The position numbers and the translations under genes were made by a program. DNA of 64,000 nucleotides, taken from the NCBI GenBank assembly GCA_902605445.1, contig CACLCL010000002.1, forward strand, positions 1 to 64,000. The letters are read 5' to 3'. Of this stretch, positions 1 through 64,000 are shown piece by piece. Below the pieces are notes generated by a model. It saw only the letters and a list, made by a program, of their open reading frames with translations, had not been told where the DNA came from and made no database searches. Every line of letters begins with the position of its first letter. The first letter of the stretch is position 1. The DNA is from an uncultured Bacteroidota bacterium. GTDB lineage: Bacteria > Bacteroidota > Bacteroidia > Flavobacteriales > Flavobacteriaceae.

Positions 1-2
1 CT

Positions 3-590
3 GACAAAGAATCGTTTTGTTACAATGGAATCTTCAAAACGATTCATAAAGAAATTTTAAAATCTAAAGAGAATTTAAAAGTAATTGACTTATACAGAGA
101 TAGCTTTACAAGACCCAGAACAAAAGTAATTGAAAAGTACAAAGAATTAGTGCTATGGAGTAACAGAATGTATATAATATCTCCTGTATGGTGGTTTAGA
201 CTAACACCAAGAATGGAAGTTTTCTTTGATGAGGTGTTAACACCTGGTTTCGCATACAAATTTGTTAATATTACAAAAACATATGCTTATCCAAAACCCT
301 TTCTAAAAGATAAAATCGTTAGGACATATATTACTCACGGTGCTCCTGCATTACCAGTAAAAACTCTCTACTTTAACTCTGTAAAACTTAGATTAGTAAT
401 GGGGGTTTACAGTTTTGTTTTTGGTTGGAAACTTTCATTGTGGTTTAAGACTAAACAATTTTGGTCTGTTCCTTTTGTTAGTCACAAAAAGAGAGAAAAA
501 TATTTAAAAGTTGTTCAAAATGATACCAAGAGAGATTTAAGAAAGAGGTTTTTTTCCAGAAAATTTGAACCAGCACTAAATTCAAAATAA
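3..590 (+). CDS. NAD(P)H oxidoreductase, flavodoxin-like fold (5' partial at window edge)
   Basis: Frame is open from the window start (DKESFCYNGIFKTIHKEILKSKENLKVIDLYRD...) and continues into the listed ORF; 'MYIISPVWWFRLTPRMEVFFDEVLTPGFAYKF' is typical of the flavodoxin_2/MdaB-like family. Confidence 0.75.
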   Translation, partial: DKESFCYNGIFKTIHKEILKSKENLKVIDLYRDSFTRPRTKVIEKYKELVLWSNRMYIISPVWWFRLTPRMEVFFDEVLTPGFAYKFVNITKTYAYPKPFLKDKIVRTYITHGAPALPVKTLYFNSVKLRLVMGVYSFVFGWKLSLWFKTKQFWSVPFVSHKKREKYLKVVQNDTKRDLRKRFFSRKFEPALNSK

Positions 591-1007
591 ATGCTAAAAA
601 GATTTAACACAAATGACTATTTAGTTAGGATACCTCTTTTTATAATATTTTTTTGGTTTGGTATTCTCAAGGTTTTAGATTTATCTCCAGCTACTGAACT
701 GATAATTGATACAGTATTTTGGATGCCATTTCTTCAGCCAGAAACATGGACAATTATTATTGGATATTGGGAAATGGCTATTGGATTGTGTTTTCTAAAC
801 AAAAAAACAACTCTTATTGCTGTTGTTTTAATGTTCTTACAAATGACAGGAACTTTTTTACCCCTAGTCATTTTGCCTGAAATTACTTTTCAAGATTCTA
901 ACCCATTTTTACCCACTCTTGAAGGTCAGTATATAATCAAAAATATTATCATAATAACTGCAGCTCTGATAATAGGAAGGAGCTACCTAAAATTTAAATT
1001 AAAATGA
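591..1007 (+). CDS. DoxX-like/DUF417-like small integral membrane protein
   Basis: 138 aa with four hydrophobic segments; 'FFWFGILKVLDLSPATELI' resembles DoxX-like proteins. Confidence 0.55.
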   Translation: MLKRFNTNDYLVRIPLFIIFFWFGILKVLDLSPATELIIDTVFWMPFLQPETWTIIIGYWEMAIGLCFLNKKTTLIAVVLMFLQMTGTFLPLVILPEITFQDSNPFLPTLEGQYIIKNIIIITAALIIGRSYLKFKLK

Positions 1008-1189
1008 AAAAAATTATTGAAGTCTATTATCCCGTAATTTTAGCTTTTATTTGCATGATTTATTCAATTGGGCTTGGGATAAGCGGCAACACAGCAGAAG
1101 CCCAATACACCGCGCATTGGCCCGGAACCATTCTCTTATTTGCAATTGCTATTCGTCAAAGAAGAAAAGACAACAATTCAAAAAAATAG
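1004..1189 (+). CDS. small membrane protein, hypothetical
   Basis: 61 aa with a hydrophobic segment; 4-bp overlap with the upstream gene suggests translational coupling. Confidence 0.4.
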   Translation: MKKIIEVYYPVILAFICMIYSIGLGISGNTAEAQYTAHWPGTILLFAIAIRQRRKDNNSKK

Positions 1190-1192
1190 ATT

Positions 1193-1381
1193 ATGTTAAG
1201 TCCACTAATGTTTATCATCGGTTTTGTTATATTTCTTCTCTACATGTCAGGGCTCCTATGGATGATAAAAAAATCTCATGACGATCAAAGAAAAAAAAGA
1301 GAAAGAGATTCCGGTATAAAAGGTGTTGATGAAAATGATTATGACGGCGGAGGAAATTGGGGTAGATTTGACAATAAATAG
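1193..1381 (+). CDS. small single-TM hypothetical protein
   Basis: 62-aa ORF, N-terminal TM followed by a charged/Gly tail, same strand and tightly spaced. Confidence 0.4.
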   Translation: MLSPLMFIIGFVIFLLYMSGLLWMIKKSHDDQRKKRERDSGIKGVDENDYDGGGNWGRFDNK

Positions 1382-1442
1382 TTTTGTAAATACTTTTTTA
1401 ATTTTTTAATTTTTTTTTAAATTGTAGTATAATTTATCAAAA

Positions 1443-2030
1443 ATGAAAAAAATTTTTCCTTTACTTTTATTTGCTTTTTTTACAACAAATTTTTTCTCTC
1501 AGGATTACGCTGAAAACTCCAATCATGGTGATTGGAGATATTATTATGGTGATGATTATTTCTTCTTTTACAATAATAATGGAGAGGGCGTTGAAAACTA
1601 TAAGTCAATTCCAGATTTAACTATCATGTTTGAAAAGAATGAAGAAGGCACAATTAGTGTTAGGTTAGATGCAGCAGTCGTATATGTTTATGATGATAGT
1701 GGTAACGACAAAAACTATGTTGAAGTTGATATCATAATTGATAATGGGGAGATGGTCTCCTTCAACGGAAAAATTTATGATGTAACTGATGAGGAAACTC
1801 GAATATATTTGTCAAGCCCAAAGAATGGGCCACGATTTGTAAATTTATTTGAGGATATGAAAAGTGGTAAAAATATTTTTATAAGAACAACTGGGGCTAA
1901 AGATCCAATAGTATTTAAGTATAGTCTTTCCGGTTTCTCTTCAGGATATACTAAGCTAGTCAATGGATGGTCTGATTGGGTTGATAATAATCAAAATCCT
2001 TTTGATTCTAAAAATCCCTTTAGAAATTAA
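1443..2030 (+). CDS. secreted hypothetical protein
   Basis: 195 aa with signal peptide MKKIFPLLLFAFFTTNFFSQ. Confidence 0.6.
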   Translation: MKKIFPLLLFAFFTTNFFSQDYAENSNHGDWRYYYGDDYFFFYNNNGEGVENYKSIPDLTIMFEKNEEGTISVRLDAAVVYVYDDSGNDKNYVEVDIIIDNGEMVSFNGKIYDVTDEETRIYLSSPKNGPRFVNLFEDMKSGKNIFIRTTGAKDPIVFKYSLSGFSSGYTKLVNGWSDWVDNNQNPFDSKNPFRN

Positions 2031-2833
2031 AAACAGGGGCTTTTTGTAACTTTTCTATATTGAATTTCCCAGCACTTTTTCGAGTTTATATAACTTTTAA
2101 CCAATAGATTATTACTCAAAATTTCAAATCTGATTTCAATTTTAGCTGATTGTTGAGTGGATCTAGCACTTATTATATTTTTTCTTCTTGACAAAGTTGT
2201 AAATAGTTCTAATTTGCCACTTTGTTTATCGTCACAAATAGTGATACTTAAATCAGAGTTATTTATTGATATCCCTTTTACTTCATCAGTAATAACAAAA
2301 TCATCTTCATTTGTAGAATAATTAACTTTATCCAGCCTCCAATGCGAAAACTTACCACTTGATTTGTATTTATCATTGTAATTTACAGAAAGAAAATCAA
2401 CCGAATCTCTTAATCTAATCTGGTCATTCATTAAAACAAAATTTATATTCTCCAACGAATCTACTTCGAAGCGAAATCTAACCAGCAAATTGTTCAGGCT
2501 ATCGAGTAATAATTTTTGATAATTCTCAGAATTAACTAAGTCATCATTTTTATCATTTAACAAGTTGATTAAAGAGTCTCTTTTTTTGTCATTTACAAAC
2601 TGTATTGTTTTTAATGAATCAACTGTTTTATTATGAGAATTGGAATTGTATTTAATTTCATTTTTGAGAACATTTGTTCTTTTGATAAGTGAATCGTTTT
2701 TAATTTTTTGATCTATTAAACTATCATGAGTTGATTTGTAAAAAATCCTCAATTCCTTTTTACTCATTTTAGTATAATCCTGTGAAAAGGAGAATGTGCT
2801 AATCAAAAAAAAAGTCAGAAATATTTTTTTCAT
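2027..2833 (-). CDS. secreted coiled-coil hypothetical protein
   Basis: Signal peptide, then 'SQDYTKMSKKELRIFYKSTHDSL' and heptad-like region; N-terminus resembles the ORF at 3352-4104. Confidence 0.6.
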   Translation of the reverse strand: MKKIFLTFFLISTFSFSQDYTKMSKKELRIFYKSTHDSLIDQKIKNDSLIKRTNVLKNEIKYNSNSHNKTVDSLKTIQFVNDKKRDSLINLLNDKNDDLVNSENYQKLLLDSLNNLLVRFRFEVDSLENINFVLMNDQIRLRDSVDFLSVNYNDKYKSSGKFSHWRLDKVNYSTNEDDFVITDEVKGISINNSDLSITICDDKQSGKLELFTTLSRRKNIISARSTQQSAKIEIRFEILSNNLLVKSYINSKKCWEIQYRKVTKSPCF

Positions 2834-2846
2834 AAAAAAAGGAAAA

Positions 2847-3338
2847 TTAACCTTTCTTTTTTGGCTTTATAATTGGAATATTTGATACTGAAAACATTTT
2901 CCATTTCTTATCAACTAATTTATACATGTACAAGCCTCTTCCTTTGTAAATGCGTCTGTAATTACTATCAAATCTTGAATATGTTGCATCAAAAAGAACC
3001 AATTCCTTAGATAACCAAACTATTCTAGATTTATCTAGCATACTATATTTATAATCATTTTGAAGATTATTTCTTAAATACTTATAAACCTTTACTAATT
3101 CATCCTCATTTTTAATTACCATGGGCTCGCCAAATAATGAAAATGTTACAGGATATGTAAAAAAACTTACAATCTTATCATAATCAGCATACTCAAATGA
3201 CTTACTATATTTTTGCCAATTATTTATGATTGTTTTTTCTACTAATGCTTTCTTTTTGTAAATAGTTTTTTTATTATTTTTCTGTGAAAATGAATTAAAA
3301 GATAATAATATTAAAACCGCAATAAGAAACTTCTTCAT
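2847..3338 (-). CDS. secreted hypothetical protein (NTF2/SnoaL-like?)
   Basis: 163 aa, signal peptide MKKFLIAVLILLSFNSFSQ; 'KSFEYADYDKIVSFFTYPVTF' is SnoaL-like in flavour only. Confidence 0.45.
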   Translation of the reverse strand: MKKFLIAVLILLSFNSFSQKNNKKTIYKKKALVEKTIINNWQKYSKSFEYADYDKIVSFFTYPVTFSLFGEPMVIKNEDELVKVYKYLRNNLQNDYKYSMLDKSRIVWLSKELVLFDATYSRFDSNYRRIYKGRGLYMYKLVDKKWKMFSVSNIPIIKPKKKG

Positions 3339-3351
3339 AATTTAAAATTTA

Positions 3352-4104
3352 TTAAAAACATATTCGATAACTGTAAGAATCAATTTCCATAGTTTCCAAG
3401 TCTAAGAAATAATATGAATCACCTATAACTTTTATTTTAGTCATTCTTTCATCATCTGATTCTGCCTCATAAAAATCACCTTCAGCATAATACTCATCAC
3501 CAAAATTTATTGTCATAATATTTTGATAATTATCATACTCCATTGAAACTATTTGAAAGGAACTTTCATAAAAATTCATCCAATATTTACCATCACTTCT
3601 AACAAAGGACACTGATGATGAATCATTTTCCGAATAACAACTACCAGTTGTTAAAACACCACCAACCCAATCATCTCTGTCTAGAAAAGATATATTCTGA
3701 TCTCTGTATATACCTAACTGATAATTAAGCTGGTTAGTGACGCTCATAATACTATCCGATAGAGCTACAATCATCTCATTTAATCCAAGATTAGCATCAG
3801 ATAATCTAGTACGTTCGTCTTTTACATTTTCAATTTCAAGATTTAATTCATCAATTATTGTTTCCAAGGAATTTATTGTCGATAATCTTTCACGATTAGA
3901 TTTTTCAGAAACCGATAAATCATCTGTCAAATTTCTATTAATATCCTTCAAATTTCTATTTACGGTGAATAGTGAGTCAATAGTGTTGAGTTTTTTTTGG
4001 TGTTCAATTCTAAGCTCTTTTTTATTCATCTTCATATAATCTTGTGAAAATGAAAAGAAAAAAGAAAAACAAAATATTGTAAAAAATATTTTTTTCATAT
4101 GCAT
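3352..4104 (-). CDS. secreted coiled-coil hypothetical protein
   Basis: 'FSQDYMKMNKKELRIEHQKKLNTIDSL' parallels 'FSQDYTKMSKKELRIFYKSTHDSL' of the ORF at 2027-2833. Confidence 0.6.
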   Translation of the reverse strand: MHMKKIFFTIFCFSFFFSFSQDYMKMNKKELRIEHQKKLNTIDSLFTVNRNLKDINRNLTDDLSVSEKSNRERLSTINSLETIIDELNLEIENVKDERTRLSDANLGLNEMIVALSDSIMSVTNQLNYQLGIYRDQNISFLDRDDWVGGVLTTGSCYSENDSSSVSFVRSDGKYWMNFYESSFQIVSMEYDNYQNIMTINFGDEYYAEGDFYEAESDDERMTKIKVIGDSYYFLDLETMEIDSYSYRICF

Positions 4105-4150
4105 TTGTTTTCGTGAAATTAAAAAAAAATATATTTTTGCAGGTCTTTTT

Positions 4151-4552
4151 ATGAAACTTTATATTAAATATTCTGATCAATTTGGAGTTACTGCAAATGT
4201 TCTTTGTATGCTACACTGTTTACTTACTCCATTTTTATTTGTTTTTCAAGCCAAAACTGCAACCTACTTTTCAGAAATTACTTTTTTTTGGGGTTTTTTG
4301 AATTATTTTTTATTAGCTATTTCATTCATAGCGGTTTATCAATCTGCTAAAAAAACTACAAATAATATTGTAAAGTATATGTTAATTACGACTTGGATGT
4401 GCTTAAGCTTTTTGATAATAAACGAAGGATTTGAACTATACCATCTCCCAGAAGCCTTAACATATGCAGCGGCTTCAACACTCGCATTCACTCACATTTA
4501 CAATCTCAAATATTGTAATTGCAAAGATGAGGAGTGCTGCGTTAAAAAGTAA
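4151..4552 (+). CDS. MerC-domain membrane protein
   Basis: 'DQFGVTANVLCMLHCLLTPFLF' Cys-His TM motif, several TMs, C-terminal 'CNCKDEECCVKK'. Confidence 0.75.
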   Translation: MKLYIKYSDQFGVTANVLCMLHCLLTPFLFVFQAKTATYFSEITFFWGFLNYFLLAISFIAVYQSAKKTTNNIVKYMLITTWMCLSFLIINEGFELYHLPEALTYAAASTLAFTHIYNLKYCNCKDEECCVKK

Positions 4553-4554
4553 AA

Positions 4555-5838
4555 TTAGTTTTTAATTATTTTTTCTATTGTTAGGTTAGTTCCATCATCC
4601 AACATAATAATATACATTCCCTTATCCAAAGAACTAATATTAAGTCTGTCATCCATTTTATTTATAAAAACCTTTTTTCCATTCAAATCAAAAATGCTCA
4701 CATCTATATCATGATTGTTATCAATGAAAATATAATCAGAACTCGGGTTTGGATATATTCGAAAGGTTTTTGGAAGCTTATTTTGAGTACTTAGAGGATA
4801 GCCAAAAGAAACATTATCAAAATAATACACAACGTCTTCATTGCCAATATTACCGAAATTAAAAAATAACGATGCTAAATCAAATATGTAATCAAAGTTC
4901 AGTTCTGCTGTTCCAGCAGCTTGGTTTGAAAAATCAAATTCTATTGTTTCCCATTGACCTGAAACTGTTGTATATGAGTCGGTTTCAACTGAATGAGAAG
5001 GATTATTTGAGTCTTCAATTTTTAATCTTATTGGTATTCCAATCTCATCTGTTCCCGAAACATAAACATGCACATACATTTTTGTTTCTGTTTCAGAAAC
5101 AGGAATATCATTAAGAAAGCCAGCAGCGGTTCCTATTGTCACACCTGCCCAGCTTTCAGCATTTGAATTTTTTTCTACACGAGCATAATTACCATCAATT
5201 GTTTCCAAAATTGTTGATGGACCATTACCCCCAAAGTCTGTTAATACGTAATATACACTTGAATCCTCAAACGTAACCGGTAGATCCATTTGCGATAATC
5301 CATTACTAGGGTCAGATTGAAATATGTCATCAAAATAAAAAGTAGAGTCTAAAGTACCATCTCCTATATTACCAAAATCAAACATTAAAACTAATTTTCT
5401 GTATGTGTTTGGGGGTTCTCCTGAAAAATCCCAGCTCAAAATTTCCCACTCATTTGTTTTTGTCGTAAAAGCATCTCTTTCAGTTGCTGGTTCGGACGGA
5501 AATTCGCCTTGATCTCCCTCAATTTTAAATTTTACTAATAATCCAGGATGTGGGGATAAAACCCTCATATTGATTGTAGTATTTTCAGAAAAATCTAAAT
5601 AATCGTCAAGCTCAATATAACTTCCTGCCCATATATCACCACCATCTCTGATAATGACACCTACATATTCACTTGGGTTATCATTGTCGATTTGTGGGTT
5701 GTACACTACATAGCCCGAACCACCATTAAAATGAACAAAATCATGATTTTCAATTTGATTGTTTTCAAAATCAATGGGTAAAGAAATCTGAGAATTCAAA
5801 GCTAGTGGAAGTAAAAATAAATGTAAAAATCGTTTCAT
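4555..5838 (-). CDS. T9SS-exported protein with two CBM-like domains
   Basis: Two similar modules ('LPIDFENNQI...IWAGSYIEL' and 'LPVTFEDSSV...SWAGVTIG') and C-terminal 'FRIYPNPSSDYIFI...ISSLDKGMYIIML' T9SS type A domain. Confidence 0.7.
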   Translation of the reverse strand: MKRFLHLFLLPLALNSQISLPIDFENNQIENHDFVHFNGGSGYVVYNPQIDNDNPSEYVGVIIRDGGDIWAGSYIELDDYLDFSENTTINMRVLSPHPGLLVKFKIEGDQGEFPSEPATERDAFTTKTNEWEILSWDFSGEPPNTYRKLVLMFDFGNIGDGTLDSTFYFDDIFQSDPSNGLSQMDLPVTFEDSSVYYVLTDFGGNGPSTILETIDGNYARVEKNSNAESWAGVTIGTAAGFLNDIPVSETETKMYVHVYVSGTDEIGIPIRLKIEDSNNPSHSVETDSYTTVSGQWETIEFDFSNQAAGTAELNFDYIFDLASLFFNFGNIGNEDVVYYFDNVSFGYPLSTQNKLPKTFRIYPNPSSDYIFIDNNHDIDVSIFDLNGKKVFINKMDDRLNISSLDKGMYIIMLDDGTNLTIEKIIKN

Positions 5839-5856
5839 GATTAGTAAAATTAATAT

Positions 5857-6993
5857 TTAATTTTTAGTGATAATATGAGTTGTTGTGTTAATTTCATCTT
5901 TCAGAACAAGTATGTAATTACCTTTTTCCAAACAGCTAATATCAATTTTATCCGTTATTAATTCATTAATAACCTCTTTTCCTGAAAGGTCAAAAATAAC
6001 AGCTTTAAAATTTTTGCTGTGATTTAAATAAATGTGTGTAGAAGAAGGGTTTGGAAAAAATTTAAGATTTGAGGGATTAAGGTTGTTTACATTTAAATTT
6101 GCAGCTAATAAATATTCTAATGCATCATTGGCCATTTCTTGAGCATTATGTCCAACATTAGGCACAGTATATAATTCCCAGTTAAAAAAAATATTAATCT
6201 CTTCAGCGAAAGACATACTGTAAATATAAAAATAGTTACCTCTATCAAATCTATTTAACCCTTGTTGATTATCTAAGACATTATTATGTCTAAGACCTGC
6301 TGAATTGGGATCATTATCATTTTCACCCAAGTGTACAATCAATTTATTAGAAAATATATTTATTAAGTCTGACTCATAAATTTCACTATTATCAATTCCA
6401 TAAGGAAAACTTATTCCATATTCGGGGACGGTATACCATCCTGCATTTGAACAAACGGCAATTTCAACACGGCTCTCTGGAAGAAACATTAATAATCTGT
6501 GCAAAAATTGAGCACCTCCAGAGTGTCCCCAAGCTTTATATCCCGTTTGTGTTCCATTAATATCATTCACTATTAAATCGAACAAGGGATCTATAACCGA
6601 AAAAGTCCATTCATTTTCGGGGTTTCTAGTTTGTGGTGTTGGATTATCACCGTCGACATACACATTTCCCATAAGATAATCATCCCCTAAACCAGGGTAA
6701 TAATCATCAGAAAATTGGGGGGCAATAACGATAAAATTATTATCATTTGCCATATCAATCCAAAAGTCACGATAATCGTCAGCATTACGTGAAGCACCAT
6801 GGAAAGAAAATAATATTGGCATTGTTGTTATGTCACCTGAAGGAATATGAAAATAAACTTCAATTGGTTTATCATCAAGCGGGCTTTCAGGGATAAATGT
6901 AAAATTTCCTGTTGTGTTTGGACTTAAATTTTGAGAATTTATAACTGAAAAATAAAACATCAGTAGCAAAAAAAAATATAATTCTTTTTTCAT
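5857..6993 (-). CDS. T9SS-exported alpha/beta hydrolase (esterase-like)
   Basis: 'PILFSFHGASRNADDYRDF', 'GHSGGAQFLHRLL' (nucleophile GxSGG), C-terminal 'LKFFPNPSSTHIYL' sorting domain. Confidence 0.75.
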   Translation of the reverse strand: MKKELYFFLLLMFYFSVINSQNLSPNTTGNFTFIPESPLDDKPIEVYFHIPSGDITTMPILFSFHGASRNADDYRDFWIDMANDNNFIVIAPQFSDDYYPGLGDDYLMGNVYVDGDNPTPQTRNPENEWTFSVIDPLFDLIVNDINGTQTGYKAWGHSGGAQFLHRLLMFLPESRVEIAVCSNAGWYTVPEYGISFPYGIDNSEIYESDLINIFSNKLIVHLGENDNDPNSAGLRHNNVLDNQQGLNRFDRGNYFYIYSMSFAEEINIFFNWELYTVPNVGHNAQEMANDALEYLLAANLNVNNLNPSNLKFFPNPSSTHIYLNHSKNFKAVIFDLSGKEVINELITDKIDISCLEKGNYILVLKDEINTTTHIITKN

Positions 6994-7799
6994 TGTTTCT
7001 TATTTTTTTTAAAAAAATCAATTATAAGTTTCGTGTCTCTTGTTCTCCATCTGTGACCATCATTATGTGTAAACCAAACTAAATTACCTTTTCTGCTTTT
7101 GTAATATTCGGTTAGAATATTATCATTCCAGTATCCAATATATTTAGCTTTTTTTTCTTTAATTATATGATTAACTAATTTTTTTTGTCTTGAAAAACTG
7201 TATTCTTTTTTGCCAGAAGTGTGAAAAATTGGGATTGAGGGGAGGTTCATTTCAGTAATATTTTCAAGACCTACGTTTGCAGTAATTGCAGGTGCTGCCG
7301 CTGCAAAAACCTTAGGCCTTAATTGTATTAATATATATGTGAATGTGCCACCATTTGAAGATCCTGTACAATAAATCCTCTTATCATCAATTGGAAAAGT
7401 ATTTAAAAAATAACTATACATAAAATCAAAAAACTTAACGTCTCTATTCTCATAATCTCCAATTTTGAATTGCCAACCTGTTTTTTCTGCATTAATATCC
7501 CAGGGTGATTTTGAATTAACTCCTTGAGGAAAAACAACTATTGCCTCCTTCCAAAACTTATGTACTGGAAATCTTTTTATAAATCTTTCAGCACTTCCAC
7601 CGTGTCCGTGCCATACAAAAATTAACGGGGCATTTTTTAAAAACTGCTTTTCAGGTACATATACTATTGCACTTCTTTCAATCCCATTAACCTTCCAGAA
7701 TTTTAATGAGATATTTTTATCAAAATAACTATCATCAATATTTTGGTGTTGCGCAGAGGAAAGAAGTGGGATAAATAGTAATAGAATTAGCTTTTTCAT
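6990..7799 (-). CDS. PHB depolymerase/LpqC-family esterase
   Basis: 'PLIFVWHGHGGSAERFIKRF', 'YCTGSSNGGTFTYIL' (GxSNGG), 'HNDGHRW'; signal peptide. Confidence 0.75.
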   Translation of the reverse strand: MKKLILLLFIPLLSSAQHQNIDDSYFDKNISLKFWKVNGIERSAIVYVPEKQFLKNAPLIFVWHGHGGSAERFIKRFPVHKFWKEAIVVFPQGVNSKSPWDINAEKTGWQFKIGDYENRDVKFFDFMYSYFLNTFPIDDKRIYCTGSSNGGTFTYILIQLRPKVFAAAAPAITANVGLENITEMNLPSIPIFHTSGKKEYSFSRQKKLVNHIIKEKKAKYIGYWNDNILTEYYKSRKGNLVWFTHNDGHRWRTRDTKLIIDFFKKNKKQ

Positions 7800-7830
7800 T
7801 GGAGGAGAAAGTTAATAAAAAAGCTGGAAT

Positions 7831-7875
7831 TGAGCCAATGCCGAGAATTGAACTCGGGACCTCTTCCTTACCAAG
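7831..7875 (-). repeat. att-like tRNA-Thr(GGT) 3'-half fragment
   Basis: 45/45 identity to 11102-11146; ends within the anticodon loop, and the D arm and 5' acceptor strand are absent. Confidence 0.85.
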
Positions 7876-7974
7876 TAAAAACCCTAAATGATCAATAGGA
7901 AAAGGTTAGACTATAATTGTTGAGTTTCTTAACTATTTATAAAAGTGTCAATTTATAATATTAAAAAATATTAT

Positions 7975-7982
7975 TATATTTG
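7975..7982 (+). promoter_or_regulatory. candidate Bacteroidota -7 box (TATATTTG) for the AIPR gene
   Basis: Matches TAnnTTTG upstream of the ATG at 8056; no well-spaced -33 TTG seen. Confidence 0.3.
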
Positions 7983-8055
7983 AGTATTATTAATCGATCG
8001 ACTTGAACATCAATGCTATAGAGCGAGTTCTAACAAGATCACTAAAACAATTAAA

Positions 8056-9258
8056 ATGAATAATACACACTCTTCGAGTGACGATCACATCGTTGCTCTT
8101 CAATTCAAAACAATCAGAAACATTTCATCAAAAAGAGACTCCTTCAAGGGAAGGAAAATTCTTGTTGGTTTAGTAGACACCACTGAATTACTAAAGCTTG
8201 GTAAAGACTCTGGTGACGGTAAATTAACCACTAATGTTGCTGATAAAAAAGCTAATGTTAGAGATGCTGTTGTAGCAAAAAAAGGAAAAATGATTTCGGT
8301 AAAGACAGGAGTCACTAAAGAAATCTACAGTAGTCTTGAAAACGAACCTGATATTTTCCATTTCCTTAATAACGGAATCACTATTCTGTGTGATAGAAGT
8401 GAGGAAAATAAGGAAAAACCTGGTTATTTATCTCTGAAAAATCCAAGTATTGCTAATGGTGGTCATACCCACGATGTAATTAGAGCTTTTCACCATAATC
8501 ATCCTGCATCCAACGATGCACTTTGTAAAGTTGAAGTTATATATGTTGACATAAAGCATAAAGAAAATCAGGATTTAGATGATGAAATTTCAATTGCTAG
8601 AAACACCCAAAAGAAAGTAGCTGATGTAAGTATTGCTGGTAAAAGAGGTATTTTAGATGATCTTCATTGGCTTAATAATCAGGATATTGGGAGATCAGAA
8701 ACTGATAAACATAAATTTGACCCACTAAAACTTCTTCAAGTTACCTTTTTATTGTGTCCAGATTCTATGTGGAATAAGTGGGAAGATAGAAACCTAAACA
8801 GAGCATCAGTATACAGTGCAAAAAGTAGCTGTTTAAAAACATACAGAAAATTTCATAATGATAACTTGGAGGCTAAGAAGTTTATTGATAAGGTCAGTTC
8901 AGAAGCTTTAAAATTATATTTTGAGTTTCAAAGAACAGATATAATTAAAGGAATGTTTAAACAAATCAAAAGTGACTCTTACACAGACCTTGGTGATGGC
9001 AAGTATCGACTAAAAGATGGATGGATTCTACCAATAATCTCTGCTTTATCACACTTTTTGGATACCAAAACCTTCAAGGTAAATATGCCAAGTGAGAAAC
9101 TATTGCGTGGAATTATTGCTAGTATTTATGAAAGCGGGTATGAAAATGAGAAAAATGTTCAGTTACTAGGAAAAAATTCTCAATCTTATACACAAGTTCT
9201 TAGATTACTTCAATCTGAATTTGATCTTGAGTCGCTAGGCAAACAAACGTTTAAGTAA
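8056..9258 (+). CDS. AIPR (abortive infection phage resistance)-like family protein
   Basis: 400 aa; 'DIFHFLNNGITILCDR', 'SLKNPSIANGGHTHDVIRAF', 'VEVIYVDIKHKENQDLDDEISIARNTQKKV' match the NNGIT / (V)NGGQT / IxxxxNTQ architecture of AIPR proteins. Confidence 0.7.
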   Translation: MNNTHSSSDDHIVALQFKTIRNISSKRDSFKGRKILVGLVDTTELLKLGKDSGDGKLTTNVADKKANVRDAVVAKKGKMISVKTGVTKEIYSSLENEPDIFHFLNNGITILCDRSEENKEKPGYLSLKNPSIANGGHTHDVIRAFHHNHPASNDALCKVEVIYVDIKHKENQDLDDEISIARNTQKKVADVSIAGKRGILDDLHWLNNQDIGRSETDKHKFDPLKLLQVTFLLCPDSMWNKWEDRNLNRASVYSAKSSCLKTYRKFHNDNLEAKKFIDKVSSEALKLYFEFQRTDIIKGMFKQIKSDSYTDLGDGKYRLKDGWILPIISALSHFLDTKTFKVNMPSEKLLRGIIASIYESGYENEKNVQLLGKNSQSYTQVLRLLQSEFDLESLGKQTFK

Positions 9259-9280
9259 AATTTAGTAAGGAAATCAAGTA

Positions 9281-9396
9281 ATTCCCGAGAATTCAACTCG
9301 GGAGTTCTTCCTTACCAAAGAAGATATAAGAATATAAATCAAAATATTTATGAGGAAAAGGTCAGCAGGCACTTATTTAGCGCTCTTTAGTTACTG
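9281..9396 (-). other. degenerate, split tRNA-Thr-like element
   Basis: T-arm and anticodon-arm copy at about 9284-9324 (ccgag-aattcaa-ctcgg; tcttccttaccaa[a]gaag), then about 55 nt, then 'agcgctct...actgag' resembling the D-arm half of tRNA-Thr(GGT). Confidence 0.5.
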
Positions 9397-9575
9397 AGTG
9401 AATTTCTCTTATTAATAAAACACTCAATAGCCTGTAGTTTTCCCACCTCCCACTCTCTCCAGCTGTACTCTCTTTCAACGTGAGGAAACATCATCAAACC
9501 ACATTCTCAATGTTGAATATCTAAAGTGTGGAATAGCTCGTGAAACATTATATATGCCCTTTTCGAGGGAGATGC
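9387..9575 (-). pseudogene. truncated HExxH (metzincin-like) metallopeptidase remnant
   Basis: Minus-strand frame reads ASPSKRAYIMFHELFHTLDIQH*ECGLMMFPHVEREYSWREWEVGKLQAIECFINKRNSLSN*; HELFHTLDIQH fits HExxHxxxxxH, with a downstream 'MMFP' Met-turn-like segment; in-frame TGA at 9507-9509 and no 5' portion. Confidence 0.45.
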
Positions 9576-9576
9576 A

Positions 9577-10944
9577 TTATTCATTTCTATTACAGATAGG
9601 ACCTAACATTTTTTCATATTCAGGGTTTCCTAGTTCAGCAGCTTTCTTGACATCTGCACACGCCCCTGAAACGTCATTAATTGTTGCTTTTGCAACTCCT
9701 CTAACTCCAAAAGCGTACGGAAGATTTGGTTTTAGTTCAATAGCCTTGTTACAATCAAAAATTGCCTCATAAGTTTTTTTAATAAATATTTTAGCTTCAG
9801 CAATTCTCACATATATATTATATGCTTTTGGGTTACTAGGATAATATTCTAACCCTTTTTCTAAATCTTTTATACCCCCTTCTCTATTGCCTAATTTTAT
9901 TCTGATGTCTCCACGTTTAAGATATACGTTTGGATTAGCATATTCTTCACCATTTTTTTCATATAATTCAATTGCTTTTGAGTAATCTTTTTCAGCTTGA
10001 ATATTGTCACCATCAGAAACCTTGGTGTCTGCCTGGGACTCATAATACTCACCTGGTAGCTCTTTGCCACTCTCTTTTCTAGCAAAGGCTATCAATTCGT
10101 TTCTTAAAAAATCAGAAAGTTTTCTAACATTTTCAGGAAAATCTGATATATTACTTAAAGGTATATCTTCTAAGTCTTTAGGGAATATTTGAATTCTTCT
10201 AATAGCATCTGCAGTATTTGGAACCTGTTGTGCTCTCGGAAATTTTTCTAAAAATTCATCTAATTTTGCGTCAGGAACATTATATGTTCTATAGTCATAT
10301 TCCCATCGTGTCAAATCTGTTCTAATAACACCATTTTCATCAAATTTAGGTTCGGGTTTCATCCACTCTTTTGGCTCCCAAAAGCTTTCCATCTCTTCAT
10401 CATAATCTGGAGTATTTGATGTTTCAAAATGAATTTGCCATAGAAGTCCTACAAATCTGTCTATTTGATTTATATCCCCAAAATTATATGATTCAGTAAT
10501 ATTTAAATCTCGATATATTTTTTGATTATTTATTTTATTAATTTTTAAAAAATTGACAATTTTTTCTTTAGTTATTATTTCAGAAAAAAACGACATTATA
10601 ATTTTATAATTAATTCCTTTTGAAGATACGTCTATGTGTCTAATACCTCTCCGGTCCCAAATTAATTGGGCAACAAAATTATAATGGTCTTTAACTTTTG
10701 AGTAAGGATAAATAAAGTTACTTTCTGGCGAATAGTCTGGTTGATCTGAGTAATAAAACTCTTTACCTCCCTTTTTTAATTCAAATCTGGAACTAATGCT
10801 CAAACCACTCATCATAAATTTTGGGTCATCATAAAAGATGTCCTGTTGTCTTGATAGTTCTTTTTGCAATGATTCAATCGACATAACCTGTGACATTGAG
10901 CTCAGTGAAACCAGTAGCGTAACCGTAAGTATTAGGTATCTCAT
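9577..10944 (-). CDS. secreted TPR-repeat protein
   Basis: Signal peptide MRYLILTVTLLVSLSSMSQ; C-terminal TPRs ('ESQADTKVSDGDNIQAEKDYSKAIELYEKNG', 'AIFDCNKAIELKPNLPYAFGVRGVAK'). Confidence 0.65.
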   Translation of the reverse strand: MRYLILTVTLLVSLSSMSQVMSIESLQKELSRQQDIFYDDPKFMMSGLSISSRFELKKGGKEFYYSDQPDYSPESNFIYPYSKVKDHYNFVAQLIWDRRGIRHIDVSSKGINYKIIMSFFSEIITKEKIVNFLKINKINNQKIYRDLNITESYNFGDINQIDRFVGLLWQIHFETSNTPDYDEEMESFWEPKEWMKPEPKFDENGVIRTDLTRWEYDYRTYNVPDAKLDEFLEKFPRAQQVPNTADAIRRIQIFPKDLEDIPLSNISDFPENVRKLSDFLRNELIAFARKESGKELPGEYYESQADTKVSDGDNIQAEKDYSKAIELYEKNGEEYANPNVYLKRGDIRIKLGNREGGIKDLEKGLEYYPSNPKAYNIYVRIAEAKIFIKKTYEAIFDCNKAIELKPNLPYAFGVRGVAKATINDVSGACADVKKAAELGNPEYEKMLGPICNRNE

Positions 10945-11103
10945 AGTTTTAGTTGATTATTATATCTACAAGTTAGTGAAAAAGTTATATATATTTTAGG
11001 TATATGTCTTGGCAAGAGGACTATCCAAAACGTCAGTTTACATTTGACCTAAATTTGACCTTTACTTAAGAAAAAGATAGTTGAAAATGGCTATTAACAG
11101 ATG

Positions 11104-11175
11104 AGCCAATGCCGAGAATTGAACTCGGGACCTCTTCCTTACCAAGGAAGCGCTCTACCACTGAGCTACACCGGC
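11104..11175 (-). tRNA. tRNA-Thr(GGT)
   Basis: Full cloverleaf GCCGGTG...CATTGGC; anticodon arm CTTCC-TTGGTAA-GGAAG; T loop TTCAATT. Confidence 0.93.
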
Positions 11176-11189
11176 TAGTGATTTTTTTG

Positions 11190-11262
11190 AGCGGGAGACC
11201 GGGTTCGAACCGGCGACATTCAGCTTGGAAGGCTGACGCTCTACCAACTGAGCTACTCCCGC
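11190..11262 (-). tRNA. tRNA-Gly(TCC)
   Basis: GCGGGAG...CTCCCGC acceptor; anticodon loop CTTCCAA; T loop TTCGAAC. Confidence 0.93.
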
Positions 11263-11269
11263 ATTTTTG

Positions 11270-11352
11270 TGGGGAGAGCAGGATTCGAACCTGCGAAGGT
11301 AAAAACCAACAGATTTACAGTCTGTCCTCGTTGGCCGCTTGAGTATCTCCCC
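11270..11352 (-). tRNA. tRNA-Tyr(GTA)
   Basis: GGGGAGA...TCTCCCC acceptor, long variable arm, anticodon GTA. Confidence 0.93.
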
Positions 11353-11375
11353 GAATTAAATATTTTAAAGAACTG

Positions 11376-11449
11376 AGCCGATGGAGGGACTCGAACCCAC
11401 GACCTGCTGATTACAAATCAGCTGCTCTAGCCAGCTGAGCTACATCGGC
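11376..11449 (-). tRNA. tRNA-Thr(TGT)
   Basis: GCCGATG...CATCGGC acceptor; anticodon loop TTTGTAA; T loop TTCGAGT. Confidence 0.93.
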
Positions 11450-11538
11450 TTATTTTTACAATAACCTCTGTAAAAATGGATAGCAAATGTAAATATTTAT
11501 TTCCTCAATCAAAACAAAAAATATTCTTTTTTGATTAA

Positions 11539-12435
11539 TCAGTTTTTACTCTTACTTCTGGGATGAGACTTTTTGAAAATTTTTTTTACTTCTTCAATCG
11601 ATCGGTTTGTGTAAACCTGGGTTGCAGCTAGGCTAGAATGGCCTAACAAGTCTTTTACAGAATTTAAATCTGCACCATTGTTTAATAGATGGGTAGCAAA
11701 AGAATGCCTTAGAATATGTGGACTTTTTTTGACTTTTGAGGAGAACAATTCAAAATATTTTTTGGTTATTCTATAAACCAATTTATCGTACATTTTTTTT
11801 CCACTAATTGTTAAAAACAAATAATCCTCATCAATTATATTTTCTATTTTTTTTCTAAATTCTAAATAAGTGTAAATTAATTGAATTGACGAGTCAATTA
11901 AGGGTATAAATCTTTCCTTATTTCTTTTTCCAAGGACCTTTATTGTTTTATTGGAAAAATCAATGTTATTTATTTTTAAACCTATCAGTTCCTGCCTTCT
12001 GACTCCAGTACTGTAAAGCATTTCTAATATTAGAAAATCTCTATATCCTTCAAAGTTCTTATCAAAATTGCTTGGATTTAGTGTTTCTGATATTTCAGAT
12101 TCTGAAAAAGGAAGTTGGATTGTTGATTTAGTTTTTAAAGCTTTGTGTCGTTGTAATGGGTTACTTTTAATTGCTTGAATCTTCATTAAAAATTTATAGT
12201 ATGTATTTAAACTTGATATCTTTCTGTTGACAGTGGCATTTGAAATACCAGCATTCACAAGCTCCACTATCCATGCTCTAATGTGTGTATAATCTGCTTT
12301 ATCTATATAAATTATCTCAAAAGCTTTTTTACAAAATTTTTTAAATGAATTTAAATCATTTTCGTAGGCAATAATTGTCTTGGGCGAATATTTTCTTTCA
12401 AGAGATAGATATTCAAAAAAAGGATTAAAACTCAT
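11539..12435 (-). CDS. xerC: tyrosine recombinase XerC/XerD
   Basis: N-terminal SAM-like domain; 'STGVRRQELIGL', 'SPHILRHSFATHLLNNGADLNSVKDLLGHSSLAATQVYTN' catalytic signature. Confidence 0.9.
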   Translation of the reverse strand: MSFNPFFEYLSLERKYSPKTIIAYENDLNSFKKFCKKAFEIIYIDKADYTHIRAWIVELVNAGISNATVNRKISSLNTYYKFLMKIQAIKSNPLQRHKALKTKSTIQLPFSESEISETLNPSNFDKNFEGYRDFLILEMLYSTGVRRQELIGLKINNIDFSNKTIKVLGKRNKERFIPLIDSSIQLIYTYLEFRKKIENIIDEDYLFLTISGKKMYDKLVYRITKKYFELFSSKVKKSPHILRHSFATHLLNNGADLNSVKDLLGHSSLAATQVYTNRSIEEVKKIFKKSHPRSKSKN

Positions 12436-12488
12436 AGCTTCTGTAATACTGCAATAAGTTAAATTAAAATCTGAAAAAAACAGAGAAA

Positions 12489-12683
12489 TTATATACTTTC
12501 TTTGTCTTTAAGTCTTTGAATATGTTGAGCTCTTTGAACAACAGCTCTTTTTTTAATGGATGGCTTGATAAACTCTTTTCTAGTTTGTAGTGACTTTTTT
12601 GTACCAGTTTTATCAAATTTTCTTTTAAAACGTTTTAGCGCTCTATCAATATTTTCTCCATCTTTTACAGGTATTATTAGCAT
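12489..12683 (-). CDS. rpsU: 30S ribosomal protein bS21
   Basis: 'MLIIPVKDGENIDRALKRFKRKFDKTGTKKSLQTRKEFIKPSIKKRAVVQRAQHIQRLKDKES'. Confidence 0.95.
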   Translation of the reverse strand: MLIIPVKDGENIDRALKRFKRKFDKTGTKKSLQTRKEFIKPSIKKRAVVQRAQHIQRLKDKESI

Positions 12684-12690
12684 ATTACAA

Positions 12691-12697
12691 ACCTCCT
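12691..12697 (-). promoter_or_regulatory. strong Shine-Dalgarno (AGGAGGT within GAAAGGAGGT) for rpsU
   Basis: Plus-strand acctcctttc at 12691-12700, 7 nt from the ATG. Confidence 0.85.
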
Positions 12698-12760
12698 TTC
12701 TTTAGAATTTGATGCAAATATAGTATAAAATTTATGTTTCTGGTGAAGTAAATAAAAAAA

Positions 12761-14284
12761 TTATTTATTTATCGCTTTAAGATATTTTTTCAACTGTTCT
12801 TTAACAATTGGGAATAAGAAATATAAACCTATCATATTTGGGAAAACCATAGCAAATATCATAGCGTCTGAAAATGCCCAAATAGAATTCATACTCGCAG
12901 CAGCACCAATTACAACAAAAATTAAAAATAAAATCTTGTAAGTAAGGTCAGCAACTTTACCTCTTCCAAATAGAAATTTCCAGGACTGCAAACCGTAATA
13001 TGACCAAGATATCATTGTTGATACTGCAAATAATACGATTGCAATAGTTAAAAATATGCTCGAGTAAGGAATAAACTCTGCAAAAGCACGCTGAGTTATT
13101 TCAGGGCCTTCAAAAGCAACACCGTTAATATAAATTTCTCCAAGACCATTACCACCGTATTCAAAATATCCTCCAAAATTAAATATGATTATAACTAAAG
13201 CAGTCATTGTACAAATTACTACAGTGTCAATAAATGGCTCCAATAATGCTACTAATCCCTCAGAAGCTGAATATTTTGTCTTAACTGCCGAGTGAGCAAT
13301 TGATGCAGAACCAGCCCCTGCTTCATTAGAAAAAGCGGCTCTTTGAAAACCTATCATTAATACCCCTATAATACCACCGACTCCAATAGCAGTAGGATTA
13401 AAAGCTTCATTGATAATTAAAGTTACGGCATCATCAATAGAAGAAAAGTTTATAGCTAGTATATATACACAAGCCAAGACATATAATAAAGCCATAAAAG
13501 GAACAACCCTCTCGGTAACTGATGCAATTCTTTTAATCCCACCAATAATAATTAATCCAACTATCCCGGCCATAATTAAACCAATAATTGCACCAGCACT
13601 GGTACTTTCTAGACCTAAAAGTTGTTTAATCGCAAGAGTTGCGGTGTTTGACTGTGCTGCATTTCCACCACCAAAAGATCCTCCAATACAAAATATTGCA
13701 AACAATGATGCAGCTACAGTACCTAGTGTCTTAAAACCTTTAGATTTTAGTCCTTTGCTGATATAATACATTGGACCACCATAAACTACTCCATTATCAT
13801 CAACATCTCTAAAATGAACCCCTAACGTACATTCAACAAATTTAGTTGACATACCTAGTAATCCACAAACAATCATCCAGAAAGTTGCACCAGGTCCTCC
13901 AAGTGCTATTGCCAATGCAACACCTGCTATATTACCATTTCCAACAGTTCCAGAAACCGCAGTTGCTAAAGCTTGAAAATGAGAGACTTCACCATCTTTT
14001 GAATCTGTTTTTTCTAATTTATCGTACTTTCCCCTTACAACATTGATAGCAGTCCATAAATATCTAACATTGGGGAATACAAAATAAATGGTAAAAAATG
14101 CTGCACTACCAACAAGAAGATATATAACAAATGGATAATCCCCTAAGGGGTAAAAAACATACTTACTTGCAATGTCAGAAATTGGCTGAAAAGCTTCATC
14201 AATTCTCTGATCTAATCCTTTTTCTTGAGCAAAAATATTTGTCGGTATTAAAAACGAAATAAATAGTATAATAGAATTTTTCAT
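12761..14284 (-). CDS. sodium:alanine (AGCS family) symporter
   Basis: 'GTVGNGNIAGVALAIALGGPGATFWM', 'GFQRAAFSNEAGAGSASIAHSAVKT' are AGCS hallmarks. Confidence 0.9.
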   Translation of the reverse strand: MKNSIILFISFLIPTNIFAQEKGLDQRIDEAFQPISDIASKYVFYPLGDYPFVIYLLVGSAAFFTIYFVFPNVRYLWTAINVVRGKYDKLEKTDSKDGEVSHFQALATAVSGTVGNGNIAGVALAIALGGPGATFWMIVCGLLGMSTKFVECTLGVHFRDVDDNGVVYGGPMYYISKGLKSKGFKTLGTVAASLFAIFCIGGSFGGGNAAQSNTATLAIKQLLGLESTSAGAIIGLIMAGIVGLIIIGGIKRIASVTERVVPFMALLYVLACVYILAINFSSIDDAVTLIINEAFNPTAIGVGGIIGVLMIGFQRAAFSNEAGAGSASIAHSAVKTKYSASEGLVALLEPFIDTVVICTMTALVIIIFNFGGYFEYGGNGLGEIYINGVAFEGPEITQRAFAEFIPYSSIFLTIAIVLFAVSTMISWSYYGLQSWKFLFGRGKVADLTYKILFLIFVVIGAAASMNSIWAFSDAMIFAMVFPNMIGLYFLFPIVKEQLKKYLKAINK

Positions 14285-14340
14285 GTTGTATTTAAATGGA
14301 ACCTACAATATGAGAAAAAAAATAAGTATATGAAAATTTT

Positions 14341-15318
14341 TCATAAGTAACCCTTTGCTTTCATCCAATCATCATTGTATATTTTTTTTAAATAACGACT
14401 ACCATGATCATGAAAAAGAACAACAACAATATCATTTTCATTAAATTTTTCCCTAAGCTGAAGTACTCCTTTTATCGCAGCACCAGCAGAATTACCCAAA
14501 AACATTCCCTCATCTTTTAGTAGTTTTCTGCAAAAAATAGCAGCATCCTTATCAGTTACTTTTGTAAATCCATCTATCAACTCAAAATCAACATTTTTAG
14601 GTAACATGTCCTCACCAATACCTTCAGTATCATAAGGATAAATCTCATTTTTATCAAAAATTTTGGTCTCATGATATTTTTTCAGAACTGATCCGTAAGC
14701 ATCAACACCCCAAATTTTTACATCAGGGTTTTTTTCTTTTAAAAACCTGCCTACTCCAGAAATGGTTCCTCCGGTACCAACACCTACAACAAAATGAGTT
14801 ACTTTTCCTTCGGTTTGATCCCATATTTCTGGACCAGTTGACTCATAATGCGCCAAAGAATTACTTGGATTATCATATTGGTTTACATACCATGAATTTT
14901 CGACTTCTTCAGACATTCTTTTTGAAACTGAGTAATATGACTTTGGGTCTTCTGGCTCTACATTAGTAGGGCATACGATCACTTTAGCACCATAAGCTTT
15001 GAGAACATCAATTTTTTCTGAGGATTGCTTATCAGAAGTAACAAAAATACATTTATATCCACGCGCAATTCCAGCAAGTGCTAACCCAAGGCCAGTATTT
15101 CCAGATGTTCCCTCTATAATTGTTCCACCAGGTTTTAGTAAACCATTCCTTTCAGCGTCTAATACCATTTTAATTCCAATTCTATCTTTAACAGAATTTC
15201 CTGGGTTGAATGTTTCATATTTTGCGTACACAGGGCAAGGAAAATCATCTACGATTTTATTTAATTTAACCATTGGAGTGTTACCAATTGTTTCAGAAAT
15301 GTTGTTAAAAAAATTCAT
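14341..15318 (-). CDS. PLP-dependent cysteine synthase / cystathionine beta-synthase-like
   Basis: 'ETIGNTPMVKLNKI', 'NPGNSVKDRIGIKM', 'EGTSGNTGLGLALAGIARGYKC', 'GVGTGGTISGVGRFLKE'. Confidence 0.88.
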   Translation of the reverse strand: MNFFNNISETIGNTPMVKLNKIVDDFPCPVYAKYETFNPGNSVKDRIGIKMVLDAERNGLLKPGGTIIEGTSGNTGLGLALAGIARGYKCIFVTSDKQSSEKIDVLKAYGAKVIVCPTNVEPEDPKSYYSVSKRMSEEVENSWYVNQYDNPSNSLAHYESTGPEIWDQTEGKVTHFVVGVGTGGTISGVGRFLKEKNPDVKIWGVDAYGSVLKKYHETKIFDKNEIYPYDTEGIGEDMLPKNVDFELIDGFTKVTDKDAAIFCRKLLKDEGMFLGNSAGAAIKGVLQLREKFNENDIVVVLFHDHGSRYLKKIYNDDWMKAKGYL

Positions 15319-15361
15319 TCAAACAATTATTTCACAAATATAAATTATTACTGTAAGAAAT

Positions 15362-16594
15362 CTATTCAAATTTTATAGAATCCTTTGGGTTAATTTTTGA
15401 CACTATCATGCTTGGCAAAATCAAAGACAAGATGCATGTCAAAATGACCAAAGCATTAATAATCAAAAAATGATGAAATTCTATATTTACTGGCACACTT
15501 TTTACAAAATAGATTGTACTATCAAGCTTAATAACTTTAAAAAAATGCTGTACAAAAATTAAAACTAATGCAACTATATTACCAATGAAAAGACCTCTTG
15601 TCAAAAGAATGAAGGTATTTAAAATAAAATATTTTCTAATCAAAACGTTTCTAGCACCCAGAGCTTTAAACAAGCCAACCATTTTTGTTCGTTCAAGAAC
15701 CAAAATAAGTAAAATTGAAATAATATTTATAGATGAAATAATGACAATAATAGAGAAGATCAATAAAATATTTTTATCAAATAATTTTATCCATTCAAAA
15801 ATTGAAAAGTATTTGCTATTAATATTTACTACATCATAATCTGATGGAGAATTTGAGTATATTTCTGTGCTTACATTATCAATATATTTAAACTCATCCA
15901 AATGAATTTCCAAATGACCAATTGATTCTGAATCCCATTTATTTATTCTTATTAAATGGTCTATGTCACCAAAAATATATTTGGAATCTAAATCATCAAA
16001 ACCTGTTGAGTATATTCCTGAAACTTCTAATTGAATGAGTGAAGGGTTACTATTTTCCCTTGAAAATATCATTTGTATTCTGTCATTTATATCCAACTTC
16101 AATTTGTTAGCAATTATCTTGGGGATCAAAATTTCATTTGAAAAAGTAGAATCATTAATATTTGGAACCCTACCCTCAAGAACGTATTTTTCAATACCGG
16201 ACCAATTATAACTATGGTTAACACCCTTAAAATAGCAACCATGAAAATCAGTTTTAGTTCTTACTATACCAAAACTGGAAATTATTTTTTCAATCCTATT
16301 TACTGAAGGAATATCTATCGTTGCATCTATAAATACATCACTTGGTGAAATTGGATTTTTTGAATTTTGATTAATGTTATTATTAAAAGATTGAACAGTG
16401 ATATGACCCTCAAGTGTAGAGATTTTTTCCTTTATTTCTTTTTGCATTCCATTTCCGATTGCAAAGGTTAATATCATAAACACTAAACCCAAAGAAATTG
16501 TTCCAATACCAATTTTTATAATTGGACTTGAAATGGTATTTTTATGATTCCTAGAATTAATAATTTTTTTTGTTAAAAAATGTTCAAAATTCAA
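15362..16594 (-). CDS. lipoprotein-releasing ABC permease, LolC/E (FtsX-like); TTG start
   Basis: 'IGTISLGLVFMILTFAIGNGMQKEIKEKISTLEGHITV' and C-terminal FtsX TMs. Confidence 0.8.
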   Translation of the reverse strand: MNFEHFLTKKIINSRNHKNTISSPIIKIGIGTISLGLVFMILTFAIGNGMQKEIKEKISTLEGHITVQSFNNNINQNSKNPISPSDVFIDATIDIPSVNRIEKIISSFGIVRTKTDFHGCYFKGVNHSYNWSGIEKYVLEGRVPNINDSTFSNEILIPKIIANKLKLDINDRIQMIFSRENSNPSLIQLEVSGIYSTGFDDLDSKYIFGDIDHLIRINKWDSESIGHLEIHLDEFKYIDNVSTEIYSNSPSDYDVVNINSKYFSIFEWIKLFDKNILLIFSIIVIISSINIISILLILVLERTKMVGLFKALGARNVLIRKYFILNTFILLTRGLFIGNIVALVLIFVQHFFKVIKLDSTIYFVKSVPVNIEFHHFLIINALVILTCILSLILPSMIVSKINPKDSIKFE

Positions 16595-17791
16595 AATCAG
16601 TATTATTTATTTTTTTTATTCTATTTAACAGTCCTTTTATGTAGCTGCCAAAACAGTTTATTAGATTCTAAAACTAACGTTATTGTTGGTGCAAACCAAA
16701 TTTACAAATATGAAAGGTTGATTAAAAATAAAAATATTGGAATCATTGCAAACCATACCTCAGTAATTTTTAAAGAAAACAATAGTTACACCCATTTAAT
16801 TGACAGCCTATTAAGTCTTAATTTCAAGATAAAGAAAATTTTTGCTCCTGAGCATGGATTCAGAGGTTCCGAGCCCAATGGTGCTGATATAAAAGATGAA
16901 GTTGATATTAAAACAGGAATCGAAATTATATCCTTACATGGCAAAAACAGAGATTATGGTAAAATTGATGACAATGACTTGTCAAACATCGATATTCTGA
17001 TTTTTGATATTCAAGATGTTGGTGTGCGATTTTATACTCATATATCAGTCCTTCATTATGCGATGGAAGCCTCTGCAAGGAATAGTATACCATTGATAGT
17101 ACTAGATCGACCAAATCCAAATGCACACTATATTGATGGGCCTGTGCTTAATCTAAAAAATAAAAGTTTTGTAGGAATGCATGAGGTACCAATAGTTTAT
17201 GGTTTGACCATTGGAGAATATGCTACAATGATTAATGGTGAGGGTTGGTTAGGTAATAATTACAAATCTGAATTGTACATAATTGAACTGAAAAATTATG
17301 ATAGAAGTATTGTATATAATTTACCCATAAAGCCGTCACCTAACTTACCAAATAAAAAATCAATCAATCTATATCCATCACTATGTTTATTTGAAGGTAC
17401 TAATGTTAGTATTGGCAGAGGAACAAACATGCAGTTTCAAATTTATGGAAGCCCTTACTTAGATAAAAATTTAAATACATTTAGTTTCAAGCCCTTCCCA
17501 AATTCAGGATCAAAAAATCCAAAGCATAAAGGAACTTTATGTTTTGGAAAAAATTTAAAAAATAATGAAAATCTAAATGAAATAGATTTAAGTTTTATAA
17601 TTAATGCATTTAATGATAGTGATAAAAAAAATAGTTTTTTCAATAATTATTTTATTAAGTTAGTGGGTACAGAAAACTTGAAAAATCAAATAATAAATAA
17701 TATTAGTCAAAATGACATAAAAAGAAGTTGGGAAACTAAGCTTAATAAGTTTAAGTTGGTTAGGGAGAAATATTTGATTTATAAAAACTGA
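16580..17791 (+). CDS. DUF1343 / NamZ-like exo-beta-N-acetylmuramidase lipoprotein
   Basis: Lipobox 'LTVLLCSC'; 'IGIIANHTSVI', 'FAPEHGFRGSEPNGADIKDEVDIKTGIEIISLHG', 'FEGTNVSIGRGT'. Confidence 0.85.
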   Translation: MFKIQNQYYLFFLFYLTVLLCSCQNSLLDSKTNVIVGANQIYKYERLIKNKNIGIIANHTSVIFKENNSYTHLIDSLLSLNFKIKKIFAPEHGFRGSEPNGADIKDEVDIKTGIEIISLHGKNRDYGKIDDNDLSNIDILIFDIQDVGVRFYTHISVLHYAMEASARNSIPLIVLDRPNPNAHYIDGPVLNLKNKSFVGMHEVPIVYGLTIGEYATMINGEGWLGNNYKSELYIIELKNYDRSIVYNLPIKPSPNLPNKKSINLYPSLCLFEGTNVSIGRGTNMQFQIYGSPYLDKNLNTFSFKPFPNSGSKNPKHKGTLCFGKNLKNNENLNEIDLSFIINAFNDSDKKNSFFNNYFIKLVGTENLKNQIINNISQNDIKRSWETKLNKFKLVREKYLIYKN

Positions 17792-17794
17792 AAA

Positions 17795-18493
17795 ATGGCT
17801 GTTGTTAAATTAAAGAACATTGAAATAAAACTTGATTCAGATTTAGCTATTAAAAACTTGAGTCTAAAAATCGACAAAGGCGAGTTTGTATACTTAATTG
17901 GTAAAACTGGCTCAGGAAAATCTAGTATTTTAAAAGCATTGTATTCTGAAAAAAAAATTATTTGTGGAGAAGCTAAGATAGGTCAGACTGATTTAAAACA
18001 ATTGAAAGAAAATGAAATACCGTTTCTTAGAAGGAAAATAGGAATAATTTTTCAAGATTTTAAACTATTAAAAGATAGAAATGTATTTAAAAATCTTGAG
18101 TTTGTTTTGAAGGCTACAGGTTGGAATGACTCCAAAATTAGAAAAGAAAAAATTGAATCTTGCCTAAAGAAAGTTCATATTTTAGATTTGATAAATAAAT
18201 TTCCAAATCAATTATCGGGTGGTCAAAAACAAAAAGTTGCTATAGCAAGAGCTCTTTTAAATGATCCAGAAATAATTCTTGCTGATGAACCAACTGGAAA
18301 TCTTGATCCGATAAGCAGTATAGAAGTCATGAATGTATTAAGAGAAATAAATGAAAGTGGAAATACTATTCTTATGGCAACGCATGACTTTAGTTTATTA
18401 GAAAAGTTTAAAGGTAGAATTATCGTTTGCAGAAACGGTGAAATAAGTGAAATGGATTACGATAAACTGAAAATTGAAAAAGTTTACGCATGA
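17795..18493 (+). CDS. ftsE: FtsE-like ABC ATPase
   Basis: Walker A 'GKTGSGKSSILKAL', signature 'QLSGGQKQKVAIARALL', Walker B 'IILADEPTGNLDP'. Confidence 0.8.
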   Translation: MAVVKLKNIEIKLDSDLAIKNLSLKIDKGEFVYLIGKTGSGKSSILKALYSEKKIICGEAKIGQTDLKQLKENEIPFLRRKIGIIFQDFKLLKDRNVFKNLEFVLKATGWNDSKIRKEKIESCLKKVHILDLINKFPNQLSGGQKQKVAIARALLNDPEIILADEPTGNLDPISSIEVMNVLREINESGNTILMATHDFSLLEKFKGRIIVCRNGEISEMDYDKLKIEKVYA

Positions 18494-19365
18494 TATCGAT
18501 CTTAATTCCATGCTATGATTATAATGCCCTAAAACTTGTTGAAAATATTGAAAAACAAGCCTTATTGCTGAATATCATTTTTGAGATTATTTGCATCGAT
18601 GATGGTTCATTCTCATTAAAAAATGAAGATAATCAAAAAATAAATTCTCTTTTAAATGCTAAATTTTATGAAGCAAAGAAAAATATTGGAAGTATTAAAA
18701 ATAGACTACTTCTAGCCGAAAAAGCAAAATATGACTTGCTACTTTTTTTGGATGTTGATTGCATTCCTGCCAGTGATAATTTCTTAAAAAACTATATAAA
18801 TTATTCTACAAATTCTGAAGTTATATTTGGGGGGTGTATTTATAATAATAAACTTGAGCCAGATAGGAGTCTTAGATTTAAATTTGGAGTATTGAGGGAA
18901 GCAAATACCAGCTTCAATAGGAATAAGAGACCATATAAGTACGTTTCATCAAGAAATTTTTTGGCTGAAAAAAATATAATAATCAAAATACTCAAACCCA
19001 TTAAAAATAACTCCTATGGAAATGATTATATTTTTGGTGCAATGCTAAAAAAAAATAAAATTGATGTTTCACACATTAATAATCCAGTAATTGTGAATAA
19101 TGTTGATGTGAATGAAGTTTTTTTGAAAAAGACCAAAGATGCATTAAAAAATCTTATGCATTCTTACAAAGCTCATGAACTCAAATTTCATGATATAACA
19201 ATTCTAAAAGCATATAATTTTTTAGATATGTTTTTTTTAAAAAAATTATTTCTAAATATAACAAACCCTATCGAAAATATGATTTATAAAAATATTACAG
19301 GAAATGATCCTAAAATGATTCTTTTTGATATTTATAGACTTAGATATTTATGTAAGATTAGATAG
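18490..19365 (+). CDS. family 2 glycosyltransferase
   Basis: 'ISILIPCYDYN', 'IICIDDGS', 'LLLFLDVDCIP'. Confidence 0.8.
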   Translation: MISILIPCYDYNALKLVENIEKQALLLNIIFEIICIDDGSFSLKNEDNQKINSLLNAKFYEAKKNIGSIKNRLLLAEKAKYDLLLFLDVDCIPASDNFLKNYINYSTNSEVIFGGCIYNNKLEPDRSLRFKFGVLREANTSFNRNKRPYKYVSSRNFLAEKNIIIKILKPIKNNSYGNDYIFGAMLKKNKIDVSHINNPVIVNNVDVNEVFLKKTKDALKNLMHSYKAHELKFHDITILKAYNFLDMFFLKKLFLNITNPIENMIYKNITGNDPKMILFDIYRLRYLCKIR

Positions 19366-19771
19366 ATTTGAATTTTAAAAAAGCATCATAATCCCTCAAG
19401 TAATCATCCTCACTGAAGTTTTCTGATGCAAGTACCATACATACCGATCCTGATGAAAAATTATCCATCTCTCTCCAAATACCATTAGGAATTAGTAATC
19501 CTTTGTCAGGTTTATTAAGCATTAATTTTTTTTTATTATTACCGTCATCCAGATGAATATCAAAACTCCCACTCAGAGGAATCATAAATTGAAGCAACTT
19601 TTTGTGAGCATGACCGCCCCTGTATGCATCACTTGGCACATCGTACAGATAGTATACCCTTTTAATGTCAAATGGGATAACATTTTTTTCTATAACAGAT
19701 AATTTACCTCTTCCCTTTTTGTCAACTATCTTTGGTATATCGATGATTAATATATCTTCTAATGTTGTCAT
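19358..19771 (-). CDS. FdtA/WxcM-like cupin sugar isomerase
   Basis: 'VYYLYDVPSDAYRGGHAHKKLLQFMIPLSGSFDIHLDDG', 'LLIPNGIWREMDNFSSGSVCMVLAS...YLRDYDAF'. Confidence 0.85.
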   Translation of the reverse strand: MTTLEDILIIDIPKIVDKKGRGKLSVIEKNVIPFDIKRVYYLYDVPSDAYRGGHAHKKLLQFMIPLSGSFDIHLDDGNNKKKLMLNKPDKGLLIPNGIWREMDNFSSGSVCMVLASENFSEDDYLRDYDAFLKFKSI

Positions 19772-20580
19772 CTTATTGACTTAAATTTTTTTATTCCTTT
19801 AATACCAACCATAAACTTTACAAAGATTTGATTGAAATTTATCATATTTTTTTTCTTAAGTAAATATATATGATGAACTAATTTTAAGTATGATAATTTA
19901 CCAAAAATCTTATAAAAGATGGCTGCTCTAGCGTAAATATTTTCATCTTTTTCAGCTAATTTTCCAGAGCTGACCGATTTATGTGTTAAAATTACTTTTT
20001 GAACAAAAATAATTTTTAAATTTTTTTTCAAACAATCTCTTAAAAACAAATATTCATCTCCAGTTTTGAAGGTAGACCCAAGCCCAAATAAAGAATCAAA
20101 TTTAATTTTATTTGAAACAATAGATTTTCTTTTGAATGCAATTGCGACTGAGTTTACTTTTTTTATGCTTTTCTTATTATGATACTTTAAATTATCATAA
20201 TCTTTAAATAATTGGCCATGTTCATTTTCAATTTGAAATGTAATTACATCAGCATCAATATTTTCTTTAAATGCAGTCTTAATTGTGTTATAGAAGTTCT
20301 CTTTATAAACAATATCATCATCACAGAAAATACATAAATCTGAACTTGAATTTTGAATTGCGGTATTTCTGCTTTTTGATAAACCGATTGAATTTAAATT
20401 AATAACCCTAATATTGTTTTGATTACTCTTCAATTCATTCTTTGACTGATTTACAACCAAAATTGGATATAAACACTCAATATTATTTTTCAATATGTTA
20501 TTAATGAAATCGAGGCTTGATTTATTTATTGTTGAAATTAAAATTTCTAAATTATTTTTATTATCCTTTAGATTTGACAT
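19768..20580 (-). CDS. family 2 glycosyltransferase
   Basis: 'EILISTINKSS', 'NLNSIGLSKSRNTAIQNSSSDLCIFCDDDIVY'. Confidence 0.8.
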   Translation of the reverse strand: MSNLKDNKNNLEILISTINKSSLDFINNILKNNIECLYPILVVNQSKNELKSNQNNIRVINLNSIGLSKSRNTAIQNSSSDLCIFCDDDIVYKENFYNTIKTAFKENIDADVITFQIENEHGQLFKDYDNLKYHNKKSIKKVNSVAIAFKRKSIVSNKIKFDSLFGLGSTFKTGDEYLFLRDCLKKNLKIIFVQKVILTHKSVSSGKLAEKDENIYARAAIFYKIFGKLSYLKLVHHIYLLKKKNMINFNQIFVKFMVGIKGIKKFKSIR

Positions 20581-20614
20581 TAAAAATTTATATTTAAGGC
20601 AGTATTACAATATA

Positions 20615-21751
20615 ATGAAAATCTTACTCATTGGTGAATATAGTAATCTTCACAATTCTTTAAAACAGTCACTTTTAAAGAAAGGTCATGATGTTACATT
20701 GATAGCGGACGGGGATGGTTTTAAGCAATACGATGTTGACATACTGATTAAGTCAATAATCTTTGAAAATAAAATTCTAAAAGTACTAACAAAAATTATC
20801 GATAAATTAACAGGAATTAGTTTAAATGAATTAGAAATATACTTAAGAGCAAAAAGAGAAATTAGAAAACTAGAAAGTTTTGATGTAGTGCAGCTAATAA
20901 ACGAGAGACCATTTAAAACATCCCCCACATATGAAAAAAGACTATTAGAAAAGATTTTTAGAAAGAACAAAAATATTTATTTATTGGCGTGTGGTGTTGA
21001 TCATACAACTGTAAAATATGCACTTGAAAAAAAATTCAAATATTCAATATTAACTCCTTATTTTAATAACAAAAAGTTAAAAATAAAATACAAGCAAATA
21101 TTAAAATATTTAAATAGTGACTATAAGGATTTAAGCTCTTTTATTAAAAATAATATTAATGGAATAATAAGCTCAGATTTAGATTATCATATTCCTTACA
21201 TAGGTGAAAATAAATATTTAGGTATGATTCCAAACCCCATAAATATTGATTTTTTAAAATATAATTTTAATCATTCAAAAAAAATCAAAATTTTACATCC
21301 AATAAACTCGGTTAACAAAATAAAAAAGGGTAATATATTTTTCACTGAATCACTTAAATTTATTGAAGAAAAATATTCACATAAGATAAAAATAACTATA
21401 ACTACTAATGAACCTTACAAAAAGCACATTAATAATGTGATTGAAAATGACATAATTCTTGACCAGGTATACGCTTATGACCAAGGATACAATGCATTAG
21501 AATCTATGGCATTGGGTAAAGTAGTATTCACGGGTGCCGAAGAGGAGTGGTTAAAAAAATATAATATTAAACCTGATAGTGTCGTTATAAATGCATTACC
21601 TGACGTAACAAAAATTGTTCAGAAATTGTCTTGGTTAATTGAAAATCCTAACATGATTAAAATGATTTCTAAAAATGCCAGAAAATTTATCTTAAAATAT
21701 CACAATTATGAACAAATTGGAACAAAATACCTGCAAACTTGGAAAAAATAA
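20615..21751 (+). CDS. glycosyltransferase (GT1/GT4-like fold)
   Basis: Internal ATG gives MKILLIGEYSNLHNSLKQSLLKKGHDVTLIADGDGF; 'DQVYAYDQGYNALESMALGKVVFTG' C-terminal donor-site pattern. The listed ORF start at 20495 is probably too long. Confidence 0.65.
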   Translation: MKILLIGEYSNLHNSLKQSLLKKGHDVTLIADGDGFKQYDVDILIKSIIFENKILKVLTKIIDKLTGISLNELEIYLRAKREIRKLESFDVVQLINERPFKTSPTYEKRLLEKIFRKNKNIYLLACGVDHTTVKYALEKKFKYSILTPYFNNKKLKIKYKQILKYLNSDYKDLSSFIKNNINGIISSDLDYHIPYIGENKYLGMIPNPINIDFLKYNFNHSKKIKILHPINSVNKIKKGNIFFTESLKFIEEKYSHKIKITITTNEPYKKHINNVIENDIILDQVYAYDQGYNALESMALGKVVFTGAEEEWLKKYNIKPDSVVINALPDVTKIVQKLSWLIENPNMIKMISKNARKFILKYHNYEQIGTKYLQTWKK

Positions 21752-22662
21752 ATAAACATTTTAAACCATATTTTTTTGTGCCTGGTGCAGCAAAATCAGG
21801 GACTACTACACTTCACGAACTATTAAATAACCATCCAGATATTTCAATGTCTAAAAATAAAGAACCAGTATATTGGAATAATAAAAAGTTTTCATCATTT
21901 ACAAAAAATGAAATTGAAAATTACAAAAGTTTATTTGATATGAGTTCTAAAATTACAGGTGAGTCAACAATATCCTACATGTATTACGATTCTTTTCTCA
22001 AAAATATTTGTGATAATTACAAAAATTACCCAAAATTTATTTTCATACTTAGAAATCCTATTGATAGATTTATATCACATGTTAATTGGATGAGAGGGTT
22101 AGGAAAGGAAAACAATCAAAATAGTGATATAATTAGAAACTCAAAAAACGAAATATTTTGCGAATACGATGATTATCCAAAATTTTACTACCAATTTGGA
22201 CTGTATTATAAGTGGATATCTAGATTTTTTGAAATATTTGGAAGAAATAATATTAAAATTGTGACTCTTGAGGCTTTAATAAATGACAGAAATCAAGTAT
22301 TAAATTCTTGTTATGAATTTCTTGATCTAGAAAAGTTGAATAATATACCCGAACTTCAATCTAACAAAACAAAAAAAATTATTTTTCCTAACATATATCA
22401 CTTTCTAAGAAAAAGTATTAGCGGTAAAATGAAATACACACAATGTGTAAAGATTATTCTACCTAAATTTTTTAGAATTAAAATAAAATCATATATAAAA
22501 AATTCTTTAGTAAACTGGAAAGGTAGAAAGGAAAATTTTACAAAATTTTCTAAAAATGATAGGTTAGTTCTAAAAGATCTTTACATAAAAGATGTAGAGA
22601 AATTGAAAAGAAAAATTAATTACGATTTTAAGGAATGGGAGGATTTTAAAAAAGTAAGATGA
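21739..22662 (+). CDS. sulfotransferase family protein (TTG start)
   Basis: 'FFVPGAAKSGTTTLHELLNNHPDISMSKNKEP' (5'-PSB loop), 'FIFILRNPIDRFISHVNWM' (3'-PB motif). Confidence 0.9.
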   Translation: MEKINKHFKPYFFVPGAAKSGTTTLHELLNNHPDISMSKNKEPVYWNNKKFSSFTKNEIENYKSLFDMSSKITGESTISYMYYDSFLKNICDNYKNYPKFIFILRNPIDRFISHVNWMRGLGKENNQNSDIIRNSKNEIFCEYDDYPKFYYQFGLYYKWISRFFEIFGRNNIKIVTLEALINDRNQVLNSCYEFLDLEKLNNIPELQSNKTKKIIFPNIYHFLRKSISGKMKYTQCVKIILPKFFRIKIKSYIKNSLVNWKGRKENFTKFSKNDRLVLKDLYIKDVEKLKRKINYDFKEWEDFKKVR

Positions 22663-23909
22663 ATTTTATAAAAACATCTTTTTTATCTGGCTTGAGTACT
22701 GGTATCAGCCTATTAGCAAGACTTATTTCAACAAAAATTGTTGCAGTCTACTTAGGTACAAATGGTATGTTTTTACTAGGCCAATTAAAAGACTTTTTAA
22801 GACTTGGCAATACAATCAGTTCATTTGGTATTGAAAATGGAATTGTAAAATATGTGGCTGAATTTGAGGAACAAAAAGAAAATTTGAGCAATATAATCGG
22901 GACAAGTTTTAGAATTAATATAATAAGTGCATTTTTTGTATCCCTAGTAATACTGGCATTCAAAAATCAAATTTCAACATTTTTACAGATTGATTTTGAT
23001 GAGAATTTCTATTTTTTTCTTCTTGTTACCTCTGTAATATCTGCCTCTATTCATACATGTTTTTTATCTATATATAATGGCTTAAATAGAATTAAATTAT
23101 TTGTAATTGTAAATATAATTTCAAACATAGTTTCAGCTATTATTTTAGTTCTTTTCGTTTTAAAAATGCAAATAATAGGTGCATTTTATGCATTGGTAAT
23201 AAATCAAATATTAACTCTTATAATTAATATTATTTTTTATACTGTATATAAGCCATTTTTAATACAATGGATATTTAAAAAATATATTAACGAATATTTT
23301 AAAAAACTTTCTAGTTTTTCAATTATGGCTATAGTTGGGCCTGTTTGCCTAATTATCTCCTCATTCATTGTAAGAGACTATCTATATGATAAGTTTGGTG
23401 CTGATTACGCTGGTTCATGGGAAGCTATGTGGAGAATTTCAGCAATCTATTTATTATTTCTAATTACGACGTTTAAATTTTATTTAATTCCTACTTTCTC
23501 AAAATTAAATGATATTGAGCTTAAAAAAGAAGTATTTAAAATTTGGAAAATAGTAGTTCCAATCATCATATTGATTACAACTGCTGTATATTTTTCTAAA
23601 AATATAATTATTAATCTTCTATTATCTAATGAATTTATTCTAATTAATTCAATAATTTTCTTTCATTTAATTGGTGATATTATCAAGATAAATTGTTGGG
23701 TACTAGGAAATATCATGATATCAAAAGCTAAAACAAAGAGTTTTGTCTTTTTTCAAATTGAGTGGTCACTGGTATTTGTTACTTTAACTTATATATTTAT
23801 TGAAAAGTATGGATTTGTTGGGGTCTCGATTTCATATTTTGTTACTTACATAATTCATTTTAGCCTTTTAAATATATATTTTAAAAAACTACTTTGGATT
23901 AATAAATAA
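22659..23909 (+). CDS. oligosaccharide flippase (Wzx-like)
   Basis: Multi-TM; 'TKIVAVYLGTNGMFLLGQLKDFLRLGNTISSFGIENGIVKYVAE'. Confidence 0.85.
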   Translation: MNFIKTSFLSGLSTGISLLARLISTKIVAVYLGTNGMFLLGQLKDFLRLGNTISSFGIENGIVKYVAEFEEQKENLSNIIGTSFRINIISAFFVSLVILAFKNQISTFLQIDFDENFYFFLLVTSVISASIHTCFLSIYNGLNRIKLFVIVNIISNIVSAIILVLFVLKMQIIGAFYALVINQILTLIINIIFYTVYKPFLIQWIFKKYINEYFKKLSSFSIMAIVGPVCLIISSFIVRDYLYDKFGADYAGSWEAMWRISAIYLLFLITTFKFYLIPTFSKLNDIELKKEVFKIWKIVVPIIILITTAVYFSKNIIINLLLSNEFILINSIIFFHLIGDIIKINCWVLGNIMISKAKTKSFVFFQIEWSLVFVTLTYIFIEKYGFVGVSISYFVTYIIHFSLLNIYFKKLLWINK

Positions 23910-24869
23910 ATCATTGAGCGTATTAAAATTTGAAGTTAGAATTTCATAAAAATCTTGGGTATGAGTACGAGCTCCGTATCCTTCTTTCCAATATAATAGA
24001 CCCGAATTAATTTTTTTACCATTACTTTCATTTGAGGTTCCAAAATCAAAAAAATTAAACTCTGAAAAAGTATCGGTTATGAGATTATAAAATAAAAAGT
24101 CAATTGAACCTAGATGATTTTTATTTAAATCTGATCCAATATATTGAACGTGAATAACATTTTTTGTTTGAAAAATAGTGGTCCCCGCAACAATTTTATC
24201 ATTGTGATAAACGTTAAACTGCCTGATATTTCGCTTAAAATTATTTTTTAATAGAGATATTTCTTTTAAAGTATGTACAGGACTTACAGAATGCTTTGAA
24301 GAAAGTGTCGGGATTAATATTTTTTTCCAAAAATCATCAAGCTTATCAACCTCCAAAAATTTTAATTTATTCCTAAGCCCTCGTTTATAACCTTGAATAC
24401 GATCATTTGAAATTTTAAATTTTTTTTGCAAATCAATAACTGAAATTATATCCTTTCTATATAATTTTCCATCTGAAACAAACGAAAAATAATCAATTTC
24501 ATCATTAAATCCACTGTTATAAATTTTTGGTATTTGCTTAATCAAAATTTTAATGTATCCACTTTCAAAAAAGTATTTTAAAATATTATAAAATATTTGA
24601 AAAAAATGAGCAAATTTTAGTTCATTATCTACAATAATTCCACCATATGTTAAGCCCTGGTGTGAATGAATTATATTTTCATCAATATTACAAGGGAAAA
24701 GACCAATAAGTTTTGTATCCTTATATATCATTAAAGAAAAGTCATCATATTTATGGGAATGATAATCCATAAAGTCCCTTTTGAATAGAAATGTTGCATT
24801 CTTTGATGACTCGACAAATTGGTCCCAACTCTCTTTATCTGATTTATTATATTTTTTTATGCTTATCAT
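23889..24869 (-). CDS. FemAB/GNAT-like acyltransferase
   Basis: 'SWDQFVESSKNATFLFKRDFMDYHSHKYDDFSLMIY' N-terminus and 'YIGSDLNKNHLGSIDFLFYNLI'. Confidence 0.75.
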   Translation of the reverse strand: MISIKKYNKSDKESWDQFVESSKNATFLFKRDFMDYHSHKYDDFSLMIYKDTKLIGLFPCNIDENIIHSHQGLTYGGIIVDNELKFAHFFQIFYNILKYFFESGYIKILIKQIPKIYNSGFNDEIDYFSFVSDGKLYRKDIISVIDLQKKFKISNDRIQGYKRGLRNKLKFLEVDKLDDFWKKILIPTLSSKHSVSPVHTLKEISLLKNNFKRNIRQFNVYHNDKIVAGTTIFQTKNVIHVQYIGSDLNKNHLGSIDFLFYNLITDTFSEFNFFDFGTSNESNGKKINSGLLYWKEGYGARTHTQDFYEILTSNFNTLNDLFINPK

Positions 24870-24875
24870 TCTTAC

Positions 24876-25739
24876 CTATTTATCCTTGACAAAATCATTC
24901 ATTATAAAAACATGAGGTAATGTTAGGCTAGAAATTACAATAAATACAAATAAAATTAGATTATCAGAACTTAATAATTCGTTATTGAATATATATAATA
25001 TGAAACCAAAGATTACAGATAAAAGAGTAAAGGGTAGAGTTTTTATATAGAATTTTGTGAAGGTATCGTTTTTAAATTCCTTAAACTCTAATACAAGCAT
25101 TGGTAATGAGTGACAAAATCCAAAATAAAGGGCAAATGAGGTAAGTAAATCTGTGTGATAAAAAATAAAATATATGATTGTCATCTCAGCATATAGAGGT
25201 ACCTTTCGTTCAATTTTAAAATTTAAAATCGATATCATTAAAATAACAATTGATATTAATAAAAAGAATACATTACTGTAGGTTGTCAAATCCAGATTGG
25301 AGAATTCAGGAATTATGTACAAAATATCTTGTAATTCGAATATGTTATTTAAAAAAAGGGAAAGTAGAAGGTTTGCACCCACTACAAAGTTTAAAGCTCT
25401 ATTATTAGTGTGATGGTAACCAATAACCTGAGTTTCACCAAAATGGTAACAGGAAATAATTAAAAAAATAAATAATCCAAGAAAAGGAGATATAACCCAA
25501 AAAAATATATTTAAAATAATTAAGGAAAGATATACTAAATAAAATGTGAATTTATTTTTAAATCTTCTAGCTGCTGGATTTAAAAAAGCAATAATATGAT
25601 CAATAGAGCCGTGCGGAATACCAATGGATAACATAACAAAAATAAAAATTATATAAGAGTAAGATTTCTCAACCCCGAAAAATATAAGACATATAGCTAA
25701 AGCTAAGCCAACCAACTTTGATTTTAATGTTGAGCTCAT
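24876..25739 (-). CDS. blh: Brp/Blh family beta-carotene 15,15'-dioxygenase (retinal synthesis)
   Basis: 'LSIGIPHGSIDHIIAFLNP', 'SCYHFGETQVIGY', multi-TM; adjacent to proteorhodopsin. Confidence 0.85.
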   Translation of the reverse strand: MSSTLKSKLVGLALAICLIFFGVEKSYSYIIFIFVMLSIGIPHGSIDHIIAFLNPAARRFKNKFTFYLVYLSLIILNIFFWVISPFLGLFIFLIISCYHFGETQVIGYHHTNNRALNFVVGANLLLSLFLNNIFELQDILYIIPEFSNLDLTTYSNVFFLLISIVILMISILNFKIERKVPLYAEMTIIYFIFYHTDLLTSFALYFGFCHSLPMLVLEFKEFKNDTFTKFYIKTLPFTLLSVIFGFILYIFNNELLSSDNLILFVFIVISSLTLPHVFIMNDFVKDK

Positions 25740-25768
25740 AATATTGATTTGTATTGTAACATCAATAT

Positions 25769-25803
25769 AAAAAAAAGGTGAGGAATACTCCTCACCTTTT
25801 TTT
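25769..25803 (-). terminator. bidirectional-type intrinsic terminator between proteorhodopsin and blh
   Basis: aaaaaaGGTGAGGA-atac-TCCTCACCtttttt: 8-bp perfect stem with A/T flanks. Confidence 0.85.
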
Positions 25804-25827
25804 AAAAGTTTAGTTATCTAAATAAAA

Positions 25828-26547
25828 CTAGCTCTTAGCAGCATACCATACCGCCATACCGAATCCAATTTTATTTACAGCATCACCTAAATTATAAATG
25901 ATATTCATAGCATCATCACTGATAGCTACAAAGCTGTACCATCCATCAGTTCCAGCCATATATCCAATAGGATAAATAGCCCAACCAACAAGGACAAACC
26001 ATTGTAACATTCTACCAGCAGCAGGAATTTTCCCTGAACCGCTAGCTAATGCTTTACCTACAGCACCAGTTGGACCACCAAAAATAGTTAAACATCCAAC
26101 TTCATATGCCATCCAGAAATATGCAGCACCTGAAATAGCACCCCATATCTGAGCATCTAACATACCTGTTACTCCAGATTCACCAAAGTAACCTGTTACA
26201 AGCATTACAACAGATAACCAGAATAACTTACTCATTCCAACACCTGTTAATAGAGCAAACTCTACTACCATTAATGGTACAGTAAGAATCCAATCAATAT
26301 ATCTTAATTCAGTTGGAGAGGTCTTGTCCATAACCCATTGCTCTCTCATGTAGAAATAATGCACAGCTGCAATACCAGTTATAAGTGCTGCAACAAGCAT
26401 TGAATCTTTGAATTTTTTGTCAACTACGCCATGTTGCATTAAAAACCACACGGTAGCAGCTAACATTGAAACAGAGCCGATAAAGAATGTAAACCCAGTA
26501 AAATCACCAGGCTCAACAGTAGCGGCTAAAAAATTTAACATTTCCAT
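25828..26547 (-). CDS. proteorhodopsin (proton-pump type, predicted green-tuned)
   Basis: 'RYIDWILTVPLMVVEF' helix C (D97/T101/E108-type motif, Met at position 105) and 'NKIGFG' retinal Lys in helix G. Confidence 0.95.
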   Translation of the reverse strand: MEMLNFLAATVEPGDFTGFTFFIGSVSMLAATVWFLMQHGVVDKKFKDSMLVAALITGIAAVHYFYMREQWVMDKTSPTELRYIDWILTVPLMVVEFALLTGVGMSKLFWLSVVMLVTGYFGESGVTGMLDAQIWGAISGAAYFWMAYEVGCLTIFGGPTGAVGKALASGSGKIPAAGRMLQWFVLVGWAIYPIGYMAGTDGWYSFVAISDDAMNIIYNLGDAVNKIGFGMAVWYAAKS

Positions 26548-26575
26548 ATATATAGTGTTTAATTTGTTATACGGG

Positions 26576-26583
26576 CAAAATTA
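26576..26583 (-). promoter_or_regulatory. candidate -7 box (TAATTTTG) for proteorhodopsin
   Basis: Plus-strand caaaatta, matches TAnnTTTG, 29 nt from the start codon. Confidence 0.45.
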
Positions 26584-26735
26584 CACAAAAAATATTCCAA
26601 TTTGTTAAAAAAATCTTAAAATATTGTAAAAACAATTAACAAAGAGTTAGAAAAAAAATATTTTAACAGGTTAAAAATAATAAAATTTTAAGATTAATTT
26701 TTAATCGAATTAGTGCAGCTTAAACTCCTTAATTT

Positions 26736-27902
26736 CTAAATTTTTATGTAATCTTTAACATTTTTCTCTGAAATCTGATTACTATCACCTAGTATTGTCA
26801 ATCTTTCAACAATATTTCTTAATTCCCTAACGTTACCTGACCAATCGTATTTTTTTAATATATCCAATGCCTTTTTTGAAAATTTTTTTTGCTCTAATCC
26901 TTGAAAATCAGAGAGAGATTTGGAAAAATGATTGATTAGTAATGGTATGTCATCTCTTCTTGAATTTAGAGGAGGTACATTTATTATTATTACAGCAAGT
27001 CTGTGGTATAAATCTTCTCTAAATTTACCATTTTCAATCTCCTTTTTCAAATCTTTATTTGTTGCCGCTACAACTCTTACATTGATTTTTATATCCTTAG
27101 CACCTCCAACTTTCTGAATGCAATTGTCTTGTAGAACTCTAAGTACTTTTGCTTGAGCTGAAAGGCTCATATCTCCAATTTCGTCAAGGAATATTGTACC
27201 ATTGTTAGCTGCTTCAAATTTACCTATTTTATCTTTTATAGCACCTGTAAAAGATCCTTTTACATGGCCGAATAATTCACTTTCTATTAGTTCACTGGGA
27301 ATCGCAGCACAGTTTACTTCAATTAAAGGGCTATCAGCTCTTTTACTAGAAACATGTATTGATTTTGCAACTAATTCTTTACCAGAACCATTGGGTCCAT
27401 TAATCAAAATCTTAGCTTCGGTTTCAGCAACCTTTTCAATTAAATTTTTAATCTCTATGATTGCCTTACTTTCACCAATCATTTCAAAATTCTTCTTTAT
27501 TTTTTTCTTTAAAACTTTATTTTCTACAATCAATTTCTTTTTATCAAGGGCATTTCTCACAGTTGTCAATAACCTATTTAAATCTGGCGGCTTTGAAATA
27601 TAGTCAAAAGCACCTTTTTTCATAGAGTCAACTGCCATATCCAAATCACCGTGACCAGAAATCATTACAAAAGGTGTTTCAGGGAAATTCAAATTAATAA
27701 ATTCTAAAACCTCAATGCCATCTACTTTTGGCATTTTAACATCAGAAATTATTAGATCGAATTGATGCTTTTTAATTAGATTAATTCCTTCTATTCCATT
27801 TTCAGCCTCAAATAACTCATGAGATTTATCTTCATCTGACAGAATTTTTACCAAAACCCTTCTTATAGCAGGTTCATCTTCAATTATCAATATTCTAGAC
27901 AT
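26736..27902 (-). CDS. NtrC-type sigma-54 response regulator (receiver + AAA+), no C-terminal HTH
   Basis: Receiver 'ILIIEDEPAIRRVL...LIISDVKMPKVDG'; AAA+ 'INGPNGSGKELVAKSIH', 'GHVKGSFTGAIKDK'; ends at '...QISEKNVKDYIKI'. Confidence 0.88.
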   Translation of the reverse strand: MSRILIIEDEPAIRRVLVKILSDEDKSHELFEAENGIEGINLIKKHQFDLIISDVKMPKVDGIEVLEFINLNFPETPFVMISGHGDLDMAVDSMKKGAFDYISKPPDLNRLLTTVRNALDKKKLIVENKVLKKKIKKNFEMIGESKAIIEIKNLIEKVAETEAKILINGPNGSGKELVAKSIHVSSKRADSPLIEVNCAAIPSELIESELFGHVKGSFTGAIKDKIGKFEAANNGTIFLDEIGDMSLSAQAKVLRVLQDNCIQKVGGAKDIKINVRVVAATNKDLKKEIENGKFREDLYHRLAVIIINVPPLNSRRDDIPLLINHFSKSLSDFQGLEQKKFSKKALDILKKYDWSGNVRELRNIVERLTILGDSNQISEKNVKDYIKI

Positions 27903-28002
27903 AAAAATTAGTTAAAAAATTAGCTTTTATCTTAAGCTAAGTATACTAAATATAATATTAAATAAATTTAACTTAGAATTTAATGAAAGATTTAATATAA
28001 TT

Positions 28003-29112
28003 TTAAGAAAACATATCTTTAACTCTTTCGAAAAAAGATTTTTCTGACTTTTCAGGTTTTGGACTAAAATGCTCATTACTTCTCATGGATTCAAAAAACT
28101 CTCTTTGCTTTTTATCCAATGTCTTAGGGGTCCATACGTTAACATGAATTAACATATCACCAGCACCATATCCATTTATGTTGGGCACACCTTTGCCTCT
28201 TAATCTTAGAATTTTTCCAGACTGCATACCAGGCTCAATCTTTATTCTGACTTTTCCAGAAACCGTTTCAATATCTTTGTTACCACCTAATATCGCATCA
28301 GGTAGGCTAACATAAAGTTCATAATGTAGATTATCTCCCTCCCTTTGCAGTTCATTGTGTGGAATTTCATTAATCACTACCAGCAAATCCCCAGAGATGC
28401 CATCACCAGGAGCATCATTACCCTTTCCACTTACTTTTAACTGCATCTCGTCAACAACTCCTGCGGGGATAGGTATTTTAACCGTTTCTTCTTTAACAAT
28501 CATTCCGTTGTTGTCTGACCCTGGGGGCTTATTGTCAATTATTTTTCCAGAACCCATACATCTTTGACAGGTTGAAGAAGTTTGCATTCTTCCTAAAATA
28601 GTATTTGTTACTCTTGTAACTTGGCCGGTTCCATTACAATCTGGACATGTCTTAAAGGTAGCACCAGGTGCAAGTACTTTTCTCTTGACTTTTATTTTTT
28701 TTTCAACACCATTACAAATTTCATCTAAAGTTAAATTTACTCTAACTCTGAGATTACTTCCTTTAACAACCCTCCTGCCCTGTGAACCTCCACCGAATCC
28801 ACCGAATCCACCAAAAGCACCACCAAATATATCTCCAAATTGACTAAATATGTCATCCATATTCATCCCTCCAAAACCTGCTCCCCCATTTTCAAACGCT
28901 TGGTGTCCGAATTGATCATATTTAGATTTTTTATCTGGATTACTTAAAATATCATAGGCTTCAGCAGCTTGCTTAAATTTTTCTTCAGCAGATTTATTTC
29001 CAGGATTTTTGTCAGGGTGATATTTGATGGCCATCTTGCGATAGGCTTTCTTTATTTCAGATGAAGAGGCACTTTTTTGCACTCCAAGTATTTTATAAAA
29101 GTCTTCCTTCAT
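28003..29112 (-). CDS. dnaJ: chaperone DnaJ
   Basis: 'KYHPDKNPGN' J domain, G/F region, CxxCxGxG zinc repeats. Confidence 0.95.
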   Translation of the reverse strand: MKEDFYKILGVQKSASSSEIKKAYRKMAIKYHPDKNPGNKSAEEKFKQAAEAYDILSNPDKKSKYDQFGHQAFENGGAGFGGMNMDDIFSQFGDIFGGAFGGFGGFGGGSQGRRVVKGSNLRVRVNLTLDEICNGVEKKIKVKRKVLAPGATFKTCPDCNGTGQVTRVTNTILGRMQTSSTCQRCMGSGKIIDNKPPGSDNNGMIVKEETVKIPIPAGVVDEMQLKVSGKGNDAPGDGISGDLLVVINEIPHNELQREGDNLHYELYVSLPDAILGGNKDIETVSGKVRIKIEPGMQSGKILRLRGKGVPNINGYGAGDMLIHVNVWTPKTLDKKQREFFESMRSNEHFSPKPEKSEKSFFERVKDMFS

Positions 29113-29114
29113 AA

Positions 29115-29633
29115 TTAATTTCCAATAACAACTTTAGGGTATCGAATAATTTTTTCGCCAAGCTTATAGCCTTTTTCAATTATATCGATTATTTTTCCTT
29201 TCATTTTTTTGTTTGGTGCCGGAATTTGCGTAATGGCTTCATGAATATCTGCATTGAAGTCATCCCCTTTTTTAATTTCAATTTCAGATAATCCTTTGGA
29301 TTTTAAGGAATCAAACAATTTATTTTTAATTAGTATGATGCCATTAAATATTTCATTATCCTTACTTTTCTCAATTTCAGATGATGCTCGATCAAAATCA
29401 TCGAGAACAGGAAGTAAGGAAACCATAACTTCCTCACTTGCAGTTGAAAATAACTCAATTCTCTCTTTTGCTGTCCTTCTTTTATAATTTTCAAATTCTG
29501 CAAAAAGTCTCAAGTACTTGTCCTTTTCAGCCTTTAACAATTCATCAAAATTGGGCTTGGAAGCCTTCTCTTTTTTTAAATTGGACTTTTTTTCAGCTGG
29601 TATTTTATTATTATCTTTTTTAGCTGCCATCAA
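29115..29633 (-). CDS. grpE: nucleotide exchange factor GrpE
   Basis: 'DKYLRLFAEFENYKRRTAKER', 'LPVLDDFDRA', 'EKGYKLGEKIIRYPKVVIGN'. Confidence 0.93.
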   Translation of the reverse strand: MMAAKKDNNKIPAEKKSNLKKEKASKPNFDELLKAEKDKYLRLFAEFENYKRRTAKERIELFSTASEEVMVSLLPVLDDFDRASSEIEKSKDNEIFNGIILIKNKLFDSLKSKGLSEIEIKKGDDFNADIHEAITQIPAPNKKMKGKIIDIIEKGYKLGEKIIRYPKVVIGN

Positions 29634-29653
29634 AAAATTTTAATAGACAAGTG

Positions 29654-29661
29654 CAAAATTA
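29654..29661 (-). promoter_or_regulatory. candidate -7 box (TAATTTTG) for grpE-dnaJ
   Basis: Plus-strand caaaatta about 20 nt upstream of the grpE start. Confidence 0.4.
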
Positions 29662-29689
29662 CTGCCAACATTAATTTTATGACATAATG

Positions 29690-30679
29690 TCATTGATTTA
29701 TATCTTTAATCATTTTTTCAAAATCCGGAAACTCAAACACAAATCCTGCATCAGAAAGTTTTTGAGATGATACCTTTTGACTTAAAAATAGAATTTCATG
29801 CATTTTACCAAAGAGAAATTTGAAAATAAATTTGGGAACATTAATGGTATAATATATAAAAATTTTTCTGTAAAATTCGATTTTATCATTTGCGCGAAAA
29901 GTTGTAGATCGAGAATAATGATTATTTCTGTACAGAAAATTAAAATTATCTTTTATTATTCTTACCATTTCAAAATTAGAAATTGGATTTGGTGCAACTG
30001 CATTATATACACCGCTTAACTTTTTATTGATAACAAATAAAAATATATTAGATAAATCTTTAATATGAATCCAGGACTGCCATTGTGATCCATCACCAAA
30101 TACAACAGCAATTCTATTTATTTCCATGGACTTAATTATTTTCTCGAGTACTCCGCCTTTTATTGACATTACTAACCCAATTCGAATTATTGAAACTTTC
30201 ATTTCTAATGAATTGAAAGATTGAGCAGCAGCTTCCCATTTTTTTATTACATCAGTTAAAAAATATTGTTCATATTTATTTTCTTCCTCCGAATAAATAT
30301 TTGTTTTTGATGATGGATAAAGTCCTGTAGCACTGGCAGAAATTAAGTGATTAATTTTAATATTATTTTTTTCAATTGTCTTTTTTAAGAGTTGTAATGT
30401 TTTTACTCTACTGTCAATGATTTTTTGTCTATTATTTTTAGTCCAGCGCTTATCAACTGAAAAACCACACAAATGAACAATAAATTTCACATCATCAAAA
30501 CAACTTAAATCCTCAATTAAATCAATTTCTGGGTTCCAATAAAAACCTTTTATGTTTCTTTCTTCATAGGTTTTTATTCTTTTCGTTGTTAGAAAGTTAA
30601 TTTGAAAATCCTGAGCAGTAGCATCTTTTATGAACTGAGTGCCAACTAGACCTGTTGCCCCGGTAACTAATATTTTCAT
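29690..30679 (-). CDS. TIGR01777-type NAD-dependent epimerase/SDR
   Basis: 'KILVTGATGLVGTQFI', 'HLCGFSVDKRWTKNNRQKIIDSRV', 'SASATGLYPS'. Confidence 0.88.
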   Translation of the reverse strand: MKILVTGATGLVGTQFIKDATAQDFQINFLTTKRIKTYEERNIKGFYWNPEIDLIEDLSCFDDVKFIVHLCGFSVDKRWTKNNRQKIIDSRVKTLQLLKKTIEKNNIKINHLISASATGLYPSSKTNIYSEEENKYEQYFLTDVIKKWEAAAQSFNSLEMKVSIIRIGLVMSIKGGVLEKIIKSMEINRIAVVFGDGSQWQSWIHIKDLSNIFLFVINKKLSGVYNAVAPNPISNFEMVRIIKDNFNFLYRNNHYSRSTTFRANDKIEFYRKIFIYYTINVPKFIFKFLFGKMHEILFLSQKVSSQKLSDAGFVFEFPDFEKMIKDINQ

Positions 30680-30736
30680 CTGTGCAATATTGAAATTAAA
30701 TCACTAATTTTGATTCTTTAATTTAATCATAATTAT

Positions 30737-31792
30737 TTGACTACAAAAATTAAAGTATCTAAAGCAAAAAAATCAAAAATTAAAGATGTTGATTTTGAAA
30801 ATTTTTCCTTTGGTTCTGTTTTCACCGACCATATGTTTGAATGTGATTACGTAAACGAAAAGTGGGAGAATCCTGCAATTAGGCCTTATGAAAAGATTTC
30901 AATTGAACCATCAGCTAGTGTTTTTCATTATGGACAAGCAATTTTTGAAGGAATGAAAGCATTTAAGGATGATAATAACAACGTATTCTTATTTAGACCT
31001 AATGAAAATTTTGAAAGAATAAACAAATCAGCAATTAGGATGTCAATTCCTCAAATTGAAAGAAACCTATTTTTCTCCGCCGTTGAACAGCTAGTAAATC
31101 TTGATAAAGATTGGATAAAAAAAGGAGAAGGCAAATCATTGTATATTAGGCCATTTATTGTAGCCACTGACTATGCAATCCAAGCAGTTGCCTCACAGAA
31201 TTATAAGTTTATGATTATTTGTGCTCCAGCGACACTATATTACACAAAAAAATTAAGAGTTTTAATTGCTGATAAGTACAGTAGAGCAGCCTCAGGCGGG
31301 TTTGGATATGCTAAGGCGGCTGGGAATTATGCTGGCCAGTTTTATCCAACGAACTTGGCAAAGAAGTCTGGTTTTGACCAAGTAATCTGGACAGACTCTA
31401 ATGAACATAAGTATATTGAAGAAGCTGGCACTATGAATATTTTTTTTAGAATTGATAATGAACTTTACACTGCCCCAACAACCGATACCATACTTGATGG
31501 TGTAACTAGAAAAAGCATAATTGAGATTGCTAAAAATAATGGAATTTCTGTGAACATTAAGAAAATTTCTGTTCAGGAAATTATTTCCGCGTCTAATGAA
31601 AAAAGATTAAAAGAAATTTTTGGTACTGGTACTGCCGCAATTGTCAGTCAAGTTTCAGGCTTTCAGTATAAAGATGAATACTTTGAAGTAAAAGACCAGA
31701 ATGATTCTTATGCCGAATTACTCAAGACAAAATTACTTAATATACAAACTAACCAATCGAAAGACCCTTTGGGCTGGAGGTATAAAATTTAA
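30737..31792 (+). CDS. ilvE: branched-chain amino acid aminotransferase (TTG start)
   Basis: 'VFHYGQAIFEGMKAFKDDNNNVFLFRP', 'RAASGGFGYAKAAGNYAGQ', 'EEAGTMNIFF'. Confidence 0.92.
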   Translation: MTTKIKVSKAKKSKIKDVDFENFSFGSVFTDHMFECDYVNEKWENPAIRPYEKISIEPSASVFHYGQAIFEGMKAFKDDNNNVFLFRPNENFERINKSAIRMSIPQIERNLFFSAVEQLVNLDKDWIKKGEGKSLYIRPFIVATDYAIQAVASQNYKFMIICAPATLYYTKKLRVLIADKYSRAASGGFGYAKAAGNYAGQFYPTNLAKKSGFDQVIWTDSNEHKYIEEAGTMNIFFRIDNELYTAPTTDTILDGVTRKSIIEIAKNNGISVNIKKISVQEIISASNEKRLKEIFGTGTAAIVSQVSGFQYKDEYFEVKDQNDSYAELLKTKLLNIQTNQSKDPLGWRYKI

Positions 31793-32175
31793 TTTTTTAA
31801 AATTTTTTTAATATTTGGTCTAAAATAGTTTGGACCTTTTAAAACTTTTCCGTCCTCTCTAAAAATTGGATTACCATTATTGTCGAGTTTACTCATATTA
31901 CTCCGCTGAATTTCATCAAAAATTTCATCAATTTTATACTGTAATCCATGTTCAATTATTGTTCCACACAATATATATAACATATCACCTAGTGCATCAG
32001 CAACCTCAATCAAATCATTTGTATTTGCAGCTTCCAAGTACTCCTCATTTTCCTCTCTCATTAGGTTAAATCGAAGCGTATTTTTTGATTTTCCTAAATT
32101 GGCTTTTGGTTTCTCAAGGAAATCTAATTTGAATGACTCGTGAAATTTCTTAACAGCTAAAATTTTATCTTTCAT
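31789..32175 (-). CDS. MazG-like / phosphoribosyl-ATP pyrophosphohydrolase-like protein
   Basis: 'RFNLMREENEEYLEAANTNDLIEVADALGDMLYILCGTIIEHGL' (ExxE...ExxD). Confidence 0.8.
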   Translation of the reverse strand: MKDKILAVKKFHESFKLDFLEKPKANLGKSKNTLRFNLMREENEEYLEAANTNDLIEVADALGDMLYILCGTIIEHGLQYKIDEIFDEIQRSNMSKLDNNGNPIFREDGKVLKGPNYFRPNIKKILKN

Positions 32176-32214
32176 CTTATTTTTAATTTTATTAATAATT
32201 CATAGATTAGTCTC

Positions 32215-32400
32215 ATGTTTTCTAAAGGTCAAATAATATTTGCAATAGTATTTGCAATTTCATTTGTGATTATTGTAACTATTGCTTACAGAAAAGATTC
32301 CAAAATTCACAAAAAATATTACAGAGGCAATCTATGGGTTTTACTGGCTTTTGTCAGCTTTATTGGCCTAATTGCAATGATAAAATTTATATTTACCTAG
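32215..32400 (+). CDS. small two-TM hypothetical protein
   Basis: 61 aa with two hydrophobic helices flanking 'YRKDSKIHKKYYRGNLW'. Confidence 0.5.
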   Translation: MFSKGQIIFAIVFAISFVIIVTIAYRKDSKIHKKYYRGNLWVLLAFVSFIGLIAMIKFIFT

Positions 32401-32408
32401 ATTAAATG

Positions 32409-34427
32409 CTATTCTAGAAAACCAAATTTCTCACTGTAATTTAACATTTGATATTCAAAACTATTAACATATTTCAATTCAATATCAATAATTTTTTCAT
32501 CTCTGTCATAAATTGGAACCAATTCGGGATTCACAAACCCAGAATATGGAGCTCCTTTGAATTTTTGATTTCTACTCAAAATTTCATTATGTAAATTATA
32601 GTCAACCTTAACACCATATTTTTCAACCAATTTTTCAGCAGCATCATAATCCCCCTCAGATTTGATTCTTTGTGTCTCTCTTAATAACTGACCAAATAGA
32701 ACCCTCAGCTTTTCATAATCATTTATATTAAAATAAGTTTTTCCATCTCTTACAATTTTTTCGATTACATTATCGCTTTTGCCATTTTCATAAACCCACT
32801 CACAAACCCACTTTCTGTTTCTCATGTGGGCCTGTTCAACATAGTCACCTAAATTTAATCTAATTAGCTGAGTCATCATTCCATTTCTAATATATCCATC
32901 ATAGGAGGTCATCCCAACCTCTTTCCAATTTTCTACTAACCCCAGATCCTGAATAATTGGGTCATAAATGTAATACAAGGCAAGCAAATCTGCCCTACCC
33001 TCTTCTAAAGTTGATCTGTAAGTCTTAAGTGTTTCACTCGGGCTTCCAACACCAGGATTTAATTGACCGGATGCATGACCTATAACTTCGTGTAGTGCTG
33101 TGTGCATGTCGTCAGATAAGGCCCCGTACTTAATTTCCAAGCGATACTCTTCATCATCATTAACAAACTCTTTTAATCTTCCTGAGCTTCCTGAATTATT
33201 GTATGCACTTTTAATGTTTCCTAAAGAAACTGATTTACTCCCTACATTAGCTCGAATCCAATTTGCGTTTGGCAGATTTACACCAATTGGTGTACTGGGT
33301 GAAGCATCACCAGATTCCCCTGCAACATTAACTGTTTTGTAACTAACACCAACTACATTTGGTTTCTTATGTTCTTCCATGATTGTAGAATTTTCTTCAA
33401 ACCACTGTGCATTTTCAGAAAGGACTGACATTTTTCGTGACATGTCAAAATCGTTAATTTGGACAATTGTTTCAAATGAACCTCTTAATCCAATTGGATC
33501 ATTGTAAACTTCTACAAAACCATTTATATAATCAATATTTCCATCGGTGGCTTTTGTCCAAGCGACACAATAATCGTCCCATAATTTCAAATCACCTGTT
33601 TCGTAAAATTTAACCAAAATTTTTAAAGCTTCAGCTTGTTTTTCATTTTCAGCAACCTCAGTTGCTAGTTTTAACCATTTTATAATTTCTTTTATTGCAT
33701 TCCCATACAAACCATCCAATTTATAAACCAGCTCTTTTAGCTCACCATTTTCTTTAACTAGCTTAGAATTTAAACCAAATGAGAGAGGTTTTTCTGGGTC
33801 AGGCTGAGATAAATTAGAATAAAAATTTGTTACATCTGAAGCCGTAACGTCAGGGCCATAAAAATTTACCGCTGATTCCAATACATTATCGACACCTTTT
33901 GATTTATTTACCATTTTTGTGTCAGCATCGTTGAATATAACATCATAAGCTTCTCCTTTGAAATCTGTATTTGTAGACTCGATCAGTTTGTTAAAATATT
34001 CAATTGTGAAATTAGGCTTTATTTTATCATTTGAATAGTGGTGATGAATCCCATTACTAAACCAAACTCTTTTGAGATAAATTTCAAATTCTTTCCAATC
34101 TTCTGAAGACTTGTCTCCAGAGAAATTTTTATAAATATTTTCAAGAGCTACTCTGATTTCAATGTTGTGGCGATACTTTTGATCCCAAAATATATCTCTA
34201 CCGGCTAAACCTGCTTGTGTCAAATAATAAACAAGTTTTTTTTCTTTTAATGTTAGCTCATCCCACCCAGGGACTTGATATCTTAAAATTGCTAAATCGG
34301 CAAATTGATCTACATTGTGAACAAAATCCTTGCTAGTATTAGTTATGTAATAGTTATTATCCTTATCATTACAACTATAAATTATGACAGAGCATAATAA
34401 TAAATGAAAAATTAATCTAATGTTCAT
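32409..34427 (-). CDS. M49 dipeptidyl-peptidase III-like metallopeptidase, lipoprotein
   Basis: HExxGH 'LHEVIGHASGQ' and 'LEEGRADLLALYYI' zinc motifs; 'CSVIIYSC' lipobox-like N-terminus. Confidence 0.88.
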   Translation of the reverse strand: MNIRLIFHLLLCSVIIYSCNDKDNNYYITNTSKDFVHNVDQFADLAILRYQVPGWDELTLKEKKLVYYLTQAGLAGRDIFWDQKYRHNIEIRVALENIYKNFSGDKSSEDWKEFEIYLKRVWFSNGIHHHYSNDKIKPNFTIEYFNKLIESTNTDFKGEAYDVIFNDADTKMVNKSKGVDNVLESAVNFYGPDVTASDVTNFYSNLSQPDPEKPLSFGLNSKLVKENGELKELVYKLDGLYGNAIKEIIKWLKLATEVAENEKQAEALKILVKFYETGDLKLWDDYCVAWTKATDGNIDYINGFVEVYNDPIGLRGSFETIVQINDFDMSRKMSVLSENAQWFEENSTIMEEHKKPNVVGVSYKTVNVAGESGDASPSTPIGVNLPNANWIRANVGSKSVSLGNIKSAYNNSGSSGRLKEFVNDDEEYRLEIKYGALSDDMHTALHEVIGHASGQLNPGVGSPSETLKTYRSTLEEGRADLLALYYIYDPIIQDLGLVENWKEVGMTSYDGYIRNGMMTQLIRLNLGDYVEQAHMRNRKWVCEWVYENGKSDNVIEKIVRDGKTYFNINDYEKLRVLFGQLLRETQRIKSEGDYDAAEKLVEKYGVKVDYNLHNEILSRNQKFKGAPYSGFVNPELVPIYDRDEKIIDIELKYVNSFEYQMLNYSEKFGFLE

Positions 34428-34520
34428 CTAATTCGTAAATTTATATTTGTAACTAATTTAGATATTTTTTTTGCATTTGCAATGTAACTCTAACTATTAA
34501 GAATAGAATATTATTAGTTT

Positions 34521-34889
34521 ATGAAAAACTTTCTTTTGGTGTTTATCGGCGGTGGTTTTGGAAGTGGCCTAAGGTATATAATTTCAATTTCTCTGAGTCA
34601 ATACGCTAAAATATTTCCTTATTCAACCTTTTTGGTTAATGCAATTGGTTGCCTTTTAATCGGATTAATAATGGGATATTCACAAAAAGAATATTCAATA
34701 TCGCAGAATCAAATGCTTTTACTTACAACTGGATTTTGTGGTGGGTTTACAACTTTTTCAGCTTTTGCAAAAGAAAACCTAAAACTAATAGAGGATGGTG
34801 AAATTTTTAATTTTTCAATTTACTTATTGGGTTCTATAATAATTGGAATAATAGCAGTATATATAGGTTTTCAAGTTTTTAACAGATAA
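34521..34889 (+). CDS. crcB: fluoride exporter CrcB/FEX
   Basis: 'GGGFGSGLRYIIS', 'PYSTFLVNAIGCLLIGLIMG', 'TGFCGGFTTFSAFAKEN'. Confidence 0.93.
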   Translation: MKNFLLVFIGGGFGSGLRYIISISLSQYAKIFPYSTFLVNAIGCLLIGLIMGYSQKEYSISQNQMLLLTTGFCGGFTTFSAFAKENLKLIEDGEIFNFSIYLLGSIIIGIIAVYIGFQVFNR

Positions 34890-34890
34890 G

Positions 34891-35499
34891 CTATTTGTAA
34901 AAAACCTTTACACCTGCTTCTATCTTTCTATTTAAAAAATTGTCTCTTGGTACAATGGGACATGAAAAAATTTCATCATATACACACTTTGGGTTATATG
35001 ATTTATTAAAATCTAATAAAATTGAGTCATGGTCCTCCAAATATAAATCAATATATCGGCCTCCCCCATAAGTTTCATTTCCGTTAGTCAAATCAAGGTA
35101 TGGAAGAAATAAATAATTTTCATAACCCTTTTTGCCTTCATATTCTAAAATTTTGTAAACTGATAAATTGTATTTAACTTCATCAAGAGTGAAAAAGATA
35201 TTTCCATATTTTTTAAAATCGGCTAACCTTTCGGTTGTTGTTTTTATTTTAAATGGTTGACTTTGTGGAGTTTTTTCAATGATTGCTTTAACTATGTAAT
35301 TATCACTGTGCTCAAAAAAATCTAATCCTTTAAAATTCTTTAAATCTTTTCTTTTTAAGGGAGATGTACTAGCATCTTTAAAGAAATTATTCATCTCAAT
35401 TTGATATTCTGAAAGCCCTTTATCATTATATCTTTTTTTATCTCTGCATCCAAATAATATAGTTAGTGTTAATAAAAAAATAATAGCTGAATTCTTCAT
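34891..35499 (-). CDS. DUF1684 lipoprotein
   Basis: 'ETYGGGRYIDLYL...LLDFNKSYNPKCVYDEIFSCPIVPRDNFLNRKIEAGVK'. Confidence 0.8.
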   Translation of the reverse strand: MKNSAIIFLLTLTILFGCRDKKRYNDKGLSEYQIEMNNFFKDASTSPLKRKDLKNFKGLDFFEHSDNYIVKAIIEKTPQSQPFKIKTTTERLADFKKYGNIFFTLDEVKYNLSVYKILEYEGKKGYENYLFLPYLDLTNGNETYGGGRYIDLYLEDHDSILLDFNKSYNPKCVYDEIFSCPIVPRDNFLNRKIEAGVKVFYK

Positions 35500-35520
35500 T
35501 TTTTAAGAATTGTCAAATAA

Positions 35521-36342
35521 TTAAAATTTTGAGTCTAAAATTTTACTCATTTGGTTTTGCAATTTTTGAGCCTCATTAAAGGCACTCTGAGCAAAATCTT
35601 TATCATTTGATGCATATATTATTGAACGGGACGAATTAACAATTATTCCAACATTTTTATTCATAGCCAATTTAGAAATTAAATCTAAATCTCCACCTTG
35701 GGCACCTACGCCAGGGACCAATATGAAATGATTTGGAATCAAAGATCTTATTTTTTCTATATGATTGGCTTTTGTAGCGCCAACAACATACATCATATTG
35801 GTCTTATCGCCCCAATTTAATGAACTTTTTATCATTTCAATATAAACACTGTTTGACATTGTATTTTTTAATTGAATATCCTCAGCACCTTCATTAGAGG
35901 TTAAACCAAGCAAAATACAGTACTTGTTTTTTGTTTGGAGAAATGGCTTTACCGAATCAGAACCCATGTAAGGGTTAACCGTAATGCTGTCAAAATTTAA
36001 ATTTTCTAAAAATGTTGTTGCATACATTCTACTTGTATTACCTATATCTCCTCTTTTAGCATCAGCAATAGTAAAAATCTCAGGAAAGTTCTGATTAATG
36101 TAGTTAATAGTTTTTTCCATAGAATGCCAACCCTTAGTTCCATTTGATTCATAAAATGCTGTATTGAGCTTGTATGCAATGCATAATGAATTTGTACTAT
36201 CAATTATTGATTTGTTAAACGAAAATATTGGATCCTCATCTTTTAATAAATGGGTTGGAATTTTTTTTATATCTGTATCTAAACCAACACATAAATATGA
36301 TTGTTTTTTAAAAATTTGACCACTTAAATCCTTAATCTTCAC
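35521..36342 (-). CDS. pyrF: orotidine 5'-phosphate decarboxylase
   Basis: 'LCVGLDTDIKKIP', 'FTIADAKRGDIGNTSRMYA', 'LVPGVGAQGGDL'. Confidence 0.93.
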   Translation of the reverse strand: MKIKDLSGQIFKKQSYLCVGLDTDIKKIPTHLLKDEDPIFSFNKSIIDSTNSLCIAYKLNTAFYESNGTKGWHSMEKTINYINQNFPEIFTIADAKRGDIGNTSRMYATTFLENLNFDSITVNPYMGSDSVKPFLQTKNKYCILLGLTSNEGAEDIQLKNTMSNSVYIEMIKSSLNWGDKTNMMYVVGATKANHIEKIRSLIPNHFILVPGVGAQGGDLDLISKLAMNKNVGIIVNSSRSIIYASNDKDFAQSAFNEAQKLQNQMSKILDSKF

Positions 36343-36345
36343 AAC

Positions 36346-37410
36346 TTAATTATCTTTTAAAATTTCTGTATTCTCAGCTAACATTAATTCGTCAATAATT
36401 TTTTGAATGTCCCCATTTATGATTTTTTGTAAATCATAAAGTGTTAGCCCAATTCTATGCTCAGTAACTCTTCCCTGAGGATAATTATAGGTTCTTATTT
36501 TTGCACTTCTATCACCTGATGAAACCATACTCTTTCTTTTTATAGAATCTTCTTTATTTCTTTTTTCGATTTCCAACTCGTAAAGCCTAGACCTTAGAAC
36601 TTTTAATGCTTTGTCTAAATTTTTATGTTGTGACTTTTGATCCTGACAACTTACAATGATTCCAGTTGGTTCATGATGCAACTTAATTGCTGAGTATGTT
36701 GTATTTACTGATTGACCACCTGGCCCAGTAGACGTAGTTCTCTCTATTCTTACATCCTGCATGTCAAGCTCTACATCAAACTCTTCAGCTTCTGGAAGAA
36801 CAATAACGGTAGCTGCACTAGTGTGGACTCTTCCTTGGGTTTCAGTTTGAGGAACTCTTTGTACACGATGAACCCCAGCTTCAAACTTTAAATTTCCATA
36901 AACATCTTCACCATTTATTTCAAAAATTATTTCCTTGTAGCCACCTGATGTACCTTCATTGAGGTCGACAAGATTAAGTGACCAGTTTTTTGATTCTGAA
37001 TATTTAGTATACATTCTGTATAAATCTCCTGCGAAAATACTAGCCTCATCACCACCCGTTCCAGCTCTAATTTCCATAACCACATTTTTAGAATCATTGG
37101 GGTCTTTTGGAATTAGTAATAGCTTTAATTCTTCCTCAATTTCAGGTAAACTGTGATCAACCTCTTCCAATTGAATTTTAGCAATTTCAACCATTTCAAT
37201 ATCACTTTCTGATGAAATAATTTCTTGTGCTTCTGTTTTATTAGCAATCAAATTTTTATAAATAATTCCAATATCAATTATTTTTTTTGTATCCTTATAC
37301 TCCTTAGAAATTTGGATATATTTTTTTTGGTCAGAAATTATGTCTGGCTGAATTAATAACTCACTTAATTCTTTAAATCTATCTTCTATTAATTTTAATT
37401 TATCAATCAC
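36346..37410 (-). CDS. prfA: peptide chain release factor 1
   Basis: '[23 protein letters not shown]' GGQ motif, '[20 protein letters not shown]'. Confidence 0.95.
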
Positions 37411-37438
37411 TTTTACAACTAATCAGCTTGTTTCTAAT

Positions 37439-38623
37439 TTAATAATTAAATTCACCATACTTTGATTTTATAGTTAATTTTTTTGAAATTGACTTCTCAA
37501 CTCTGCCAATAACTTTTGCCTCAATTTCAAATGAATTAGATATTTGGATTATGGCAGACGCAAATTTTTTATTTACATATAATTCCATTCTATGGCCACA
37601 ATTAAAGACCTTATACATTTCTTTCCAGGACGTTTTTGATTCACTTTGAATTAGTTTAAAAATATATGGAGGCTCAAAAAGATTATCCTTAATAACATGT
37701 AAATTATCATTTAAAAAATGTAATACTTTAGTTTGTGCACCCCCACTACAATGTATAATACCGTTAATGTTTTTAACCCCGATTTTTTCTATTATTTTTT
37801 TTATGACTGGGGCATAAGTTCTTGTTGGTGATAATAATAATTTTCCAATATCAGCTGACATATTTTTATCTTTGTCAGTCAATTTTTTTGATCCAGAATA
37901 AACTAGATTGTCAGAGATTTCAGGATCATAACTTTCAGGATATTTTTTTGAAATATACTTTGAAAAAATATCATGTCTTGCAGAGGTTAAACCATTGCTC
38001 CCAATCCCGCTATTGTATTCAGCTTCATAAGTAGATTTTCCAAAAGATGCCAAACCAATAATAACATTATCCTCAGAAATATTAGAATTATCAATTACCA
38101 TGTCACGCCTAATTCTTGCAATAACAGTGCTGTCAACAATAATTGTTCTTACTAAATCTCCAACATCAGCAGTTTCACCACCGGTTAAATGAGTTTTTAT
38201 ACCAAGTTTATTGAGCTCATCCACAACTTGATCATTACCTTTTATTATCTCTGAAATAATTTTTCCATCAATTTTGTTTTTATTTCTTCCAATAGTTGAA
38301 GAAATAAGAATATTTTCAACAACTCCAACACATATCAGGTCATCAATATTCATTATTAGTGAGTCCTGTGCAATACCTTTCCAAACAGAATAATCTCCTG
38401 TTTCTTTTTGATATACATATGCTAGTGAACTTTTAGTTCCAGCACCATCTGCATGCATTACCAAGCAGTATGCTTCGTCATTCGTTAAATAATCAGGAAT
38501 AATCTTGCAAAATGCACCAGGGTATAATCCTTTATTAATATTTTTTATTGCATTGTGGACATCTTCTTTAGAGGCAGAAACGCCTCTAAGTAAATATTTA
38601 TTGGATTCTTTTGTGCTAGACAT
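37439..38623 (-). CDS. purM: phosphoribosylformylglycinamidine cyclo-ligase (AIR synthase)-like
   Basis: 'VMHADGAGTKSSLAYVY', 'LTGGETADVGDLVRTI', 'GLASFGKSTYE'. Confidence 0.85.
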   Translation of the reverse strand: MSSTKESNKYLLRGVSASKEDVHNAIKNINKGLYPGAFCKIIPDYLTNDEAYCLVMHADGAGTKSSLAYVYQKETGDYSVWKGIAQDSLIMNIDDLICVGVVENILISSTIGRNKNKIDGKIISEIIKGNDQVVDELNKLGIKTHLTGGETADVGDLVRTIIVDSTVIARIRRDMVIDNSNISEDNVIIGLASFGKSTYEAEYNSGIGSNGLTSARHDIFSKYISKKYPESYDPEISDNLVYSGSKKLTDKDKNMSADIGKLLLSPTRTYAPVIKKIIEKIGVKNINGIIHCSGGAQTKVLHFLNDNLHVIKDNLFEPPYIFKLIQSESKTSWKEMYKVFNCGHRMELYVNKKFASAIIQISNSFEIEAKVIGRVEKSISKKLTIKSKYGEFNY

Positions 38624-38889
38624 TTTGATTTGTTAGCTACAAAAGTATTAAAGAAATCGTAAAAAATAATTTAAACCGACAGTTAATAAGAAAATAAAAT
38701 AAAAATAACTTTATGTTATTAACAAATTTCAAGAAAAAATAAAGTTTTTTTTAGTTTATATGAGCAAATTAAGTTTGAACTCATGTTTATAAATATAAAC
38801 TAAAATCAAAAAAAAAAAATTATAATTTTTCAAATTAATTGATATATTGAAGGCTTAAAGACCTATATAAACCTTAATAAATTTTAAAA

Positions 38890-39894
38890 ATGGACAAAGC
38901 TAAGTTAGAATACATTTGGCTGGATGGATATAAACCTACAGCTAATCTCAGAAGCAAAACAAAAATTATGCAAAACTTTGATGGAAAGCTTGAAAGCTGT
39001 CCCATGTGGGCATTTGACGGTAGTTCTACTAGGCAAGCTGAGGGAGGATCCTCGGACTGTTTACTAAAGCCCGTTGCAATATATCCAGACCCTGTAAGAA
39101 GAAATGGATTTCTTGTTATGAATGAAGTTTTAAATCCCGATGGAAGTCCTCATGAGTCAAATGGAAGAGCAACTATTGACGACGACGACGACGATTTTTG
39201 GTTTGGTTTTGAGCAGGAATATTTTTTATGGAATCCCGAAACAAATTTACCTCTTGGATTTCCTAAAGATCAAACACCCCAAGGTCAATTCTATTGTTCA
39301 GTTGGTGGCAAAAATACCTTTGGAAGAGAAATAATGGATAGACACCTTGATATCTGTTTAGATGCAGGGATTAATGTTGAAGGAACAAATGCTGAAGTTG
39401 CTGCCGGTCAGTGGGAATTTCAAACATTTGCCAAAGGGGCTGCAAAAGCAGGTGATGAAATGTGGATTGCACGATATCTTTTGGAAAGGTTAGCTGAAGA
39501 ATATGGACTTGCAATCGAATACCACCCAAAGCCACTTGGGGCCACAGATTGGAACGGCTCAGGTATGCATGCAAACTTTTCAAATACTACTTTGAGAACA
39601 TGTGGTTCAAAAGAAAAATATGAGAAAATTTGTGAGGCATTTAGACCTGTTGTCAAAGAACATATTGAAGTATATGGAGCTTATAACGACCAAAGGTTGA
39701 CAGGAGATCATGAAACGCAGTCAATAAATGAATTTAGCTATGGTGTTTCTGATCGGGGAGCATCAATCAGAATCCCAATAATGACCGTTGAAATGGGCTA
39801 CAAAGGATGGCTTGAGGATAGACGTCCGGCATCAAATGGGGATCCGTACAAAATAGCTGCAAGAATAATAAAAACTGTAAAGCCAGCGTCTTAA
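38890..39894 (+). CDS. glnII: glutamine synthetase type II (GlnII, eukaryote-type)
   Basis: 'MDKAKLEYIWLDGYKPTANLRSKTKI', 'MWAFDGSSTRQAEGGSSDCLLKP', 'NGSGMHANFS'. Confidence 0.93.
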   Translation: MDKAKLEYIWLDGYKPTANLRSKTKIMQNFDGKLESCPMWAFDGSSTRQAEGGSSDCLLKPVAIYPDPVRRNGFLVMNEVLNPDGSPHESNGRATIDDDDDDFWFGFEQEYFLWNPETNLPLGFPKDQTPQGQFYCSVGGKNTFGREIMDRHLDICLDAGINVEGTNAEVAAGQWEFQTFAKGAAKAGDEMWIARYLLERLAEEYGLAIEYHPKPLGATDWNGSGMHANFSNTTLRTCGSKEKYEKICEAFRPVVKEHIEVYGAYNDQRLTGDHETQSINEFSYGVSDRGASIRIPIMTVEMGYKGWLEDRRPASNGDPYKIAARIIKTVKPAS

Positions 39895-39902
39895 CAAATA
39901 TT

Positions 39903-39936
39903 AAAAGGGCTAATTAAAAATTAGTCCTTTTTTTTA
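39903..39936 (+). terminator. intrinsic terminator after glnII (likely bidirectional)
   Basis: aaagggctaatt-aaa-aattagtccttttttttt: 12-bp stem with one G-T pair. Confidence 0.8.
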
Positions 39937-40875
39937 TTTATATGCAACATAAAGAAAATAGAAGTATAATATTAATAATATAGCTCCCTTCATCTTACCT
40001 ATGTGATTTTTCCTTGGAATTATTGCTAAAAAAATTAGCAAAATAGCAAACAATATCATCCAAACTATATCCCTTTCAAAAATTTCCTGTGAAACCATTA
40101 TAGGCTTGATTAATGATGTAATTCCTAATACTGATCCAATATTAAAGATATTTGAACCTAATATATTGCCAACAGAAATACCTTTTTCTTTTTTTACAAT
40201 CGCAACAACTGAGGTTGCCAACTCTGGAACACTTGTTCCAATTGCTATAACTGAAACCGATATGACAGCCTCTGAAATACTCAGCTCTTTGGCTAATTTT
40301 ACCGCACCATCTACCAAAAACTCAGAACCAGCATATAGAGATATCGAGGAAATAATCAACCAAAAAAGTATCTTAAATTTTGAAACTTTTGGAATATTAA
40401 AATTGTCATCATTTACACTAGCTTCTTTTCTCTTAAGCGAGAAGTAAATAAAAAGAAGGATGGTCAAAATTAAAGTAGCTCCCTCAATTTGAGATATTAA
40501 ATTGTCATTCATTGCAAAAATTAACAGCTGCAATGAAAAAAGAAACATTATTGGCCAGTCCCTTTTGTAAAAATTCTTGTTTACAGTAACAAAACTTAAA
40601 ATTGAAACAATTGAAAGGACTAATCCGATATTAGCAATGTTAGACCCTATTACATTATTAATCGCAATCGAAGGGGATCCACTAAGTGCTGCATTCACAC
40701 TAACAATTAATTCAGGAAAGGATGTTGCTAATGCAACAACAGTCATTCCTATGGCAAACTTTGAAATTTTAAATCTTAAGGATAAGGAAACTGAAGCTCT
40801 TACAATATATTCACCACCAACTACCAGCAAAAAAAACCCAGTAAGAATAGATAATATACTCATATTATTTGACAA
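39934..40875 (-). CDS. calcium/sodium antiporter (CaCA, YrbG-like)
   Basis: 'VVALATSFPELIVSVNAALSGSPSIAINNVIGSNIANIGL' and 'AIGTSVPELATSVVAIVKKEKGISVGNILGSNIFNIG' alpha repeats. Confidence 0.92.
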   Translation of the reverse strand: MSNNMSILSILTGFFLLVVGGEYIVRASVSLSLRFKISKFAIGMTVVALATSFPELIVSVNAALSGSPSIAINNVIGSNIANIGLVLSIVSILSFVTVNKNFYKRDWPIMFLFSLQLLIFAMNDNLISQIEGATLILTILLFIYFSLKRKEASVNDDNFNIPKVSKFKILFWLIISSISLYAGSEFLVDGAVKLAKELSISEAVISVSVIAIGTSVPELATSVVAIVKKEKGISVGNILGSNIFNIGSVLGITSLIKPIMVSQEIFERDIVWMILFAILLIFLAIIPRKNHIGKMKGAILLILYFYFLYVAYK

Positions 40876-41998
40876 CCAATTTCAAAGATGAGTATTTATT
40901 ACTTCCAATAATTTTTAGAAAATAAACACCCTTTTCTAAATCAAAATTTAAAATCCTAGTTTGATTAATTTTTCCTGTAATCAATATTTTTCCATTTAAA
41001 TCTAAAACTTCATAATTATTGTTTACAAAGTTTTCTGGCAAATAAATTATACCATTTGTTGGATTAGGGTAAATATTATTCATTTCAAGCTCAGGGTTAT
41101 AAGTGTTTAAATTTCCACTCCAATTTTGATTGTTGTTTTCACCCCATATGTAATCAACAAGTTCTGGATGATCGATAAATGGATTTCTGTTTTGCTGGTA
41201 ACTATATATCACTTCGTTTCTGTTAACTTCAAAATCATCAACAGGATCAAGAACATGCCATTCAAGCAGAGTCGATAGCTTACCAAGAATAGGATCAAAA
41301 TTATCTGGTGTTGTGTAATCAACTAACTCTAAGTCAAAAGTTTCATTGTAATAGTTGTATCCAGGATCATATCTAACCACCATGTAGAATAGAATTCTTG
41401 CAACATCCCCTTTAACGAAATCTGCTGGCTCCCAACTATCAAAATCGGTTAAACAGCTCAAAGCTTCATCATGATTATTACCACCATTATCAAAATCTTT
41501 AACTCCTCTTGATGCATTTACCGATCTGTCGCAAGGCTTCAAATTATGAACATCTCTATATGCAATATCATCCTGATTTGGAAAACCATGTGACTTAGGC
41601 CAAATATGTTCTCTATTCCACGAATTGCTTTGTGTACCATTTCCATTTTCATATTGAGAATAATTACCGCTTCCGTCTCTGTACCCTTTATCTTGAGACC
41701 TGTTTGTGTATACTAGGAGGATATTGTTATTATTTTCAGGGTCTTGGTCAGAATCTTGTAAAATATCCCATGTGTCAGTTGAAGATGATGTGTAAGGGTA
41801 AGGAATGTGGTTTGCAATAATTTGATGGAGTGCTTCTTTCAAATCATCTCCAGCTAAATTTACAGCTTCAGCATAATAGTCTTGAGGAATATCAGGCTGA
41901 ACAAATCCATATGTTGGGTTTGAGGGAGGTCCAAAATCTTGTTGAGAATAACCTATTGTTGAAAAACAAAAAATTAAGATAATCAGTCGTTTCATCAT
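40865..41998 (-). CDS. endonuclease I family nuclease with T9SS sorting domain
   Basis: 'WNREHIWPKSHGF...DVHNLKPCDRSVNASRG' catalytic region, C-terminal 'NNIYPNPTNGIIYLP'. Start likely at internal MMKRLIILIFCFSTIGYSQ. Confidence 0.88.
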   Translation of the reverse strand: MMKRLIILIFCFSTIGYSQQDFGPPSNPTYGFVQPDIPQDYYAEAVNLAGDDLKEALHQIIANHIPYPYTSSSTDTWDILQDSDQDPENNNNILLVYTNRSQDKGYRDGSGNYSQYENGNGTQSNSWNREHIWPKSHGFPNQDDIAYRDVHNLKPCDRSVNASRGVKDFDNGGNNHDEALSCLTDFDSWEPADFVKGDVARILFYMVVRYDPGYNYYNETFDLELVDYTTPDNFDPILGKLSTLLEWHVLDPVDDFEVNRNEVIYSYQQNRNPFIDHPELVDYIWGENNNQNWSGNLNTYNPELEMNNIYPNPTNGIIYLPENFVNNNYEVLDLNGKILITGKINQTRILNFDLEKGVYFLKIIGSNKYSSLKLVVK

Positions 41999-42112
41999 AT
42001 CAAAGATAATGCATTTTGATGAGTTGATGTTTAAATCGATTACACAGATTTTTAAAATTGTAAAATGTTCAATTTTGTGATATATTGGCATATGCTTTGA
42101 TTATTAATTAAT

Positions 42113-42502
42113 ATGAGAAATAAACTATTTAGCTTATCAATTTTTATTTTATTATCATGTAATCCAGCAAAGGATACTATATCAAAGTCATCATCAAACT
42201 TTTCAATTTCTCCAGCTGCAACTACTTTACTTGATGTTATTGTAGGTAAATTCCCTGGGGTTAAGGTAATTGGATACAACGTTGATAATATGGATCCAAA
42301 AATATTAATTAGAGGTGGTAGTTTATCAATTAATAATCAGGCATATGCAATATACGACGTTAATGGTTCAATACAAACCGATTTTCCGTCATATATTGAC
42401 CCACAAAATGTTAAAAGTATCTCAATTTTAAAGTCCCTTGCTGCAACCAATAGATACGGTGGAATAGCCAGAGGCGGAGCTATAATTATAAAATTAAAAT
42501 GA
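42113..42502 (+). CDS. stand-alone TonB plug-domain lipoprotein
   Basis: Lipobox 'ILLSC'; 'LLDVIVGKFPGVKV...ILIRGGSLSINNQAYAIYDVNG...IDPQNVKSISILKSLAATNRYGGIARGGAIIIK'. Confidence 0.75.
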   Translation: MRNKLFSLSIFILLSCNPAKDTISKSSSNFSISPAATTLLDVIVGKFPGVKVIGYNVDNMDPKILIRGGSLSINNQAYAIYDVNGSIQTDFPSYIDPQNVKSISILKSLAATNRYGGIARGGAIIIKLK

Positions 42503-45273
42503 TGAAAAAATATCTAATTATTCTATTTACAAACGTATTAATTTCTCAAAATTTTAATGAGAATTTCCTAGATGGAACAATAATGTTTAAGCTAAATGAT
42601 TATGTAGAATATTCTGGTGAATCTGTCTACAAAACTAATGACGGAATAGGTTTAATTGATAACTTATCAAATTATCCTGATATAAATTCAATATTTCAGG
42701 ACATAAATGTTCTTCAATTTGAAAGACCAAGTTATTTCACAAATAAAAGAGAATTACAAAAAATATATAGAATTAAATTTGATGATTTTGATAAAATTGA
42801 TTTGCTAATTAAAAAGTTGAATGATTTAGAAAGTATTGAATATGCTGAGAAAGAGCCTATTTACAGGACCACTTTTGTACCAAACGATTCTTACCATTGG
42901 GGAAACAACAAATGGTACCACACACTTGTAAATTCAGAACAAGCGTGGGATATAAGTTTAGGAAATGAAAATATAAAAATTGCTGTTGTTGATAATGCTG
43001 TTGGAACATCTCACTTGGATTTAAGTGTTTTTAAACAGCGTGATGTCGCTGACAATGATGATGATGCAAATCCACCACTTACCTACAGCCAAAATTCATC
43101 CTGGTCCCATGGTACACATTGCGCTGGTCTCGCTACAGCTTCAATAAATAATGCTTTGGGAATTGCATCTTTAGGTGGTAATGTAGAGTTAATTGGAGTA
43201 AAAGTAACACCAAACGGAGAGAGCCCAAATTCTCTTTTCTACACATATAATGGTGTTCAATGGGCATGTGCAAATGGTGCAAATATCGTTAGTATGTCAT
43301 ATGGAGGTTCGGGTGAGTCAAGTGCTCAACAAGATTTAATAAACGCATACAACGAAGTAGTATTTGTAGCCGCTGCGGGAAATGATGGGAATACAACCCA
43401 GTTTTATCCAGCTGCTTATATGAATGTAATCGGAGTTGGTTCAGTTGATGCTAACGATCAAAGATCTAGTTTTTCAAATTATAATTCTGGCTTTCCTTGG
43501 GTCGACATAGCCTCTCCTGGTGGATACTCTTATGGTGGATTGCTAAGTTCTGTTTATACTGATGATCTAAATAGTTATGCAAACTTTGGTGGTACCTCAA
43601 TGGCTGCACCCTTCGCGGCAGGACTTATTGGCCTAATGAAAAGTATCAATCCGTCACTAACAAGAAATCAAATACAAAATTGTTTAATTTCAAGTGGGGT
43701 TGACATTAACCAAGATATTGGACCAAGAATTGATGCTTATGCTGCTCTTGTTTGCGCACAACCTGGAAATAATAACCCACTTGCAGGATTTACCGCATCC
43801 CCCCAAATAGCATTTCAAAATCAGGGAGTCACTTTCTCAAACAATTCTGTAAATGGTGAAAATTGGTTTTGGACATTTGAAGGAGGTAGTCCTAACACAT
43901 ACAATGGAGAAACCCCCCCTGAAATTTTTTACTCTGATGTAGGAACTTATGATGTTACCTTAACGGTATCTAATTCCGAGGGTGAACAAACTATAACCAA
44001 AGAAGACTATATAACTGTATATGTTGAAGCATCAGGTGCATGGATTTTACAAAACTCAAATTTTGATGCTGGGAGCACAGGAATAAATTATTTATCTATT
44101 GTTGACGAAAACGTTGTATGGGGAACGGCATTTGATGGAAGTGGAAATGGAATTAATATCCAAAAATTTACTAAAACCACTAATGGTGGTGACACTTGGG
44201 AATACTCTGAGATTGATATTGGTAATGCAGAATTAGGAATCTCTATGATTCATGCATTAGATGCACAAACTGCTTGGCTTGTAGCTTATCCTAGAGGCGC
44301 CAATCAAATTGGAGGTATATTTAAAACCATTGATGGAGGATTAACTTGGTCAAGACAAGACAGTGCAAACTATGACTCAAGCTCATCGTTTGCTAATGTT
44401 GTTTATTTTTGGGATGAAAATGTAGGTTTTGCTCAAGGTGATCCATTAAGTACGGAATTTGAACTTTATGTAACAAATGATGGTGGAGATAATTGGAATG
44501 CGGTTCCAGGCTCATCAATTCCAAACCCATTAGGTGGCGAATACGGTTACACACGACAAATTGAAGTTGTTGATGACAATGTTTGGTTCTCAACAAATAA
44601 TGGAAGAATTTATCATTCCATTGACAGGGGTAATAATTGGACAGTATATCAATCTCCGATTTCTGACTTTGGAAGTGCAGAAGTTAATGGTAATTTATCG
44701 TTTGCTGACTCTCAAAATGGAGTTATTATCGATAATAGTGGTAATGTATATAGATCGACAAATGCCGGTGCTAGTTGGACCCAAATATCAACAACTGGAC
44801 CAGTATATACTTCAGGACTGTGCTTTATTGAGGGAACAAATACAATATTTTCAACTGGGGGTGGTTCGTCATTTAGTAATGATGGTGGATACAGCTGGAA
44901 TCCTATTGATACTACAACTCACCTATATGTTGATTTTCATGATGAAAATATCGGATGGTCTGGAGGATGGACCCAAGAAACCGGTTTTGTCACTGTTGGA
45001 GGAGTTTGGAAGTGGGAAGATTTCAGTCTAGACATTGACGAAATTATTGATCTTAATGAATTAAAATATTTTCCAAATCCAACCTCTGGGATCCTAAATA
45101 TTTCATATAGTGGGAACTTGTTAATTTCAGTTTTCGATATAAATGGAAGAAAATTGCTTTTAACTGAAAATAAAACTGTTGATTTTACAGAGTTTAATGA
45201 CGGAATTTATATTGTGAAAGTCAAAGAACTAAACTCAAATTTTGTCAAACATTTTAAGATTATAAAAAAATGA
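42499..45273 (+). CDS. S8 subtilisin-like peptidase with PKD, BNR/Ycf48-like repeats and T9SS domain
   Basis: Catalytic 'IAVVDNAVGTSHLDL', 'SHGTHCAGLATAS', 'GGTSMAAPFAAGLIGL'; PKD 'DVGTYDVTLTVSNSEG'; 'LKYFPNPTSGILNI'. Confidence 0.9.
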   Translation: MMKKYLIILFTNVLISQNFNENFLDGTIMFKLNDYVEYSGESVYKTNDGIGLIDNLSNYPDINSIFQDINVLQFERPSYFTNKRELQKIYRIKFDDFDKIDLLIKKLNDLESIEYAEKEPIYRTTFVPNDSYHWGNNKWYHTLVNSEQAWDISLGNENIKIAVVDNAVGTSHLDLSVFKQRDVADNDDDANPPLTYSQNSSWSHGTHCAGLATASINNALGIASLGGNVELIGVKVTPNGESPNSLFYTYNGVQWACANGANIVSMSYGGSGESSAQQDLINAYNEVVFVAAAGNDGNTTQFYPAAYMNVIGVGSVDANDQRSSFSNYNSGFPWVDIASPGGYSYGGLLSSVYTDDLNSYANFGGTSMAAPFAAGLIGLMKSINPSLTRNQIQNCLISSGVDINQDIGPRIDAYAALVCAQPGNNNPLAGFTASPQIAFQNQGVTFSNNSVNGENWFWTFEGGSPNTYNGETPPEIFYSDVGTYDVTLTVSNSEGEQTITKEDYITVYVEASGAWILQNSNFDAGSTGINYLSIVDENVVWGTAFDGSGNGINIQKFTKTTNGGDTWEYSEIDIGNAELGISMIHALDAQTAWLVAYPRGANQIGGIFKTIDGGLTWSRQDSANYDSSSSFANVVYFWDENVGFAQGDPLSTEFELYVTNDGGDNWNAVPGSSIPNPLGGEYGYTRQIEVVDDNVWFSTNNGRIYHSIDRGNNWTVYQSPISDFGSAEVNGNLSFADSQNGVIIDNSGNVYRSTNAGASWTQISTTGPVYTSGLCFIEGTNTIFSTGGGSSFSNDGGYSWNPIDTTTHLYVDFHDENIGWSGGWTQETGFVTVGGVWKWEDFSLDIDEIIDLNELKYFPNPTSGILNISYSGNLLISVFDINGRKLLLTENKTVDFTEFNDGIYIVKVKELNSNFVKHFKIIKK

Positions 45274-45821
45274 GATATTTAATTCTTACATTATTTATGT
45301 TTTTTTCAGCCAGTAAATACGAAACTCAAAAATATAATGTTATTGTTTCTGATAACGATTTTGAGATTCGTTATTATCCAAAAGCTTTAAAAGCCAAGGT
45401 TTCATCTACTAAAAACTCAAATGGAAACTTTTATAAGCTATTCAAATTTATTAGTGGAAATAATGAAAACGGTGATAAAATTCAAATGACTACCCCTGTC
45501 TACATGAAAAATGAAAAAAATAAGAATACAATGGAGTTTGTCATGCCTTCAAAGTATGATATTAATTCTATCTCAAATCCAAATGATAAAGATGTAACTA
45601 TTTTTGAGTCTGAAGCTAAGTACTATGCTTGCATAAGGTATGGTGGCTACTCAAATGACAGTAAGTTCAAAGAACATTCAAAAGATTTATCACAAAAACT
45701 AAAAGAACTTAATATTGAAACTGTAGGTGACTTTTTTTATGTTTCATATGATAGCCCCTACAAGGTTTTTAATAGAAGAAATGAAGCCATGATTGAAATT
45801 AATTATGATGAAAATAATTAA
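45270..45821 (+). CDS. SOUL heme-binding family protein
   Basis: 'FEIRYYPKALKAKVSS', 'FKFISGNNENGDKIQMTTPVYM'. Confidence 0.85.
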   Translation: MRYLILTLFMFFSASKYETQKYNVIVSDNDFEIRYYPKALKAKVSSTKNSNGNFYKLFKFISGNNENGDKIQMTTPVYMKNEKNKNTMEFVMPSKYDINSISNPNDKDVTIFESEAKYYACIRYGGYSNDSKFKEHSKDLSQKLKELNIETVGDFFYVSYDSPYKVFNRRNEAMIEINYDENN

Positions 45822-46261
45822 TTTTTTATAGCTACACCATCAGCAATCATATTAAGTTTAATCTTTGGCTCAGTAATGCTATTTATATAAGAGTGAGACT
45901 TATTTGCATCTTCTGCGTAGTGTTTTAACATCTCAACAGAAATCGTGTCATTATTTATTTCGCCTGTCATGTAAATAGTTTTTCCTTCAACACCTTGTTT
46001 AGGTACAAAAAAAGCATAATCCTTGAATTTTACAAATACAGTGTCAGTTTCAACTAAAACATTCATCCAACATCCTTTCTTTGGACAAACATCAATAATT
46101 TCTCCTTTAATATTATTAGGTCCCATTTCATTGATGTTTAAATTGTATGAATCTAAATTTGTTAAATCTTTTTTTTCACCAAAAAAGTCAAATCGGGAAT
46201 TATTTTTGCAATTAAAAAAAAGTAATAAAATTAAAGTAATAAGCAAAGTTTTTAATTTCAT
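45818..46261 (-). CDS. DUF4920-like lipoprotein
   Basis: 'IKGEIIDVCPKKGCWMNVLVETDTVFVKFKDYAFFVPKQGVEGKTIYMTGEI'; lipobox 'LLFFNC'. Confidence 0.75.
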   Translation of the reverse strand: MKLKTLLITLILLLFFNCKNNSRFDFFGEKKDLTNLDSYNLNINEMGPNNIKGEIIDVCPKKGCWMNVLVETDTVFVKFKDYAFFVPKQGVEGKTIYMTGEINNDTISVEMLKHYAEDANKSHSYINSITEPKIKLNMIADGVAIKN

Positions 46262-46291
46262 TTTTCAATATTATAATTTATCTTTAAATAG

Positions 46292-46804
46292 ATGGAATTA
46301 ATAGCTAATTTAAAAAAAAATTGGAGTGCTCAATATAGAAAAAAAATGGGTGGTTCAAAAGAGGACGTTTGGAAGGTGATTTCGATGCAAAATAATTTAA
46401 ATTATGTACATCCTTTTTGTAAAAAAAATAAAGTTATTCTGTGGGATGGAGAAAAATCAAAAGATATTTTAGTTTATTTAAATGATTTAACCTTCATTCG
46501 TGAATTTTTAACCTGGGAGAAAAATATAGGCTACAGTTTGATTATTGGTGAAAAAAATAAACAAAAGTCATATGTAGAGTGGGAAATTGATACAATTAAT
46601 GATGACACTTATCTTACTATAACAGTTTACCCATATTTTATAAAAAATTTACCTAAGTTCATAACCTTTTTTCCTTACTATTTATTCGTTATTCCAAAGC
46701 TAAAATCTTACTTGAAAAGTGTTATTAATGGAATTGATTATTATATTGAAACTAAAAAACCTATCCCAAAAAATTATTTTGGAAAACATAGCTGGTTTTC
46801 TTAA
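46292..46804 (+). CDS. SRPBCC-like hypothetical protein
   Basis: 170 aa; 'SKEDVWKVISMQNNLNYVHPFCKKNKVI' and polyketide-cyclase-like tail 'LPKLKSYLKSVINGIDYYIETKKPI'. Confidence 0.5.
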   Translation: MELIANLKKNWSAQYRKKMGGSKEDVWKVISMQNNLNYVHPFCKKNKVILWDGEKSKDILVYLNDLTFIREFLTWEKNIGYSLIIGEKNKQKSYVEWEIDTINDDTYLTITVYPYFIKNLPKFITFFPYYLFVIPKLKSYLKSVINGIDYYIETKKPIPKNYFGKHSWFS

Positions 46805-46844
46805 AATTTGGTACAAAATTTGGTACTAAGTCATTTTATCAATT

Positions 46845-47537
46845 ATGGAAAAAGTAAATTTATATAAGCAGTTATTAAGCGAAAGAAACAGCTCGATTGA
46901 ATCAAAGAACATTGACAATTTTTTAAAATCAATATTTGAAAGAAAAGATATCAAACAAACATTAAATAAAAAAAATACAGATTCATTTAATCAACTAGAT
47001 TTTGATAAAATGGAGACAAAAAATATTTTTCACTTAAAAAATATTGAAAAAATTTGTATCAAATATAGATTAAGATTTCTCGACTCCAATTTGTTTAAGG
47101 GTGATTATCCCAAGAATATTTCAAACATCATTTCTGATATCGAAAACTTGCATAAAACAAAGCTGAAAAACTTTATGATTATGGCTCCTTCTAAACTTTT
47201 TAAAATTAAAAGCCCTGACGACCCACTATTGTTTGTTCCAATTGGAAATGATTATTACTATTTAATTCATAAGTGGGGAAATGAATTTAATAATTTAAGA
47301 AAGATTCTAGTTTTACCATTTAAAAATATTGATAACCTAACCATTTTTTCGATACTAGTTAGTGTTGTTTTTGCCTTTATTGGAAAATTAATTTTTCCTG
47401 ACATGAGTATGTCAGAAGTTTTTATCTTGTTCCTATTTTTGGTTAAAGGTTTTATATTTATTTTCTTTTATACCTTCTTTTTGACTAGAAAAAACTTTAA
47501 CGAATCAATATGGAACAGTAAATACGACTCTTTTTAG
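46845..47537 (+). CDS. hypothetical protein with two C-terminal TMs
   Basis: 230 aa ORF; 'NLTIFSILVSVVFAFIGKLIF...VFILFLFLVKGFIFIFFYTFFL'. Confidence 0.55.
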   Translation: MEKVNLYKQLLSERNSSIESKNIDNFLKSIFERKDIKQTLNKKNTDSFNQLDFDKMETKNIFHLKNIEKICIKYRLRFLDSNLFKGDYPKNISNIISDIENLHKTKLKNFMIMAPSKLFKIKSPDDPLLFVPIGNDYYYLIHKWGNEFNNLRKILVLPFKNIDNLTIFSILVSVVFAFIGKLIFPDMSMSEVFILFLFLVKGFIFIFFYTFFLTRKNFNESIWNSKYDSF

Positions 47538-47539
47538 TC

Positions 47540-48118
47540 TTAGAATAATTCCTTGACATTTGAAGTAAATAACTTAACTGCTATTGCCAATAATATAACT
47601 CCGAAAACTTTTCTAATTATATTAATTCCGTTTTTACCAATAAATCTTTCAATTCTATTTGATGTTTTCAAAACTATATATATAAATAGTACATTTATTA
47701 TTATCGCAATAAGTATGTTATAATTGGAGAATTCGGATTTAATAGACAAAATAGTTGTCAAGCTTCCAGGGCCAGCGATTAACGGAAATGCCAAAGGAAA
47801 AACTGATGCAGTAAGTTTATTAGCTTCATCATCTCTGTATATAGTTATTCCTAAGATCATTTCTAAAGCAATAAAAAATAAAACAAAAGAACCCGCCACA
47901 GCAAATGAATTAACGTCTATTCCAATTAATCTCAAAATCTCCTGACCAACATATAAGAAGGCTATCATTATTACCCCCGCAATTAATGAAGCCTTTTCAC
48001 TTTGAATGTGACCAACTTTTGATCTTAAATCTATTATTATTGGGATATTTCCAATAATGTCAATAACTGCAAATAAAACCATAAAAGCAGTAAATATCTC
48101 CTTTATGTTAAGTTCCAT
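47540..48118 (-). CDS. MarC family membrane protein
   Basis: 'FAVIDIIGNIPIIIDLRSK', 'ASVFPLAFPLIAGPGSLTTIL'. Confidence 0.9.
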   Translation of the reverse strand: MELNIKEIFTAFMVLFAVIDIIGNIPIIIDLRSKVGHIQSEKASLIAGVIMIAFLYVGQEILRLIGIDVNSFAVAGSFVLFFIALEMILGITIYRDDEANKLTASVFPLAFPLIAGPGSLTTILSIKSEFSNYNILIAIIINVLFIYIVLKTSNRIERFIGKNGINIIRKVFGVILLAIAVKLFTSNVKELF

Positions 48119-48160
48119 AATTAAAATTTTTGCAAATGTGAGTAAATTATTATTATTCTA

Positions 48161-48195
48161 AAAAAAAAAGGCCTACTAATTAAAGTAGACCTTAA
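48161..48195 (-). terminator. putative terminator of tRNA-Arg transcript
   Basis: aaaaaaaaaggcctactaattaaagtagacctt: imperfect stem followed (minus strand) by a long U tract. Confidence 0.55.
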
Positions 48196-48201
48196 AAGAT
48201 G

Positions 48202-48275
48202 TGACCTCGGAGGGATTCAAACCCCCAACCTTCTGAGCCGTAATCAGATGCTCTATTCAGTTAAGCTACGAGGCC
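48202..48275 (-). tRNA. tRNA-Arg(ACG)
   Basis: GGCCTCG...CGAGGTC acceptor; anticodon arm TCTGA-TTACGGC-TCAGA; T loop TTTGAAT. Confidence 0.9.
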
Positions 48276-48276
48276 G

Positions 48277-48489
48277 TTATTTTTTAATTTTCACAAAAGG
48301 AAAATAAAATGGAAAGGCACAAACCAAAAATAAAATATAATTTTGCCACCAACTTAATTGAAAGTTAAAGACATATTCAATAATATTTACAATTAATAAT
48401 GCAAAAATAAAGAATAACCAAAATCTTAGATTTAGTAAAAATCTCAAATTACATTTAAAAAAATCAATCACATTATTAAATTTAAGCAA
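48277..48489 (-). CDS. small membrane protein, hypothetical
   Basis: 70 aa, two TMs, directly upstream of tRNA-Arg on the same strand. Confidence 0.45.
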   Translation of the reverse strand: MLKFNNVIDFFKCNLRFLLNLRFWLFFIFALLIVNIIEYVFNFQLSWWQNYILFLVCAFPFYFPFVKIKK

Positions 48490-48506
48490 ACTTAAATAAT
48501 ATTAAT

Positions 48507-51500
48507 CTAATAAATAATTATTTTAAAAGTGTATCCATTTGTATTTAAAAAATAGATACCTTTTGGTAAGTTAAGAGTAGATATTTTAAAAATGTTATTT
48601 TGATAAATTGGTGATATTTCAATTTTTTTACCCTCAATCGTAAATAAATTAAATTTATAATATTCCTCTGCATTAATAACATATATTTCTTCACCAGTTC
48701 TTATAGGGTTAGCTAATAGTCTTGGAATAGGTAACTTAATTTCAGGACTTGACAGATTATTTTCAAAATATTGGATTCCAAATTCATAACTATCATTTCC
48801 GATTATGTTACCAATTATTCTGCCTGGAATATCATCAATATAGGGATGAATACCTCCCCAAATTCTTGATAAACCACATTGATCTGCTGCATCTCTATAT
48901 GACACCCACTGAAGCTCGATGTCCTGACTTGGACCATCTTCAAAAACTAAAAATTCATTTTGTTTAGCGTTAAAGGTGTGTAGACCTCCCGGAAAATAGG
49001 GGCTGCCAGTAAAATTTGTTAGCATTTCTGCAGCTGCCCTGGAGTAAGTTGAGTGACCTGAAACATAACCAGCAAAATTTGGTGTTACAAATGTTGGTCT
49101 TTGATATGGCCACCAGTTTTCGGCAAGAATCCATCCAACCCCCGCAAAATCAGTTTCAGTATTACCAACATAATTATGACCCCTCCAAGTGTATAATTTT
49201 ATTTTTCCAACATTTTCATCACTATCTCCAGCCAAAGGATCTTCTGGCTGAATAACTTCTATATAACCATCTAAAAGTGGAAATCCATTTTCATTAAAAT
49301 TTTCAAGAGAGTTATCAGAACCTTGACCATTTTCTGAAAAGTATCTAATAGCTGAGATAGGTCTGATATAATCATACCAACCTTTAATACCCCAAACAGA
49401 AATTGCAACGTCATGCATAGTACCACCCAAAAGAAAATACGACTTAATATCCCATTCAAGGTCAGATAAAATATTTCCTGTACCTTGAAATTTTTTCTCA
49501 AGTTCAGGATGATCACTTACCTCGTTTAAAAGAACAAACCAATGTCCAGGGGGTGTTTCAGAGTCTGGGCCGTCTGCCCAATACTCAGCTAAAACCCTTG
49601 TATAGTCTCCTCTTTTAACATTTTGTACTTCATAGCTTTCATTGGTAATCGGATTTTGTGTGTAGCCTTGTCCTGAATCGCCTCCTCCAAAGTAGTCGTA
49701 GAAATTATTATAATCGGAAAAATCAGTAGGAAATAAATCATCATTAACGTTACCAAGTGAATTTGGGGAAATATCCCATATAGCTTGATTATTAGGGGTC
49801 ATATGAGAACCCCATATTGAAACCATCGAGAAAGCGTCGATGAACTGCTGATTAGTTTCAGCATTATCATCAATTAAAGGCGGTACTCCAGGATCATGAT
49901 ATACCATATACGAGTTTCCATCCCTTTCATAAATATTCAAATTATCTTGATTTAAACCGAATGGCCAAACACTACCCCATTCAGCTCCTAAAAAATCAGG
50001 GGTATTTTCAGAAAGGACATTGCCACTTTGATCAACAAAAACATCTAATGTTAAAGGCTGCCATCTGTTAGGATTTGTAAGCGATGGATTTCCAGAAAAT
50101 ATTGGAGTTAATGGTTCATTTACGGGTGAATAAAATTGATTTTCATAGTCGTCCTGTTCATTCGAGCCATCTAATAGTCCGTATTGTATATAATTTTCAG
50201 CTATATAATTACCTAGTGCAATAGAATTTTCAGAGTAATTTTCAGAGTTCAAATTATTTATATCTAAACCTAGAACACTCATTAAATTATTAGCTCTATT
50301 AATTATTTCAGTGTATCCTGGTGAATTTAAAAATCTATGCTTTATTATTCTGTATGCTGAGTAGCTGATTGCATTAATTTCTTTTTCATAATGATTCTCA
50401 GAGCTAGAAAAAGATGAAAAGCTTGATTCAAAACCATTATTTATATTTCCAATCAAATATGGTGAACCCTGTTGGTTGACGATAGACCAAGCATCATACA
50501 TAGCAGCGCTTGTATGAAATAGATTTCTTGCGTGTACAGTAGGTCTGGCCAAATCATTTCTTATTGAAAATAAAAGTACTTCATTCCATAATCTTGCAAT
50601 CGAGAAACTAAATTCATCTGAATTTTGAGGCAATTCAATATTAACATTATAATCTATTATTGCTGTTGAACATTCATTTGATGATGCCATTAATGAAACT
50701 ATTCCAGTCTGGCCAATATCCCATTTTACTGAAATTTCAGATGACCCATTGCCCGTAATGATTTCCCCATTACTTACTGACCAATTGTAACTTTCCATAG
50801 AGGTGTCTGAATAATTATAAGTATGAACCTCTAATGGCTGTACAATATTACTTCCGTTTATTTCTTGAGATTCAATATATACACAAGAATTGTCATCGAG
50901 AGTTGCTTCAGGGTTATAATTACATGAATTTTCATCAGTACATCCTTGGATTTTAATTGATGTATTATTATCAATTAAATTTAAAGCTTGCCCCTCGATA
51001 ATTTTGTATGTTGAGTTGGTGTTTAAATCATTATAGGATTCCTCAAGACCGTTAGGCCACTTAATATTAATACTAGAAATTGATAAATTTTCAGCAGCAC
51101 CAAAATGAACACCTGCTAAAGATTGTGATTGATATCCTGAACCAGAATACTGGCGAATTTGGCTAGAACCATCACTAAAATTTACCTGAATTAGAGAACC
51201 TATTGCATCACGATTAGACATTGTTCCTTGTAAATAGAACTTTACCCAAGAACCCATAATTTCTTCAGAATAATATGCGTCTACAGATGTATTTTCCCAT
51301 AATTTTATATTATTGAAAAAATCAGTGACTATTAAATCTAAGTCTCCATCATTATCATAATCAAAAGAAACTACTGATCTACTTTTAGACATTATTGGAG
51401 GATTTCCAGAAAAAGTTCCCGCAACAAAGTTATTATTAAGTCCTTCACCCTGATTTAGCATGAACCTATCATTTTCAGAATTAAAAAATCCATTTGCGAC

Positions 51501-52526
51501 ATAAAAGTCTTCTAATCCATCGTGATTAAAATCAGAAAATACTGCACCCCATGCCCAGTCAGTATCATATATATTAGCCTCTTCAGAGTAATTTGTGTAT
51601 TGAGTTTCTGAATCAAACATTCCATTAACATATAAACTATTTTCTTTGATATTTGAAACAAAAAAATCAATTTTAAGATCATTGTTAAAATCACAAGTTG
51701 CTAAACCCATCCCATCATATGGGTCTTGAACACCAAATTCATTTGCCATATCTATAAAACCTGAACCATTTTGATTAATTAATAGTTGATTGAATTGATC
51801 AAAATCATTAGCAATGTAAATATCAGGGTAGCTATCATCATTGGCGTAGATTGGTATTGCTGAAAAACTATTTGCATTTGTGATGTTTTCTGAGATGTCA
51901 ATACTCTCAAATGTTTCATCACCTAGATTCTTGTATAACTTATTTGGAGATTCAGAATTATAATCTGACAAAAATAAATCTAAATATCCATCTAAATCGT
52001 AATCTAACCAAAGTGCGCCTGCGATATAGCAAGTATCACAATATGTTTCAAGCCCTGCTATTGAGGTCACATTTGTAAATGTACCATTTCCATTATTTTT
52101 ATATAATTGACTTTGTACAGCATTTCCAAGAAACAAATCTGGAAAACCATCATTATTAAAGTCTCCCCAAGATGCAGAAAGTCTGTCTCCGTGTTCAATT
52201 GTATCAAAACTGTAGTCCCCATTTTCATCGTAGTTTATTAAATCTATCTCGTGAAAAAAATTTTGACCAATTCCAGAATTTTCGGTTACGTCAATATAAT
52301 TTCCATTATTCGTGTTTTCCAGTAATCTACTCCAACTCGTTTCACTTGAATCAGAATTAGCACGAACAATGAATATATCCAAGTCTCCATCTTGGTCATA
52401 GTCAGCAACTGCTACTCCGTTGTTGGCAAAAAATCCATCTAAGTCAGAAATTGTGGTAACATCTCTGAATTGTTGTGAATAAAAATATTGCGAAAAAAAG
52501 AATATAAATAAAACTAGGTATTTCAA
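48507..52526 (-). CDS. T9SS-exported FG-GAP/VCBS + ASPIC/UnbV + vanadium haloperoxidase-like fusion protein
   Basis: N-terminal 'DYDQDGDLDIFIV', 'SWGDFNNDGFPDLFLGN'; 'RDAIGSLIQVNFSDGSSQIRQYSGSGYQSQS' (ASPIC); 'CTDENSCNYNPEATLDDNSC'; 'RPTFVTPNFAGYVSGHSTYSRAAAEML' and 'SRIWGGIHPYIDD' (VHPO). Confidence 0.85.
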   Translation of the reverse strand: MKYLVLFIFFFSQYFYSQQFRDVTTISDLDGFFANNGVAVADYDQDGDLDIFIVRANSDSSETSWSRLLENTNNGNYIDVTENSGIGQNFFHEIDLINYDENGDYSFDTIEHGDRLSASWGDFNNDGFPDLFLGNAVQSQLYKNNGNGTFTNVTSIAGLETYCDTCYIAGALWLDYDLDGYLDLFLSDYNSESPNKLYKNLGDETFESIDISENITNANSFSAIPIYANDDSYPDIYIANDFDQFNQLLINQNGSGFIDMANEFGVQDPYDGMGLATCDFNNDLKIDFFVSNIKENSLYVNGMFDSETQYTNYSEEANIYDTDWAWGAVFSDFNHDGLEDFYVANGFFNSENDRFMLNQGEGLNNNFVAGTFSGNPPIMSKSRSVVSFDYDNDGDLDLIVTDFFNNIKLWENTSVDAYYSEEIMGSWVKFYLQGTMSNRDAIGSLIQVNFSDGSSQIRQYSGSGYQSQSLAGVHFGAAENLSISSINIKWPNGLEESYNDLNTNSTYKIIEGQALNLIDNNTSIKIQGCTDENSCNYNPEATLDDNSCVYIESQEINGSNIVQPLEVHTYNYSDTSMESYNWSVSNGEIITGNGSSEISVKWDIGQTGIVSLMASSNECSTAIIDYNVNIELPQNSDEFSFSIARLWNEVLLFSIRNDLARPTVHARNLFHTSAAMYDAWSIVNQQGSPYLIGNINNGFESSFSSFSSSENHYEKEINAISYSAYRIIKHRFLNSPGYTEIINRANNLMSVLGLDINNLNSENYSENSIALGNYIAENYIQYGLLDGSNEQDDYENQFYSPVNEPLTPIFSGNPSLTNPNRWQPLTLDVFVDQSGNVLSENTPDFLGAEWGSVWPFGLNQDNLNIYERDGNSYMVYHDPGVPPLIDDNAETNQQFIDAFSMVSIWGSHMTPNNQAIWDISPNSLGNVNDDLFPTDFSDYNNFYDYFGGGDSGQGYTQNPITNESYEVQNVKRGDYTRVLAEYWADGPDSETPPGHWFVLLNEVSDHPELEKKFQGTGNILSDLEWDIKSYFLLGGTMHDVAISVWGIKGWYDYIRPISAIRYFSENGQGSDNSLENFNENGFPLLDGYIEVIQPEDPLAGDSDENVGKIKLYTWRGHNYVGNTETDFAGVGWILAENWWPYQRPTFVTPNFAGYVSGHSTYSRAAAEMLTNFTGSPYFPGGLHTFNAKQNEFLVFEDGPSQDIELQWVSYRDAADQCGLSRIWGGIHPYIDDIPGRIIGNIIGNDSYEFGIQYFENNLSSPEIKLPIPRLLANPIRTGEEIYVINAEEYYKFNLFTIEGKKIEISPIYQNNIFKISTLNLPKGIYFLNTNGYTFKIIIY

Positions 52527-52571
52527 CTTAGGTAAAATTATATTGTATATGCAAATTTAAGAATACAAATA

Positions 52572-52685
52572 TTAATTATTTCTTTTATTAAAATTTTCTT
52601 TGTCAGATTTATTTATTCTGTTAATTAAAACCCACAGAAACAAAGCTATGGCAATAATCCAAAAAAATATATTTAAGATAGACAT
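52572..52685 (-). CDS. 37-aa single-TM small protein (below listed ORF cutoff)
   Basis: ATG...TAA reads MSILNIFFWIIAIALFLWVLINRINKSDKENFNKRNN, 3 nt downstream of the 52689 ORF. Confidence 0.45.
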   Translation of the reverse strand: MSILNIFFWIIAIALFLWVLINRINKSDKENFNKRNN

Positions 52686-52688
52686 AAT

Positions 52689-53003
52689 TTATACAATTTT
52701 TACAGCGGTGCCATATGCTAAAATTTCAGATGCGCCTTGAGTGATTACAGACGTTGTAAATCTAATATTAATAATAGCATCAGCGCCTAAATTTTTTCCA
52801 TCGTCCACCATTCTTTCTATTGCCTGTTCTCTAGCAAAGGCCTGAAGCTTAGTATATTCTTCAATTTCACCTCCTACTATATTTTTTAACATAGCAATTA
52901 TATCTCTACCTGCATTTCTAGTTCTTACCGTTGAGCCACGCGCAATTCCCAACACCTCTTTTATTTCTTTACCAGCAATTGTTTCTGTTGTAGATAATAC
53001 CAT
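52689..53003 (-). CDS. YbjQ/DUF74 family protein
   Basis: 'GIARGSTVRTRNAGRDIIAMLKNIVGGEIEEYTKLQAFAREQAIERM...LGADAIINIRF'. Confidence 0.93.
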   Translation of the reverse strand: MVLSTTETIAGKEIKEVLGIARGSTVRTRNAGRDIIAMLKNIVGGEIEEYTKLQAFAREQAIERMVDDGKNLGADAIINIRFTTSVITQGASEILAYGTAVKIV

Positions 53004-53250
53004 TTTTTTTTAATAAATATATTAAAACTTTACATAATAGAAATTGGATATTTTAAAAATGAGTATTTTATTTATAAGGGATATAATGATTACTGTTTTA
53101 TACCACTTTAGCAATTGTTGTAAAGAAAGAGTTGATTTTATTTTAAAAAATATGAATTTAACAACTTTTAATGCCATAAGGGTAGCATATATTAAAGCGT
53201 TTACAATTGGAGGTTTATTAATGACAATTATTTCATAATTTTAGAAATCT

Positions 53251-54651
53251 ATGAAAGTTGAACAAATTTATACTAAATGCTTATCTCAAGCATCTTACAT
53301 AATTGACAATAACGGTGAGTGTGCAGTAATTGATCCACTTAGAGAGGTGGATTATTACATAAAAAGAGCTAAAAAAAATAGGTCTGAAATTAAATACATA
53401 TTACAGACTCACTTTCATGCAGATTTTGTTAGTGGACATCTAACACTCTCGAAAATAACTGGTGCAAAAATAATTTATGGGCCAAATGCCGACCCAAAAT
53501 ATGAAGCAACAATTTGTAAAGATGGAGATATTTTTTCTGTTGGTAATTTAAGTATCAAAGTGATTCATACCCCAGGACATACACTAGAAAGTGTTTCATA
53601 TTTGCTTTTTGATGAAGAAAATAAACCAAGCTCAATTTTTACCGGTGATACATTATTTTTAGGTGATGTTGGAATTCCAGACGTAGCTCAGAGATATGAG
53701 AATCTGACAAAAGAAGATTTGGCTGGAACTTTATTCGATTCAATTAATATAAAAATAAAGCCACTTGACGAAAATTTAATCATATATCCTGGTCATGGAG
53801 CTGGCTCAGCATGTGGCAAGAATATGATGAAAGCAACATCGGACACGTTAAAAAATCAAAAGCTTGTCAATTATTCAATGAATGGAACTGTAAATAAAAA
53901 TGAATTTATAAAAAAATTGACAGATAACCTTCCAGAACCTCCCGCCTATTTTCCTTCGAATGTCATATTAAATAAAGATGGATATGATGATATTGATAAT
54001 GTGATTAAAAGTTCATTAAATAAGATCTCAAATGAAAAAATTGAATTTTTTCAAAATCAAGAAGATGTGGTTTTTATTGATACAAGGAAAAGGAGTCACT
54101 ATATTAAATCACATATCAAAGGTTCAATCTTTATTGGTCTTGAAGGACGTTTTGCTCCATGGGTAGGTGAATTATTAAAAAGCATCGATACAAAAATCAT
54201 TGTTGTATGTAACAAAGATAAAGAGGTAGAGGCTATTACAAGATTATCAAGGATTGGATTTGATAAATGTATAGGTTTTATTGTTGATGAACCAAGAATG
54301 TGGAAAAAATACAACATTAATATTGACAGTATTAACAATATTAAATCAAAAGAATTCATCGATATTCTTAAAGTTAAAAGAATTGGGGTTATTGATGTTA
54401 GAAGTGAATCTGAATACAAAGAAAATCATATAGAAAGTGCAATAAATATTCCTTTAAGTATTTTGGAAAGTGGTCTATCAAAAATTGATAAAAATTCAGA
54501 ATACTACTTACATTGTGCTGGTGGATACAGGTCTATAATTGCTATTTCAATACTTAAAAAATTAGGTTTTGAAAAACTAATAAATATCCAAGAGGGATTT
54601 AAAGGTATTAGAGAAACAAATTTAAATATTAGTTGCTTTAACAGTCTATGA
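53251..54651 (+). CDS. MBL-fold persulfide dioxygenase-like protein with two rhodanese domains
   Basis: 'QTHFHADFVSGH', 'IYPGHGAGSACG'; rhodanese 'IDVRSESEYKENHIESAINIPL' with active site 'HCAGGYRS'. Confidence 0.9.
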   Translation: MKVEQIYTKCLSQASYIIDNNGECAVIDPLREVDYYIKRAKKNRSEIKYILQTHFHADFVSGHLTLSKITGAKIIYGPNADPKYEATICKDGDIFSVGNLSIKVIHTPGHTLESVSYLLFDEENKPSSIFTGDTLFLGDVGIPDVAQRYENLTKEDLAGTLFDSINIKIKPLDENLIIYPGHGAGSACGKNMMKATSDTLKNQKLVNYSMNGTVNKNEFIKKLTDNLPEPPAYFPSNVILNKDGYDDIDNVIKSSLNKISNEKIEFFQNQEDVVFIDTRKRSHYIKSHIKGSIFIGLEGRFAPWVGELLKSIDTKIIVVCNKDKEVEAITRLSRIGFDKCIGFIVDEPRMWKKYNINIDSINNIKSKEFIDILKVKRIGVIDVRSESEYKENHIESAINIPLSILESGLSKIDKNSEYYLHCAGGYRSIIAISILKKLGFEKLINIQEGFKGIRETNLNISCFNSL

Positions 54652-54656
54652 TATTG

Positions 54657-55493
54657 TCAATATTTTTGAAATAAAGTTGAAACCCATTTATTTTTAGTTT
54701 TATAATTTACTAGATTATAATCATATAGCATTAATCTATTTGCTACCATTTCAACATCCGATTCGTAAAAACCACTTAGTAAAATCTTTGATTGTTTTTT
54801 TGAAATTAAACTAAAATTTTTGAAGTTATTCATAAGGGTGTTTAGGGTTATATTTGAAATTATTAAATCGTAGTAGTTGCCAATTAAAGATTCTGGAGGT
54901 GTGTTAAATAAATTTATATTTTGACATTTATTTATTTTAATATTTTCTTTTGAGCTTTGAAATGCATTTCGATTTATATCGATTGCATCAACCGACTTTG
55001 CTCCTTTTTTATCACAAAGTATCGATAGTATTCCTGTTCCACACCCAACATCGCAAATAGACTTATTATTTAAATTCATTTCTAATAAATATTCAATTAT
55101 TAATCTAGTTGTTTCATGGTGACCTGTACCAAAACTCATTTCAGGTTTAATAACAATCTCGTACTCAAATTCAGTTTTTTTATGAAACGGTGCCCTGATT
55201 ATACAATTTGGGTAAATTAAAACGGGCTTGTAGTTTTGCTCCCATTTTTTATTCCAATTTACATTTTTGATTGATTCAATTTCATATTTTATTTGAAATT
55301 CATTTGAGTTAAATATTTTTACTTTTTTCAATTCAGTCTCATCAAATAATGTTTTTTTTATGTAGGCATTTACTCCTGAATTTATTTCTTCAAAGACATC
55401 AAAGTTTAATTGGCTTAGTTCAGCTATTAAAATTTCAGTACCTGGCTTTGTTGGGGAAATACTAAATGTAAAGCGTAAAATATCATCATTCAT
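54657..55493 (-). CDS. prmA: ribosomal protein L11 methyltransferase
   Basis: 'KPEMSFGTGHHETTRLIIEYLL', 'ICDVGCGTGILSI', 'ISNITLNTL'. Confidence 0.92.
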   Translation of the reverse strand: MNDDILRFTFSISPTKPGTEILIAELSQLNFDVFEEINSGVNAYIKKTLFDETELKKVKIFNSNEFQIKYEIESIKNVNWNKKWEQNYKPVLIYPNCIIRAPFHKKTEFEYEIVIKPEMSFGTGHHETTRLIIEYLLEMNLNNKSICDVGCGTGILSILCDKKGAKSVDAIDINRNAFQSSKENIKINKCQNINLFNTPPESLIGNYYDLIISNITLNTLMNNFKNFSLISKKQSKILLSGFYESDVEMVANRLMLYDYNLVNYKTKNKWVSTLFQKY

Positions 55494-56241
55494 TTGAAAT
55501 ATTCAATATTTCTAAAAAATCCTCAGCATTTAATGATGCTCCACCAATCAAGGCACCATCTACATCATCAAGGGAAAAAATTTCACTTGCATTTGATGGT
55601 TTTACGCTACCACCATATAAAATTCTTAAACGTTTTGAATTATCTGAGGAGTATCTGATTTTAATTAAATCTCTAATATACTTATGCATTGATTGAATTT
55701 GGTTTGTATTTGCAGTTTTTCCTGTACCAATTGCCCAAACAGGTTCATAGGCAATTGTTATTTTTGAAAAATCATTTTCATTTAAGGAGAAAACTTCATT
55801 TTCAATTTGACTTTTAATAACTTCAAAATGCTTGTCAGATTCCCTTTGAACTAAATGCTCACCAATGCAATAAATAACATTCATTGAATTTTTTATGGCA
55901 CTATTGATTTTATTTGATACAATTACAGCACTTTCATTGAATATATTTCTTCTTTCACTATGACCAATAATTACTGTATTTATATCAATACTTTTTAACA
56001 TTTCGCAAGAAATTTCTCCTGTATATGCACCTCTAGTTTCATGATGTATATTTTGAGCAATAACCTCTATTTTTGAGGAACTCAGGTAATCTGATAATTT
56101 TTGCAGATAAGTAAAAGCTGGAGCAACTTTCACATCAATATTGTTAAATTGATATTCATTAATTTTAGATATTAAATCTAAAGACTCTTGAAAAGTCAGA
56201 TTCATTTTCCAATTACCAGCTATGAGTTTTCTTTTTTTCAA
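55486..56241 (-). CDS. tpiA: triosephosphate isomerase
   Basis: 'IAGNWKMNLT', 'VIIGHSERRNIF', 'IAYEPVWAIGTGKTA', 'LYGGSVKPSN'. Confidence 0.96.
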   Translation of the reverse strand: MKKRKLIAGNWKMNLTFQESLDLISKINEYQFNNIDVKVAPAFTYLQKLSDYLSSSKIEVIAQNIHHETRGAYTGEISCEMLKSIDINTVIIGHSERRNIFNESAVIVSNKINSAIKNSMNVIYCIGEHLVQRESDKHFEVIKSQIENEVFSLNENDFSKITIAYEPVWAIGTGKTANTNQIQSMHKYIRDLIKIRYSSDNSKRLRILYGGSVKPSNASEIFSLDDVDGALIGGASLNAEDFLEILNISNE

Positions 56242-56243
56242 AA

Positions 56244-57317
56244 TTAAATTTTTATTCTTGGGTCTAATTTAACATATATTATGTCTACAATTGAATTAAT
56301 AATTATAAAAATAAAGGCAATAGTAATTACACAACCCATTATTACCGGAATATCAAGTTCGTTTAAGGCATTCACAATTTCTTTACCAATCCCATTCCAA
56401 CCAAAAATATACTCAACAAAAACAGCACCAGCCAATAAAGAAGCAAACCACCCAGAAATTGATGTAATCACAGGGTTTAACGAATTTTTCAAAGCATGGT
56501 TTTTTATAATTTTATATTTGGACAGCCCTTTTGCACGTGCTGTTCTTATATAGTCTAGACCTAATACCTTAACCAACTCATTTCTCAAAAGCTGTGAAAT
56601 AACTGAAATTGGTCGAATACCTAAAACTAATGATGGTAAAATTAGATTTTTAAGCTTCAAATGATACTTTTCACCATAATCATCCAACTCATATAAACTG
56701 CCGGTCATTTCCAGACCTGTGTAATCCCTCAATATAAAACCAAAAATCCATGCAAATAAAATTGCACTGAAAAAAGAAGGCAAGCTCATACCAATTGTAC
56801 TGACAAACTGAATTGAAATATCAATGAAAGAATCTTTATATAACACAGAGATTATTGCTAAAATAAATCCAAAAATTACAGCTATGATTATTGAAGAAGT
56901 TGCCAAAACGATTGTGTTTGGTAATGTTTGGTATATAATCTCAGAAACATTTTTCCCTTGATTTACAAATGAAGTTCTTAAAAATGGTTGTTTTAAGTAT
57001 ACTGAATATGAGTCAAATTGCAAAATTTTAAAACCTCTATGCTTTGTTTTATCAAAAAAAGTATAGGAATTAGTATTATTAGAATGGAATGAAACCGGTG
57101 ACAGATCGTTCAAATATAAAATGTATTGTTTTGATAGTGGCTTGTCAAAAGCGTATTTTTTTTTTATAATATTTAACTGCTCAAGGTCGTCATTTTGACC
57201 TAGCATCATTCTTGCCGGATCACCGGGAAGAATATTAAGAAGAAAAAAAACCAAAGTAACAACACCTAATAATGTTACAAATAAATTTAAAATTTTATTA
57301 GCTATATAGGGAATCAA
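56244..57317 (-). CDS. DppB/OppB-like ABC transporter permease
   Basis: 'FFLLNILPGDPARMMLGQ', 'LGLDYIRTARAKGLSKYKIIKNHALKNSLNPVIT'. Confidence 0.9.
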   Translation of the reverse strand: MIPYIANKILNLFVTLLGVVTLVFFLLNILPGDPARMMLGQNDDLEQLNIIKKKYAFDKPLSKQYILYLNDLSPVSFHSNNTNSYTFFDKTKHRGFKILQFDSYSVYLKQPFLRTSFVNQGKNVSEIIYQTLPNTIVLATSSIIIAVIFGFILAIISVLYKDSFIDISIQFVSTIGMSLPSFFSAILFAWIFGFILRDYTGLEMTGSLYELDDYGEKYHLKLKNLILPSLVLGIRPISVISQLLRNELVKVLGLDYIRTARAKGLSKYKIIKNHALKNSLNPVITSISGWFASLLAGAVFVEYIFGWNGIGKEIVNALNELDIPVIMGCVITIAFIFIIINSIVDIIYVKLDPRIKI

Positions 57318-58439
57318 CTATTCAAAATTAAGCTGTGAAAAATCATTATAATGTTTTTTACTAATTACAATACCATTTTTAAGTTGTAGTAAACCTGGAT
57401 TTGACCTTATGGTTGTTTTGAGGGCTGTTTCATCACAATTGTAAAAATCAAAGGCAATATTATTTTTTGTAGTAAAACCTTTAATAATTTCATCCGATGA
57501 TGAGGTTAATCCAATTACTTTATATCCGTTTTCATATGCAGACTTTGCAGTTATTTGCCATTGCCTATTTGCTTTATTTGAAATTTTATTTAAATCATAT
57601 GAAACAAAAATTAATAATTTTTTTTCAGAGAGAATTTCATTTGTGTAATCAATACCATTTTTTTCAATTGTAAAATCATAAATACTCGGTTCATAACCCT
57701 TTTGTATTAAAACTGGATCTCCAATATTTTCAAGCCATTCATATAGTTGAAAATTATTTACATATTCCTGCTCGGAAATTTCAATTATTTCTGCGTTATC
57801 TAAACGCTTAACTTTCATTATTTGTGAATATTTGTCACATGGCAATCCTAGTTGGGAACAATCTTTTCTAGCTTCAATAATATTGGTGCCAATTTTATAT
57901 GCTCTAAAGTCGACATAAGGCAAATGATTTAAAACATTGTAAACAATTATTAAGCATATAAAAATAGATACTGATGATATATATATATTAGTTTTACCTT
58001 TCAACAAAGGCAAAATATAATTTTGTTGAAAGAACAAGACTAAAATCATAATTAATAAAATTATATCTTTAACGAATGATTCCCAGGGTGTTAGCTTAAT
58101 AGCATCTCCAAAACAACCACAATCAGTCACCTTATTAAAATATGCTGAATACCAAGTAAGAAAAGTAAAAAAGACTATCATCAATAATAAACTCCAAAGA
58201 GTAAATTTCTTTTTGAATCCCAGTAATAAAAAAATGCCTAGTACTACTTCAAAAATTACAATGAAAATTGCCACTGGTAAAGCAATGGGTATTAAAAAAT
58301 CAATATTAAAAACTGTTGGGCCAAAATATTCCTCCAGCTTAAATGAAAATCCAATGGGGTCATTTATTTTAATAAGTCCAGAAAAAATAAACAAAGATCC
58401 TACAGATAATCTAAAAAAATGTACAATATACTTAATCAT
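57318..58439 (-). CDS. DoxX/MauE-like + BT_3928-type membrane protein
   Basis: 'FFRLSVGSLFIFSGLIKINDPIGFSFKLEEYF', 'TDCGCFGDAIKLTPWESFVKD'. Confidence 0.85.
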   Translation of the reverse strand: MIKYIVHFFRLSVGSLFIFSGLIKINDPIGFSFKLEEYFGPTVFNIDFLIPIALPVAIFIVIFEVVLGIFLLLGFKKKFTLWSLLLMIVFFTFLTWYSAYFNKVTDCGCFGDAIKLTPWESFVKDIILLIMILVLFFQQNYILPLLKGKTNIYISSVSIFICLIIVYNVLNHLPYVDFRAYKIGTNIIEARKDCSQLGLPCDKYSQIMKVKRLDNAEIIEISEQEYVNNFQLYEWLENIGDPVLIQKGYEPSIYDFTIEKNGIDYTNEILSEKKLLIFVSYDLNKISNKANRQWQITAKSAYENGYKVIGLTSSSDEIIKGFTTKNNIAFDFYNCDETALKTTIRSNPGLLQLKNGIVISKKHYNDFSQLNFE

Positions 58440-58971
58440 TTTGTAAGTGAATTAGAGCAAAAACAGCATAATTAACAATGTCAGCAAAATTAGCGTCAAT
58501 TCCCTCACTAACCAAGGTGTTGCCCTTGTTTTTATCAATTTGTTTTATACGCAATAACTTTTGTAAAATAAGATCTGTAAGTGAACTAATCCTCATTTCC
58601 CGCCATGCCTCGCCATAATCATGGTTCTTATTTAACATTAAACTTCTAGTATTTTCTGACATTTTATCATATAGTTCAATACACTCATCATTATCTAAGT
58701 CTGGCACTTCAGAATGGCCTTTTTCAATTTGTATTAATGCCATAATTGAATAATTAACAATTCCGATGAATTCATCAGCTTGACCCTCATCGACTTTTTG
58801 AATTTCATTTAGCTGAATACTTCTTATTCTTTGGGCTTTGATAAAAATTTGATCAGTTAATGAAGGTAATCTCAAAATACGCCATGCACTACCATAATCA
58901 ACCAATTTTTTTTTAAATAAAGATTTACAATCAGTGATAATATTATCATAGTGGTTTAATGTATTTTGCAT
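58432..58971 (-). CDS. DUF1599 protein with internal duplication
   Basis: 'KKKLVDYGSAWRILRLPSLTDQIFIKAQRIRSIQ' and 'NKNHDYGEAWREMRISSLTDLILQKLLRIKQID'. Confidence 0.85.
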   Translation of the reverse strand: MQNTLNHYDNIITDCKSLFKKKLVDYGSAWRILRLPSLTDQIFIKAQRIRSIQLNEIQKVDEGQADEFIGIVNYSIMALIQIEKGHSEVPDLDNDECIELYDKMSENTRSLMLNKNHDYGEAWREMRISSLTDLILQKLLRIKQIDKNKGNTLVSEGIDANFADIVNYAVFALIHLQND

Positions 58972-59054
58972 TTATTTAGCTAAATTTCACATAAATTACG
59001 ATTAAAATATATAAATGTTCAAACTTAATCATAGAAAATTTTAAACATAATTTA

Positions 59055-59879
59055 ATGAATTTAAAAATCAGAGATAAATTGCTAAATCTAGAGCAACCTA
59101 AAATAATGGCAATATTAAATGTCACCCCTGATTCATTTTTTGATGGTGGTAAATTTAATACCGAAATAAAAGTTTTGAATCAAGTTGAAAAATTTATCAA
59201 TGAGGGAGCAGATATTATTGATATTGGAGGTTATAGCTCAAGACCTGGTGCTAAAAATATTTCAATCGAAATTGAGCTAAAAAGGGTTATCTCAAATATT
59301 AAACTTATCAGAAAAGAATTTCCTGAAATATTTATATCGATCGATACGTTCAGGAGTGAAGTTGCTAGGGAATCCTATTTTAGTGGTGCCGATATTATTA
59401 ATGATATTTCGGGTGGGAATTTGGATACAGAAATGTTAAAAACTGTCGGTGATTTGGGAGCTCCATACATACTTATGCATATGAGAGGTAATCCTCAAAA
59501 TATGTCTCTTAAAACAAATTATAAAAATATTACACAAGAAATATTAGATTACCTTTCCAATGGTATTGAACTCGCAAAAGAAAATGGAATAAATGATATT
59601 ATTATTGATCCAGGGTTTGGCTTTGCAAAAAATATTAAGCAAAATTTTACTCTATTGAATAATCTGAAGGATTTTAAAGTACTAAACTATCCAATTTTAG
59701 TTGGTATTTCTAGAAAATCAATGATATATAAAACATTAAATATTGAAGTTCAAGAGGCATTGAACGGAACTACAGTTCTTCACACAGTTGCACTTTTGAA
59801 AGGTGCTAATATAATTAGAACCCATGATGTAAAAGAACTTATGGAATGCATTAAATTAATTGATGAATTAGATTGTTAA
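59055..59879 (+). CDS. folP: dihydropteroate synthase
   Basis: 'IMAILNVTPDSFFDGGKF', 'GADIIDIGGYSSRPGA', 'YILMHMRGNPQNM'. Confidence 0.95.
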   Translation: MNLKIRDKLLNLEQPKIMAILNVTPDSFFDGGKFNTEIKVLNQVEKFINEGADIIDIGGYSSRPGAKNISIEIELKRVISNIKLIRKEFPEIFISIDTFRSEVARESYFSGADIINDISGGNLDTEMLKTVGDLGAPYILMHMRGNPQNMSLKTNYKNITQEILDYLSNGIELAKENGINDIIIDPGFGFAKNIKQNFTLLNNLKDFKVLNYPILVGISRKSMIYKTLNIEVQEALNGTTVLHTVALLKGANIIRTHDVKELMECIKLIDELDC

Positions 59880-59910
59880 AGTTTTTTAACTATATATATT
59901 TGTATTAACT

Positions 59911-60702
59911 ATGGAATTTTTTTCTGAAATAATAAATTTTAATATCATTATTGACATCCTTGATTTAATTTTAGTTGCAGGCCTTTTGTATTATGCTTAC
60001 AAACTTTTGAAAGGCACCGTTGCGATAAATATTTTCATTGGTATAATCTTGATTTATATACTTTGGAGAGGCACCCTACTTCTCGATATGGAATTTCTTT
60101 CAAGTATTATCGGTGGTTTTATGAGTGTTGGAATTATTGCCCTAATTGTAGTTTTTCAACCAGAGATTAGAAAATTTTTATTAATGGTGGGTTCCGCAAA
60201 TATTTCTAAAAAAGGTTCTGTATTTGATAAAATAAATTTTTTTAAAAACGAAAAGATTAAAAATTTTACTGATGTTAACACGATTGTAAATGCTTGTTTT
60301 AATATGAGTAAATCAAAAACTGGTGCGTTGATAATTATTGAAATAAACAATAATCTAAATTTTCTTAAAGATTCGGGCGATGAAATGAGCATCCGAGTAG
60401 CACAACCAATTCTTGAAAGTATTTTTTTTAAAAATAGTCCACTTCATGATGGTGCAATAATTATTTCTAATAATATAATTAGAGCTACAAGGGTGGTTTT
60501 ACCAATTAATAATGAAACTAAAATTCCTGCAAAATATGGACTCAGACATCGTGCAGCTGTAAGTATTTCCGAAAAAACTGATGCAATTGCGTTGGTTGTT
60601 TCAGAACAAAATGGTAAAATTTCATACATAAAGAACGGAGAGTTCAAAAAATATAACTCACAACAACACTTAATAAATCTAATTAAAAAAAGCCTAAACT
60701 AA
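59911..60702 (+). CDS. cdaA: diadenylate cyclase CdaA (c-di-AMP synthase)
   Basis: Three TMs plus DAC domain: 'PLHDGAIIISNN', 'YGLRHRAAVSISEKTDA'. Confidence 0.93.
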   Translation: MEFFSEIINFNIIIDILDLILVAGLLYYAYKLLKGTVAINIFIGIILIYILWRGTLLLDMEFLSSIIGGFMSVGIIALIVVFQPEIRKFLLMVGSANISKKGSVFDKINFFKNEKIKNFTDVNTIVNACFNMSKSKTGALIIIEINNNLNFLKDSGDEMSIRVAQPILESIFFKNSPLHDGAIIISNNIIRATRVVLPINNETKIPAKYGLRHRAAVSISEKTDAIALVVSEQNGKISYIKNGEFKKYNSQQHLINLIKKSLN

Positions 60703-60712
60703 ATTACTAGTG

Positions 60713-62464
60713 TTATTTTTTTAATTCGGAATCATAAAGTTTTTTATAAATTCCATTTTTAATTTTTAGCAACTCATTATGCTTACCTTCTTCTACAATT
60801 TTACCCATTTTCATAACAATAATATTATCAGCATTGTAGATGGTACTTAACCTATGTGCAATAATTATTGATGTTCTATTTTTTGTAATATTTTTTATTG
60901 CATTTTGAATCAAAATCTCTGACTCGGTATCAATTGATGAAGTTGCTTCATCTAAAACAAGGATTTGCGGATTTTTTATGTAAACTCTTAAAAAGGAAAT
61001 CAACTGTCTTTGGCCTGTTGAAAGGCCTACGCCTCTTTCTAAAACATTATAATTATACCCTCCCGGTAGAGACTCTATAAAATCATTAATTTGTATGTCA
61101 TTTGCAGCTTTTTTAACATTCTCAAGAGTAATTTTTTTATCATACAATACTATATTATTAAAGATTGTATCTGAAAATAAATGGACATCTTGGGAGATAA
61201 AACCTATATTCTTTCGGAGTGATGAAATAGAATAATCATGAATTTTTATTTCATCAATCATTATTTCACCAGAATCAATCTCATAAAATCTGTTTAGTAA
61301 TTTTATAACTGTTGACTTTCCAGAGCCTGTAGGTCCGACTATTGCATTTACTGTTCCTGGTTTTATATTTAAATTTAAAGATTTTAAAACATTTATATTT
61401 TTCTTGTAAGAAAAATTTACATTTTTATAATTGATTTTACCTTTTAAAGTATTGGCTTTTTTATTACCTGAATCTTTAATCTTCTCGTTTTTATCTAATA
61501 TTTTGAATACCCTTTCTGCTGCAACCATACCCATTAAGAGTGTGTTAAATTTGTTTGCAATTTGATTAAGAGGTCTAAACAACATTGGTATCATCATGAT
61601 AAATGCTGTAAGTTCCCCTATTGATGAAGTATTTTCTAATACAATACTCATTCCACCGTACCAAACTACTAATCCCAATGTTAGTGATGAAAATATTTCA
61701 GCAAATGGAAAGAAAATAGAATTATACCACACCGTTTTAAGCCAAGCTTTTTTATGTCTTTCATTAATTGTTTTGAAATTTTTATATTCAAGTTCTTCTC
61801 TCGCAAATAATTTAACAACATTTATCCCTGTAATTCTTTCTTGTACAAATGAGTTTAAATTCGCAACTTCATTTCTTACTTCCTCAAAAGCCTTTTTCAT
61901 ATACTTTTGAAAAACTTTCGTAGCAAATAAAATGAAGGGTAATGCTAAAAATACAATTAAACTTAATTCAATGTTCATATATATCATTACTGAGCCTACT
62001 ATTAACATTTTTAATAAATCACTAATTATTAAGAATAAACCTTGGCCAAAAATATCAGCAATTCTTTCCATGTCTGTTACAGTCCGTGTAATTAATATTC
62101 CAACAGATGAATCATCATAATATTTCAATTTAAAATTTTGAATATGATTAAATAATTTAACCCTTATATCTTTGACCACCGACTGTCCTAATACACCAGC
62201 ATTATATATAAATAGATAATTTGAAAAAACTTCCATTATAAGAAGTAATAACAAAAACAAAGCATACTCAAAAAACATAAATTTAGTTTGAGCAACTAAA
62301 TTATCATCAACTATTTTTTCAATTACCAAGGGTCTTAATGCAGCGAAAACAGAAAGTCCAATAACCGAAAAAAATGCAACCATGGAATTTTGGTAGTAAT
62401 CTTTGGTAAAGGTGAAAAGCCTTTTCAATAATTTTATATTATAAACTTTGATTTTTTCACTCAT
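60713..62464 (-). CDS. ABC transporter, fused TM/ATPase (MsbA-like exporter)
   Basis: 'VGPTGSGKSTVIKLL', 'GLSTGQRQLISFLRVYI', 'ILVLDEATSSIDTESE'. Confidence 0.93.
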   Translation of the reverse strand: MSEKIKVYNIKLLKRLFTFTKDYYQNSMVAFFSVIGLSVFAALRPLVIEKIVDDNLVAQTKFMFFEYALFLLLLLIMEVFSNYLFIYNAGVLGQSVVKDIRVKLFNHIQNFKLKYYDDSSVGILITRTVTDMERIADIFGQGLFLIISDLLKMLIVGSVMIYMNIELSLIVFLALPFILFATKVFQKYMKKAFEEVRNEVANLNSFVQERITGINVVKLFAREELEYKNFKTINERHKKAWLKTVWYNSIFFPFAEIFSSLTLGLVVWYGGMSIVLENTSSIGELTAFIMMIPMLFRPLNQIANKFNTLLMGMVAAERVFKILDKNEKIKDSGNKKANTLKGKINYKNVNFSYKKNINVLKSLNLNIKPGTVNAIVGPTGSGKSTVIKLLNRFYEIDSGEIMIDEIKIHDYSISSLRKNIGFISQDVHLFSDTIFNNIVLYDKKITLENVKKAANDIQINDFIESLPGGYNYNVLERGVGLSTGQRQLISFLRVYIKNPQILVLDEATSSIDTESEILIQNAIKNITKNRTSIIIAHRLSTIYNADNIIVMKMGKIVEEGKHNELLKIKNGIYKKLYDSELKK

Positions 62465-63207
62465 AGATAAATGTCTTTACTGTAGGAGATTTTTTCTAAA
62501 AAAAGTGCATGTGCTGGTAAAGAAGGACCAGCATAAATTCTATTAGATTTAGTAATAATATATTTTAATTCTTCAAGTGTTGTTTTTCCGATCCCAATCT
62601 CAATTACTGTTCCAATTATAGACCTAACCATATTTCTTAAAAATCTGTTAGCCTGAATTGTAAAAATTATATTTGAAGAATCGATTTCGTAATAAAAATC
62701 AATAATGTCACATTCATAATTTGAAACACCAGAATTTGATTTACAAAATGATTTAAAATTCTTTGTATTTTTTATTATTTTAATTGCCAAATCAATTTTT
62801 TCAAAATCTAAATTGTTCTTATAATAATATTTTGTTGCTGTATTAAAAATATCTTTTTTTTGAGTAATGTAATATTTATATTCACGTGAATTTGCATCAA
62901 ATCTTGAATGAAATTCAGGAATAACTTTTCTTATTTTCTTTATAAATATTTTATCTCCAAAAAATGAATTTAGTTTAAATATAAGCTTTTGTGAATCTAT
63001 TAATTTTGAATAATCAAAATGAGCACACATTTCTTTTGCATGCACACCCGTATCAGTTCTACTAGCGCCAATAACTTTAATCAGCTTTTCATTTAATATT
63101 AGTGATAATCCTTCTTCTAATTTTTGTTGAACGGAAATAGCATTGGGCTGAATTTGCCATCCGTGAAAAAATGATCCATTATAAGAAAGTTGAATTAAAT
63201 ACCTCAA
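62461..63207 (-). CDS. truA: tRNA pseudouridine(38-40) synthase
   Basis: 'YNGSFFHGWQIQPNAISVQ', 'IGASRTDTGVHAKE', 'NRFLRNMVRSIIGT'. Confidence 0.95.
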   Translation of the reverse strand: MRYLIQLSYNGSFFHGWQIQPNAISVQQKLEEGLSLILNEKLIKVIGASRTDTGVHAKEMCAHFDYSKLIDSQKLIFKLNSFFGDKIFIKKIRKVIPEFHSRFDANSREYKYYITQKKDIFNTATKYYYKNNLDFEKIDLAIKIIKNTKNFKSFCKSNSGVSNYECDIIDFYYEIDSSNIIFTIQANRFLRNMVRSIIGTVIEIGIGKTTLEELKYIITKSNRIYAGPSLPAHALFLEKISYSKDIYL

Positions 63208-63234
63208 TATATTATAAATTTGTGAAACAAATAT

Positions 63235-63738
63235 ATGTTAATTATTTTGAGGAAAATTCTTTTAATTTCTGATACACACGGATATATTGATGATAAAATT
63301 ATTGATTATTCTAAAAAGGCTGATGAAATTTGGCATGCAGGTGATATTGGTAATTTAAAAATTATTGATGAATTAAAAAATATAAATAAAGTAAGAGCTG
63401 TTTATGGAAATATTGACAATATAAACATTCGAAAGGATTTAAAAAGAGATTTAAAATTTCAAATTGAGGATTTGAAAGTTTTAATAACTCATATTGGAGG
63501 ATATCCACCAAATTATAATAAAAGAACGATACTAGAGTTACAAAAATATAAACCTGATTTATTTATATGTGGACATTCCCATATATTAAAGATAATGTAC
63601 GATAAAAAATTTAAACTTTTACATATCAATCCAGGGGCTATTGGAAAATATGGATTTCACCAAAAAAGAACAATGGTAAGATTTAAAATCGACAAAAAAG
63701 AAATAAAAAATCTCGAAATTGTTGAATTTGACAGATGA
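63235..63738 (+). CDS. YfcE/MJ0936-type metallophosphoesterase
   Basis: 'ISDTHGYID', 'WHAGDIGN', 'AVYGNIDN', 'CGHSHILK'. Confidence 0.93.
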   Translation: MLIILRKILLISDTHGYIDDKIIDYSKKADEIWHAGDIGNLKIIDELKNINKVRAVYGNIDNINIRKDLKRDLKFQIEDLKVLITHIGGYPPNYNKRTILELQKYKPDLFICGHSHILKIMYDKKFKLLHINPGAIGKYGFHQKRTMVRFKIDKKEIKNLEIVEFDR

Positions 63739-63748
63739 CTAACTATGA

Positions 63749-63961
63749 TCAACGTAGTCTGTTAATTGAACTTAATAACTCAATGTCTTTTTTTATATGA
63801 AAGAAAGCTAAAAATATCAAAATACTACAAAAAAATGGATTTAAGATTGCTGCAAAAAGAAGTAATTCAAAAAATTTAGATGGCATTATCGAAATTAGAG
63901 TATCAAAAGCTATATAAAAGTAGAATAAAGTGAAAATAGACATGAATAAACTAAGTTTCAA
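63749..63961 (-). CDS. small two-TM hypothetical protein (near window edge)
   Basis: 70 aa, hydrophobic, converges with the metallophosphoesterase. Confidence 0.45.
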   Translation of the reverse strand: MKLSLFMSIFTLFYFYIAFDTLISIMPSKFFELLLFAAILNPFFCSILIFLAFFHIKKDIELLSSINRLR

Positions 63962-64000
63962 TGCTAGATTTGATAATAATAATTGTATTCTTCTTTTTTT

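Follow-up and report, generated by a model that had tools for sequence, protein, structure and literature searches.

Why should a lone AIPR gene lie between two pieces of a tRNA-Thr gene in an uncultured member of the Flavobacteriaceae, and do the pieces have anything to do with what its protein does? The locus belongs to a stretch of 64,000 nucleotides, referred to here as the window. A preliminary description had read the gene as a one-gene defence cassette and offered two origins for the tRNA pieces: remnants of att sites, or RNA that the protein senses, targets or is decoyed by. We consider it likely that positions 7832-11145 hold two tandem single-gene cassettes, inserted site-specifically at the 3' half of tRNA-Thr(GGT), and that one of them carries a prophage-type AIPR as its cargo. 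The features on which the argument turns are as follows.

7832-7874, minus strand: distal tRNA-Thr(GGT) 3' half, running from the anticodon loop to the 3' end and matching the intact gene at 43 of 43 positions; read as the left att scar of the AIPR cassette
7897-7910, plus strand: AGGAAAAGGTTAGA, which matches the AGGAAAAGGTCAGC motif of type-A left ends at 12 of 14 positions
8056-9258, plus strand: gene for a short AIPR protein of 400 aa (Pfam, PADLOC, alignments)
9265-9315, plus strand: strong RNA hairpin on the altered T-arm copy and the sequence upstream of it, 6 nt after the AIPR stop codon
9285-9318, minus strand: middle tRNA-Thr 3'-half copy, identical at 31 of 34 positions, acceptor part gone; read as the scar between the AIPR and TPR cassettes
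9319-11102, no strand assigned: second cassette of the tandem; its ends are of type A, with 87-97% DNA identity to those of the G581 and G582 cassettes
9577-10944, minus strand: TPR protein, cargo of the second cassette (Pfam)
11042-11061, plus strand: two ATTTGACCT direct repeats with an 11-bp period, arm-site-like, 61 bp from att
11103-11175, minus strand: intact tRNA-Thr(GGT), the integration target (ARAGORN, Rfam)
11539-12435, minus strand: XerC-like core recombinase beside the tRNA cluster

The fragments on both sides of the AIPR gene, at 7832-7874 and 9285-9318, are real: no tRNA-Thr 3'-half copy appeared in 100 shuffles, and none is expected by chance. Their source, absent from the preliminary description, is the intact tRNA-Thr(GGT) gene 1.8 kb away. 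To the left of the 7832 copy lies a flank of about 17 bp that also matches the empty sites of three sister genomes (G576, G586 and G577). Neither ARAGORN nor Rfam reads the fragments themselves as tRNA. The gene had also been described as surrounded by non-coding DNA, which holds for 7800-8055 and 9259-9576 but not beyond.

What happens at this tRNA becomes visible when genomes of the genus, from related marine bacteria, are compared, all of them incomplete assemblies (the window's own genome is 68% complete). The tRNA cluster was found in 17 of 21 genomes, its own included, and its downstream side was readable in 16. The site is empty in four (G056, G576, G577 and G586), where the homolog of window positions 1-1380 ends 12-46 bp before tRNA-Thr. 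It is filled in eight of the 16 (G000, G575, G579, G581, G582, G587, G588 and G589), each with a unit closed by a second tRNA 3' half. A cassette-type end with no distal tRNA copy was seen in G590, and G572, G574 and G584 have other sequence at the site, without repeats. The one-gene cassettes measure 0.6-1.8 kb and carry mostly unrelated cargo; every unit has one main ORF, save a 4.5 kb unit in G579. Next to the TPR protein and the AIPR of the window, the cargo comprises DUF285 in G575, a kelch protein with a T9SS sorting tail in G587, a PDC-S26 PD-(D/E)XK candidate defence protein in G588 (PADLOC E 9e-123; L054, G588:C5, about 18.1-19.4 kb), a hydrolase-like protein in G582 and G589 (99.7% identical), an unknown 290-aa protein in G581 and G589, and an unknown 179-aa protein in the G579 cassette. 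Apart from the common hydrolase and a short common signal peptide, the cargo proteins are mutually dissimilar.

The G589 genome carries the G581 cassette (97% identity) together with a second one, 97.5% identical to that of G582, placed exactly between the first cassette and the tRNA. This before-and-after pair shows that the new unit entered next to the tRNA. Both hallmarks of tRNA-repeat cassettes, different cargo in relatives and empty sites, are found here, and it is from this comparison that the target, the scars, the tandem order, the empty and filled sites and the interchange of cargo can be read. The att-site origin, which had been rated the more parsimonious of the two, is borne out, since the same fragments bound unrelated cargo in sister genomes. 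So is the one-gene cassette: the AIPR unit, 1.44 kb with one main ORF, is bounded by att copies.

The ends of the cassettes have more in common than their contents. Type-A right ends, those of the TPR, G581 and G582 cassettes, are 95-97% identical over about 120 bp, and the TPR protein is unrelated to the cargo of the other two despite these alike ends. Type-B ends, related to type A, occur in G575, G579, G587, G588 and G589. In six of ten cassette right ends there are 9-mer direct repeats, spaced at an 11-bp period and agreeing at 8/9 positions or more, with their start 61-64 bp from att. The repeat sequences include ATTTGACCT and TATTTATCC; the ATTTGACCT pair of the TPR cassette matches at 9/9, a level reached by 0.08% of random local 100-mers, with 0.9% reaching 8/9.

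Upstream of the distal fragment, window positions 1381-7831 form a 6.4 kb region, mostly of secreted-protein genes, between the core flank and that fragment; the part at 4121-5859 is 70% identical to G581 sequence. The 7832 scar may mark the end of a truncated third cassette, represented by the gene at 6990-7799. The DNA leader ATGAAAAAGCTAATACTATTACTATTTATTCC (signal peptide MKKLILLLFIPLV) opens many secreted proteins of the genus that are otherwise unrelated, and its copies are about 88-100% identical in DNA over 32-55 nt. It is found at window 7768-7799 (minus strand), in the cassettes of G575, G582 and G589, at L110 1417, 3813 and 6632, and at L111 4247.

An integrase is a different matter. 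The 4.5 kb element of G579 (L060, G579:C10, about 35.4-39.9 kb) occupies the same tRNA-Thr, whose 3' half it has swapped for a divergent version. It has TAAAAGTTC repeats, 9/9 matching with an 11-bp period, at both ends (65 bp on the right), and in the 597-aa protein that it encodes a motif like that of tyrosine recombinases can be recognised by eye. Pfam and PHROG searches with this protein gave no match, no relatives were found in the rest of the genus or in viral contigs, and the family to which the genus belongs gave weak domain matches only. The genus genomes otherwise hold essentially XerC and XerD only, as does the window's own genome, 68% complete, among its PF00589 proteins, and a search of IMG/VR for attP-like patterns gave 0 matches. 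The XerC-like gene at 11539-12435 was considered and judged unlikely to be the cassettes' own integrase: it is a core gene that occurs in sister genomes both with and without cassettes, empty sites included. No arm repeats of type A or type B lie near two extra integrases, one in G590 beside tRNA-Asn and one on contig C6 of G579. The G590 gene (347 aa; G590:C8, L110 7321-8554) immediately adjoins tRNA-Asn, and next to it is a series of short genes for secreted proteins whose leaders and flanks are repeated; this locus may be a second site for cassettes.

Neither the cassettes nor the genus genomes, which are incomplete assemblies, yielded a cognate integrase. As the cassettes contain no integrase, a recombinase would probably be supplied in trans, and the 11-bp-period repeats common to cassette ends and to the G579 element with its recombinase-like protein suggest that integrases like that of this element mobilise them. 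We put forward, more tentatively, a genus-wide system that is MITE-like and integron-like. Integrase-less one-gene cassettes would have conserved arm-type ends, which integrases encoded by elements like the 4.5 kb unit of G579 would recognise in trans. The cassettes would enter in tandem at tRNA-Thr(GGT), and genes for secreted enzymes and phage defence would pass with them from species to species.

The AIPR unit fits this system less well than its TPR neighbour. The 11-bp-period arm repeats are absent at both of its ends, and with the conserved-end cassettes it has only the left-end AGGAAAAGGT motif in common. Its version, AGGAAAAGGTTAGA, sits 22 bp after the att core, compared with 34 bp for the motif in other cassettes; dinucleotide shuffling of the 60-bp end gave a 12/14 match in 0 of 5000 trials, and 10 of 2000 random local 60-mers reached that level. 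The gene is oriented opposite to most cassette genes, and the right att copy is without its acceptor part. With such atypical ends the unit may be immobile and, since it has no arm repeats and was found in one genome only, its own mobility is presumed. Because the outer copy at 7832 is still perfect and the middle copy is altered, the AIPR unit more likely came in at the distal att that the TPR cassette had left spare, with a divergent half-site of its own, than directly at the tRNA. The altered copy forms part of the hairpin at 9265-9315 (-22.8 kcal/mol, z -4.9, 0 of 200 shuffles), and the other two tRNA copies fold no better than shuffles (z -0.5 and -0.2). From its place in this one sequence, the hairpin may be the 3'-end structure of the AIPR transcript.

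The protein itself answers to its description. The 400-aa plus-strand ORF is present with all three of the motifs that had been quoted, and a profile search placed it in the AIPR family: PF10592 matched with 79.1 bits, against a Pfam gathering cutoff of 25 (E 6e-22, profile positions 13-273 of 308). The PADLOC AbiU profile aligned over 218-356 of 537 only, and PADLOC MzaE weakly, both through the AIPR part alone; against the NCBIfam MzaE equivalog the protein scored 21.9 bits, with a cutoff of 1050. With AbiU1/AIPR proteins (PF10592; PADLOC AbiU, MzaE) it has in common the core positions N67-x-R69, F101, N106-G107, N134-G135 and I178-x(4)-N183-x-Q185, but at position 137 it has H in place of the almost invariant Q of the NG-x-QT motif. 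Long AIPRs are mostly frames of 530-870 aa in which the AIPR domain starts at residue 233-270, and their N-terminal domain has the signature DG-x(2)-D...GIDAIyI...LvQsK, PD-(D/E)xK-like by eye. Alignment (A2) shows that this domain, about 190-200 aa long, is missing from the window protein, which therefore does not have the full-length architecture of AbiU, a long AIPR. Unlike AbiU and MzaE, it also stands without partner genes: no PADLOC match was found among ten scanned neighbours, and hence no MZA neighbourhood, and on the same grounds we rejected a defence island at the AIPR locus. Of 396 sampled Bacteroidota genomes 44 gave AIPR matches, and the short model matched at full length in the window genome only. 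Judged by sequence, the protein is a rare short AIPR, the core without the nuclease-like N-terminal domain.

Its relatives are found elsewhere. One-protein scans of viral and genome contigs for close AIPR homologs confirmed none, and a two-sequence alignment search then recovered relatives in Rhizobium and three viral contigs. The best relatives, from Tritonibacter mobilis, Rhizobium and viral contigs, align end to end at about 30%. Prophage-borne short AIPRs (the 371-aa protein of Podoviridae sp. ct8nN1 and those of L072, L073, L074 and L113) are about 370-400 aa long and consist of the AIPR core only; the four that were fetched align end to end with the window protein at 30-32% identity and are likewise a single cargo gene. 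They differ in setting, since they lie on viral contigs with phage genes and the window gene in a Bacteroidota tRNA cassette: L072 adjoins portal and terminase genes, L074 adjoins a major head/protease gene, the L073 contig also has endolysin and integrase genes, and L113 has an integrase nearby. By size, end-to-end alignment (A3, A6) and fold match to a phage AIPR, the window protein goes with this short group, whose conserved positions are RNIS, NVR, NG, EISI-x-RN-x-Q, SIAG and GK. The fold match comes from a viral search in which the 371-aa phage AIPR ranked first (E 4e-7) with a low-confidence model; predicted structures were weak (AlphaFold pLDDT 57 and 62), and we found no solved structure in the AIPR family. 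A PDB fold search with these models gave no significant match and served as a lead only. On plasmid p2 of Tritonibacter mobilis (L009 4868-9152), the short AIPR gene has a reverse-transcriptase gene and an integrase in its neighbourhood, possibly another small defence locus.

Since the nearest AIPR relatives are mostly in prophages, anti-phage cargo is likely, and we lean, by a little, toward the AIPR unit being prophage-type exclusion or defence cargo. The defence role that had been proposed is plausible as a reading of context, given the prophage-cargo relatives and the PADLOC candidate defence gene in the G588 slot. A literature search found no report of defence activity for short AIPRs; P4-satellite defence hotspots include an AIPR gene (PMC9122126). 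The N-terminal domain of DndB has been placed in the AbiU1/AIPR family, and AIPR has been linked to restriction-modification operons (PMC3506569, PMC2292703). The short core is probably a DndB/ParB-like nucleic-acid-binding module with a mechanism that is probably DNA-directed, and it would, on a slight balance of the evidence, interfere with incoming phage DNA.

A less probable account, which is compatible with the cassettes, makes the protein a regulator or accessory DNA-binding protein that, like DndB, acts on host or element DNA and has no part in defence. The missing nuclease-like domain speaks for it, as do fold matches of the low-confidence models, weak and non-significant, to DNA-sulfur-modification proteins, ParB-N, SspE and BrxU. 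However, the gene stands alone, with neither defence nor modification genes among the neighbours tested, and the distribution of its relatives as prophage cargo suits exclusion or defence. That same distribution could point to an eroded prophage or satellite, a larger integrative element whose integrase was deleted and whose cargo was left behind; the common arm repeats are absent from the AIPR unit, and at the same tRNA G579 has the 4.5 kb element, which includes a recombinase-like gene. We regard such erosion as improbable: the TPR cassette is complete, with ends like those of cassettes in other species, and one-gene units with exact ends turn up repeatedly, a before-and-after pair among them. 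The AIPR unit taken alone may nevertheless be such a remnant.

Very improbable indeed is that the fragments work together with the AIPR protein, as sensor, target or decoy RNA. Proximity is all that suggested it, along with the strong hairpin that the right-hand copy forms within the AIPR transcript. Homologs in other genomes, expected on this account to lie beside tRNA-Thr fragments, do not: a tRNA T-arm was found near 0 of 35 distinct AIPR loci (6 short and 29 long, the fetched flanks of the long ones being only about 1.5 kb). Seven sister genomes have these fragments on either side of unrelated cargo; the fragments are not read as tRNA and lie antisense to tRNA on the AIPR coding strand. 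Sensing, targeting and decoy roles are unsupported because of the T-arm result and the presence of the fragments beside other genes in the sister genomes. On the sequence comparison, the fragments are integration scars with no part in AIPR function.

We return, then, to two tandem cassettes, for which the following history can be proposed. A tyrosine recombinase, a class that we infer, would exchange strands near the anticodon-loop core CTTCCTTACCAA, having been supplied in trans by transient integrase-bearing elements. After each integration the tRNA would still be functional, and an extra 3' half would stand on the far side of the cassette. The AIPR unit would have arrived as prophage-type cargo, the tRNA pieces would play no role in the function of its protein, and the middle copy may have become the 3'-end hairpin of the AIPR transcript.

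Cassettes with direct repeats of tRNA fragments are known in 'Ca. Actinomarinales' (PMC7771536), and fGI-2 of Methylophilaceae has repeats of the last 20 bp of tRNA-Lys (PMC10872708). Growth in these additive islands is additive, as it is here, and cargo is unlike between close relatives. In contrast, the units described here are mostly single genes with conserved subterminal ends and 11-bp-period repeats (which the AIPR unit lacks), in Bacteroidota and at tRNA-Thr(GGT). Tycheposons likewise integrate at tRNA genes and carry variable cargo in streamlined aquatic hosts, but they are 4-200 kb long with a tyrosine recombinase (PMC10872708), whereas the cassettes here are 0.6-1.8 kb without one; the 1.44 kb AIPR unit has neither the recombinase nor the length of 4 kb or more. 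Integron and CALIN arrays (CALIN: PMC11389934) resemble the locus in their tandem one-gene cassettes, which have no recombinase of their own and are recombined in trans. Their marks are an attC site and IntI; the repeat here is a tRNA 3' half, and no integron platform was seen in a genome assembly that is 68% complete.

As tRNA-repeat cassettes are already known in streamlined aquatic bacteria, the possible new element lies in the conserved ends of integrase-less one-gene units, and these common ends make the question of which integrase moves such cassettes directly testable. The rare AIPR form without a nuclease-like domain is useful for the role of the AIPR core alone. As a defined docking point, occupied by PDC-S26 and AIPR in different species, the tRNA-Thr(GGT) site lends itself to searches for unknown cargo, and small genomes with few recognisable mobile elements can gain candidate phage-defence genes singly.
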